DNA from: a virus
Direction: 5' to 3' (one strand)
IMG/VR virus record: IMGVR_UViG_3300023080_000001
Coordinates: 1-39,271 of that record
Length of the DNA: 39,271 nt
Shown: positions 1-39,271 of the stretch, piece by piece
How positions within the stretch are numbered: the stretch's first letter is position 1
How the letters are laid out: each line of letters opens with the position of its first letter
Notes under the pieces: model-generated
The model's input: the letters and a program-made list of their open reading frames with translations, nothing else
The model's database searches: none
Told to the model about the DNA's origin: nothing
Translations under genes and position numbers: made by a program

Positions 1-2
1 AG

Positions 3-395
3 GCGCAGGTGTCCGACAAGGCGTGGGTGTCCGACAAGGCGCAGGTGTTCGGCGAGGCGCGGGTGTCCGACAAGGCGTGGGTGTCCGACAAGGCGCAGGT
101 GTTCGGCGAGGCGCGGGTGTCCGGCGAGGCGCGGGTGTCCGGCGAGGCGCAGGTGTCCGGCGAGGCGCTGGTGTCGCCTGTCTATATCGGCGGAATGCGC
201 TGGAGCGTCACCATCACTGATATGCAAATGTCTATCGGGTGCCAGACCCACAAAATCGCGCGGTGGGACAAGTTTACTGACGCGCAGATATCGGCAATGG
301 ACAGTCAGGCGCTGGATTGGTGGTCGAAAAATAAAACCGGGATCATGGCGCTCGCCAAAACACACGCTCAATCGGTCAAGGATAAACCCGCATGA
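3..395 (+). CDS. Hexapeptide-repeat (left-handed beta-helix) protein, C-terminal part; 5' end off the window
   Basis: This open frame enters from the left edge with no start of its own. It holds nine complete hexapeptide units (types V-S-D-K-A-x and V-[SF]-G-E-A-x), then a non-repeat tail of about 75 residues rich in Trp and Met, and stops with TGA at 393-395. Hexapeptides with an aliphatic residue at every sixth position normally fold as a left-handed parallel beta-helix, and phage proteins of this type are common but of unknown role. The N-terminal half of the same gene is at 38927-39271 on the same strand with the same repeats, so the two are pieces of one gene split by the contig ends. 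The tail may be a small domain that caps the helix; I do not recognise it. The stop overlaps the next start (ATGA). Confidence 0.8.
   Translation, partial: AQVSDKAWVSDKAQVFGEARVSDKAWVSDKAQVFGEARVSGEARVSGEAQVSGEALVSPVYIGGMRWSVTITDMQMSIGCQTHKIARWDKFTDAQISAMDSQALDWWSKNKTGIMALAKTHAQSVKDKPA
9..170 (+). repeat. Nine tandem 18-bp units coding hexapeptides
   Basis: Nine in-frame 18-bp units run without interruption, each of the form GTG-TCC/TTC-GAC/GGC-AAG/GAG-GCG-NGG/CAG/CTG. Units differ at few bases and the block SDKAW-SDKAQ-FGEAR occurs twice in a row, so the array looks recently duplicated. The near-identity leaves several other frames open on both strands, which are artefacts. Confidence 0.95.
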
Positions 396-589
396 ATCTC
401 ACCCGACCAGAAGTCACCAATCTCATCAAATCTGCCGTAGCGGCTAAGGGGGGCGCAATCCCGTTCGCTAAGTCCCTAGACGTGACTCCCGGCTATATCC
501 ACCACCTGCTGGCCGGGAAAAAACCGGGGCCGAAAGTATGCCGGGTGATCGGCGTGGTGGAGAACGACAAGACGTGGCGGCGGGTGTGA
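392..589 (+). CDS. Small YdaS/Cro-like helix-turn-helix protein
   Basis: This 65-residue protein looks like the short Cro/YdaS-type DNA-binding proteins of phages. An N-terminal helix is followed by a helix-turn-helix around residues 20-45 (IPFAKSLDVTPGYIHHLL), with a basic stretch after it. The ATG overlaps the stop of the repeat protein (ATGA), and its own TGA overlaps the methyltransferase start (TGATG), so it is translationally coupled on both sides. It probably regulates an early promoter, but no operator can be assigned. The family call rests on the HTH pattern only. Confidence 0.75.
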   Translation: MNLTRPEVTNLIKSAVAAKGGAIPFAKSLDVTPGYIHHLLAGKKPGPKVCRVIGVVENDKTWRRV

Positions 590-1263
590 TGCGGGTAGAG
601 GTTATCGGCGACGCGACGCTGTATCTAGGCGACTGCCGGGATATTTTGCCGACGCTCGGCAGGGTAGATGCGGTGGTGACTGATCCTCCGTTTGGTATGG
701 CGTTTCAGTCAAACCACAGAGACGTTCAGCACGAAAAGATTGCCAACGACTTAACCCCCGAATTGCTTCAATGGGCTTGCGGTATTCCTGCCCGTCACAG
801 CCGTTATGTATTTTGTCGATGGGACAATCTTATAGATATTCCAAAACCCAAAATCGTTGTGACGTGGGTAAAAAATAACTGGTCTATGGGGGATTTGGAC
901 CACGAACACGGAAGGCAGACGGAACTATGTGTTTTCTACGCGCTCGACAGCCATTTTTGGCCGAATAAACGCCCAAACGATGTAATCGAATGCGCCAGAA
1001 CCGGAAACAATTTTCACCCCACAGAAAAGCCTGTCGGTCTTATGGAGGTGGTTGTGGGGTGGACAGACGGGTTAGTTTTCGACCCGTTTATGGGGTCTGG
1101 CAGCACGGGAGTCGCATGCGTAAACAAAGGGCGTAGCTTTGTCGGCTCCGAACTCAACGAGACATATTTCGACATCGCCTGCCGCCGTATCGAGGCCGCA
1201 TACAAGCAGCCCCGCCTGTTCGCGGAACCTGTGGCGAAACCGGTGCAGGAGTCTCTTCTGTGA
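589..1263 (+). CDS. Beta-class DNA adenine/cytosine-N4 methyltransferase
   Basis: The enzyme should transfer a methyl group from S-adenosylmethionine to an amino group of adenine or cytosine in DNA. Of 224 residues, the catalytic motif TDPPFG is at 31-36 and the SAM-binding motif FDPFMGSGSTG at 164-174. This order (catalytic motif first, SAM motif last) is that of the beta class, which includes CcrM. At 224 residues it is shorter than CcrM (about 360) and lacks room for the CcrM C-terminal domain. I chose ATG 589 because it overlaps the previous stop (TGATG); a longer in-frame start at 538 would run deep into the HTH gene. No restriction partner is nearby, so it is a solitary modifier. Bases 720-900 look more AT-rich than the flanks, a hint of acquisition. 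The target site cannot be read from sequence. Confidence 0.9.
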   Translation: MRVEVIGDATLYLGDCRDILPTLGRVDAVVTDPPFGMAFQSNHRDVQHEKIANDLTPELLQWACGIPARHSRYVFCRWDNLIDIPKPKIVVTWVKNNWSMGDLDHEHGRQTELCVFYALDSHFWPNKRPNDVIECARTGNNFHPTEKPVGLMEVVVGWTDGLVFDPFMGSGSTGVACVNKGRSFVGSELNETYFDIACRRIEAAYKQPRLFAEPVAKPVQESLL

Positions 1264-1550
1264 CCCCCTGGACCGAAACCCGCACCGCCGAACTCTTGAA
1301 TCTGTGGTCGGCAGGCTGGAGCACAAATAAAATCTCGTATCACTTCGGCCTCAATCGCGGATCGGTGGTGGGGAAACTAAACCGCATGGGACTGCTGGGC
1401 ACGATACGACCACGCGTTCGGAAGCGCGAGGTTAGACGGAAAGCTGTGGTCAAGACCGAAAACGGGTCGTGGGACCACAAGGTTTTCGAGTCCTATGAAA
1501 ACCGGAAAATCAGGCTGGCGCATGAAAGGGGGATCGCACGTGGTTCCTAA
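1260..1550 (+). CDS. GcrA-like cell-cycle/transcription regulator
   Basis: The first 45 residues of this 96-residue protein match the GcrA pattern: W-T near the start, a helix with ELL-LW-AG-S, then an HTH that ends in NRGSVVGKLNRMGL. In Caulobacter, GcrA binds the housekeeping sigma factor and activates promoters that carry methylated GANTC sites made by CcrM. The C-terminal half is short and basic and may be degenerate compared with the host protein (about 170 residues). It starts at GTG 1260, overlapping the methyltransferase stop (GTGA), so the two are probably co-translated. This is the main evidence that the host is an alphaproteobacterium. Whether it mimics or antagonises host GcrA is not visible. 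Confidence 0.8.
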   Translation: MTPWTETRTAELLNLWSAGWSTNKISYHFGLNRGSVVGKLNRMGLLGTIRPRVRKREVRRKAVVKTENGSWDHKVFESYENRKIRLAHERGIARGS

Positions 1551-1722
1551 CGGCATAGAGCGCGCGAAAATCATCCTGTCGTCCACGCCGGGTACGATAT
1601 CTGACGAAGTATTTTACCGCCACGGCATCGGGCGCGGTTCGCTGAGGGCCGTCATATCGAACGTGCGTGATTCCGGCCTCAATGTCGAGCGCGTTATCCA
1701 GCTGGGATACCGGCTCCGATGA
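1540..1722 (+). CDS. Small winged-helix-like protein of unknown function
   Basis: This 60-residue protein has a pattern (VFYRHGIGRGSLRAVISNVR, then a YRL end) that resembles the recognition helix and wing of short winged-helix regulators. I chose GTG 1540 because the purine tract AAAGGGGG sits about seven bases upstream; an in-frame ATG at 1495 would lie well inside the GcrA-like gene and has no better ribosome site. The stop overlaps the helicase ATG (ATGA). The function is a guess from the fold pattern. Confidence 0.6.
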   Translation: MVPNGIERAKIILSSTPGTISDEVFYRHGIGRGSLRAVISNVRDSGLNVERVIQLGYRLR

Positions 1723-3143
1723 TCAACCTCCGAGACGATCAAATCCAGACCGTCAACGAGGTCCGCGACGCCATGCGCGACCACCAGTCGGTGCTACTCC
1801 ATGCGGAGTGCGGCTGGGGGAAAACAGTCGCGTCGGCGTTCATAGCCAAGTCCGCCGAGGCCAAGGGGAAACGGATCACGTTCGTCGCGCATCGTCGCGC
1901 GCTCCTGAAACAGACCGCCGTGACGTTCCGGGATTTCGGTATCTCGTTCGGTTTCATCGCGGCGGGCATGGCGTCGAATCCGTTCGCGCGTGTGCAGATC
2001 GCCAGTGCCGATACGATCAGGAACCGGCCCAATCTGCTCAAGTGCGACCTACTTGTTCCTGACGAGGCGCACCTGTTCTGTCGCGGAAAAACGCGGATCG
2101 AGATTATCGACACGGCACGTCAGCACGGCGCGCACATCATGCCTCTGACTGCGACCCCAGCCGATGGAACGGGGAACGGGCTGGGGAACATCGCAGACCA
2201 CATCGTACACGGTCCTGACGCGGCCTGGCTGATCGAGCGCGGGTTTCTGGCGCGATACAAAGCCTACGCGCCGTTCACGCCTGACCTACAGGGCGTCCGT
2301 GAGAACGCGGGTGAATACGCCACGTCCGCGCTGGATGAACGCCTGGATAAACCATCGATCATCGGCGACCGCGTGTCGGCGTACAGGGAGTACGCGAACG
2401 GTCGCAGGCACATCGGGTACTGCTATTCTCGCAAGAACGGACACGACACGGCGGCGGCGTTTAACGACGCCGGGATATCAGCACGGTTCGTGGACGGCGA
2501 GACGCCAGAACACGAGATGACAGCTGCGATCAACGGATTCGCGGATCGGTCGATTCAGGTTCTTCTAAACTGTCAGTTATTTCGTGAAGGGTTCGATCTG
2601 TCGGCACAGGTGGGGCGTAGGGTTCCTATCGAGTCGGTTGGCCTGTACGCGCCCTGTAAGTCGCTCCCTATGGCTATCCAGATGATGATGCGCCCCATGC
2701 GTCCGCAAGAAAACCACGCCGTGCTGCTGGACCATGCCGGGATATTCGCGGCCCACGGTCTGCCCGATGACGAACGGGAATGGACCCTGGAGCGTCGCGT
2801 AGGGAAACAGACCGGCGTGTCGGGTATATCGGTCTCGACCTGTCCGTCCTGTTTCGGCGCGTACCGATCCGCGCTTCCGTCGTGTCCAGAGTGCGGCACC
2901 GGGCGACCGCTGAAACCGCGTACCGTTGAGGAAATCGCGGGGGAACTGCGCGAGGTCGATAGGGAGCGGAAACGTGTCTCGGGTTCACAGATGCGATCCG
3001 CCCGCGACCTGTCGTCGGTGGTTCAGTTGGCTGTTGACCGTGGATACCAGCCTGGGTGGGTTGCCCAGCGTATGCGCGCCATAGGGCAGCGACCGCCGTC
3101 GTATTCGGAAATCCATCATGCGATGTCTGAAATACGAAGATAG
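1719..3143 (+). CDS. Superfamily 2 DEAH-box helicase with C-terminal zinc knuckle
   Basis: This is an ATP-driven nucleic-acid helicase of 474 residues. Motif I is CGWGKT (31-36), motif II DEAH (115-118), motif III TAT (144-146), and motif VI is a variant, QMMMRPMRP (321-329), with the usual Gly replaced by Met but both arginines kept. A four-cysteine knuckle (CPSC 375-378, CPEC 389-392) follows, then a basic C-terminal tail. The layout matches phage RecG/UvsW/RapA-like proteins that remodel replication or recombination forks, although the exact subfamily is unclear. It ends the first coupled set of genes; after it comes a 55-base gap with a promoter-like sequence. Confidence 0.9.
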   Translation: MINLRDDQIQTVNEVRDAMRDHQSVLLHAECGWGKTVASAFIAKSAEAKGKRITFVAHRRALLKQTAVTFRDFGISFGFIAAGMASNPFARVQIASADTIRNRPNLLKCDLLVPDEAHLFCRGKTRIEIIDTARQHGAHIMPLTATPADGTGNGLGNIADHIVHGPDAAWLIERGFLARYKAYAPFTPDLQGVRENAGEYATSALDERLDKPSIIGDRVSAYREYANGRRHIGYCYSRKNGHDTAAAFNDAGISARFVDGETPEHEMTAAINGFADRSIQVLLNCQLFREGFDLSAQVGRRVPIESVGLYAPCKSLPMAIQMMMRPMRPQENHAVLLDHAGIFAAHGLPDDEREWTLERRVGKQTGVSGISVSTCPSCFGAYRSALPSCPECGTGRPLKPRTVEEIAGELREVDRERKRVSGSQMRSARDLSSVVQLAVDRGYQPGWVAQRMRAIGQRPPSYSEIHHAMSEIRR

Positions 3144-3146
3144 GTG

Positions 3147-3174
3147 CTGACTGTGTGACCGGACACGGTATTGT
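3147..3174 (+). promoter_or_regulatory. Candidate sigma70-type promoter for the small-gene block
   Basis: CTGACT (3147-3152) and TATTGT (3169-3174) are separated by 16 bases, in one of the few gaps on this strand. Twelve bases beyond the -10 box begins the leader TGGAGAGAACG, which recurs in front of other early genes. The boxes are imperfect, so this rests mostly on position and the shared leader. Confidence 0.4.
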
Positions 3175-3198
3175 CGGTTATCAGATGGAGAGAACGAG

Positions 3199-3330
3199 AT
3201 GACGCTGAACGAACTTCTGGCCCAAACGATTGCCCTCCGCGACAAAACTCTGGTTAGCAATCCAGCGTCGCAACGTCTCTCGGTTATGGAGCGCGATATT
3301 CAGCGGCTCCGTCGCATGGGGGCAGTGTGA
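3199..3330 (+). CDS. Small unknown protein (43 aa)
   Basis: A 43-residue helical, basic protein that I do not recognise. A strong ribosome site (GGAGAG) lies seven bases upstream of the ATG in the conserved leader, and the stop overlaps the next start (TGATG), so it is very likely translated. The charged helix near residues 30-40 (ERDIQRLRRM) could support dimer formation or nucleic-acid contact. Confidence 0.7.
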   Translation: MTLNELLAQTIALRDKTLVSNPASQRLSVMERDIQRLRRMGAV

Positions 3331-3506
3331 TGGCTGACCAAATCGATGACATGGCTATTGCGATTTTTGAAGGCTATCGCTCGGATATGCGAGGCGCAGG
3401 AACGCATTCGGTTTTCGAGTTGTGGTCGCATTTATCGCCGCTTGAAAAAGGTCACTGGCGGCGCGCGGCTAGAGCCGCCTACAAGTTTCTGGAGATTCCC
3501 GCGTGA
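3330..3506 (+). CDS. Small unknown protein (58 aa)
   Basis: A 58-residue protein with an acidic N-terminus and a basic helical C-terminus (LSPLEKGHWRRAARAAYKFL). No family is recognised. Both ends overlap neighbouring genes by four bases or fewer, the sign of a coupled operon. Bases are AT-richer here than in the structural genes. Confidence 0.65.
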   Translation: MADQIDDMAIAIFEGYRSDMRGAGTHSVFELWSHLSPLEKGHWRRAARAAYKFLEIPA

Positions 3507-3907
3507 GCCAGCAACGAAAAGCATGGGATTCCGCCTGTCGTGCATGGTCGCTTGACGATGGCAAAGACCCCGAGAAAACCGGCGCTCTTGGCGAGCGGCT
3601 TATGTATGCTGCTACTGATCTGATTTGCGATCTGGAGAGCGTTATTGACGATTGTCGCACCTTCATTGATCGGTATTCCGATACAGTGGATGGATATTGC
3701 GGCGAACAGGACGCCAATGAAGCGATGCAGATCGTCGTGGCGATCGATGCTTTGATGTCGGAAATGTTTGAGAGCGCAGCGCCTGAAGCAATGGACCGCG
3801 CCGCAGACCAGTTTCAAGAGTGCGGAAAGCACATTTTGGCGTCTGAGTATCGCGCAATAGCTGATAGGCAGCGCGCCGTCATTGCCAAAATGTCTAGATC
3901 AGCATGA
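3503..3907 (+). CDS. Unknown helical acidic protein (134 aa)
   Basis: The protein appears all-alpha and acidic, with six or so predicted helices, four cysteines, and no signal peptide or membrane segment. I do not recognise it. It begins at GTG 3503, overlapping the previous stop by four bases, and its stop overlaps the next ATG (ATGA). The context is an early-gene block between a helicase and a nuclease, so a role in host takeover or DNA metabolism is possible but not shown. Confidence 0.75.
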   Translation: MSQQRKAWDSACRAWSLDDGKDPEKTGALGERLMYAATDLICDLESVIDDCRTFIDRYSDTVDGYCGEQDANEAMQIVVAIDALMSEMFESAAPEAMDRAADQFQECGKHILASEYRAIADRQRAVIAKMSRSA

Positions 3908-4092
3908 CCGCCGCTTCCCGCAAATCCGCCGAACGCCAGCGCCGAAAGGATGCTGGCGAGGTGCGGGTAGAATTCTGGGTGTCCGCGACTACAGTTAGTG
4001 ACCTAGAAAGCTTACGCTATTGGCCAAACGAAACCCTGACTAAAAATGAGGCCCTAGAATACGCCGTTCGTATCGCCATTAACGAGTCGTGA
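3904..4092 (+). CDS. Small protein with a ribbon-helix-helix-like pattern
   Basis: The 62 residues start with a basic helix (SRKSAERQRRKDAG), then a short strand (VRVEFWV) and two helices (SDLESLRYW, TKNEALEYAVRIAI). Strand-helix-helix with a conserved small residue between the helices is the pattern of Arc/MetJ-type DNA-binding dimers. The ATG is in the ATGA overlap and the stop overlaps GTG of the next gene. DNA binding is inferred. Confidence 0.65.
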   Translation: MTAASRKSAERQRRKDAGEVRVEFWVSATTVSDLESLRYWPNETLTKNEALEYAVRIAINES

Positions 4093-4493
4093 CCACCCTC
4101 CTAATCACCGGCTCCCGCGATTTCTGCGAGTCCGTCACCACGACTGGCGAACCCCGTCCGCGCGACACCTACATGGCCGAACGCGAGTCCCTGGGGTTCA
4201 CGCTGGACTACATCGCGCCGTCATCGGTGATCGTCGGCGACTCATCCGGTGCCGACCGTTGGGCCGTGATCTGGTGCGAGCGACGGGGTATTCCGTTCAC
4301 CGTGTACCGCGCCGACTGGACGACGCACCAGAAACGCGCCGGTCCCGTGCGAAATCAGACGATGGTGGACCAGAGGCCAGATCAGGCGGTGGCGTTTCCA
4401 GGCGACGATGATGACTGTGTGCAGCGGTGTGAGGCGGCGAGGGTGCCGGTTTTTAGGGTGTCGGTGAAAATACCTGCGGGCGATTGTGTTTAG
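4089..4493 (+). CDS. SLOG-family nucleotide-binding protein (DUF2493/YspA type)
   Basis: The protein has the fingerprint of the SLOG/DUF2493 group: LLITGSRDF at 4-12, GDSSGAD at 50-56, then AVIWCERRGIPFTVYRADW, and KRAGPVRNQTMVDQRPDQAV near the end. SLOG proteins have a Rossmann-like fold and bind nucleotides or nucleotide-derived signals; phage members are common and mostly uncharacterised. It starts at GTG 4089 in a GTGA overlap. The length (134 aa) is typical. Substrate and partner cannot be told. Confidence 0.85.
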   Translation: MTTLLITGSRDFCESVTTTGEPRPRDTYMAERESLGFTLDYIAPSSVIVGDSSGADRWAVIWCERRGIPFTVYRADWTTHQKRAGPVRNQTMVDQRPDQAVAFPGDDDDCVQRCEAARVPVFRVSVKIPAGDCV

Positions 4494-4558
4494 TTGGATT
4501 TTGTGGTCTCTAGACTTGCGGCGGCGAGAGCGCGCCGGGCTAGAACTAGGAGAGTACG

Positions 4559-4852
4559 ATGTCTCTGATCGTTAAGATCATGTCCGCCGAAGACATGGCG
4601 GATGAAAACCCACAAAAATCATTCACGCTTTATGGTGACGTGGCGTCGGTCACTTGGATCAGAAACAGCGACGGCGCTGCTTTTGCCAGAATGTATGTCA
4701 GGGACGAGGCGAAAACGGTTTCTGTTCCGGGGTTCTGCGAGCACGAGGTTTGCTGCGATGTTCCGGCAAACGCCTATGTCATGAATGAGCGCGGCAAGAC
4801 AATCGCGTCGTTTTCAGCGAGTGTCTTCGGAAGCGTACCCCTCCCCGCGTGA
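4559..4852 (+). CDS. Unknown small protein (97 aa), mostly beta
   Basis: A 97-residue protein with alternating hydrophobic residues that suggests a beta-rich fold; no family recognised. The ribosome site AGGAGAG lies about five bases upstream of the ATG. The 65-base gap before it (4494-4558) contains no convincing promoter pair. The stop overlaps the start of the VRR-NUC gene (GTGA). Confidence 0.7.
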   Translation: MSLIVKIMSAEDMADENPQKSFTLYGDVASVTWIRNSDGAAFARMYVRDEAKTVSVPGFCEHEVCCDVPANAYVMNERGKTIASFSASVFGSVPLPA

Positions 4853-5241
4853 CCCCAGCCGCCGCACTCACAAACTCCATCCGCCTCGCCTGCTCCAAAA
4901 CAGGTGCGCGTCTGTTCGTGACTACGGTGGGTAAATTTTGGGCAGGCCAGTGCGTCGGTCGTCTCCCAAACGGAGACACCGTGATCCGTAACGCCAGGAT
5001 CGTCAGTGTCGGTACGCCTGGGCAGTCGGACCTGGGTGGGTGGATTCCGGTGGTCGTCACGGCTGATATGGTCGGAACCACGCTCGCGGTTCGCTGTGAT
5101 GTCGAGGTGAAAACACCCACCGACAGACCGACACCGGCGCAGCTGGCGTACATCGACGCCGTAAACAAATCAGGGGGGCGCGCTGGAATTGCTAGGTCAT
5201 CGGAGGATGCAGTTAGGATTGTGCGCGGGGACGTGACGTGA
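4849..5241 (+). CDS. VRR-NUC domain nuclease
   Basis: The protein fits the VRR-NUC family, PD-(D/E)xK nucleases that cut branched or structured DNA and are common in phages. The core is visible as GTPGQSDLGGW (55-65, with the catalytic Asp 61), EVK (86-88) and the downstream helix with Gln 98 (PAQLAYIDAVNKSGG). Its 130 residues are the usual size of a stand-alone phage VRR-NUC protein. It starts at GTG 4849, coupled to the upstream gene. It is the last gene of the rightward block, and its stop codon lies in the loop of a strong hairpin. A role in resolving replication or packaging intermediates follows from the family only. Confidence 0.85.
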   Translation: MTPAAALTNSIRLACSKTGARLFVTTVGKFWAGQCVGRLPNGDTVIRNARIVSVGTPGQSDLGGWIPVVVTADMVGTTLAVRCDVEVKTPTDRPTPAQLAYIDAVNKSGGRAGIARSSEDAVRIVRGDVT

Positions 5242-5254
5242 TCCCCGCGCACAG
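5219..5254. terminator. Hairpin at a convergent junction, candidate bidirectional terminator
   Basis: GTGCGCGGGGA (5221-5231) pairs perfectly with TCCCCGCGCAC (5242-5252), extended by a T-A pair and a U-G pair, with a 10-base loop. The stop of the VRR-NUC gene (5239-5241) is in the loop, and the leftward gene ends at 5299 on the other side. There is no T-tract on either strand, so it may act by stalling or be Rho-assisted. The rest of 5255-5298 shows no gene. Confidence 0.6.
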
Positions 5255-5298
5255 ACGCCCTTCAACATTAAAGCGTCTAGCCCGTTCGCGTTTACAGG

Positions 5299-5550
5299 CT
5301 AACCAGACGGCCCGTTAGCAGTGACAGAACCGTCATCAATCGACCGCAAGGCCGATACCAGCCGCACCCGGTTTTCTGAGCACAGCAAGTCTCTCACAAT
5401 ACGTTTGCTGACGCTGTTTACAAACGTCAGTTTCTTGTCGTTTCGCGGCTTGAACCAGTCAACCGCCGCGACGCACTCCGGGTGGTCGTTGGCGAAACTG
5501 CGGACCTGACCCTCAATGATCGGGCGGATAACTGATTCGAGCGCGTCCAT
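5299..5550 (-). CDS. Unknown protein downstream of SSB (83 aa)
   Basis: A helical protein of 83 residues that I do not recognise. The start overlaps the SSB stop (TAATG read on the minus strand), so it is probably translated together with SSB. It is the last gene of the short leftward block and faces the VRR-NUC gene. Confidence 0.7.
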   Translation of the reverse strand: MDALESVIRPIIEGQVRSFANDHPECVAAVDWFKPRNDKKLTFVNSVSKRIVRDLLCSENRVRLVSALRSIDDGSVTANGPSG

Positions 5551-5969
5551 TAGGCGGGTCCGTAGTGACCGGCCACCGATACGAACGGAATATCCTCGTT
5601 ATAATCCACTGACGGTTTCTTCGGCTCGCTGTAACCGTCCGACGATCCGCCGCCTCGCGATTCGTTATCCGCCTTCGACGACATAAACGTCAGTTCAGAA
5701 ACCGTGCAGCCAAGGTACGCCTTACCCTCGTGGGCGCGCACCGTAGGACGACCAGACACGGCCAGTTTCGACCCCTTGGCGATATACGGTGCCAGCGACT
5801 CGGCCCGTTTACCCCACAGGGCGCAATCGACCCATAGCGGCTCACGACGCTCGCCAGATTTGTCCTTCCCCTGATCAACGGCCAGCGAGAAATTCAGAAC
5901 CTTCTCGCCTCCTGCCTCTCGGAGGTCTTTCACGTTGCCGACGTTTCCGGCGATGGTTAGGAGTTGCAT
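5550..5969 (-). CDS. ssb: Single-stranded DNA-binding protein
   Basis: An OB-fold SSB of 139 residues. The N-terminal strand pattern (LLTIAGNVG), LNFSLAVDQG, EPLWVDCALWGKRAESLAPYI and KLAVSGRPTV follow the family order, then comes a flexible Gly/Ser-rich tail. It coats single-stranded DNA during replication and recombination. I chose ATG 5969 because it gives the normal SSB beginning; an in-frame start further upstream at 6005 would lie inside the preceding gene. The acidic docking motif EDIPF, normally the last residues of bacterial SSB, is here followed by ten more residues. It is co-directional with the small genes on either side. Confidence 0.92.
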   Translation of the reverse strand: MQLLTIAGNVGNVKDLREAGGEKVLNFSLAVDQGKDKSGERREPLWVDCALWGKRAESLAPYIAKGSKLAVSGRPTVRAHEGKAYLGCTVSELTFMSSKADNESRGGGSSDGYSEPKKPSVDYNEDIPFVSVAGHYGPA

Positions 5970-5970
5970 G

Positions 5971-6177
5971 TTAGGTGGGTTCCTGTTCTTCTGTATCGTC
6001 CTCATTTTTCCCGTTTAGTTCGTCGAGAATAATGAAAAAACTGCGATGAATGATGTAACTTGAGCCGTCTTTGTCAAAGGCTTGAAGCCTTTCAAACGTG
6101 GTCGTAGGGCGCACTTTTACGACGTGATCCATATTCAAAAGTGCGTCGTTGCCGCCGTCCTGAACCCAAACCCACAT
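5971..6177 (-). CDS. Unknown small protein (68 aa), first gene of the SSB operon
   Basis: The sequence reads as an N-terminal beta-rich half (MWVWVQDGG, VVKVRP) and an acidic tail (NEDDTEEQE). No family recognised. Its stop lies one base before the SSB ATG. It is the first gene after the divergent promoter region. Confidence 0.7.
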   Translation of the reverse strand: MWVWVQDGGNDALLNMDHVVKVRPTTTFERLQAFDKDGSSYIIHRSFFIILDELNGKNEDDTEEQEPT

Positions 6178-6188
6178 ATTTTGCGCCC

Positions 6189-6239
6189 TTGCTACCTATG
6201 TTCCGTCGTGTAATAAACACGTCCTAACATTTAAGGCAA
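6189..6239. promoter_or_regulatory. Divergent promoter region with a pseudo-palindromic operator
   Basis: GTCGTGTAATAAACACGTC (6205-6223) is a near-perfect palindrome (CGTGT-N5-ACACG with flanking G/C). The rightward pair would be TTGCTA (6189-6194), 16 bases, TAATAA (6211-6216). The leftward pair would be TTGCCT (complement of 6234-6239), 17 bases, TTATTA (complement of 6211-6216). The palindrome would cover the -10 boxes of both. The HTH protein at 6245 is the obvious ligand. The promoter boxes are weak; the palindrome is clear. Confidence 0.5.
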
Positions 6240-6244
6240 GCGGA

Positions 6245-6454
6245 ATGACGTTTCAGGATTGGATCGACGAAAAAACCCCGCAAACACTACATGATGTGCT
6301 TGGAGTCCCACAAGGTACCATTAGGGTTTGGCGGCACCGTAATGTTATACCGCGTAACGTGTGGCCAGACATCCTTAAGGAGTGGCGGCACTTGGGTGTC
6401 GATGTGGCTGACCTTCTGGCGATGGAAACCGCTTCCAAGCCGGTGAACCCGTGA
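6245..6454 (+). CDS. HTH regulator with a Cro/C1-like (carph-isopro type) domain
   Basis: The 69-residue protein has the pattern of short phage repressors: LHDVLGVPQGTIRVWRHRN (recognition helix) followed by VIPRNVWPDILKEW. The IPRNVWP stretch is characteristic of the carph-isopro type of phage HTH proteins. It is divergent from the SSB operon across a palindrome, and coupled by a GTGA overlap to the gene after it. It probably represses its own promoter and the SSB promoter. Without an integrase nearby, a role in early/late timing is as likely as lysogeny. Confidence 0.8.
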   Translation: MTFQDWIDEKTPQTLHDVLGVPQGTIRVWRHRNVIPRNVWPDILKEWRHLGVDVADLLAMETASKPVNP

Positions 6455-6807
6455 ATCTCCGCTATCCGTGGTGGGACCGCTGGCACTCTCTACGCGGCCG
6501 TTCGCTTCCGCAGGCTCGCGCCGAACGTGCAATCCAGATCGCGTCCGAATGGATCGAGGCACATGCCTTTGAGGCCGAACGCGACGGCTGGCAACCCGTG
6601 CATATACTCAAGCCATTGACCGGCCTTGCGTGGCGCTGGCCCTATGCGCCTGAGACTGTCACGCGCAATCGTCTGATGTCCGCTCGTTTCGGACAACTTG
6701 ATTTCGTCTATCGGCCAGAGCGCGACGGGGCCGTGCATATCGTGACCGGCGACGCGCGCCACAAAGCCCTGATGTTGTTCGGCCTGCCTGGGGAGTATTC
6801 GGCATGA
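6451..6807 (+). CDS. Unknown protein upstream of the D5 helicase (118 aa)
   Basis: A soluble, Trp- and Arg-rich protein (WWDRWHSLRGR at the start, LTGLAWRWPYAPETV in the middle), with no motif I can name. It starts at GTG 6451 (GTGA overlap with the HTH gene) and its stop overlaps the helicase ATG (ATGA). Its position directly before a helicase that lacks a primase domain makes a replication role possible. Confidence 0.75.
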   Translation: MNLRYPWWDRWHSLRGRSLPQARAERAIQIASEWIEAHAFEAERDGWQPVHILKPLTGLAWRWPYAPETVTRNRLMSARFGQLDFVYRPERDGAVHIVTGDARHKALMLFGLPGEYSA

Positions 6808-8129
6808 GCGCGGTGACAAACTCCGCTGATGTGACCGAGGACAAAGCCGCCCTTTTGTTCGCCAAAACATACCGTGACCGCCTCGCATACTGTCACGACG
6901 AGGGTGCCTGGTACGAATACGACGGCGCTATCTGGAGGCAACACAGGACGCCTCTCGCGTTCCACTACGCCCGTGAACTCATGCGCGATATGTCGTCGGC
7001 ACTCCAGTCACCGGGGCAGTTCCAGAAAACGAAATTCGCAGCTGGTGTCGAACGGTTCGCACAGTCAGACCCTATTTTCGCCCGCACGTCCGACCATTGG
7101 AACAACGACGGATTTCTGCTGGGCACACCATCTGGAACCGTCGATCTGAAAACCGGAAAACTTCGGGATTCCAGCCCGCGCGACAACATAAACAAAGCCG
7201 CCGCTGTACCCCCTGCCATCACCTCCGACTGCCCTATCTGGTGCGATTTTCTAAACGACGCCACGGGCGGGGATCATGAACTCGTTCGCCTCCTGCAACA
7301 GATCGCAGGCTACAGCCTAACGGGAGACATCCGCGAACACGCCCTGTTTTTCATCTACGGGCCGGGTGGGAACGGAAAGTCGGTATATCTGAATACGATC
7401 ACCCGCATATTGGGGGATTATGCTCAGACAGCCGCTATGGCGACTTTTGAAAAATCCGCGAACAACGGAATTCCCGCAGACCTCGCCATGCTCAATGGTG
7501 CGCGCCTTGTGACCGCATCCGAAACCGAAGAGGGCAAGCCGTGGGCTGAGGCCAGGATCAAACAGATGACGGGCGGCGATCCGATCACAGCCCGATTCAT
7601 GCGCCAGAACTTTTTCACATTCACGCCACGGTTCAAACTGCTGATCGTCGGAAACCACAAACCCGTCCTGTCATCGGTCGATGATGCTATGCGACGGCGG
7701 TTCAACATCATCCCGTTCACCATCAAACCCGCATCGCCCGACAAGCAGCTTGAGGCGAAACTGGAGGCCGAATGGCCCGCTATTTTGCGCTGGATGATCG
7801 AGGGCTGCACCGACTGGCAACGTAACGGATTGGTGCGTCCTAAGTCGGTAGAAGACGCGACGAACGAGTATTTTCTGGAGCAGAATATTCTCCAGCAATG
7901 GCTCGATGAGGCCTGCGAAGTGGATCAAAGCAACCCCCACCTTAGCGAGGGTGCGTTGCGTCTTTTTGGCTCATGGTCGTCGTTTGTAGCCAAAATGGGG
8001 GAAGGCAAGGCAACAATGAAATCCTTCTCACAGACCCTTTCTAGGGAGGGATTTAACAAGAAAGTGACAAAACTCGGAAAATTTTTCCAAGGAATACGCC
8101 TTAAGCAGAACGATGACGACGATTCATAA
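6804..8129 (+). CDS. D5-type superfamily 3 replicative helicase (phage P4-alpha-like C-terminal half)
   Basis: A 441-residue protein with a D5_N-like N-terminal region and an SF3 helicase core. Walker A is GPGGNGKS (186-193), Walker B ASETE (238-242), and the sensor-type VGNHKP is at 282-287, followed by the arginine-containing MRRRF. It unwinds DNA at the phage origin and probably opens it. The usual P4-alpha protein also has a primase domain at the N-terminus; here the length leaves room only for the D5_N part. The 3' end is followed at once by a symmetric repeat region, a likely binding site. Confidence 0.9.
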   Translation: MSAVTNSADVTEDKAALLFAKTYRDRLAYCHDEGAWYEYDGAIWRQHRTPLAFHYARELMRDMSSALQSPGQFQKTKFAAGVERFAQSDPIFARTSDHWNNDGFLLGTPSGTVDLKTGKLRDSSPRDNINKAAAVPPAITSDCPIWCDFLNDATGGDHELVRLLQQIAGYSLTGDIREHALFFIYGPGGNGKSVYLNTITRILGDYAQTAAMATFEKSANNGIPADLAMLNGARLVTASETEEGKPWAEARIKQMTGGDPITARFMRQNFFTFTPRFKLLIVGNHKPVLSSVDDAMRRRFNIIPFTIKPASPDKQLEAKLEAEWPAILRWMIEGCTDWQRNGLVRPKSVEDATNEYFLEQNILQQWLDEACEVDQSNPHLSEGALRLFGSWSSFVAKMGEGKATMKSFSQTLSREGFNKKVTKLGKFFQGIRLKQNDDDDS

Positions 8130-8132
8130 AAA

Positions 8133-8236
8133 GGTGACGGGTGACGGGTTGTGACGGGTCGGCCCGGTAAGTCCGTACATGTGCGCGCATATAGGGTGTT
8201 TACGGGTTCTAGCGTCACCATCCGTCACCCGTCACC
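8133..8236. repeat. Symmetric dyad of six GGTGACGG repeats, candidate replication origin or operator
   Basis: The left side carries GGTGACGG at 8133, 8140 and TGTGACGG at 8150. The right side carries the reverse complements at 8229, 8222 and 8212 (the last with one mismatch). The spacings are mirror images (7 and 10 bases), so the whole segment is one dyad centred at 8184.5. The outer 15-bp arms (8133-8147 and 8222-8236) are perfect inverted repeats. It lies right after the helicase gene in a 145-base gap without coding potential on the plus strand. Confidence 0.7.
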
Positions 8237-8274
8237 GGGTTGATATTTGCGCCGAGGTAGTGTAAAAAACGAAC

Positions 8275-8475
8275 ATGGAAATCGAAAGACATATCGGACC
8301 ACCGAATCGGGGGCCAAATTTCAGAATCAGAGAAACGTTTATGAAAATGAACGTCGGGGATAGCGTGGTTGTGCAAGAGGTGAACAATCTTCACACCAAG
8401 GCTAAGCGGTTGGGCATGAAAATCGCCACGAAACAAATCGGCACCCTACAATACCGCGTCTGGCGCATCGCCTAA
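8275..8475 (+). CDS. Small conserved-looking phage protein (66 aa)
   Basis: The protein has the pattern GDSVVV..., AKRLGMKIATKQ, then YRVWRI, which I recall from short phage proteins found near replication genes (the family has no known function). The ribosome site is not obvious before ATG 8275, and an internal ATG at 8341 (MKMNVGDS) is an alternative start. It is the only gene between the dyad and the packaging genes on this strand. Confidence 0.65.
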   Translation: MEIERHIGPPNRGPNFRIRETFMKMNVGDSVVVQEVNNLHTKAKRLGMKIATKQIGTLQYRVWRIA

Positions 8476-8483
8476 CATCAGGA

Positions 8484-8489
8484 TATAAT
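8484..8489 (+). promoter_or_regulatory. TATAAT box before the packaging genes
   Basis: A consensus -10 hexamer sits in the 21-base gap before the first small gene of the late block. No good -35 sequence lies 16-18 bases upstream (the bases there are GC-rich), so it may need an activator or be chance. It is the best candidate for a late promoter here. Confidence 0.3.
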
Positions 8490-8496
8490 CCCCGCC

Positions 8497-8628
8497 ATGA
8501 CCGTCACCCTCCTGGACAAATCGCTGTACGACGTACTCGCCGATCTTGGGTACGATATGCAGTTCTACGGCGTCCGAGACTTGGCGAACACCGCCGACGC
8601 CGCCTCTTATGGAATCCGCGCCGCATGA
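8497..8628 (+). CDS. Small unknown protein (43 aa)
   Basis: A 43-residue acidic protein (DVLADLGYDMQFYGVRDLANT) with no recognised family. No Shine-Dalgarno sequence is visible before the ATG, but the stop overlaps the next ATG by four bases (ATGA), and the two together lead into the terminase genes. Confidence 0.55.
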   Translation: MTVTLLDKSLYDVLADLGYDMQFYGVRDLANTADAASYGIRAA

Positions 8629-8771
8629 CCGATCACCCCGATCACCCCGAACCCATCGACCCGCCCGCCGTGACCGATCCCGAGGTTCTTGCGGCCCTGC
8701 GCGAGAACGTGCCGCTTATGCAGCGCGGGCCAGTTGAGGTGCCGTTCTCGATTAACGGGGCTCCGCAGTAG
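8625..8771 (+). CDS. Small Pro/Asp-rich protein (48 aa)
   Basis: The 48 residues have a His-Pro-Asp-rich start (MTDHPDHPEPIDPP) and a helix around 18-28. No family recognised. It overlaps genes on both sides (ATGA upstream, TAGTG downstream), which supports translation. Confidence 0.6.
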   Translation: MTDHPDHPEPIDPPAVTDPEVLAALRENVPLMQRGPVEVPFSINGAPQ

Positions 8772-9181
8772 TGGGTCGCCCGTCGTCGTACACGCAGGAT
8801 ATCGCGGACCAGATCGTTGACCGGATCACGGAAGGCGAGACACTGGCCGATATTTGCCGTGACGACCACATGCCAGGCTATCGGACGGTTTTCGATTGGG
8901 AAGACAAACACCCTGAGTTTTCCGCAAACATCACACGCGCACGTAAGTATGGGTACGACCAGATCGCCAATGGGACGCGCCTTGTTGCCCGAGGCGGCGT
9001 AGGATCGACCAGCGACGTGCAGCGCGACAAACTGATCATCGAGACGGACCTCAAGCTTCTGGCGAAGTGGGACAAACGATACGGCGACAAGGTGAACCAC
9101 GAAGTCACCGGCGCTGACGGTGGCCCGGTCCAGGTGCAGCGTATCGAGCGGGTGGTGGTCGATCCGACGATCACTGAGTGA
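8771..9181 (+). CDS. terS: Terminase small subunit
   Basis: The small subunit recognises the pac or cos site and recruits the large subunit. The N-terminal half is an HTH (VDRITEGETLADICRDDHMPGYRTVFDWEDKHP, residues about 16-48), typical of phage TerS, followed by a helical oligomerisation region. It begins at GTG 8771, overlapping the preceding stop by one base, and its TGA overlaps the large-subunit GTG, as is usual for the pair. Length (136 aa) is normal. Confidence 0.85.
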   Translation: MGRPSSYTQDIADQIVDRITEGETLADICRDDHMPGYRTVFDWEDKHPEFSANITRARKYGYDQIANGTRLVARGGVGSTSDVQRDKLIIETDLKLLAKWDKRYGDKVNHEVTGADGGPVQVQRIERVVVDPTITE

Positions 9182-10464
9182 CCACCCTCCAAATCCAGAC
9201 CGCCCGCGTATTCCTGCCTCTCCTGGCACCGTCGCGCTACAAAGCCCTCTACGGCGGTCGTGGCGGGGCTAAGTCGCACTTCTTCGCTGAGGCGCTTGTA
9301 GAGCGGTGCGTAATCGACCCTGACACCCGCGCTGTGTGTACGCGCGAGATTCAGAAGTCGCTGGCACAGTCGGTTCGCCAGCTGATCATCGACAAGATCG
9401 AGAAATTCGGGGTGAAGTCGCGGTTCGTCGTTCCAATGGACAACGAGAGCGCGATATTCGTTCTGGACGGCGCAGGTCGTCGCGTGGGGCGGATCGACTT
9501 CAGCGGGCTCCAGAACCACACGAAGGATACGATCAAATCGCTGGAGGGGTATGACATCGCCTGGATGGAGGAGGCGCAGTCGATCAGTCAGCGCTCGCTG
9601 GACATCCTGCGCCCCACGATCCGCAAGCCCGGCTCCGAGATATGGGCGTCGTGGAATCCGAACAAGCCGACTGACCCCGTTGACGCGCTTTTCCGGGGGC
9701 CACACCCACCGCGTAACTCGGTCGTGGTCGAGGTGAACTACCACAATAACCCGTGGCTACCTGACGAACTCAAGGAGGAAATGGAGGGCGACAGGCTCAG
9801 AGACCCTGACAAGTTCGCGCACGTCTGGCTAGGCGGTTATCAGGGCAGGTCAGAGTCGCGGGTGTTTCGTAACTGGAAGGTCGAGGAGTTCACCACCCGC
9901 CCTGACGCTGTGTTCCGCTATGGGGCCGATTGGGGGTTCGCTGTGGACCCTACGGTGCTGGTGCGCGGGTATCTGGTCGGTCGGACGCTGTATATCGACC
10001 ACGAGGCGTACAAGGTCGGGTGTGAGATCGATAAGACGCCCGCGCTGTTCGACACGGTGCCTGGATCGCGGGACTGGCGGATCACGGCAGATTCGGCACG
10101 GCCTGAAACGGTGTCGTACATGCGGCGGAACGGATATCCTAAGATCGTCGCCGCGCTCAAGGGGCAGGGCTCGGTCGAGGACGGCGTAAGTTTCCTCCAG
10201 TCGTTCGATATCGTCGTTCACCCCCGCTGCGAACACGTGATCGCCGAACTGGCCGCGTACAGCTACAAGGTCGATAAGATGACCGACGAAGTTCTCCCGG
10301 TGCTGGAGGACAAGGATAACCACACGATTGACGCGCTACGATACGCGCTTGAGGGTCTCAGGCGGGCAGGCGTTGCGCCGAAGCCGGAAACAGTCGATAC
10401 TAAGCGACCACGCGATTTGTATTCCAAGGGGCGAAACGATGGCGATGACGGAATGTATGGGTGA
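9178..10464 (+). CDS. terL: Terminase large subunit
   Basis: The motor that pumps DNA into the prohead and cuts it. The ATPase domain has Walker A GGRGGAKS (26-33) and Walker B IAWMEE (127-132). The RNase H-like nuclease domain has Asp residues in YGADWGF (D251), TADSARPE (D305) and NHTIDALRY (D385), the expected triad. At 428 residues it matches the PBSX/Terminase_3-type group. Start is GTG 9178 (GTGA overlap with terS). Headful packaging of circularly permuted DNA is the common mode for this kind of phage and would explain why the contig closes on itself. Confidence 0.95.
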   Translation: MTTLQIQTARVFLPLLAPSRYKALYGGRGGAKSHFFAEALVERCVIDPDTRAVCTREIQKSLAQSVRQLIIDKIEKFGVKSRFVVPMDNESAIFVLDGAGRRVGRIDFSGLQNHTKDTIKSLEGYDIAWMEEAQSISQRSLDILRPTIRKPGSEIWASWNPNKPTDPVDALFRGPHPPRNSVVVEVNYHNNPWLPDELKEEMEGDRLRDPDKFAHVWLGGYQGRSESRVFRNWKVEEFTTRPDAVFRYGADWGFAVDPTVLVRGYLVGRTLYIDHEAYKVGCEIDKTPALFDTVPGSRDWRITADSARPETVSYMRRNGYPKIVAALKGQGSVEDGVSFLQSFDIVVHPRCEHVIAELAAYSYKVDKMTDEVLPVLEDKDNHTIDALRYALEGLRRAGVAPKPETVDTKRPRDLYSKGRNDGDDGMYG

Positions 10465-10483
10465 CGGCGGGACCGGTAACTAG

Positions 10484-12379
10484 GTGACCGACGCCTACCT
10501 GACCGACGAGCCCCTGGACTACGACCCCGCCGAAGTCGAACGGCTGGCGGAAATCGAACGCCTGCGCGACATGAAGGCCACCGACCTTATCCGCATGGTC
10601 GATGACTTCCGCGATGGCACTGAGGTCGGACGCGGTATCGGTGAGAAAGCCCGTCGTTATTTCGACGGCGACCAGCTGGACTCGCGCCGGATCACGCAGC
10701 TGACCCGCGCCAGACAGCCGAGGGTCATCAGGAACGAGATCAAGCCCGCGATCAACGGGCTGCTGGGTATTCTCGTGCAGGCTAAGGTCGATCCGAAGGC
10801 GTACCCACGTAACCCTGATAACGAGGAACAGGCCGACGTAGCGTCGAAAGCCCTGCGCTATGTGGCTGACGCGAACCGGCTGCACAAGATCAAGATCGAC
10901 CTGGCAGAGACCCACCTGATCGAGGGCGTGTGCGCCTGCGTGGTCGAGGTGAACGAAAAGAACGACGTGATATTCTCGCGAGTTCGATACGACGAGATGA
11001 TCTATGACCCGCGCTCGCGTGAGGCCGATTTCGTTGACGCCCGGTACAAGGGTGTCGGGAAGTGGCTGTACGAGCAGGACGTGCGGGCGATGTACCCGGA
11101 TTTCGCCGACGATCTGAGTGTGGCGTTCTCTGGTTCGAACGGGTCAGACATGGGCCTGGGGCAGATGTACGCCGACAAGCCGAACCAGATCGGGACGTAT
11201 TGGGCTGACCCGAAACTGCGCCGTCTGTTTATCGTGGAACTGTACCACCGCGACCCGATGTGGATGCGTTCGGTGTTCTACGTCGGCGGTGTGCTGGAGC
11301 ATGGGGAATCGCCGTATCTGGACGACGAGGGCCAGCCGACGTGTCCGGTGGTCATGGGGTCGTGCTACATCGACATTGATAACCAGCGCTACGGCGTGGT
11401 GCGGTCGATGCTGTCGCCACAGGATGAGTTGAACGCGTATTCGTCCCGCGCGCTGCACCTGGCGAACTCTCGTCAGCTGCAGGTGGCGGACCCGTCGTAC
11501 CCGCCAGAAGTAGACGCGAAAACCGCGAGCGTTGAGGCGGCTAAGGCTGATGGCGTGATCCCGACCGGGTATCAGGTGGTTCCGACGACTGATTTGTTCG
11601 CCGGTATCAACGTGATGGTGCAGGATGCGCGTCAGGCGCTTGTGAGGCAGGCCCCGACGCCAGCGGTACTGGCCGAGGCGAGCGCGACGAATCAGTCAGG
11701 CCGGTCGCGTCTGGTGTTGCAGCAGGCCGGTATGACCGAGATTGCCCGTGCGATGGGTCGGCTTGAGGACGTGGAGAACGAACTGTACCGGCAGGCGTGG
11801 ATGCGGCTGAAACAGTTTAAGCGTGAGCCGTGGTGGGTGCGGATTACGGGGGACGACGCGAAGTCTGGTTTCGAGGGTATGAATATTCCGGTCGGGCCTG
11901 ACGGTGAGCCGGTGCAGCCGGGTATGATGCCGGTTGGGATGAAAAACGAACTCGCCACGATGGACGTTGATATCGAGGTCGAGACGATCCCCGATACGGC
12001 GAACCTCCAGGCGGAACAGTTTGAGGCGCTGGCTCCGATGCTGCCGCTGCTGGCCGAGGCGAAGGGGCCAGAGAAAGCGTTCGAACTCGGACTGGCGATG
12101 TCGTCGATTCCGGATAAGCACCGGATCAAGGAAATCCTCGACTCGCCGCCTGGCGCCGATAACCCGCAGGCGCAACAAATGGCCGCTATGCAGCAGCAGA
12201 TGCAGGAAATGGCCGTGCAGATGCAGCAAATGGCGGCACAGGCGGATATCGAGAAAACGAAGTCCGAGACCGTGTTGAACGAGGCGAAGGTGCGTCAGAT
12301 CGAGGGCGGGCTGCTGCTGGATGCGGTTAAGATTGATCAGCCGCCCGGTGTTGCACAGTCTCGTGAACCGGAGTATTAG
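10484..12379 (+). CDS. P22-type portal protein
   Basis: The portal forms the dodecameric ring at one head vertex through which DNA passes. Length (631 aa) and recognisable stretches (RRYFDGDQLDSRRITQL, RNEIKPAINGLLGI, YDPRSREADFVDARY) match P22-like portals. Near the end a Met/Gln-rich coiled coil (from about residue 560) would form the barrel seen in P22. GTG 10484 is taken because the protein begins in the normal place; a 19-base gap separates it from the terminase. It is followed by the scaffold gene, as in P22. Confidence 0.9.
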   Translation: MTDAYLTDEPLDYDPAEVERLAEIERLRDMKATDLIRMVDDFRDGTEVGRGIGEKARRYFDGDQLDSRRITQLTRARQPRVIRNEIKPAINGLLGILVQAKVDPKAYPRNPDNEEQADVASKALRYVADANRLHKIKIDLAETHLIEGVCACVVEVNEKNDVIFSRVRYDEMIYDPRSREADFVDARYKGVGKWLYEQDVRAMYPDFADDLSVAFSGSNGSDMGLGQMYADKPNQIGTYWADPKLRRLFIVELYHRDPMWMRSVFYVGGVLEHGESPYLDDEGQPTCPVVMGSCYIDIDNQRYGVVRSMLSPQDELNAYSSRALHLANSRQLQVADPSYPPEVDAKTASVEAAKADGVIPTGYQVVPTTDLFAGINVMVQDARQALVRQAPTPAVLAEASATNQSGRSRLVLQQAGMTEIARAMGRLEDVENELYRQAWMRLKQFKREPWWVRITGDDAKSGFEGMNIPVGPDGEPVQPGMMPVGMKNELATMDVDIEVETIPDTANLQAEQFEALAPMLPLLAEAKGPEKAFELGLAMSSIPDKHRIKEILDSPPGADNPQAQQMAAMQQQMQEMAVQMQQMAAQADIEKTKSETVLNEAKVRQIEGGLLLDAVKIDQPPGVAQSREPEY

Positions 12380-12446
12380 GATTTCATGGGTCGCCGCCAG
12401 TTAACGGGCGTTACGTGTGGCTACGAATAGGCCAAGGGACGGAAAT

Positions 12447-13175
12447 ATGGCGGAAGACGCGATTGATCAGCTTGGCGCTGGTTGGATGACCGAGGCGGAA
12501 CTAACGCCGGAAGTTGTCGAGCCGGAACCTGTAGCAGCGGAAACTGAGGTCATAGAGACCGAAGAACCCGTTGAGACTGCTGAAACTGTTGCGGAACCTG
12601 TCGTCGAGTCCGCAAAACCTGTGATGGTCCCGCTTGGGGCGTTGGAGGATGAGCGGAGGAAGCGCCAGGAAGCGGAACGCCGCGCGGCTGCACTAGAGGC
12701 ACCACGCGCACCGCAGCCGAATTTCCGAGACGCATACGAAGACCCGAAAGGGTTCAGCGAAGACCTCGCCGCCGAAATGGAAAAGGTGCGGTTTGATGTC
12801 AGGGCAGAAATGTCTGGACGCCATGCCGAGACCGTTTACGGCAAGGAAACCGTTGAAGCCGCCATCGCCTGGGCGCAGGAGAAGCGCGATCCAGCGATGG
12901 GCCTCAAGGTCCAGAGTGCGGCATCACCCGTCGAGTTCATCGTTCAAGAATACCAGCAGTCACGGACCCTAGAGACGTTAGCCGGAAAGCCCCTGGAACA
13001 GTGGGCCGAAGACTTCGCCAAAGCCAAGGGCTGGATTGTTTCACCGGGGGAAACCCCTGCTTTGAAACCGTCTGTCTCCACGCCGCCGCGCAGTCTTGCT
13101 TCAACACCGGGTTCCGGAAAAGCAGCGCCTAAAGATGCGGATTGGGGAGGGCTAAAATTCGCATTGGATAGGTAA
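12447..13175 (+). CDS. Capsid scaffolding protein
   Basis: A soluble, acidic, highly charged protein of 242 residues located between portal and capsid genes, the usual place for a scaffold. The N-terminal 50 residues are Glu/Pro/Val-rich, a coiled-coil helix (DERRKRQEAERRAAALEA) follows, and the C-terminus is short. I prefer ATG 12447 (AAGGGA about nine bases upstream) over the in-frame GTG at 12417. The stop overlaps the capsid ATG (TAATG). The assignment rests on composition and context. Confidence 0.8.
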   Translation: MAEDAIDQLGAGWMTEAELTPEVVEPEPVAAETEVIETEEPVETAETVAEPVVESAKPVMVPLGALEDERRKRQEAERRAAALEAPRAPQPNFRDAYEDPKGFSEDLAAEMEKVRFDVRAEMSGRHAETVYGKETVEAAIAWAQEKRDPAMGLKVQSAASPVEFIVQEYQQSRTLETLAGKPLEQWAEDFAKAKGWIVSPGETPALKPSVSTPPRSLASTPGSGKAAPKDADWGGLKFALDR

Positions 13176-14305
13176 TGGCCGAAGTCATCATTAACTCGGG
13201 TCTCAATGAGACCCGCTGGCTGATCAACGATTATTACAAGCCCTACATTCGGGCCAGCGGTTTCGACCGCTACATGGGTGAGGGTTCGGACGCGGTTTTC
13301 CGTATCTTCAACGAGAGCAAGACTGACGGCGGCAAGGACATCATTGTTCCGCTCCTGGGCACCATCAAGAACGCGGGCGTTTCCGGCTCCCAGGTTCTGG
13401 AAGGCAACGAAACCGATCTCGAGCAATACATCGACAAGGTGACGACCAACTGGCGCCGTAACGCCGTCAAGGTGCCGAAGTCCGCGTCGTACAAGTCCAA
13501 CATGGATATCCTGAAAGTGGCTGGTCCGTCGCTCCGGGATTGGGCCGCTCGGATCGTCCTCAAGGTCGGGATCATCAACAACCTGAACGGCATCGTCCTG
13601 CCTGGTGCTGCCGGTACGGACGGTTTCTTCGCCGCCGATACCGTGACGACCTATGACCTCGCCACCGCCGCGCAACGTAACGCGTTCATCGTGGCGAACG
13701 CGGATCGTGTGCAGTTCGGTGCTTTGGTGTCGAATGCATCGTCTGGCATCATGGCTACGGCCTTGGCGACTCTCGATAACACCGACGACAAGATGTCCAC
13801 GGCGATTCTCGACCTGGCCCGTGAACGTGCAGCTGCCACCGCCGACATTTCTGCGACCGGCCCCGCGATCAAGCCGTACATGACCGAAGACGGCGAGGAA
13901 TGGTACGTTGTTTTCGTTCAGCGTCGCCAGATGCGCGATCTTCGCCGTGATACGGTGATGATGGCCGCAAACCGTGAGGCTATGGAGCGCGGGAAGGATA
14001 ACCCGCTCTTCCGTAACGGCGACCTGCTGTGGAATGGCATGATCATCAAGGAAGTCGCTGACCTCCCTGTGATCGCCGGTGCCGGTGGTTCCGGTATCGA
14101 CGTGGCGCAGGCCACGCTGGTTGGACAGTCGGCTCTGGCGATTGCCTGGGGTCAACGTCCGCGCCTGATCGTCGATAATTCGCAGGATTATGAGTTCCGT
14201 CCTGCCCGTGCGATTGAAGAACTGATCGGGATCAAGAAAACCTCGTTCCTGGGCGTCCAGTACGGCGCATACTCGATCTTCACTGCTGCCGCCGCTTCGG
14301 CATAA
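13175..14305 (+). CDS. Major capsid protein (N4 gp56/DUF4043-like)
   Basis: The head shell protein, 376 residues. The N-terminal sequence (SGLNETRWLINDYYKPYIRASGF divided at the motif SGLNETRW) and the later stretches IIVPLLGTIKN and WRRNAVKVPKS look like the N4 gp56-type capsid family found in many podoviruses with this portal. It is directly behind the scaffold (TAATG overlap) and followed by a hairpin and the decoration-like gene. A large open frame on the opposite strand is a by-product of codon bias. Confidence 0.88.
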   Translation: MAEVIINSGLNETRWLINDYYKPYIRASGFDRYMGEGSDAVFRIFNESKTDGGKDIIVPLLGTIKNAGVSGSQVLEGNETDLEQYIDKVTTNWRRNAVKVPKSASYKSNMDILKVAGPSLRDWAARIVLKVGIINNLNGIVLPGAAGTDGFFAADTVTTYDLATAAQRNAFIVANADRVQFGALVSNASSGIMATALATLDNTDDKMSTAILDLARERAAATADISATGPAIKPYMTEDGEEWYVVFVQRRQMRDLRRDTVMMAANREAMERGKDNPLFRNGDLLWNGMIIKEVADLPVIAGAGGSGIDVAQATLVGQSALAIAWGQRPRLIVDNSQDYEFRPARAIEELIGIKKTSFLGVQYGAYSIFTAAAASA

Positions 14306-14316
14306 TCAACCATTCC

Positions 14317-14344
14317 CCCGGCCTGACAATAACGTCAGGTCGGG
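14317..14344 (+). terminator. Hairpin after the capsid gene
   Basis: CCCGGCCTGAC (14317-14327) pairs with GTCAGGTCGGG (14334-14344), 11 pairs with one G-U and a 6-base loop. It is 12 bases after the capsid stop, with no T-tract. It could terminate part of the transcripts or protect the capsid mRNA 3' end. Confidence 0.5.
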
Positions 14345-14366
14345 AAACGGTTAGGAGACTAAGACT

Positions 14367-14828
14367 ATGGCTGTTTTTAATTCCGTCGCGATTTCGACCG
14401 CTGCGCCCGTTCCTGGTTTCGGTGCTGGAGGCGGTCAGGTCCGCACTCAGTACACGAAGGTTACCTTGACGGCAGGCGCGACCACCACCGATACGATCAA
14501 CTTGTTCCGCCTGCCGCCGAACTTCCGGGTTCATGGTATCCGGGTCAAGTATCCCGCCTTCGGTGGCGCTACGACCCTGAATATCGGTGACGGTGGCTTT
14601 ACCGCTCAAGATGGCACTGTCGTCGCTGCTGACCCTGATCGGTACTTTGCGGCAGGCTCCATCGCTGCGGCGGGGAACTCGGTTACCATCGCCAACACCG
14701 GCCTGTTCCTGCTGGGACCTACCGGTCGTTTCCTGACGATCACCGCCGTTCTGGCGGCTGGCACCGTGGCGACTCCCGGTGATCTTGAGGTCGCGCTGAC
14801 CTACACCGTCGAGGAGCCGCAAGTATGA
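14367..14828 (+). CDS. Probable head decoration/minor capsid protein
   Basis: A 153-residue beta-rich protein with repeated Ala/Gly/Thr stretches and no transmembrane segment. Its place right after the capsid gene, with an own ribosome site (TTAGGAGACTAAG, seven bases from ATG) and high translation potential, suggests an abundant head protein. No sequence family recognised. The stop overlaps the next ATG (ATGA). Confidence 0.65.
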   Translation: MAVFNSVAISTAAPVPGFGAGGGQVRTQYTKVTLTAGATTTDTINLFRLPPNFRVHGIRVKYPAFGGATTLNIGDGGFTAQDGTVVAADPDRYFAAGSIAAAGNSVTIANTGLFLLGPTGRFLTITAVLAAGTVATPGDLEVALTYTVEEPQV

Positions 14829-15175
14829 GTGGCGTAACGTACCACGGGGAATACCCGCTAGGTGTCGAGGATGAGGACGGTAATCCGTTCATCGTCCAGC
14901 ACGGGTACACCTTCGTGAAGGGCGGCAAGTCGGTGTCTGTCACCGACAAGGCGTTGCTGGCGAAGTTCCAGGGCAACCGTTTTTTCAAGACGGAAGGCTC
15001 TGACAAAGAGGACGTGGAACAGGGTAAGGATGAGGCCGAACAAGCCGAACTCGTTACCCTGCAAACGTACCTCGCTGACGAGGGTGTGCCGTTCCATCGG
15101 AACACCGGCGTTGGGAAACTGCGTGAGATGAAAGAGGCTCACGAGAAGGCCATCGCTTTGGCGCAGGCCGACTAA
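14825..15175 (+). CDS. Unknown head-module protein (116 aa)
   Basis: A soluble protein with an N-terminal beta half and an acidic helical half (KEDVEQGKDEAEQAELVTLQ). The pattern near the start (GVEDEDGNPFIVQHGYTFVKGGKSV) resembles small phage head proteins, but I cannot name the family. It is coupled on both sides (ATGA upstream, TAATG downstream). Confidence 0.7.
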   Translation: MSGVTYHGEYPLGVEDEDGNPFIVQHGYTFVKGGKSVSVTDKALLAKFQGNRFFKTEGSDKEDVEQGKDEAEQAELVTLQTYLADEGVPFHRNTGVGKLREMKEAHEKAIALAQAD

Positions 15176-15825
15176 TGGCGACGACGGCGCGAGCGATCAT
15201 TAACCTGGCCCTGAAAAAGCTGGGGGTGCTACGTGCCGGTGGGGAGGCGTCTGCTGCTGATGCGGCGGACGCCCTCTCTGCGCTGCTGTCGTTCTACAGC
15301 GAGAAAATCGAGGGTGGCGCGTTCGGTCGGGTGTGCATGATCCCGGTACTTAAGCCAGGTGAACTGACAGCCGGATCGAATATGCACCTCAACGTGCTGA
15401 CCGATGAGGAAGTGAATATCGAACTCCCCGCCACGGTGCCGTATGGCTACTGGCGGACGTGGATGCGGGGGCGTGATTACGGCTGGGGTCTGAATATCCC
15501 GCTGGGTGGCGACACCGGACAGAACGTGCCGCGAGACAAGTCCGTAGTGCGGATTACGGATCAGTTCGGGCCGGGGCGAGCGACATATGTGTACGACGCT
15601 CCTGTGCAGCGCTGGATGCGCGTGGACCTGCTGTCGTTGACCGATGAGGCACCGTTGAGCGCGCGTAATCCTGACGGTCTGGCGTCGGTTCTGGCGACCC
15701 GGATAGTGGACCAGTTTGGCGACACGTTGCTATCGCCGTTCACGCTGAAATCGGCTAATACATATTTGACCGCCCTCGTGACAAACTATGGCAGCGGGTG
15801 CGACGCGGATACATACGAATGGTAA
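15175..15825 (+). CDS. P22 gp4-like head-completion/tail accessory protein
   Basis: The protein of 216 residues fits the P22 gp4 group, which attaches below the portal and starts tail assembly. The start (ARAIINLALKKLGVLRAGGEASAADAADALSALL, around residues 5-40) is typical: a helical bundle that begins with an ALKKLGV motif. The order portal, scaffold, capsid, gp4 is as in P22. Its stop overlaps the tail-fibre start (TAATG). Confidence 0.85.
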   Translation: MATTARAIINLALKKLGVLRAGGEASAADAADALSALLSFYSEKIEGGAFGRVCMIPVLKPGELTAGSNMHLNVLTDEEVNIELPATVPYGYWRTWMRGRDYGWGLNIPLGGDTGQNVPRDKSVVRITDQFGPGRATYVYDAPVQRWMRVDLLSLTDEAPLSARNPDGLASVLATRIVDQFGDTLLSPFTLKSANTYLTALVTNYGSGCDADTYEW

Positions 15826-18176
15826 TGATCACACTGCCCGGCGACGGTAACGTAGATATCGTATTGCCGCGCAACGAAGGGCCTCCGGGTCCACAGGGAG
15901 ACCCCGGCCCTCCTGGGCCTGCCAGCCCCGGCAGCACAGACGTTCGCAGTATCGAGTACTACGGCGGGGTTGGGGACGGCACGACGAACAACACGACTGC
16001 GTTTGTTGCGGCGGATGCGTCGGGCAGGGCCACATACGTCCCTCCGGGTGTTTTTGTCGTGAATGCGCTCCCCACCGGGAAGTATTACGGCGAAGGCCGG
16101 ATTAGTGTTGGCGGCGTCGAGACGTTTTTGTCGTCAACGCCCCAGGTCGTTAACACCGCAGATGGATACACGCCGGTTTCGATAGGTGTGAAAGCCGGAT
16201 CGAATATGACGGTGAACGCGCGGGCGAATGTCGCCCTTGGGTATCTGTCGCAGCAATTGAATGTGAACGGCGACCGAAACACAGCGACGGGATATTTGAG
16301 TCTGGCGCGAGCCACGTCTCCGTTTGGATGCGAGGCCTACGGTGCGTCGGCGATGAGCGAATCCACATACGGGGATCGCGTTACGACCGTAGGGTCTACC
16401 GCCGCGAAATGGTCAGGATGCAGCGATCCTGTGGCAAGGGCACATGATTATTTCATAGCCGACGATCCTAACAGGAGCGCGCGGTGGCCTTTAGGCGGCG
16501 CGGACGGCGGGTGGCGGTCTGTAGTGGGGCCGCTGGGCGGCCCTTCTATGATCATCGCGCAAAGCAACGATGATAATTACCAGAATGTGTATGTGGGCCG
16601 CGACTCCGGTGACCACGCAGTTGTCGGCACCCGAAATACGGTAGTTGGAACCCATGCGTTTGAGGGCTGGGCCGCTAGTTATGTGACGGCCATCGGATGG
16701 GGCGCGCTACAATATCAGCTTGTAGATGGTTTCGGGACGGCGGTCGGTGCCGCTGCCCTGTACTCCCTGCATACGGGCATAAATAACGTTGCAGTGGGAT
16801 CGTACTCGGCAACAAATTTGGTTCACGGATATAGCAATGCGTTCTTGGGTGCTCGTTCCGGTTATTCATTAACGGGCGGGTCAACGTTAAAGGTCACAGC
16901 AGAGGCGAACGCCTATTTCAACACGTTTATCGGGTGCCAAGCGGGTCAAGAGGCGATTACCGCCATACGAACGACACTGGTTGGCGGAAATGCAGCGTCC
17001 GAACTTACGTCTGTTTCTGACAGCGCTGTCGTAGGATATCGTGCACTTAACGGTGTTTTGTCCGTTTCTCACGCCTCTGTGCTAGGCTACAGAGCCGCAG
17101 ATAGTATTCCTAACGGACTTGATAACATTGTCGCGATTGGGTTTGGTAGTCAGGTATCCGCCTCTAATACAGGCAAGATCGGATGGTCGCTCACAGATCA
17201 AACGCTTTCGGGTAGAGCGTACTCTAGCCAGTCGTATTCCACGATTAGTAACGCAGCGGGCGTAACGTACACTACGGCTCAAATGCTGAACGGCATGATT
17301 GTTCGTTCCGGCACTACAGGGCCGTTTAGCGATACGACACCCACGGCATCCGCCATCGTTTCGGCGATTCCAGGGTGTGAGATCGGTACGACATTTACTG
17401 TGTGGATCGCCAACGATGGCGACGACACACTGACAATCGTTGCTGGTTCTGGCGTGTCGCTTCTTAGAACCACGTCTATCCCATCTGGTTACAATCGTCG
17501 CTACGTTGGTCGTGTTACAAACGTGACGACTCCCGCAGTCGCCGTTGTCGGTCAGGAAGTGAGTGCAGCATCGGGATCGTTCAACACACTGTACCTTAAC
17601 GGCGGCACAAGCCTACCTCTGACGACCGAACGCACGACTTCATCGTACCATGTGATAATGAAGCGCGCCGGTTCAGAGTTGGGCGGTCTGCAACTAAACA
17701 CCGCCACGGCGCTACTAGTCGGTCTCGGCGGAAATCTGCCCGGTCTGGCTATCGCGGCCACTTCAAGCGGCGCACCAACAACGTTGTGGGTAGCGGACAC
17801 GGGTACGTTCCGCCCGATTCTGGACAATGCAGACGATTTGGGTCTGATCACCCGGCGAGTCCGAAAAGCGTTTGTATCAACCATTGTTACCGGCGTCAGG
17901 GTTGTTACGGCGGCTGGAGCGGTGACTGTAACCGATACAGACAGCATTGTCGTGATCAACAAGACAATCGGCGCGGCAACGGCTGTAAACCTGAATTCCT
18001 CCCCCGTTCTTGGTCAGCAGGTCAGGATCAAAGACGGGAAAGGTGACGCCGCGACAAACAATATAACTATTTCGCCAGCGTCAGGAACAATTGATGGTGC
18101 TGCATCAAGCGTTATCAATACAAACTACGGCGCGAAGATGCTGGTTTATAACGGAACCGAATGGAGTGTGATATGA
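15825..18176 (+). CDS. Tail fibre with collagen-like and YadA-like repeats
   Basis: A trimeric fibre of about 783 residues. Near residue 20 is a collagen-like stretch (GPPGPQGDPGPPGP), followed by a tailspike-type linker (YYGGVGDGTTNNTTAF, about residues 45-60). The long middle has repeated pieces such as NTVVGTHAF, AIGWGAL, NNVAVGSYS and NAFLGARSGYS, the left-handed YadA-type beta-roll found in trimeric adhesins. The end (LGQQVRIKDGKGDA, NITISPASG) is a common phage-fibre C-terminus. Start is ATG 15825 (TAATG); another ATG lies six bases upstream. Its location, between the gp4-like and gp10-like genes, is unusual for a P22-type phage. Base use looks a little more AT-rich than in the neighbours. 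Confidence 0.8.
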   Translation: MITLPGDGNVDIVLPRNEGPPGPQGDPGPPGPASPGSTDVRSIEYYGGVGDGTTNNTTAFVAADASGRATYVPPGVFVVNALPTGKYYGEGRISVGGVETFLSSTPQVVNTADGYTPVSIGVKAGSNMTVNARANVALGYLSQQLNVNGDRNTATGYLSLARATSPFGCEAYGASAMSESTYGDRVTTVGSTAAKWSGCSDPVARAHDYFIADDPNRSARWPLGGADGGWRSVVGPLGGPSMIIAQSNDDNYQNVYVGRDSGDHAVVGTRNTVVGTHAFEGWAASYVTAIGWGALQYQLVDGFGTAVGAAALYSLHTGINNVAVGSYSATNLVHGYSNAFLGARSGYSLTGGSTLKVTAEANAYFNTFIGCQAGQEAITAIRTTLVGGNAASELTSVSDSAVVGYRALNGVLSVSHASVLGYRAADSIPNGLDNIVAIGFGSQVSASNTGKIGWSLTDQTLSGRAYSSQSYSTISNAAGVTYTTAQMLNGMIVRSGTTGPFSDTTPTASAIVSAIPGCEIGTTFTVWIANDGDDTLTIVAGSGVSLLRTTSIPSGYNRRYVGRVTNVTTPAVAVVGQEVSAASGSFNTLYLNGGTSLPLTTERTTSSYHVIMKRAGSELGGLQLNTATALLVGLGGNLPGLAIAATSSGAPTTLWVADTGTFRPILDNADDLGLITRRVRKAFVSTIVTGVRVVTAAGAVTVTDTDSIVVINKTIGAATAVNLNSSPVLGQQVRIKDGKGDAATNNITISPASGTIDGAASSVINTNYGAKMLVYNGTEWSVI

Positions 18177-18235
18177 ACGACGAAGACGACTTCGACCCCG
18201 ACGAGGGTTCCGATAGCTACATCAAGGAGTACTAG
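18173..18235 (+). CDS. Acidic micro-protein (20 aa)
   Basis: Starts in the stop of the tail fibre (ATGA) and ends three bases before the next gene. Sequence is very acidic (10 of 20 residues Asp or Glu). Its last codons contain the AAGGAG that serves as ribosome site for the next gene, so it may simply be a coupling leader, or a chaperone-like peptide. Coding is not certain. Confidence 0.4.
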   Translation: MNDEDDFDPDEGSDSYIKEY

Positions 18236-18237
18236 CC

Positions 18238-18873
18238 ATGCCTGGACCTTATAACGCGGGGCAATCCCCTACACGGGTCGTTCTGGTTCAGCCTGACAAT
18301 ACCGACTACATCGCGGGCGGCGCTGGCGCACCGGCCTCGAAAGCGCAAATTGTCGGGAACGATGGCATCACTAACGCCGTTGTGGCCAGCACGACAGACG
18401 GAAGCGGAAACACCAATCCAAGCGTTCACACCGTCGCCAAAGTTAGCCTATTCAACGGAACGTCGTGGGACAGGGGGCGCAGCATTGATGCGGTGGCAGC
18501 TGGCACGGGCATGGGCGTGATATCTACGGCTATAGCGCCTCATTCGGCTGCGTCAGGTGCGCTTGCTTCGTCCGCCACGTCCGTCGTTGCCTCTTCGCTG
18601 ATTCTTAAGGCCAGCGCCGGTAACCTGTACGGCTTCAACGTCGTGTCGGGTGCGTCGGCTGGTTACCTGCTGATCTACGATTCGGCGACCGTTCCTGCTG
18701 ACGGCGCTACGACCCCGAAACGGGCGTATGTGATCGCTGCAAACGCCTCTATGTCGGTATCGTTCGAAATCCCGCGCCGGTTCGCGTCGGGTATCGTGCT
18801 GGTGTTTTCGACCACAGGACCGTTCCTGAAAACTGCATCCCCGACAGCGTTCCTCTCTGGAGAATTTGTGTAG
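18238..18873 (+). CDS. Unknown virion-module protein (211 aa)
   Basis: A Gly/Ala/Ser-rich, beta-rich protein with no transmembrane segment; the second half (SAGNLYGFNVVSGASAGYL) has the composition of tail or head-surface proteins. A strong ribosome site (AAGGAG) lies seven bases upstream. It is coupled to the next gene (TAGTG overlap). A structural role fits the context only. Confidence 0.7.
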   Translation: MPGPYNAGQSPTRVVLVQPDNTDYIAGGAGAPASKAQIVGNDGITNAVVASTTDGSGNTNPSVHTVAKVSLFNGTSWDRGRSIDAVAAGTGMGVISTAIAPHSAASGALASSATSVVASSLILKASAGNLYGFNVVSGASAGYLLIYDSATVPADGATTPKRAYVIAANASMSVSFEIPRRFASGIVLVFSTTGPFLKTASPTAFLSGEFV

Positions 18874-19286
18874 TGGGCGACGTTTACACAGGGCTGATCC
18901 CCACAGCTGGCACGACCACGCCCCCCGTTATCCAGGAATCGGGTGTAATCGGCGCGGATATGCAGTACGCCCGTGCGGACCATACCCACGCCTCAAACCT
19001 GCGTCGTGGTCGGCAACAGTGCGCGACGGACGGCTCTCTGACGTGGGTATTCGATCCGCCGTTCGCACCGGGCGTCGTGCCTCGGATTAACGCTCTGGCT
19101 GAAACTGGCGTCGGCGTAACGGACGTGGTGAACATACAGGTCGAGGGAACGCCGACGAATACTCAGGCGGTTCTCAGGGTAACGCGGACTAGCCGGTCTG
19201 TGGTGGCGCTGATCGGACTCACGATCTTGTCTATTCCGGGGTCTGTCGGCGCGACGTGGGTTCACATGAGCGCGGCATCCAGTTAA
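18873..19286 (+). CDS. Unknown virion-module protein (137 aa)
   Basis: The start is GTG 18873, sharing one base with the previous stop. The first 40 residues have the ADHTHAS motif typical of phage fibre and tail proteins, and the rest is beta-rich. Its stop overlaps the gp10-like start (TAATG). Probably a small tail or fibre component. Confidence 0.65.
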   Translation: MGDVYTGLIPTAGTTTPPVIQESGVIGADMQYARADHTHASNLRRGRQQCATDGSLTWVFDPPFAPGVVPRINALAETGVGVTDVVNIQVEGTPTNTQAVLRVTRTSRSVVALIGLTILSIPGSVGATWVHMSAASS

Positions 19287-20659
19287 TGCCTGAAATCCCG
19301 CTCGGCACATCCAGCAAAAACCGCCGCACGACGTGGACACCTAATGTCCGGTCGGTGAATATGCTTGTCGAGCAATCGGTGACGAACCGGTTCAACGGGG
19401 TCGATCATATCCAGCGCCCCGGTCTGGTTCGGTTTTCGACGGTGGGTAGCGGGCCGATCCGGGGTGTATTCAGGCAGGCGGGCACGTTTGACGGCGATTT
19501 CGTGGTTGTGTCTGGCGAAGACTTGTTTCGGATCGACATGAGCGGCTCAGAGACGCTGCTGGGCGGCGTTCCGGGGGTTCTGCGTACATCGACAGCCGCG
19601 ACCCTGACGCGGGTTATCGTGGCGTCTGACGGGCTGGCATACAGCACGACGGGCGGTGCGGTTACTGAGATCGTCATGCCTGACTCGCGTCCCGTTTCCA
19701 GCGTGGCGCAGCTGAACGGGTATTTCGTGCTGACTGAACTAGGGTCGGCGCGGTTCTACTGGATTGCGCCGGGTGAAACGGACCCTGACGGACTGAGCTT
19801 CGCTACCACGGAATCGTCGCCGGGGGACATCCTCAAGGTCGAACGGGTCGGGGACGAACTGTGGTTTTTCAAGGAGGAGGGGATCGAGGTCTGGATTCCG
19901 ACTGGCGAGGCCGATCTGCCGTTTCAGCGTGTGCCAGGCCGTAACTACGACAAGGGGTGCCGTAACAGGGACTCGATCTGCCGTTTCGATAACTCGGTGG
20001 CGTGGGTAGGTAACGACGGACTGGTTTATCGCGCTGCCGAGTCGCCGCAACGGTTCTCGGATAACTCGCTTGAGGAGCAGATCAGGAAGTCGGATGCGGC
20101 GTCGCTCAGGGCGTGGTCGTTCGCGAACGACGGACATACGTTGTACTGCCTGACGACGAACCTGGGGACGTGGGCGTTTGATGCACTGTCGTCTCAGTGG
20201 AGCGAGTTTCAGTCGCACGACCGTCCGTTCTGGCGCGCGCACGTCGGAGACACGGGGGATACGTTCGTCGTGGCCGGTGACGACGAACTAGGCGTGGTTT
20301 ACCGGCTGGACGCGGACGCATCGAACGACGATGGCGCTCCGATGACACGGATCGTCACGGGCGGGGTTCCGGTTGTGGGACAGCCGGAACGGTGCGACTC
20401 GTTTTCGTTGTACGCGACCACAGGGACGGCGGTTGACCCGGAACTGTACGCGAAAGTCCGTATCAGCTGGTCCGACGACATGGAGACGTATGCCGACTGG
20501 CAGGATGTTTCGATTGGTCGCCAAGGTAACTACTGGCGTCCGGTTCGGATAAACCGGCTGGGATCGATGCGTTATCCGGGGCGTCTGTTTCAGGTGAAGG
20601 TGACGGACGATGTAGTCGTGACCGTATCGGCTGCTGCGTATAACGAGCCGTCACGATGA
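19286..20659 (+). CDS. P22 gp10-like tail hub / packaged-DNA stabilisation protein
   Basis: In P22 gp10 forms the tail hub that closes the DNA channel after packaging. The protein of 457 residues has the family look: an N-terminal NMLVEQSVTNRFNGVDH, QRPGLVRF, GVFRQAGTFDG, and repeated beta strands such as GDELWFFKEEGIEVW. I use ATG 19286 (TAATG) since a longer start at 19256 would overlap the previous gene. It stops in an overlap with the next ATG (ATGA). Confidence 0.88.
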   Translation: MPEIPLGTSSKNRRTTWTPNVRSVNMLVEQSVTNRFNGVDHIQRPGLVRFSTVGSGPIRGVFRQAGTFDGDFVVVSGEDLFRIDMSGSETLLGGVPGVLRTSTAATLTRVIVASDGLAYSTTGGAVTEIVMPDSRPVSSVAQLNGYFVLTELGSARFYWIAPGETDPDGLSFATTESSPGDILKVERVGDELWFFKEEGIEVWIPTGEADLPFQRVPGRNYDKGCRNRDSICRFDNSVAWVGNDGLVYRAAESPQRFSDNSLEEQIRKSDAASLRAWSFANDGHTLYCLTTNLGTWAFDALSSQWSEFQSHDRPFWRAHVGDTGDTFVVAGDDELGVVYRLDADASNDDGAPMTRIVTGGVPVVGQPERCDSFSLYATTGTAVDPELYAKVRISWSDDMETYADWQDVSIGRQGNYWRPVRINRLGSMRYPGRLFQVKVTDDVVVTVSAAAYNEPSR

Positions 20660-21408
20660 AGTTGACGCTCCCGAAACTACAGTTGCGGCTGCCGATTGTG
20701 GACAAGTCGGGCTGTCCGACTGACACGTTCCACAGGTATATGAACGTTGATTTCGCGAACCCGATTGTCAGGAACGCGGCTGACGTGGCTGCGCAACTGG
20801 TGCTGATACAGCAGGCGCAGGCAGATATTATTGCCACTCAAGAGCAGATTATCCGGGTGCTTACAGGGCAAGAGAACTTCACAGCGTTGCTGGTTAATAA
20901 CCAGAACGTGCGACCGTTCCTTGATAAGACCGATGGTGACGCGATTATTGATTCGTCGGCGTTCGCTGCTGGTGTCGTGAATACTGGCGCGATTGCAGCG
21001 GGGGCGATCACGACTCCACATTCTGCCGTGACGTTTGGCGTTATCGACGGTAAAGTCGCCGGGAATCTTATCGTGCAGACGTTGAGTGTTACGACGATTG
21101 CCGGTGATATTGTTGATATCTTGGGGACCGTAAGTATTTCGTCTCTAGGTAACGGCGCTACTCTTGGGGGGTCTCTGGCTAGGGGTGTACTGTATATCTA
21201 TCGTGACGGAACCGCACTGACATTGAGCGAGGTTGGAAACGTAATTAATGACGTGGCGGTTCGTGTTAACGCGCCTATTGCGTTTACGGATATACCGGGC
21301 GCTGGTACATTCACTTATACAATCCAAAGCGTACTATCAACTGTCGTTGACGTTGACACATACGACATAAGTTTTCGATATATGTCAGCTACGGTGTCTC
21401 AACGATGA
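20656..21408 (+). CDS. Probable tail needle/fibre-type protein
   Basis: The start (KLQLRLPIVDKSGCPTDTFHRYMN, motif PIVDKSGCPT) is that of phage tail-fibre-like proteins. A coiled-coil stretch (VAAQLVLIQQAQADIIATQ, residues 44-62) and a beta-rich end follow, compatible with a trimeric needle or short fibre. In P22 the needle gene (gp26) follows gp10, which fits the order here. The identification as needle is inferred from position. Confidence 0.6.
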   Translation: MKLTLPKLQLRLPIVDKSGCPTDTFHRYMNVDFANPIVRNAADVAAQLVLIQQAQADIIATQEQIIRVLTGQENFTALLVNNQNVRPFLDKTDGDAIIDSSAFAAGVVNTGAIAAGAITTPHSAVTFGVIDGKVAGNLIVQTLSVTTIAGDIVDILGTVSISSLGNGATLGGSLARGVLYIYRDGTALTLSEVGNVINDVAVRVNAPIAFTDIPGAGTFTYTIQSVLSTVVDVDTYDISFRYMSATVSQR

Positions 21409-21623
21409 TCTATATTGTCACGGACATGGCTGGAGCGATTTTACGCAGCGGTGTCGCCCCTGACGCATCGGCACAGGCAGGTGGGGGCGAAATAGCCTAC
21501 GAGGTCGAAGACGCAGAGGGTGGGTTTATCGACGACCGCGTTGTGACCGTGACGGGGGATGACGAATATGAAGGCGTCGATCCGTCAGAAACGGGTAAAT
21601 ATGGACGGCTTACACGACGATAG
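21405..21623 (+). CDS. Small tail-region protein (72 aa)
   Basis: An acidic beta-rich protein (ILRSGVAPDAS, GGGEIAYEVED) of a type often found beside tail-fibre genes, coupled to the previous gene (ATGA). Function unknown. Confidence 0.65.
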   Translation: MIYIVTDMAGAILRSGVAPDASAQAGGGEIAYEVEDAEGGFIDDRVVTVTGDDEYEGVDPSETGKYGRLTRR

Positions 21624-22065
21624 GTCGGCGTACTGGACGCCGATTTTAACACACCCCGACATTGAGCCGAGGGTTCTCGCGGGGCTTGGGAGTGTAGATG
21701 ACTTCGTTTGGTGGCTTGATCGTCCTGAAACGCACGAGGAACGCGCCCCAGGTGGCGGATTTGTATTCGTGGACAAAGGCCAGGATCAGGAAGTACACGT
21801 CGCGTTCCTACCAGAACATTGGGGGCGTTCGGTCGCCGATTCGTTTCGACGGGTATTCGCGCGAAAGATGCGAGAAGGCAGGACGATTCTGGCCCGCGAA
21901 CAAGAGGGCGAATGGCGGACACGACCACCGAAATCTCACGGTTGGGAACTTGCCGGGGGGTGGGAGCCGTCGATCCTGCCCCGACGAACTAGACTGTGGC
22001 GTTTGACACCGGATGCGTGGTATCGTTCAAGAGTAGGCAGGGCGACAGATGAGTTTCATAACTGA
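21568..22065 (+). CDS. GNAT-like/assembly protein of the DUF2824 position
   Basis: A 165-residue protein with GGGFVFVDKG, VHVAFLPEHWGRSVADSFRRVF, a pattern like the acetyl-CoA fold of GNAT proteins. P22-type phages carry a DUF2824/GNAT-like assembly protein (gp14) near this place, so it may be that. The start is uncertain: ATG 21568 has a GGGGA eight bases upstream, ATG 21601 would shorten it by 11 residues, and ATG 21559 would lengthen it by three. It overlaps the previous gene by 56 bases and the next by 17, unlike the rest of the operon. Confidence 0.6.
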   Translation: MKASIRQKRVNMDGLHDDRSAYWTPILTHPDIEPRVLAGLGSVDDFVWWLDRPETHEERAPGGGFVFVDKGQDQEVHVAFLPEHWGRSVADSFRRVFARKMREGRTILAREQEGEWRTRPPKSHGWELAGGWEPSILPRRTRLWRLTPDAWYRSRVGRATDEFHN

Positions 22066-22651
22066 CATTTTCTCGGCGAAGTCTGCGGCCAAGGGTCAGC
22101 AGCGCGCCGCCGATGCCGCGTCGCAGGCGTCAGCGTCGTCGCTGGCCGAGCAACGTCGCCAGTTTGATCAGTCGCGAGCCGACCAGCAGCCGTGGTTGCG
22201 AACGGGTACGTCGGCTCTGGATGCGCTGTCGAAACTGTACGGCCTGAATGGTCAGCAACAGAGTTTCGGCTCGTTCACGGCCTCTCCTGATTATCAGTTT
22301 CGCCAGAACGAACAGAACCGCGCACTCACAGCCCGTAACTCAGCGCTGGGGATTCAGGACAGTGGCGCGGCACAGAAAGCCGCCTTGAAATACAGCGGTG
22401 ATCTGGCGTCAGGCGAGTTTAACAACTACACGAACCGGCTGGCGGGATTGGCGGGCGTCGGACAGGCCGCTGCGAACACGAACGCGCAACTAGGCCAGAA
22501 TTATGCGGGCGCGGTTACGGGTATTAACCAGAACACGGCAGCGGCGCTTGGGTCGTCGTATATCAATCAGGGGAATATCTACGGGAACCTGTGGTCAAAC
22601 ATTGGCGGGCGCGCGGATCAGGCGGCGTCTATGTTCCTGGGTGGACGATGA
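22049..22651 (+). CDS. P22 gp7-like DNA-transfer/ejection protein
   Basis: A 200-residue Ala/Gln/Gly-rich protein (TDIFSAKSAAKGQQRAADAAS, then SRADQQPWLRTG, FTASPDYQFRQNEQNRAL). This is the pattern of the small ejection proteins of P22-type phages (gp7), which leave the virion with the DNA and help build a channel through the envelope. It is followed by two larger ejection genes, as in P22. The start overlaps the previous gene by 17 bases. Confidence 0.8.
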   Translation: MSFITDIFSAKSAAKGQQRAADAASQASASSLAEQRRQFDQSRADQQPWLRTGTSALDALSKLYGLNGQQQSFGSFTASPDYQFRQNEQNRALTARNSALGIQDSGAAQKAALKYSGDLASGEFNNYTNRLAGLAGVGQAAANTNAQLGQNYAGAVTGINQNTAAALGSSYINQGNIYGNLWSNIGGRADQAASMFLGGR

Positions 22652-24408
22652 GCGACGTAGCTTTCGACCCGTTTGGTTCTCGCGCCGCTGGGCTGAACTA
22701 CGGCCAGCGTCTCACACAGTTGGGCGGTCAGTATCGCGCCGGTAATCAGATGGCGAACGGACAGCCTGCACAGGCGGCACAGGCGCTGTATCAGTCTGGT
22801 GATCTGGCAGGCGGTCGTCAGATTCAGGGCGACATGGCGGCGCAACAGGAAGCGGCGCGGACGCAGGAAACCGAGGCCCGTGCACGTCAGGCTCAGTTCA
22901 CGATCCAGGCCGTTCGCGCGCTGAAAAACACGCCACCCGAACAACGGAATCAGGTTTTCGCGTCGATGGCACCGACGCTGGAAATGCTAGGTCAGACACC
23001 GCAGGATATTCAGGCGTTCGGGCAGGCGCTCTCGTCGAATCCCGGCGTCCTCGATCAAGCCGAACAATGGGCCGGGAATACGTTGCGGGAACTTGAGTTC
23101 CGTAACGCCGGTCAGGACGTTCTGGTCCTCGATAAAAACACGGGAGAACAAGTCCAGAGGTATCAGCAGTCGCCGCAAGATTACTCGCTCGGGAACACGC
23201 GATTTGACGGCGACACGAACGCGCCTGTCGCTCAAGGGTACGTCGCGCCCCAAGTTATCCAGCGCGACCCTGAAAAAGACCTGATCGAGATTACGCCGGG
23301 ATCGACGCCTAGTCGGGTGGGGGGTGACGCGGCGAACGTACCGGCGCTCGTGCAGAGCATTATCCCCGGCGCGCGTCTGACTAGCGGATTGCGGACGCCA
23401 GATCAGAACGAACGGGCAGGTGGCGCGCGGAACAGCTTCCACCTTCGCGGACAGGCGGTCGATATCGCACCTCCCGCTGGCATGAACCTGAACGAGTTTC
23501 GTCAGCAGCTTGCGGCACAGGGCGTCGATATCGCCGAACTGATCGACGAGGGCGATCACTGGCACCTCGCATGGAATGGCGGCGGTCAGGCCCCGAATAT
23601 TGGTCGTGGCGAAACCGTGCAGGCTGGCCCGCGCGTTCTGGCGCAGGGGACGCCACAGGCCAGCGAGGGAGGTTCAGCCGCCATCCTGACGCCTGAGGAA
23701 GTCGCCGCCGCTGGTCTCAATCCGGGAGGCGTATATCAGCGCAGTCGCACGGGTCAGATTTCGACCGTGCAGGCCGCGCCGGGTGCCGGGCGTCAAGGTA
23801 ATCCGACCGAGGCGCAGAACAAGGATTCATTTAACGCTAACCGGATGACGGATTCCGGGGCGATCCTGGCCCGTATGGAGCAGGAAGGGTTCGATTACGG
23901 CGCGTCTCTGGCGACTGGCGGTGCGTTCCGTGAGGATGGGCGCCAGTATCAGGCGGCGGCTCGCGAATGGGCCGACTCCCTGTTGCGTTTGACGACAGGT
24001 GCAGCGGCGACACGCGATGAAGTCGAGAGCGCGCTACAAAGCTATTTCCCGCAAATCGGTGACAGCGCTGCCGTTCGCCAGCAGAAAGCACAGCGCCGCG
24101 CCCAAGTGGAGCGTGACGCACAGGCGCGCGGTCAGGGTGGTCGTTCGGCTCGCGCACCGGAAGCCGCGACAGGAACCCGCCAGCGCCCCCGTACGAACGC
24201 CCCAGGTCTGCCGTTCGATATCACGCCCGCACAACTATCGCGCCGTCAGCAGATCGTCCAGTCGGGTGGTTCGCCGTCGTCGGCGCTGGGGTCTCCCCAA
24301 AATCCGCGCTACCTCAATCCAGCCGACCCGAACGCGAGTTTCGGCAACGTGCGGAGTGGCGAGTATTATGTCGGTCCAGACGGTCGCGTTCGCGGGCCTA
24401 AACCCTAA
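22648..24408 (+). CDS. Ejection protein with an M15-type peptidase domain
   Basis: A 586-residue protein in the P22 gp20 position. The first 200 residues are helical and Ala/Gln-rich. A peptidase M15/VanY-type domain follows: SFHLRGQAVDI gives His265 and Asp272 (SxHxxGxxxD), and DHWHLAW gives His304/His306, the zinc ligands. The rest is low-complexity. M15 enzymes cut peptide bonds in peptidoglycan, so the protein could open the cell wall during DNA entry. I chose ATG 22648 (ATGA overlap). The stop overlaps the next start (TAATG). Confidence 0.8.
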   Translation: MSDVAFDPFGSRAAGLNYGQRLTQLGGQYRAGNQMANGQPAQAAQALYQSGDLAGGRQIQGDMAAQQEAARTQETEARARQAQFTIQAVRALKNTPPEQRNQVFASMAPTLEMLGQTPQDIQAFGQALSSNPGVLDQAEQWAGNTLRELEFRNAGQDVLVLDKNTGEQVQRYQQSPQDYSLGNTRFDGDTNAPVAQGYVAPQVIQRDPEKDLIEITPGSTPSRVGGDAANVPALVQSIIPGARLTSGLRTPDQNERAGGARNSFHLRGQAVDIAPPAGMNLNEFRQQLAAQGVDIAELIDEGDHWHLAWNGGGQAPNIGRGETVQAGPRVLAQGTPQASEGGSAAILTPEEVAAAGLNPGGVYQRSRTGQISTVQAAPGAGRQGNPTEAQNKDSFNANRMTDSGAILARMEQEGFDYGASLATGGAFREDGRQYQAAAREWADSLLRLTTGAAATRDEVESALQSYFPQIGDSAAVRQQKAQRRAQVERDAQARGQGGRSARAPEAATGTRQRPRTNAPGLPFDITPAQLSRRQQIVQSGGSPSSALGSPQNPRYLNPADPNASFGNVRSGEYYVGPDGRVRGPKP

Positions 24409-26675
24409 TGGCGCAAGCATGGGACGCTGTACCGGTTGTCGGTGATACACAGGCCGCACCGCCTGTCGCGGCTGCACGTCCAGCGCGCGGATATCGTGTT
24501 GAGCGTCAGGCGTACACGAACGAGACGCCAGAGGAGCTGACGGCTCAAGGGTATCAGCAGGACGACGCGGGGACGTGGTTCAAGGTTGTCGGCACCGAAC
24601 AAGCGCCGTCAGCAGCGTGGCGTTCGGTTCCTGTCGCGCCGGAACCTACCGGGTCACAGACTCTAGCCGACGAACAAACGCGTCGTATGCTGACAGCTAA
24701 CGGTGACACCGCCGCGCGCGAAAACACGTTCATGAACGGGGTTTTGTTCGGGGCGGCGGACGAAATCGGCGGGCGTGTGGCGCAAGCGGGGCAGGCTACA
24801 CGGAACTTGGGTCGCCGTCTTTCCGGACAACCTATCGAGGTGAATTCGGCGGATGTAAACGACGCTTACGTTCGCAACTATCGCGACTCGGTGGGTGAAT
24901 TCACCGAACGGCACCCGGTGCAGTCTCTAGGTCTGTCGCTGGCCGGTGGCGGGCTTACGGGCGGCGGCGTGGTGGGCGGTGGGGTCCGTGGTGCCATAGC
25001 GACCGGCGCGGCTTACGGCGGCGCTTACGGTTTCGGTTCCAGCGAGGGCACGTTCGCCGAACGACTCCCCGGTGCCGCTACGGGCGCGGTTGTCGGTGGC
25101 GCTCTAGGCGGCACAGTTCAAGCCGCTGCACCCTACGCCCGTCGTCTGGCCGGTATCGCCAGCGCGGGGACGCGACCGATCCGTGAGACCGCTTCCCGCA
25201 TGGTCGGGCGTCCTGCTGAACCGAACGTGGTGGCGGCGCGTCGTATCGCGGATCAGCTTCGTCGTCGTGGCCTCTCTGAGGATCAGATCGCCGCTGAAAC
25301 TACGCGGTTCCGCGAGGCGGGTCTTAACCCTTCCGTGGTGGACGTGGGCGGCGAAAACGTCATGGCGACTGTCCGCGCTGCTGCATCGGGTGAGGGTCCA
25401 GGCCGTCAGCTTGTGACCGATTACCGCGACCGTGTGGCGTCCGAACTGACGCCGCGTGTGGTCGAGAGAACTCGTCGCCTGATACCGGACGAAACGCGCG
25501 ATTCTTACACGCTGGCTGACGATCTGACGCGCTCCCGGAATACCGCTGCCCGCGATCAGTACGGACCCGCATATGCCGCCGTGATTGAGGTTCCAGATAT
25601 CGCTATCCGCGCGCTTAGGGGGCCAGAGGGTACGCAGGCGATGGCGTCTGCACGTCGTCTGGCGAGTGCAGAACAAAGATACGACGTTGCAGCTGAAATC
25701 GACGCACTGGCAACGGCGGACCTCGACCAGCTGCCTATGGCGTCAGGTCGCGCCCTTGAAACCATCCGTCGTGCTATGGCAGACGAAGCCGCTGGCCTAT
25801 CAGAATCGTCGCCGGGCCTGTCTAATGCCCTCATGGACCGTGTACGCCAACTGGACGACGCGCTGGATAATGTGCCCGGTCTGACTGAGGCGCGCGGTAA
25901 CTATCGCGCCGCGTCCGAACAGATCGACGCCGTGGGAGGTGTGCCGCGTAACGGTCGTCAGCGTTTGGGGCGTCCTGATCGCGCGCCGGTTAGTGCGATC
26001 ACCGCACCGGCTCCGCAGTACAGTTCCTATCTCGACAGTCTGCGTCCGCAGTCAGGTGCCGCGAATCAGGTGTATCAGCGCGACGCCCTGATTAACCGAC
26101 TGTCGAACTCTAAGGACGGCGCGGTCGGTGCGTTGAACGCTCTGACGCCCGGTCGTAACGCCGCCCTAACTGAGAATGCACCGTATATCGCGCGTAACCT
26201 TGAGGCGACGTTCCCTGGGCACGGTCAGCAGTATCAGCAGGATATTAACCTGGCCCGCGAACAGATGACGTTCGCGAACCGGATCAGCCCCAACGATGGG
26301 TCGCAAACGGCGTCACGGTTGGGCGATCAGGCCGGGGAAATGGTCGCGGCTGGTCTGAACGGTGCGGCATCCGTAGCGACGGGCGGCAAGTGGGCGCTCG
26401 TGAAACTCGGCCTCGATAACCTGATCCGCAACGTTGGCCTGAACGAAGCCGAACGCGCGGCCATCGTTGAACTGGGCATCGGGTCGGCTGACGAAATCCA
26501 GAACATCCTGCGTGTCGCTGCTGAGTCGCGCCGTATGGGCTCGCCGCCTCCCGCCGAGGTTCAGGCGTGGCTTGTGCGGACACGAAACACCCTCGGCTCG
26601 CAAAACCCCGTCAGTCAGCAGATCGAACAGCTTCTGTTGCCATCGCCTGTCTTAGCAGGAGAAGAACAGCAATGA
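24408..26675 (+). CDS. Large ejection/DNA-transfer protein (gp16-like position)
   Basis: A 755-residue protein directly after the M15 protein, in the P22 gp16 position. Residues near 175-245 contain Gly/Ala-rich segments (GGGLTGGGVVGGGVRG, AIATGAAYGGAYGFG) that look like membrane-inserting glycine-zipper helices. The rest is mostly Arg-rich helical, with an Arg/Gln content typical of ejected proteins. Similarity to P22 gp16 by eye is limited to layout. The stop overlaps the micro-gene that follows (ATGA). Confidence 0.75.
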   Translation: MAQAWDAVPVVGDTQAAPPVAAARPARGYRVERQAYTNETPEELTAQGYQQDDAGTWFKVVGTEQAPSAAWRSVPVAPEPTGSQTLADEQTRRMLTANGDTAARENTFMNGVLFGAADEIGGRVAQAGQATRNLGRRLSGQPIEVNSADVNDAYVRNYRDSVGEFTERHPVQSLGLSLAGGGLTGGGVVGGGVRGAIATGAAYGGAYGFGSSEGTFAERLPGAATGAVVGGALGGTVQAAAPYARRLAGIASAGTRPIRETASRMVGRPAEPNVVAARRIADQLRRRGLSEDQIAAETTRFREAGLNPSVVDVGGENVMATVRAAASGEGPGRQLVTDYRDRVASELTPRVVERTRRLIPDETRDSYTLADDLTRSRNTAARDQYGPAYAAVIEVPDIAIRALRGPEGTQAMASARRLASAEQRYDVAAEIDALATADLDQLPMASGRALETIRRAMADEAAGLSESSPGLSNALMDRVRQLDDALDNVPGLTEARGNYRAASEQIDAVGGVPRNGRQRLGRPDRAPVSAITAPAPQYSSYLDSLRPQSGAANQVYQRDALINRLSNSKDGAVGALNALTPGRNAALTENAPYIARNLEATFPGHGQQYQQDINLAREQMTFANRISPNDGSQTASRLGDQAGEMVAAGLNGAASVATGGKWALVKLGLDNLIRNVGLNEAERAAIVELGIGSADEIQNILRVAAESRRMGSPPPAEVQAWLVRTRNTLGSQNPVSQQIEQLLLPSPVLAGEEQQ

Positions 26676-26749
26676 ACATCACTGTGATGGGCTGGCCGCT
26701 CCACCAAAATAAGACTATCAGTATCGGCACTTTCGGAGTGTACCACTAA
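26672..26749 (+). CDS. Micro-protein (25 aa) between ejection and tailspike genes
   Basis: Translation from ATG 26672 gives a 25-residue protein (MNITVMGWPLHQNK, then TISIGTFGVYH). It overlaps its upstream neighbour by ATGA and its downstream neighbour by TAATG, and no other reading fills this gap. The double overlap is the main evidence that it is real. Confidence 0.55.
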   Translation: MNITVMGWPLHQNKTISIGTFGVYH

Positions 26750-29124
26750 TGCCCGCTGGTCGTCTCGTTATTCCATCGTGGATGCCCGCGCTAAACAGCG
26801 ACGGGTTTCCGATTCCTAATGCCCAAGCGTTTTTCTATTTCGACGGCACGACGACACTGCAAACGGTGTACGCTGACGAGGATTTACTGACGCCTCTCGC
26901 TAATCCTGTGAAGGCGAACAGTTCTGGACGGTTCCCGACTATTTGGGCCGATGAGGACACAGTTTACAGCGTCACTATGGACGCCGATTACGGCCCGCCC
27001 GGTGTGCCGTTCACGTTCAGTGGAATCACGCCGTCTGTGGACGGGGTTTTGTACAGCGTCGCGCTTGCGGAAGCCGCTGCCGGTAACGCGGAGGACGCCG
27101 CTGCACTGGCTGTAGAGGCGGCGTCCTCGATCATTGGCTCCGGTCTGCGGTTCGGGCCGTTCACGATGGACGGGGTTTCAACGACTATTCAGATGGCCCA
27201 GGTCGTCGCAGCCGGAAACGAGTGGACCGTTCAGGTTTTTGCTAACGGCGTACTTTTGTATGTCGATGACTATTCCACGAACGGCACGACCACGCTTACG
27301 TTTGACGTGGCCCCTGCTAACGGTGTCGTTATCGAGGGGGTCCACGTCGGGGCCTCTATTGGCTTGGACGGTCTGTCACCGCGCATCGCTACGGTCCCCG
27401 ATGGACCGCTACTTACAAACGTCGTCCGGTTTTCCAGGGTTCTCGACTATGCAGACGCGCCCATGGTTTTCAAGAACGGCTCGACTGATGACGGACCGGG
27501 GATCGTCGCGGCCTATGCGTATTCCAGCACATGGACACATTCGTCTGGCGTCGTCAGGATTATGTCGAACACGACGATCCCCGAGGGTTCGGTTACGACT
27601 CTAACGGACGGCCAGATATACGTCGGAGCCGGGATTACACTGACGATCTATGGCGCGTTTAACGCTCCGTCTGATCGCCAGATTTTCACCGGGCCGGGGA
27701 CTGTGGTGGGTCTGGCGTATGCCGTTGCAGAATGGTGGGGCGCGAACGGTGATTTTAACGAATCTCGGATTAACGACCCAACGTACACGTCGTACACAGA
27801 CAACGCCCCCGCGTTCAATAAAGCCGTCGCGTGTGTCCTGGGGGCTGGGGTCGGCGGTGGTTACGCGGGATCGCCCCGTGTGCAGGCTCTTGACCGCGCG
27901 TATGGCCTGAAAACGCCTATCGTGATCCAGCCACTACTGGACGCACCGATTGATTTCATCGGTGCGAACTGGACAGTGGACGGATCGGGGACGCGGTTTT
28001 ATTCGGGGGATAGCGCGGGCTGCGTCATGGTCACGGGCGGCGCTCCGTTCTCGAATCCTAACGCGTTCGTGAAGTTCCGTCTCGCGGATTTTCAGGTTTT
28101 GGGAACCGCGAACCGTGCACCTGTGGGGGTTACGATTGCCGGTGACGGGGGGGCTACGGACAAGGTTCTGTCCGGTCTCCTGTCGAATGTGATCGAAAAC
28201 GTCGTCGTAACCGACATGGCGACGTGTTTCCTGTCGTCGGGTGTGACGAAACTACGCGCGAAAAACTGCACAGGTCTGAACGGCGCGATCTTTGGGATCG
28301 GCTGGGAAATCAAGCCGTCACCGGGTGGCACAATTACGTCTGATGTGTCGTTTGAAGGCTGCATCATGTCGCAACCGAATAGCGGCGGGATGAATGGGCG
28401 CGGCTGGTATATTCACAACGACGACGTGTCGGTCGGATCACCGTCGCTGCAAAGCGTTCGGGGTATCTCGTTTGACGACGACTGCCAAGGGTATGCGGGT
28501 CGTCAGGGGATTTCAGTGTTTGTGTTCGGCGTCGGCGCGGTCGGTAAGTCGCGCAACATCGGCGACATATTTTTCGCGCCGGGGACGAAGTTCCAGGGCG
28601 GATCGGGTCTGGACTCGACCGCCGCGCTGTTTGTTGACGCCCGCGATGGGTGCCAGATTTCCACGATCAAGGCTATAGGGTGCCAGTTCGAAGGTCTGAA
28701 CGGTCCTGCTATCCAGATGCAGATCACGACTAGCGGGGCTGTGTTCGGCGAGGTCAACGACATCGTGATCGCCGGTAACACGTTCCGATATAACCTGAAC
28801 CAGTCCGTTATCATGGACGGGGTGTACGGGTATTCGATCACCGGGAATATGCTCCAGTATTGCGGCGCTGCTGCTGCCCCTGCGGCTGAGCATATGTATG
28901 CGCGTAACTCGTTCGGGCGTATGCGTGATAACCTGACATCCCACGACGACGCCGTGTCGTGGCCTGGACTAGGGCGCGGTATCACGATCACCGGGGCGAA
29001 TACGAAACCCACCTATCTGTCAGGGAACGCTATGGGCACGACAACCGCTAGAGTGATTGAGGCTTCAGCGGTGGGGCTGGCGACGGATAGCACCGAACAG
29101 CCATCGACGATTTCACAGGTTTAA
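26749..29124 (+). CDS. Tailspike/tail fibre with a predicted right-handed beta-helix
   Basis: A 791-residue receptor-binding protein. The N-terminal 100 residues (PSWMPALNSDGFPIPNAQAF, motif FYFDGTTTLQTVYAD) look like the virion-anchor region of tail fibres. From about residue 210 the pattern VRFSRVLDYADAP... DDGPGIVAAYAYS is typical of pectate-lyase-type beta-helix spikes, and the repeated short strands with Asn/Gly turns (residues 380-760) fit a beta-helix. An enzyme activity toward a host polysaccharide is likely by analogy, not visible. It is the last of the virion genes; a 38-base gap separates it from the lysis region. Confidence 0.8.
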   Translation: MPAGRLVIPSWMPALNSDGFPIPNAQAFFYFDGTTTLQTVYADEDLLTPLANPVKANSSGRFPTIWADEDTVYSVTMDADYGPPGVPFTFSGITPSVDGVLYSVALAEAAAGNAEDAAALAVEAASSIIGSGLRFGPFTMDGVSTTIQMAQVVAAGNEWTVQVFANGVLLYVDDYSTNGTTTLTFDVAPANGVVIEGVHVGASIGLDGLSPRIATVPDGPLLTNVVRFSRVLDYADAPMVFKNGSTDDGPGIVAAYAYSSTWTHSSGVVRIMSNTTIPEGSVTTLTDGQIYVGAGITLTIYGAFNAPSDRQIFTGPGTVVGLAYAVAEWWGANGDFNESRINDPTYTSYTDNAPAFNKAVACVLGAGVGGGYAGSPRVQALDRAYGLKTPIVIQPLLDAPIDFIGANWTVDGSGTRFYSGDSAGCVMVTGGAPFSNPNAFVKFRLADFQVLGTANRAPVGVTIAGDGGATDKVLSGLLSNVIENVVVTDMATCFLSSGVTKLRAKNCTGLNGAIFGIGWEIKPSPGGTITSDVSFEGCIMSQPNSGGMNGRGWYIHNDDVSVGSPSLQSVRGISFDDDCQGYAGRQGISVFVFGVGAVGKSRNIGDIFFAPGTKFQGGSGLDSTAALFVDARDGCQISTIKAIGCQFEGLNGPAIQMQITTSGAVFGEVNDIVIAGNTFRYNLNQSVIMDGVYGYSITGNMLQYCGAAAAPAAEHMYARNSFGRMRDNLTSHDDAVSWPGLGRGITITGANTKPTYLSGNAMGTTTARVIEASAVGLATDSTEQPSTISQV

Positions 29125-29162
29125 GTTAGACTGAAATTGCTCACACTAGGAGACTAAACCAC

Positions 29163-29378
29163 ATGGCTACCCCCGAAGTTCAGGCGTTTGCCGCCGAACA
29201 ATTTCCCATTCTGCACGACGCTGTTTATGCGGTGCTGGATGAGTACCCTGCCGATCGCAAGGTCATCGACCTGAAGGAAAAGCTGGACGCGTTCTATCTC
29301 GGCGCGGTCGAGGTGCTGGATATCGCTACCGCCCCGGCGCGTTCGGGAGGCCACAAGCCCCCGCCCGAAAACCCCTAA
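29163..29378 (+). CDS. Small unknown protein (71 aa)
   Basis: A helical, acidic protein (AAEQFPILHDAVYAVLDEYP, KEKLDAFYLGAVEVLDI) with a Pro-rich end. The ribosome site TAGGAGACTAA, ten bases before the ATG, resembles that of the decoration gene at 14367. Its role is unknown; it opens the lysis-associated block. Confidence 0.6.
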   Translation: MATPEVQAFAAEQFPILHDAVYAVLDEYPADRKVIDLKEKLDAFYLGAVEVLDIATAPARSGGHKPPPENP

Positions 29379-29909
29379 GTGATTTGGTCAGCCGAAATAT
29401 TCTACGGCGCTGTGACCCTCTGCGCTCTCGGCCTGTCCTGGAAACATGGCGGGCCGATTGCCGTTGTGATGACGCTCGTCGCCGCGATGTGGGTGTTTCA
29501 GCTTGGCCTCTACATGATCGCGACGCCGTTTGTCGGCAATATGATGTCGTGCATGATCGACGGTGCGCTGTTGCTGGTGGTCTCGACATTATCGAGGTCA
29601 CGCCCGCTGATGATCGTTGCCGCCGCACTGGCGTCTCAGTTGTTTCTGCACTTCGCGTTTCGTCAGGGGCATTTGGACGACGAGTTGTATTACGTCGCCA
29701 TAAACGTGTTATATCTGGTAGAATTACTCGCGCTAGGGTGGTCGGGAGGTAGGATTGTTCTCGATACTCTGGGCGATTGGGTGGCTGATGTTTGGAGGAG
29801 CCGCCGCAATACCGTGGCTTCTTTCGGGTCGGAAACGGCAACCCGTGGTGCTATCGGTTGCGGACAACATAAGTCTGTTGTTCGCAACGGTCGGGGTAGC
29901 AGCGTATGA
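29379..29909 (+). CDS. Multi-pass membrane protein (176 aa)
   Basis: Four or so hydrophobic segments (IFYGAVTLCALGLSW, PIAVVMTLVAAMWVFQLGLY, PLMIVAAALASQLFL, YVAINVLYLVELLAL) and a hydrophilic tail. It starts at GTG 29379, right after the previous stop. The last 50 codons overlap the next gene in another frame. A holin-like or lysis-helper role fits the neighbours, but no family is recognised. Confidence 0.6.
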   Translation: MIWSAEIFYGAVTLCALGLSWKHGGPIAVVMTLVAAMWVFQLGLYMIATPFVGNMMSCMIDGALLLVVSTLSRSRPLMIVAAALASQLFLHFAFRQGHLDDELYYVAINVLYLVELLALGWSGGRIVLDTLGDWVADVWRSRRNTVASFGSETATRGAIGCGQHKSVVRNGRGSSV

Positions 29910-30276
29910 CTACGAGTCTCAAGGGCTTAGCGATGCGGAACCAGACGACATGACCGGGCAGGCCGACGATATGCACGACAACACTCAAGTGCAGCTGGCG
30001 ACGCTTGCCGCTGATATGAAGTCTCAGTCGAAAGAGATTGCGTCCGTCCGCACGTCGGTAGAGCGCGAAATCGGGCGTATGGCGCAGGCGCTTGAGAAAC
30101 ACGCCGAAATCGTCACGCGGGCTGTCGAGTCCATGAAGTCCGAGTTTTTCACCAAGGGTGAGGGCGGCGCTCTGACGGAACGCGTCAAGAAACTTGAACT
30201 TGTCGTTTTCGGCGCGGTGGGGATGATCGTCGTTGCCGTGTTTGGCGCTCTGATCGGACTGGTGGTGCTGAAATGA
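29755..30276 (+). CDS. Membrane protein with coiled coil, TTG start (173 aa)
   Basis: The TTG at 29755 is preceded by GGGAGGTAGGA, an unusually good ribosome site for a weak start codon. The protein has an N-terminal hydrophobic segment (LWAIGWLMFGGAAAIPWLL), a long charged coiled coil in the middle (QVQLATLAADMKSQ to KHAEIVTRAVE), and a C-terminal membrane segment (VVFGAVGMIVVAVFGALIG). It overlaps the preceding gene by 155 bases in a different frame. It could span the inner membrane twice with the coiled coil outside or in the cytoplasm. Family unknown. Confidence 0.7.
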   Translation: MFSILWAIGWLMFGGAAAIPWLLSGRKRQPVVLSVADNISLLFATVGVAAYDYESQGLSDAEPDDMTGQADDMHDNTQVQLATLAADMKSQSKEIASVRTSVEREIGRMAQALEKHAEIVTRAVESMKSEFFTKGEGGALTERVKKLELVVFGAVGMIVVAVFGALIGLVVLK

Positions 30277-30710
30277 CCCGTCCTAAGTTCAGTATCGGGT
30301 TTGCGCTCCTGATGGCTATGGGGGCCTCGCTGGCGGCGTTGTTCGCGGTTCTGGTCATAGATTACACTCGACCGGAAAGAATGACGTGGGACGCGCTGTC
30401 GATCCCTAAAAGTCCCATCGTTGGTGAGATGCTGGTGGTGAAAGCGAAGACCACCCGACTCCCTAGCGAGGGCTGCACGAACGGGTTTCAGACTGACTTG
30501 CGCCGTGGCCGTGGTGAAATCACCCGTCTGCCGGTCCCGACGCGGACATTGAGCGACAACGGCGAGGCTCGTTACGACGTGGTTCTGCCCCCTGATATCG
30601 CGCCTGGGGTGTATGAAGTCAGAGTACGAGAGACATACAGGGATTGCGGACGTGCCGACTCGATCCCGAGTCCGTGGCTGTCGTTTGAGGTTTTGCCGGT
30701 TTTGGAGTAG
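30273..30710 (+). CDS. Membrane-anchored protein with a beta-sandwich-like domain (145 aa)
   Basis: One N-terminal membrane helix (FALLMAMGASLAALFAVLVI, residues 10-29) is followed by about 115 residues with alternating strands and three cysteines, resembling an Ig-like or similar beta-sandwich in the periplasm. It starts at ATG 30273 (ATGA overlap). The function is not known; the genes on both sides belong to the lysis region. Confidence 0.65.
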   Translation: MTRPKFSIGFALLMAMGASLAALFAVLVIDYTRPERMTWDALSIPKSPIVGEMLVVKAKTTRLPSEGCTNGFQTDLRRGRGEITRLPVPTRTLSDNGEARYDVVLPPDIAPGVYEVRVRETYRDCGRADSIPSPWLSFEVLPVLE

Positions 30711-30719
30711 GTTTGTTAT

Positions 30720-31049
30720 ATGGCTGAAACTGACGTGAACGTTGAGAATGTCGAGCGCGTAACCGTCGCGCCGTCTGTACCGTCGTCAGCCCAGCCAAAA
30801 CCCGGAACCGGACTTGCCGCGATCATGTCGCCAGATAGCGCGATCCGGGCGCATCCTGCGTATCAGATTGCAAACCGCCTGTGGCGTCCCGCTGGTGGTT
30901 GGGCACTTGTGGCGGGGATGACCTACGGGTTCGCCATAGGGCCGTGGCTAGGGAAACCGCTGGGGCCGATTGAATGGACATCATTGGTCGCTCTGGTTGT
31001 TGCTATGTGGGGCCTTAAGACGCTTGAGAAACGGGATGGGGTAGCATGA
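30720..31049 (+). CDS. Holin-like membrane protein
   Basis: A 109-residue protein with a hydrophilic start and hydrophobic segments at about 60-75 and 85-100 (WALVAGMTYGFAIGPWL and WTSLVALVVAMWGLKTLEK). The pattern NRLWRPAGGW...GLKTLEK is common in phage holins of the 3TM (GTA-holin) type placed before an endolysin. It sits directly before a lysozyme gene (overlap of four bases). It probably makes the hole that lets the lysozyme reach the wall. Confidence 0.7.
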   Translation: MAETDVNVENVERVTVAPSVPSSAQPKPGTGLAAIMSPDSAIRAHPAYQIANRLWRPAGGWALVAGMTYGFAIGPWLGKPLGPIEWTSLVALVVAMWGLKTLEKRDGVA

Positions 31050-31600
31050 CACGCGCCGAACTATTCGCGGCCATCAGACCGTTCGCCCCCAACGGTCGAT
31101 TCACAGAAGATCACGTCGCCGCTATTGATGCGCTGGCGGAGAGTTTCGGGTTGGGCAGTATGGCAGGAACCGACACCCCCGACCCAGAACTAATCGCCGC
31201 CCTGAAACAGGACGAGGGCCTGAGGCTCAAGGCGTACAAAGACACCGTTGGTGTCTGGACGGTTGGGTACGGACACGCGCACGTCGATCCTGGCACTATG
31301 TGGACTCAGCAACAGGCCGAACGCGCGTTGATCGAGGACGTACAGGCCCATAACGCGAAACTTGCGTATCGGATTCCGTGGATCACGACCCTTGATCCGG
31401 TTCGCCGTCGCGTCCTGCAAAACATGGCGTTCAACTTGGGGATCGACGGTCTCATGGGTTTCAAAAACACGTTAGAGGCGGTGCGGACGGGTCGATATAA
31501 TCAGGCGTCGGCGGGGATGCTGACCTCGAAATGGGCGTCACAGGTTAAGGGCCGCGCGGTTCGATTGGCCCATGAGATGTTGACCGGGACAGTGAAATGA
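31046..31600 (+). CDS. GH24 lysozyme (endolysin)
   Basis: A T4-type lysozyme: QDEGLRLKAYKDTVGVWTVG shows Glu57, Asp66 and Thr72 at the T4 spacing (9 and 6 residues), followed by YGHAHVDPG. It hydrolyses the glycan strands of peptidoglycan. An N-terminal extension of about 45 residues (RPFAPNGRFTEDHVAAIDAL) precedes the catalytic domain and has the look of a small helical wall-associated region. No signal sequence is seen, so it should need the holin. Start is ATG 31046 (ATGA); the stop overlaps the i-spanin (ATGA). Confidence 0.92.
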   Translation: MTRAELFAAIRPFAPNGRFTEDHVAAIDALAESFGLGSMAGTDTPDPELIAALKQDEGLRLKAYKDTVGVWTVGYGHAHVDPGTMWTQQQAERALIEDVQAHNAKLAYRIPWITTLDPVRRRVLQNMAFNLGIDGLMGFKNTLEAVRTGRYNQASAGMLTSKWASQVKGRAVRLAHEMLTGTVK

Positions 31601-31944
31601 TCCCCACCGAAATCCGCAAGTGGGTCGCTCTCGGTGTGCTTGTCGCCGTCATATGTATTGCGTTGGCTGTCCTGTCTATGTGCCGCGCCCAAGATGCGGC
31701 GAAGACGGCGCAGGCCGGTGAGACGCTCGCTAACGGTCGGACAGCGGCGAGCGCGGACGTAAACGATATCCGAGACGCGGCGGACGAACGAATCTCCGCC
31801 ATCAATGCTGATGTAAAGGACGCCACCGATGCGATACGTTCTGCCCCTGATCCTGTTAGCCGCGACCGCGCCGCTTTACGCGGGTTGTGCGACATCGATC
31901 CGAGTGCAAGCCCCGACTGCCGGTTGCTCAACGCTAATCCCTGA
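31597..31944 (+). CDS. Rz: i-spanin (Rz-like)
   Basis: A 115-residue protein with one N-terminal membrane helix (WVALGVLVAVICIALAVL, about residues 9-26) and a charged coiled-coil periplasmic region (NDIRDAADERISAINADVKD). This is the inner-membrane half of the spanin pair, which fuses inner and outer membranes at lysis. The o-spanin gene begins inside it in another frame. It follows the lysozyme directly. Confidence 0.85.
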   Translation: MIPTEIRKWVALGVLVAVICIALAVLSMCRAQDAAKTAQAGETLANGRTAASADVNDIRDAADERISAINADVKDATDAIRSAPDPVSRDRAALRGLCDIDPSASPDCRLLNANP

Positions 31945-32155
31945 CAGTTACCGCGCCGATGTACCGTCTGCCGTACTCCCGACTGACGCGGACGAAGCCC
32001 GGCGTTGGCAAGTTTTCGGCGTGTCTCAAACCGGTCAGCTGCGTATCGCGAACGGCAGAACGTCGGACGTGATCGGCGTTGTCGAGGCTTGCGAGAAACG
32101 AGATGCAGCATCCGTCAGGGAGATTGAGCGGCCTTGGTGGAGAGTTTGGGGGTAG
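31829..32155 (+). CDS. Rz1: o-spanin (Rz1-like), lipoprotein, partly nested in the i-spanin
   Basis: The first 116 bases overlap the i-spanin in a different frame, the classical nested arrangement. The N-terminus is a lipoprotein signal (RYVLPLILLAATAPLYAGC) with the lipobox Cys at residue 20; the -3 residue is Tyr, less typical than Leu. The mature part of about 88 residues is longer than in lambda Rz1 (40), and its Pro content is moderate. It stops at 32155, one base before the stop codon of the leftward gene. Confidence 0.8.
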   Translation: MRYVLPLILLAATAPLYAGCATSIRVQAPTAGCSTLIPDSYRADVPSAVLPTDADEARRWQVFGVSQTGQLRIANGRTSDVIGVVEACEKRDAASVREIERPWWRVWG

Positions 32156-32164
32156 TCAACCCCC
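32148..32164. terminator. Compact hairpin at a convergent junction
   Basis: GGGGGT (32148-32153) pairs with ACCCCC (32159-32164) around a five-base loop. It covers the o-spanin stop (32153-32155) and the stop of the leftward gene (32156-32158). There is no T-tract. It may end transcription from both sides. Confidence 0.55.
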
Positions 32165-32356
32165 GTCCCCCTCAGTCCGGTTGGCGAGGTCGGGGAGCGG
32201 GCGCTTCCAGTATGACACACAAAAGGTGTCCCACTGGGATGCCCGAGCAGTCACAGAGACCAACTCCCAACCGCTGAACGACATTTTGTCCAGAACGTCG
32301 TTAGGGACGGCGTAGCCAAAGCCGGACACGACGTGGTGCTCAAACCTCGCGCTCAT
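32156..32356 (-). CDS. Small unknown protein (66 aa), last of the leftward operon
   Basis: A 66-residue protein with a beta-rich core (GWELVSVTARASQWDTFCVSYW) of the kind seen in short phage DUFs; no firm family. The ATG overlaps the previous stop (ATGA). Its stop abuts the o-spanin stop. Confidence 0.65.
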   Translation of the reverse strand: MSARFEHHVVSGFGYAVPNDVLDKMSFSGWELVSVTARASQWDTFCVSYWKRPLPDLANRTEGDGG

Positions 32357-32742
32357 CCCCTCCCCCCTTCCGTTGCTGTGCTGGCCTCTAGGGCGCGCAG
32401 GATGGCGGCGGCTAGAGCGAGGGCGGGGGTAGATGCGCTGGTGGTTAATCCGCCTGTATCAGAAGCGTCCTGATCATGATGAGAACGCCACCATGAGGGC
32501 GCGACAGACACGGTAGCCTTTCCCGCGCCAAGGCATATCTCGGTCACCCACCCCGGCAGCACCCGCTTGGTCAGCACGAGCGCGGCGTCCAGTGAAGTCG
32601 TCCAGTGACCGTCCCATGCTCCCCAAATACCGCCGCCCTTGTCTCCAGTGAGCAAGATTCCGGTAGCCTGCCCGATCTCACGGTCCAGTTCCCGGCTCCC
32701 CCGTTCCGCCCCCTCCAGCCGTTCTACAAGCGGGGTCATCAT
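32353..32742 (-). CDS. Phage ABA-sandwich-type protein (129 aa)
   Basis: The pattern SRELDREIGQATG, GHWTTSLDAALVL and ASTPALALAAAILRAL resembles the small phage proteins with an alpha-beta-alpha sandwich that are common near the early genes of many phages; their role is not known. A good ribosome site (AAGGAG) lies four bases before ATG 32742. It overlaps both neighbours. Confidence 0.75.
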   Translation of the reverse strand: MMTPLVERLEGAERGSRELDREIGQATGILLTGDKGGGIWGAWDGHWTTSLDAALVLTKRVLPGWVTEICLGAGKATVSVAPSWWRSHHDQDASDTGGLTTSASTPALALAAAILRALEASTATEGGRG

Positions 32743-32969
32743 TCGGCTCCTTTGTCGGTAGGGGCGAGGATCATGATGGTGCAGACGATCTTGCCCTCAC
32801 TTACGAGGTCGGCCTGTCTGCCGATGCCGACGTGATCCACGACCGCCTTGAGCGCGTCGCTTGTCACGTCGTATCGAGGCTCTTTGAATCCCCGACCGTC
32901 AGCAGTCGGTCGCCCCGCAAAGATGCGACCGGAAAAAGCGGCGGTTGCTAGTCTAATTGGACTCGCCAT
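32739..32969 (-). CDS. Unknown small protein (76 aa)
   Basis: A 76-residue protein with alternating beta and helical stretches and no recognised motif. ATG 32969 has GGAG seven bases upstream; GTG 32972 is an alternative that would add one codon. Coupled on both sides. Confidence 0.65.
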   Translation of the reverse strand: MASPIRLATAAFSGRIFAGRPTADGRGFKEPRYDVTSDALKAVVDHVGIGRQADLVSEGKIVCTIMILAPTDKGAE

Positions 32970-33616
32970 CACCCCTCTCCCGCATTGGTAGGCTGGGCGG
33001 ATAGGGCTGCGAGACGACGTAGCGTACCGAGGCGGATATCGCGGCGGATGGGGCCGTCCATGATTTCGGCCACAGAACTGTCGTCGGTCCAGTCCTGCCC
33101 GTCGCGGTCGTATGCCGTGATAAACTCGACTAACGGCACGACCGCCTCCCGCAGCCGCGCGATCTCGTCCCGCGTCACCCGCCCGACCGCCGCCAGTTCA
33201 TCCGGGGTGCGGGTGGGGGCTTTGGAACCGGGTTCGGAAGGAAGCGGCATCCAGTGGGTCGGGCGACATGGAATATCAATGCGCCTCAGAAACTGGAACC
33301 AATCCCCGTCGAATAGACCGTCAACCCATTGCTTAGTTTCCCATTCGTCGGGGCCTGTATTGTATGTCACACAGACCAAAACTTCGGTTCCGTCATCAAG
33401 CGCGGTCTCAATCGGTCTCCACGCCCCTTGATCCGGCACGGGCGGGGGTGCGGCGGCGAGAGCGTCACGCATGGCAATGGTCGCGTCGGCAAGTTCCTCG
33501 CCTTCATCATCCATATCGTCGCTGTCCAAATGCTTTACGCCATAATGATCGGCAGCATCGACTAGGCGGGTGATCAATCCGCGCGGCACGGTCACGTCAT
33601 CGGTTGAGCGGGTCAT
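32969..33616 (-). CDS. DUF551-containing protein (215 aa)
   Basis: The middle of the protein has the DUF551 pattern: WRPIETALDDGTEVLVCV ... THWMPLPSEP, found in many phage and prophage proteins of unknown function. The flanks are charged helices (KHLDSDDMDDEGEELADA, RDEIARLREAVVPLVEF). I chose ATG 33616 (AAAGGA nine bases upstream, overlap with previous stop) over the longer in-frame start at 33829, which would run over the previous gene. Confidence 0.75.
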   Translation of the reverse strand: MTRSTDDVTVPRGLITRLVDAADHYGVKHLDSDDMDDEGEELADATIAMRDALAAAPPPVPDQGAWRPIETALDDGTEVLVCVTYNTGPDEWETKQWVDGLFDGDWFQFLRRIDIPCRPTHWMPLPSEPGSKAPTRTPDELAAVGRVTRDEIARLREAVVPLVEFITAYDRDGQDWTDDSSVAEIMDGPIRRDIRLGTLRRLAALSAQPTNAGEG

Positions 33617-33822
33617 GGGCGGTCCTTTGTGGGGGCGTCGGAGATCAGGTGTGCGGATGCTGGATAGGTGGCGCGCAAGTAGGCCGCGAAATCCGGCTTG
33701 ATCGGCGGCTCGACCGTCGCCCGCTCGGCGATCTCGGAAAGGCAGCCTGGGCACCCGCAGTAGTGCAGGCTTTCGGCGAAACTGAGCGGCTTGCCGTCGT
33801 AAAATCGCAAACGAGCGCTCAC
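33613..33822 (-). CDS. Small Cys-containing protein (69 aa)
   Basis: The sequence contains LHYCGCPGC (residues 20-28), a compact cysteine cluster that could bind zinc with residues elsewhere. No family recognised. It starts at GTG 33822 (GTGA) and overlaps the next gene. Confidence 0.65.
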   Translation of the reverse strand: MSARLRFYDGKPLSFAESLHYCGCPGCLSEIAERATVEPPIKPDFAAYLRATYPASAHLISDAPTKDRP

Positions 33823-34358
33823 AGATCACCGCCCTTCATGGCAGCGAGGGCTTCTCGGGCTTGTCCGAGAATGCGCGGCGGGAACTTGCTTTCGATGGCC
33901 TTGCAGCCCTCAAGGTTCTCGATTGACGCGCCGCAAAGCGGACATGGGTTCGGCAGGTCGTTGTAGCAGGGGCACTGTTGCTGGCCCCAATCCAAGAACG
34001 CCCCCAACGCCTTCCGCCCGATCTCCACCCGCGCCTCCAACTCGGCTATCCGAGCGGCGGCGGGGTCCAGGGGCGTGAGGGCTTGGGACGTTTGCCCCCA
34101 TTTGTTAGGGTCCACTATCCAGCGAGACCCGGCGACCTCCAGCCCCTCCCCGCCAGCATGGGGCGCGGGATCGGCGGGGGCGGTGCGGAGGGCGAGGATG
34201 TCATCGACCATGCCATCTGCAAATGACGCCGCTGCTTGGACGGGGTTTGAGTACGAGGGCGTTTGTCGCTTGGCAAACTGGACCATTCCGTCACCAATAA
34301 TCCGAGAAATCGCCTCCCGCTCGCGCTGATCGACCTGGGCGTTGGGTGCGGGGGTCAT
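33819..34358 (-). CDS. Unknown protein with a CPC/CPLC zinc-type knuckle (179 aa)
   Basis: Mostly helical (QREREAISRIIGDGMVQF, AELEARVEIGRKALGAFLDW), with a cysteine cluster near residue 130-145 (CPCY ... PCPLCGA) that looks like a zinc knuckle. No family recognised. ATG 34358 is in an ATGA overlap. Confidence 0.7.
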   Translation of the reverse strand: MTPAPNAQVDQREREAISRIIGDGMVQFAKRQTPSYSNPVQAAASFADGMVDDILALRTAPADPAPHAGGEGLEVAGSRWIVDPNKWGQTSQALTPLDPAAARIAELEARVEIGRKALGAFLDWGQQQCPCYNDLPNPCPLCGASIENLEGCKAIESKFPPRILGQAREALAAMKGGDL

Positions 34359-34660
34359 AGCCAGTTCAGCCGATCATGGTTGTTGCGCCAGTATTTTGAG
34401 ACGCGGAATGGCACGGCATCTTTGAGAGGTTCGCCTAACACGGCGCACGGGATCACCATGGCGACGACCAGCAGCCATGAAAGCGGGTGCCACCATCGGT
34501 ACACGCCAGTCACCACGTCACCGTCGTCATGAAAACGGCAGACGCCTAACCAGTAAAACAACGACCCCACTCCGTTGAGCCGCTGGCGGACTTTCCTACG
34601 GAGGTCCGCCTTCGAAAGCTTGCCATTGAGTGGAGCCTTGATGGCCCCCAGCCCGCTCAT
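34355..34660 (-). CDS. Small membrane protein (101 aa)
   Basis: A basic N-terminal half (LSKADLRRKVRQRLNG) and one or two hydrophobic segments (LSWLLVVAMVIPCAVLG). Probably bound to the inner membrane. No family recognised. Coupled on both sides. Confidence 0.65.
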   Translation of the reverse strand: MSGLGAIKAPLNGKLSKADLRRKVRQRLNGVGSLFYWLGVCRFHDDGDVVTGVYRWWHPLSWLLVVAMVIPCAVLGEPLKDAVPFRVSKYWRNNHDRLNWL

Positions 34661-35475
34661 TCCGCATCCCCCTCGACAGCCGCAGGGGCGGGAAGGGGCG
34701 TGAAGCGTCCGTCGTTGAACTCAGCGGTGAGTCGAGCCCATTGTTGGCCGTCAGCGCCGACATACACCGTCACCTCATGGTCATCGTGCGGGCCATCCAT
34801 CTGGAGTCTTGCCGTACCCATGACCCTGTAATCGGTCCCGCGCTTGACGTGTCGGTGCGTCGGGCTCCACGGCTCACCCGGCCCGGCGTGTTGGCCTCCG
34901 AGAGGGGCGGAAAGGGCGGCGAGACCGTTTTCCAAGTCTAGGGCCTGAGCGCGCATTACCTTGGCCAACTGTACTCCAACAGGCTTTGGTCCGAGGGTTT
35001 CTGTTATGTCCGCAGCGAGCCGAGCTTGCTTGATGAAATCAGCAAGCCACTCCCTCAGCCGCGCGTCCTCCCCCCTCACGGCAGGGGCCGGTGACGACGG
35101 GGCTGCTGCGTAAAGCGCGGCGCGGACATCACAAAGATATTGGCGCGTGACCTTCACCAAGCCGTCTTGGCATCCCGCAATGGACGCCACAGTGTCACGC
35201 AACACTTTCTGCACCCCCTCCCCCGACGACGGGGCGGCAGGCTGGCGGGATGCGGCGATCAGGGCGGTTCGGATCGATACTTTAAAGGCTTCGATCTCTG
35301 TCCAGAGTGTCGTCGGCCACCCAGCCTTGTACGCGCCGTTCAAATAGGTCAGGAGGCCCTCTGCTGCGCCCCTAGGGATGAAAACGCCGTCACCTGGGCA
35401 CGGCCCAGCCTGAACGTCATCGTGTGCTGTATGACAGTAGATGCACGGTTCGCCAAAGTGATGTTGATCGGTCAT
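34657..35475 (-). CDS. Unknown protein with an N-terminal Cys-rich motif (272 aa)
   Basis: The start carries HHFGEPCIYCHTAHDD (residues 4-19), a CxxC with flanking His, a possible zinc site. The rest is mostly helical with a beta-rich end (RVMGTARLQMDGPHDDHEV) that resembles the small beta domain of phage DUFs. I chose ATG 35475 because it overlaps the previous stop (ATGA); an in-frame start at 35499 would lie inside that gene. Confidence 0.7.
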   Translation of the reverse strand: MTDQHHFGEPCIYCHTAHDDVQAGPCPGDGVFIPRGAAEGLLTYLNGAYKAGWPTTLWTEIEAFKVSIRTALIAASRQPAAPSSGEGVQKVLRDTVASIAGCQDGLVKVTRQYLCDVRAALYAAAPSSPAPAVRGEDARLREWLADFIKQARLAADITETLGPKPVGVQLAKVMRAQALDLENGLAALSAPLGGQHAGPGEPWSPTHRHVKRGTDYRVMGTARLQMDGPHDDHEVTVYVGADGQQWARLTAEFNDGRFTPLPAPAAVEGDAE

Positions 35476-35705
35476 GGGACAAGGTCTTTCAATGGGCACC
35501 CGATTGCCGCTGCGACCCGCATGAGGGTTTTGATCGGCATATCGGTACGGTCAGATTCAAGGTTGGCGATCTGGGCTCGTGAGATCAGGGCCTTTTCGGC
35601 GACTTCCATCTGCGTCATGCCCGCCGCGCGACGCGCAGCAACGACGCAGGCACCGAGCGTGGCGTTCTCTATCTCGCCGCACCCGCCGCAGTACGGACAC
35701 TTCAT
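35472..35705 (-). CDS. XRE-type HTH regulator with N-terminal Cys knuckle
   Basis: The N-terminus is CPYCGGCG (residues 3-10), followed by an XRE helix-turn-helix (AARRAAGMTQMEVAEKALIS, RAQIANLESDRTDMPIKTL). This fusion of a zinc-type knuckle and an XRE domain is seen in small phage regulators. It is the second gene of the lower leftward block, right behind a promoter-like sequence. It may regulate that promoter. Confidence 0.8.
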   Translation of the reverse strand: MKCPYCGGCGEIENATLGACVVAARRAAGMTQMEVAEKALISRAQIANLESDRTDMPIKTLMRVAAAIGCPLKDLVP

Positions 35706-35830
35706 GACGCGGTTCCTTCGCGGTAGGCGGTGCGGGCATCCGTGCCCAGGTCATACAGGTCATCCCCGCTCACCACAGGCTCACGGACAGGATCGCCCGC
35801 GCCCGTGGTGTCTTCTTGTTCCGGTTCCAT
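35702..35830 (-). CDS. Small acidic protein (42 aa), first gene of the lower leftward block
   Basis: A 42-residue acidic, Pro-containing protein (MEPEQEDTTGAGDPVREP). A strong ribosome site (GGAGAG, in the leader shared with other early genes) lies four bases before the ATG, and the stop overlaps the XRE gene (ATGA). No family recognised. Confidence 0.65.
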   Translation of the reverse strand: MEPEQEDTTGAGDPVREPVVSGDDLYDLGTDARTAYREGTAS

Positions 35831-35854
35831 CGTTCTCTCCAGTTCGATACCTAC

Positions 35855-35882
35855 ATAGTATATACGGCGGCGGTCGCGTCAA
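35855..35882 (-). promoter_or_regulatory. Candidate leftward promoter (sigma70-type)
   Basis: Read on the minus strand, TTGACG (35882-35877), 16 bases, TACTAT (35860-35855). The -35 is in the context ATTGACGCG, which also occurs at the other early leftward promoter (38860). The leader AACTGGAGAGAACG follows at once, leading to the 42-aa gene. Confidence 0.6.
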
Positions 35883-35885
35883 TCG

Positions 35886-36503
35886 TTATTCCGAGAGGGA
35901 CGCGATTTTATCGGTGACTCGTTCACGGATGGCGGTCGCTTTGTCCCGGTCGATTTTCACGGCCTGCTTTCGCCAGTCGGTCATACGGTCGAAGCGCGCG
36001 TTAAGTTCGTCGGCGGTTTTCGATTCGGCCAGGATTTTCTCGACGGTCGCTTCGTAGGTCTCCATCGAAAACTCAATGGCGGCGGGTTTCGGGCCGCTGT
36101 CCGACAAGCGTAGCGGCTTGATGTCAAACGCCTTGGGTTTACCGCCGCGTTCCTCCTTCAGCTTCACGACGACCATTGCGTCCAGGCCTGTAGCGGCATG
36201 TGGACGAATACCGCCGTGGGGCTCTCCAGCCCACTTGACGGTCGGGTCACGGTGAACGGCGACAGATTGGCCGATCCACTTCTCGGATTCGGTCGTCCAC
36301 AGCTGCGACAGGATACGACGAACCGTGAGGCACGGTTTCCACGGACGACCGTTCTCGCCGTCGTAATGAATCGTGACAGGCTGATCCCCGCCCGTGGTTT
36401 TTACGTCAACGCTGGTGATCGTGAGAATCTTTTCAGTCCCCATGATGTCGGCTGCGTTGAGTTGATCGCTCTTGGCGATAAGGGTGTGTGCGATGTCGGT
36501 CAT
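35886..36503 (-). CDS. Conserved phage protein paired with the YqaJ exonuclease
   Basis: A 205-residue protein with the stretches SDQLNAADIMG, QPVTIHYDGENGRPWKPCLTVRRILSQLW and SVAVHRDPTVKWAGEPHGGIR. I know this pattern from phage proteins that travel with YqaJ-type exonucleases and are usually listed without function. The strand-rich first half followed by a helical C-terminus fits a single-strand-binding or annealing role, by context only. Its ATG overlaps the exonuclease stop (ATGA). Confidence 0.75.
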   Translation of the reverse strand: MTDIAHTLIAKSDQLNAADIMGTEKILTITSVDVKTTGGDQPVTIHYDGENGRPWKPCLTVRRILSQLWTTESEKWIGQSVAVHRDPTVKWAGEPHGGIRPHAATGLDAMVVVKLKEERGGKPKAFDIKPLRLSDSGPKPAAIEFSMETYEATVEKILAESKTADELNARFDRMTDWRKQAVKIDRDKATAIRERVTDKIASLSE

Positions 36504-37201
36504 ACGATGATGTCTCTCTCAATGTAGCGCGTCGGAACCGTCCGAATGTCTGCGCGGTTTTTCACGGTGTTGTAGCTGTCGATTGCGGCCTGAACCTTGG
36601 CCTCGAAAGCGACGGCGGACTCTATGATCGCAGCCTCGATAACCGGATCACGCTCCACGGGCAGCACCATCATATCCATGCCGTTTGAGTAGCTGATCAG
36701 GTCGATACCCTCCAGCCCGGCGACAAGAATCCCGGTGTGGACCTGGATGATGTAGTCCTCGGATATCGTGCCGTTCGTCAGCCACTCGTGCGCCGTCTGC
36801 ACCTGATATTTTGCCACGCGAGACTTGCACTCGACCCCGCGAGGTTTCCCTACCACGATCCCGTCAGGCGAAAACCCGAGCGTCACGCCGTGGTCGTCGT
36901 TCGTGATGAACCCGACCGTCTCCACGTCATCGAAATGCTCGATATACAGGTCTCTGGCGAGTTCCTCTTCCTCGTGCCCCCTGATCATATCGGACGATTG
37001 AAAACGCGCCTGATCGAGCCTGGGGCCGTTGATCCGTTGCGCGGCAAGTTCGAACGCATGGGCGCGCGATTTCTCGTTGTCGGCAGGCTTGAACGTCTTG
37101 GGGGACATGATCAGCCGCATTTCCGAGGCGGTTAGCAGGCCGTTTCGTAGGGCAAGCCAAGAATCTGTGTTCTGTTCGATGTCGCGGTGATAGGTGATCA
37201 C
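36500..37201 (-). CDS. YqaJ-type 5'-3' exonuclease (lambda Exo-like)
   Basis: The protein has the YqaJ fold motifs: WLALRNGLLTASEM near the start, RGHEEEELARDLY, then LGFSPDGIV with the catalytic Asp and VECKSR with the catalytic Glu and Lys, and YIIQVHTGILVAG. PD-(D/E)xK exonucleases of this type degrade one strand of duplex DNA and feed an annealase in recombination. Length is 233 aa, as in lambda Exo. It starts at GTG 37201 (GTGA). Confidence 0.9.
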   Translation of the reverse strand: MITYHRDIEQNTDSWLALRNGLLTASEMRLIMSPKTFKPADNEKSRAHAFELAAQRINGPRLDQARFQSSDMIRGHEEEELARDLYIEHFDDVETVGFITNDDHGVTLGFSPDGIVVGKPRGVECKSRVAKYQVQTAHEWLTNGTISEDYIIQVHTGILVAGLEGIDLISYSNGMDMMVLPVERDPVIEAAIIESAVAFEAKVQAAIDSYNTVKNRADIRTVPTRYIERDIIV

Positions 37202-37257
37202 GATTCGACCCTGTATTTACCCGCGCGACAACACGCGCTATCTTGTTCGTCCGTCAT
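37198..37257 (-). CDS. Possible micro-protein (19 aa) before the exonuclease
   Basis: A GGAAGGAC ribosome site is six bases from ATG 37257, and the stop overlaps the exonuclease GTG (GTGA). The 19 residues contain a CC pair. An in-frame ATG at 37272 would add five residues. It may only be a leader for coupling. Confidence 0.4.
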   Translation of the reverse strand: MTDEQDSACCRAGKYRVES

Positions 37258-37287
37258 CGAATGTCCTTCCATCCGTTCGTTGATGAG

Positions 37288-37325
37288 AGCCCGCGCGGTT
37301 TTCTCTCCCGTTGCCCGCGCGGGCT
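37288..37325. terminator. Strong hairpin between two leftward gene groups
   Basis: AGCCCGCGCGG (37288-37298) pairs with CCGCGCGGGCT (37315-37325), 11 perfect pairs with a 16-base loop. It lies right after the stop of the gene at 37332 and before the 19-aa gene. On the plus strand TATAATTTA follows, but on the coding strand no T-tract does. Probably an attenuator or terminator before the exonuclease. Confidence 0.5.
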
Positions 37326-37331
37326 TATAAT

Positions 37332-37541
37332 TTAAGCAGCCCGCGCCTGTTTCTTGAGCGCGCGTATGTGCACCCTGATCTCCCGAAGATTGTCCTGCGC
37401 TCGTTGGGCGGCTAACTCAGCTGCACACAGCGCCGTGTGGGTCGATGTGCCGTTGAGCGTCGATGTCAGGCGGGACACTTCGCCAGCGGTGGCATAGGCG
37501 ACCGAGCAGACGGATGACGGGATGGCGATGCGGGGGGTCAT
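37332..37541 (-). CDS. Unknown small helical protein (69 aa)
   Basis: A protein with a Ser/Thr-rich start and a basic C-terminal helix (AQDNLREIRVHIRALKKQARAA). The ATG is in an ATGA overlap with the gene before it. No family recognised. Confidence 0.65.
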   Translation of the reverse strand: MTPRIAIPSSVCSVAYATAGEVSRLTSTLNGTSTHTALCAAELAAQRAQDNLREIRVHIRALKKQARAA

Positions 37542-37762
37542 GCGGGCACCGGTGTGAGGGTGTGTTTGGTTGTCCGTGCGAGATACTTGACGGTTGCCAA
37601 TCGCTTTCGACCGTCTGGCCGGGTGAATACACCTCGGATGGCCTTCACCGTGTCGTTGTCGTCGATCAGAGATTCCGGTTTATCAGGCCCGATCCACTCA
37701 GGGCCGACCAGCGGAAAATGTCCGTTCGTCAGTCCGCCAACTGACTGCCATGTCGCACTCAC
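37538..37762 (-). CDS. Unknown small protein (74 aa)
   Basis: A 74-residue protein (SVGGLTNGHFPLVGPEWIG, then a basic end, RKRLATVKYLARTTKH). I chose GTG 37762 because it overlaps the stop of the membrane protein before it (GTGA); longer starts would run over that gene. No family recognised. Confidence 0.6.
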   Translation of the reverse strand: MSATWQSVGGLTNGHFPLVGPEWIGPDKPESLIDDNDTVKAIRGVFTRPDGRKRLATVKYLARTTKHTLTPVPA

Positions 37763-37920
37763 GACGCAATCACTCCCACCGTCACGCCCGCGACGAACAC
37801 CCCGAACAGGATCACGCCGATGATGGCGTAACCGATCCAGGCGGGGACGTCGGCGGACGGGCAGCACATAGGGTCTTCAAAATCGTCGTGGTCGTCGTCG
37901 ATTAGGTCATATCGGATCAT
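37759..37920 (-). CDS. Small single-pass membrane protein (53 aa)
   Basis: An acidic N-terminal half (DLIDDDHDDFEDPMCCPS) and one membrane helix (GYAIIGVILFGVFVAGVTVG, about residues 30-49). It overlaps neighbours on both sides (ATGA, GTGA). Possibly an inner-membrane factor for superinfection exclusion, but nothing shows this. Confidence 0.65.
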   Translation of the reverse strand: MIRYDLIDDDHDDFEDPMCCPSADVPAWIGYAIIGVILFGVFVAGVTVGVIAS

Positions 37921-38090
37921 CGCACGTTCTCCATCTTCCTAGCCGCAACATTTGCTGCGGTTTCCAGTCGTGTAATCAGCAGTTTTACGCGGGCCGTATC
38001 TCTCACGGACACGGGCGGGTGACGCTCAATCCCCGCGATACCGTACGCCAGAACCGACATGGCGGATTCGAAATCGTAGGGGTCACGCAT
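37917..38090 (-). CDS. Unknown small helical protein (57 aa)
   Basis: A 57-residue helical protein (SVRDTARVKLLITRLETAANVAARK split around RDTARVKLLITRLE) with no recognised family. It overlaps the gene before it by eight bases and the next by four. Confidence 0.6.
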   Translation of the reverse strand: MRDPYDFESAMSVLAYGIAGIERHPPVSVRDTARVKLLITRLETAANVAARKMENVR

Positions 38091-38304
38091 GAATACGCCC
38101 CATAAACTCAGCCACCACCCGCTCCGAGTCGCGGATCAGCACCATCGCCTGATCCATCGTCGGGATTACGCCGACCGCGATTTCATCCCATGCGCCACCG
38201 GGGCCATAGAACGCCATGCGGTATCCAGGGCCGATGCCAGGGTCACAGAACCCGATGATCGCGGGCGTGGTTTGCGCGGCCAGGGATTTCGATACGGGGG
38301 TCAT
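38083..38304 (-). CDS. Unknown protein (73 aa)
   Basis: A Gly-rich, beta-type protein (GFCDPGIGPGYRMAFYGPGG, then a helix TMDQAMVLIRDSERVVAEF). ATG 38304 is used since it overlaps the previous stop (ATGA); a longer form would start at 38328. No family recognised. Confidence 0.6.
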   Translation of the reverse strand: MTPVSKSLAAQTTPAIIGFCDPGIGPGYRMAFYGPGGAWDEIAVGVIPTMDQAMVLIRDSERVVAEFMGRIHA

Positions 38305-38495
38305 TCCGACACCGACTCGACTAGCCACAGCGCCGTCTCCGGGAAGGTTAGCCGTCCGCCCTCATGAGGCCCGGTCATCGCCAGAACCCAAACCTCATCA
38401 CCCGCTATTGCCTCGACCTTGGCGCGCATGAATGTTTTGTCGGGGTGCCGGTGGGTGTTCGACACGATATCACCAACCTTAAATCGGTCGCTCAT
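38301..38495 (-). CDS. Small SH3-like beta-barrel protein (64 aa)
   Basis: The pattern FKVGDIVSNTHRHPD...RAKVEAIAGDEVWVLA looks like a small SH3-type barrel, a fold found in several short phage proteins. ATG 38495 has GGGGA upstream and overlaps the preceding stop (ATGA). Function unknown. Confidence 0.6.
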   Translation of the reverse strand: MSDRFKVGDIVSNTHRHPDKTFMRAKVEAIAGDEVWVLAMTGPHEGGRLTFPETALWLVESVSE

Positions 38496-38635
38496 TCCCC
38501 ATCCTCCACTTCCTGAGTTTCGACGCACTCCCAGCAAATCCCGTCGTGGTTTACGTCATCCTCGTTGTCGCGCTGCCATGATCCGCAAGTGATGCAGTAG
38601 CAGCCGTGAACTTGGGTGGTGTCGAAGTAGGTCAC
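38492..38635 (-). CDS. Small zinc-finger-like protein (47 aa)
   Basis: The 47 residues include HGCYCITCGSW near residue 11 and ICWEC near 31-35, i.e. paired CxxC motifs that should bind zinc. It starts at GTG 38635 (GTGA overlap) and ends in the next start (ATGA). No family recognised; nucleic-acid or protein contact possible. Confidence 0.6.
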   Translation of the reverse strand: MTYFDTTQVHGCYCITCGSWQRDNEDDVNHDGICWECVETQEVEDGE

Positions 38636-38799
38636 GACGCGGCACGTTTTTCGGCAGCGGCCATGCGAGCCATACGCTTTTGATGCGCGGCACGTCTCTT
38701 GGCGGCGTTTTCACGCATTTGCGCTTGTGCGGCACGGGCGGAGGGGCAATCAACGCCGCCTCGGGCATTCTGCTTTTCTTCTTCGGTCATCGTCCACAC
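38632..38799 (-). CDS. Basic small protein (55 aa), first gene of the leftward operon
   Basis: A protein rich in Arg, Lys and Ala (QAQMRENAAKRRAAHQKRMA), which could bind nucleic acid. GTG 38799 is favoured because the leader ACTGGAGAGA puts GGAGAG six bases upstream; an ATG nine bases further in (38790) is the alternative. Its stop overlaps the next GTG. Confidence 0.6.
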   Translation of the reverse strand: MWTMTEEEKQNARGGVDCPSARAAQAQMRENAAKRRAAHQKRMARMAAAEKRAAS

Positions 38800-38926
38800 A
38801 GCGGTCTCTCCAGTCGCTTTCTACCCGCCGATACTGCCCACCGAAAAACCGCGCGTCAATGACCTTTTTGGTATTGTGCGGGATTATTTTTCGGGTAGTC
38901 TGACGGCTCAACTGGAGAGAACGGAA
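38800..38926. promoter_or_regulatory. Divergent early promoter region
   Basis: The leftward promoter would be TTGACG (38859-38854), 17 bases, CAGTAT (38836-38831). The rightward promoter would be TTGTGC (38874-38879), 16 bases, TAGTCT (38896-38901). An 8-bp inverted repeat, CCGAAAAA (38841-38848) and TTTTTCGG (38887-38894), lies across both and could be an operator pair. Both transcripts then enter the shared leader (ACTGGAGAGA). No gene is seen in this segment. Confidence 0.5.
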
Positions 38927-39271
38927 GTGAAATACGAACTCGTAAAAACCGATACGGTCAAATCGTGGGACGGTCGAACACTGTACAGAATCCGCGCGCT
39001 GGTTACGATTTTAGGCGTCGTGAACGTTGGCGGTCTAGGCGGCTATATCGAGAAGGAAAAAAACCTGTCGCAGGTGTCCGACAAGGCGTGGGTGTCCGAC
39101 AAGGCGCAGGTGTTCGGCGAGGCGCGGGTGTCCGGCGAGGCGCGGGTGTCCGGCGAGGCGCTGGTGTTCGGCGAGGCGCAGGTGTCCGACAAGGCGCAGG
39201 TGTCCGACAAGGCGCGGGTGTCCGACAAGGCGTGGGTGTCCGACAAGGCGCAGGTGTCCGACAAGGCGCTG
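38927..39271 (+). CDS. Hexapeptide-repeat (left-handed beta-helix) protein, N-terminal part; 3' end off the window
   Basis: The gene starts at GTG 38927, behind a good ribosome site (GGAGAG in AACTGGAGAGAACG). The first 49 residues (KYELVKTDTVKSWDGRTLYR, then ALVTILGVVNVGGLGGY) form a beta-rich cap, after which eleven complete hexapeptide units run to the edge of the window. The same protein type, with EKEKNLSQ before the repeats, is seen in many prophages and phages with no known function. The frame is open to the last base. The C-terminal part is at the left end of the window. Confidence 0.85.
   Translation, partial: MKYELVKTDTVKSWDGRTLYRIRALVTILGVVNVGGLGGYIEKEKNLSQVSDKAWVSDKAQVFGEARVSGEARVSGEALVFGEAQVSDKAQVSDKARVSDKAWVSDKAQVSDKAL
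39074..39271 (+). repeat. Eleven tandem 18-bp units coding hexapeptides
   Basis: Eleven complete 18-bp units end exactly at the last base of the window. Unit types are the same as in the left array, in a different order. Together the arrays hold at least 20 units. Confidence 0.95.

Follow-up and report, generated by a model that had tools for sequence, protein, structure and literature searches.

A mirror-symmetric iteron array behind a D5/P4-family helicase gene as a probable phage replication origin

Origins located behind P4-family helicase genes

The C-terminal domain of SaPI Rep recognises iterons located directly downstream of its own gene, to which the protein binds apparently as two hexamers, and the C-terminal domain of SCCmec Cch2 binds repeats downstream of its gene (PMC7581432). 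In pRN1 of Sulfolobus islandicus, a 100-bp element behind orf904 is enough for replication to be restored, and small deletions within the element prove lethal; it has been published as a stem-loop without iterons (PMC4234260, PMC3869888). Annotated non-coding repeat regions are also present directly behind the homologous primase/helicase genes of Lactobacillus phage A2 (rep_origin) and Streptococcus phage Sfi21 (origin). The alpha protein of phage P4 (ori1/crr) is an SF3 helicase with a winged-helix origin-binding domain and is fused to a bacterial-type primase. The iterons of P4, of the GGTGAACAG type, resemble the repeat word described below, while the layout of the P4 origin is unlike that of the dyad studied here.

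The window, that is, the whole stretch of DNA analysed here, is a viral record of 39,271 bases from a tailed phage with terminase, P22-like portal, D5 helicase, SSB and VRR-NUC genes. Comparison with related loci suggests that a 104-bp dyad behind the helicase gene is very probably the replication origin of the phage and the binding site of the upstream D5/P4-family helicase. The features of the locus are as follows.

6804 to 8129, plus strand: D5/P4-family SF3 initiator helicase of 441 aa, without a primase domain (Pfam D5_N + DUF5906)
7899 to 8126, plus strand: C-terminal winged-helix domain of the helicase (residues 366-441, predicted fold), proposed iteron reader
8133 to 8236, no strand assigned: whole dyad, 104 bp, centre 8184.5, proposed phage replication origin
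8133 to 8140, plus strand: left iteron 1, GGTGACGG
8140 to 8147, plus strand: left iteron 2, GGTGACGG
8150 to 8157, plus strand: left iteron 3, TGTGACGG
8174 to 8193, no strand assigned: central strictly alternating purine-pyrimidine tract CGTACATGTGCGCGCATATA, 20 bp, Z-DNA-prone, the longest such run in the window
8212 to 8219, minus strand: right iteron 3, top strand GCGTCACC, minus strand GGTGACGC
8222 to 8229, minus strand: right iteron 2, top strand CCGTCACC, minus strand GGTGACGG
8229 to 8236, minus strand: right iteron 1, top strand CCGTCACC, minus strand GGTGACGG

The first-pass annotation of this DNA knew of no named origin with this layout. Closely similar layouts are in fact known behind this helicase family (SaPI, SCCmec, A2, Sfi21 and pRN1), and the iteron origin is of a known kind, represented by SaPI Rep, SCCmec Cch2, P4 alpha and pRN1. 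The likeness to SaPI Rep (SaPI5 Rep, PDB 7ola, 7om0) and SCCmec Cch2 lies in the shared helicase family and in short iterons that follow the gene directly. Unlike these proteins, the window helicase has no primase part; the window dyad furthermore differs in its 3+3 copies, its mirrored 7,10/10,7 spacing and its alternating GC-rich centre, the comparison with SaPI being one with its published description. A2 and Sfi21 differ from the window in their AT-rich centre, with short TATATA runs of 9-11 nt, and in arms that are more spread out.

The element of pRN1 resembles that of the window in being symmetric, about 100 bp long and located 3' of a P4-family replication gene, in having arms of about 20 bp (21 bp in pRN1) on either side of a centre of about 55-60 bp (58 bp in pRN1), in being poorly conserved in sequence among relatives, and in accompanying a protein with a winged helix. 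The arms of the pRN1 element (L406:3188-3281) each contain TGTCCA twice, 9 bp apart, in a 2+2 arrangement around the 58-bp gap, so that the essential pRN1 'stem-loop' can be read, from its sequence, as an inverted iteron origin. The arms of pRN2 also appear, by eye, to carry a GGAC motif that recurs after about 9 bp, and no clear 2+2 iteron layout was found in BPP-1, a phage cited as pRN1-like. The pRN1 centre is AT-rich and has no long alternating tract, in contrast to the alternating centre of the window, and the fused archaeo-eukaryotic primase of the pRN1 type is absent from the window protein, which consists of D5_N and DUF5906 only.

Geometry of the dyad and its conservation in relatives

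The six-copy mirror arrangement that had been described from the sequence was confirmed, with copies starting at 8133, 8140 and 8150 on the left and at 8212, 8222 and 8229 on the right, and spacings of 7 and 10 bp mirrored by 10 and 7 bp. The first base of a copy and the last base of its mirror partner add up to 16369 for every pair, which places the centre at 8184.5 as proposed, and the outer 15-bp arms, GGTGACGGGTGACGG and CCGTCACCCGTCACC, match perfectly. Two iterons, those at 8150 and 8212, deviate by one base, and adjacent iterons at 7-bp spacing have one base in common. The entire 104 bp form an imperfect palindrome that is 71% complementary. The dyad lies, as had been noted, in a non-coding gap, which opens after the helicase stop (8129) and extends to the next possible ORF, at 8275. 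No Rfam family or tRNA was found.

A scan of the whole window showed the dyad to be unique of its kind in these 39 kb. Its 3+3 score was reached by none of 3000 dinucleotide shuffles of positions 8130-8379, and the 2+2 score by three of 3000. The single GTGACGG 7-mer is common in the window (21 copies vs 11 expected), and it is thus the arrangement that is special, not the word.

Conservation was examined in a non-redundant set of 82 loci drawn from both viral and bacterial contigs. A dyad was defined here as one 8-mer present in at least two direct and at least two inverted copies no further than 250 nt from the helicase stop. Inverted iteron arms follow the stop in 44 of the 82 relatives, compared with about 1% of controls (3/410 shuffled regions and 3/246 control windows). 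This supports the earlier reading of the dyad as a replication origin, as does the position of the tested or annotated origins of pRN1, A2 and Sfi21, which sit at the same place. The remaining 38 relatives have no dyad according to the strict detector, and the alternating tract is present in most of them. Where a dyad is detected, the iterons are mostly spaced 9-10 bp apart, sometimes 7-8 bp, and the gap between the innermost copies is mostly 48-71 bp.

The repeat word changes extensively among these loci. Alongside the window word GGTGACGG, relatives carry GGTGACAG, GTAACGCA, AGCGACGC, TGGCGGAT, CGAAGGGA, CTGTGCAG and others. Even the three closest relatives, whose helicases are 70-74% identical, do not have GTGACGG at this position and instead present GTAGG(A/G)T-type words as inverted arms in the same place; the one with the 74% identical helicase carries GTAGGGT-type words. 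Conversely, a search of viral contigs for GTGACGG dyads returned 107 stretches, in 20 of which a D5 relative is detectable with the window helicase. Inverted GTGACGG arrays were also observed near VapE-like, relaxase or terminase genes in four loci (L013, L043, L065 and L072), where a D5 relative was not detected. As some GTGACGG dyads adjoin such genes, the word alone is insufficient to define the class.

Two further arrangements were observed among the relatives. In L130, nine same-direction copies of a TTACACGT-like word lie about 100-180 nt past the helicase stop at exactly 9-bp spacing, with just two opposite copies, which would make this array a strongly asymmetric version of the origin. 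In Mycobacterium cluster K-type phages (L292-L324), a long non-coding region with several repeat families follows the helicase, and the alternating tract, which was looked for there, is absent.

A different reading of the symmetry, of the kind proposed for pRN1, is that the functional unit is a long hairpin, either an RNA terminator or an extruded cruciform, with the repeats merely forming its stem. A 119-nt stretch here does fold at -65.6 kcal/mol (z -7.6), and in pRN1 stem-loop deletions and structure-changing mutations abolish replication. However, pairing of the whole stem-loop is not conserved in the relatives, in which the inner flanks, from the iterons to the centre, pair at chance level (0.58 vs 0.55 in shuffled sequences), and copy number and spacing are often unequal between the two arms. 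The stable fold is thus most simply a by-product of the inverted iterons. Moreover, a hairpin requires neither direct repeats nor the co-variation with a winged helix described below, and just one terminator-like match touches the dyad, a stem of 5 pairs at the right end that is distinct from the dyad stem. We consider the hairpin reading improbable.

The helicase and its predicted winged helix

The window helicase matches the P4-family primase C-terminal model TIGR01613 (primase_Cterm) with 275 bits. Its best sequence match in the PDB is SaPI5 Rep, and its AlphaFold model (pLDDT 90.7) aligns to SaPI5 Rep (7om0) with a Z of 30.4 over residues 1-436. Modelling of the C-terminal domain alone gave a winged helix. 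Among its best matches of solved structure are the RFX1 DNA-binding domain together with its DNA (1dp7, Z 8.1) and the origin-binding domain of phage P4 (1ka8), the latter match being moderate, with a Z of 6.3 over 71 residues. An SF3 helicase, a predicted C-terminal winged helix and downstream iterons, all of which are features of self-loading initiators of the D5/P4 kind, are therefore present together. The bacterial-type (Toprim) primase fusion of P4 alpha is absent from the window helicase.

Across the relatives, the similarity of iteron words tracks the identity of helicase residues 369-441 when the AAA+ core is controlled for (partial Mantel r 0.46, p 0.0005, in a test that corrects only partly for phylogeny). 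The AAA+ core and the N-terminal part show no added correlation with the word once the C-terminal part is known, and a per-residue search for specificity positions returned no clean cluster. Since variation in the repeat word goes along with variation in the C-terminal winged helix, the role of iteron reader is best assigned to the helicase itself, on comparative grounds. The 118-aa upstream protein, which had been put forward as another candidate for binding the repeats, loses ground here, as it was found in the three closest relatives only.

The same observations bear on the suggestion that the dyad is an operator, to which the helicase or another phage protein would bind and regulate transcription into the packaging genes. 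The dyad does separate the early replication genes from the terminase genes, and a multimer bound there might also have a regulatory effect. Nevertheless, no promoter-like match was found inside the dyad, the partner that co-varies with the repeats is the tail of the helicase, the tested origins of homologues occupy the same place, and the downstream 66-aa ORF was not found in relatives. An operator function in place of an origin appears very improbable.

With regard to priming, no primase was found among the window genes scanned. As none is seen either in the helicase or in these other genes, the phage may use the primase of its host. The AcaML1, CL2 and JAWS homologues carry a primase part, whereas the window D5 helicase does not.

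The alternating centre and a proposed mode of opening

The first-pass annotation did not mention the central tract. Across the loci, the steps of such tracts are mostly CG/GC and CA/TG, which are of the Z-DNA-prone kind. The long alternating CG/CA/TG-rich tract expected of a Z-DNA-forming element is present, the Z-form itself being predicted. An approximate Z-energy calculation from dinucleotide values, with the phase-switch penalty omitted, places the tract among the best sites of the window, not as the single best. The centre is not AT-rich; across the loci, the mean GC of the gaps is 0.55 and that of the core about 0.8, with lower values in the shoulders on both sides.

Alternation is a shared trait of the relatives. 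Over the 44 dyad loci, the alternating run between the arms has a mean length of 18.9, compared with 6.3 when the gaps are shuffled and 5.9 when other windows are taken. When the 200 nt after the stop are considered without using the repeats, runs of at least 15 nt appear in 54 of 82 loci vs 0.08% of control windows, and many loci without a detected dyad are among those that carry such a run. In 15 of 21 loci of the AcaML1 clade the run is no shorter than 15 nt, while low-GC Lactobacillus-type relatives show short TATATA runs in place of the long tract. Mismatch rates are alike inside and outside the tracts (25% and 28%, respectively). Transitions outnumber transversions inside by 8560 to 2254 (3.8:1), as opposed to 15620 to 27508 (0.57:1) outside, in a count that does not require a tract in the partner, that uses non-independent pairs and whose ratio in-phase alignment can inflate. 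As read from these comparisons, the conserved property of the tract is its purine-pyrimidine class, not its sequence.

It could be argued that the dyad is an origin, but that base composition or simple-repeat slippage produced the alternating tract, which would then have no role. CG/CA/TG-rich repeats can indeed expand through slippage, and the short TATATA runs that replace the tract in low-GC relatives also speak for this reading. Against this stand the excess of run length over shuffled gaps and the fact that the tract sequences differ among phages, with mismatches that favour class-preserving transitions. A tract devoid of function is in our judgement unlikely, though less so than either the hairpin or the operator.

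Returning to the dyad as an iteron origin, the C-terminal winged helix of the helicase would bind the three iterons on each side, and the inverted arms could seat two helicase hexamers head to head, flanking a centre of about 54 bp. The centre would then be opened, presumably by melting, and two forks would depart in opposite directions. The alternating tract, in place of an AT-rich element, probably eases this opening; under negative supercoiling the tract might, for example, switch from the B- to the Z-form, while the shoulders, which are less GC-rich, melt at the junctions. The GC skew is uninformative on the position of the origin: its local dip at 7.5-9 kb is confounded by gene direction, and the record is a linear contig.

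Three aspects look new within the open literature searched. One is the rule by which the repeat word switches along with the winged helix, another is that the pRN1 'stem-loop' can be reread as iterons, and the third is the alternating centre, as no phage origin with a Z-prone centre was found among open-licence papers. We would tentatively propose, with somewhat more doubt than confidence, that these loci may form a widespread class of phage origins in which a Z-DNA-forming tract replaces the AT-rich unwinding element, centred in inverted iterons whose words evolve jointly with the winged helix of the cognate helicase, and to which the pRN1 'stem-loop' would belong as an iteron origin. If so, the class would hold a natural recognition code and would explain the pRN1 'stem-loop'. 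The layout provides a sequence rule for finding replication origins in many uncultured phages, and the dozens of natural pairs of helicase and word offer material for reading the recognition code of a winged-helix initiator. It also offers a testable answer regarding the targets of pRN1-type replication proteins, for which a 2014 description gave 'not yet identified sequence motifs'. Should the alternating centre act as Z-DNA, the phage would have an unwinding element without AT-richness, which could be tested directly on a DNA of roughly 110 bp.

As for the phage itself, a GcrA-like regulator at 1260-1550 and, at 538-1263, a protein that matches a CcrM-like adenine methyltransferase in part both point to an alphaproteobacterial host. 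The window also encodes a SLOG-family (YspA-like) protein at 4089-4493 and has a weak, below-cutoff YdaS match at 392-589.
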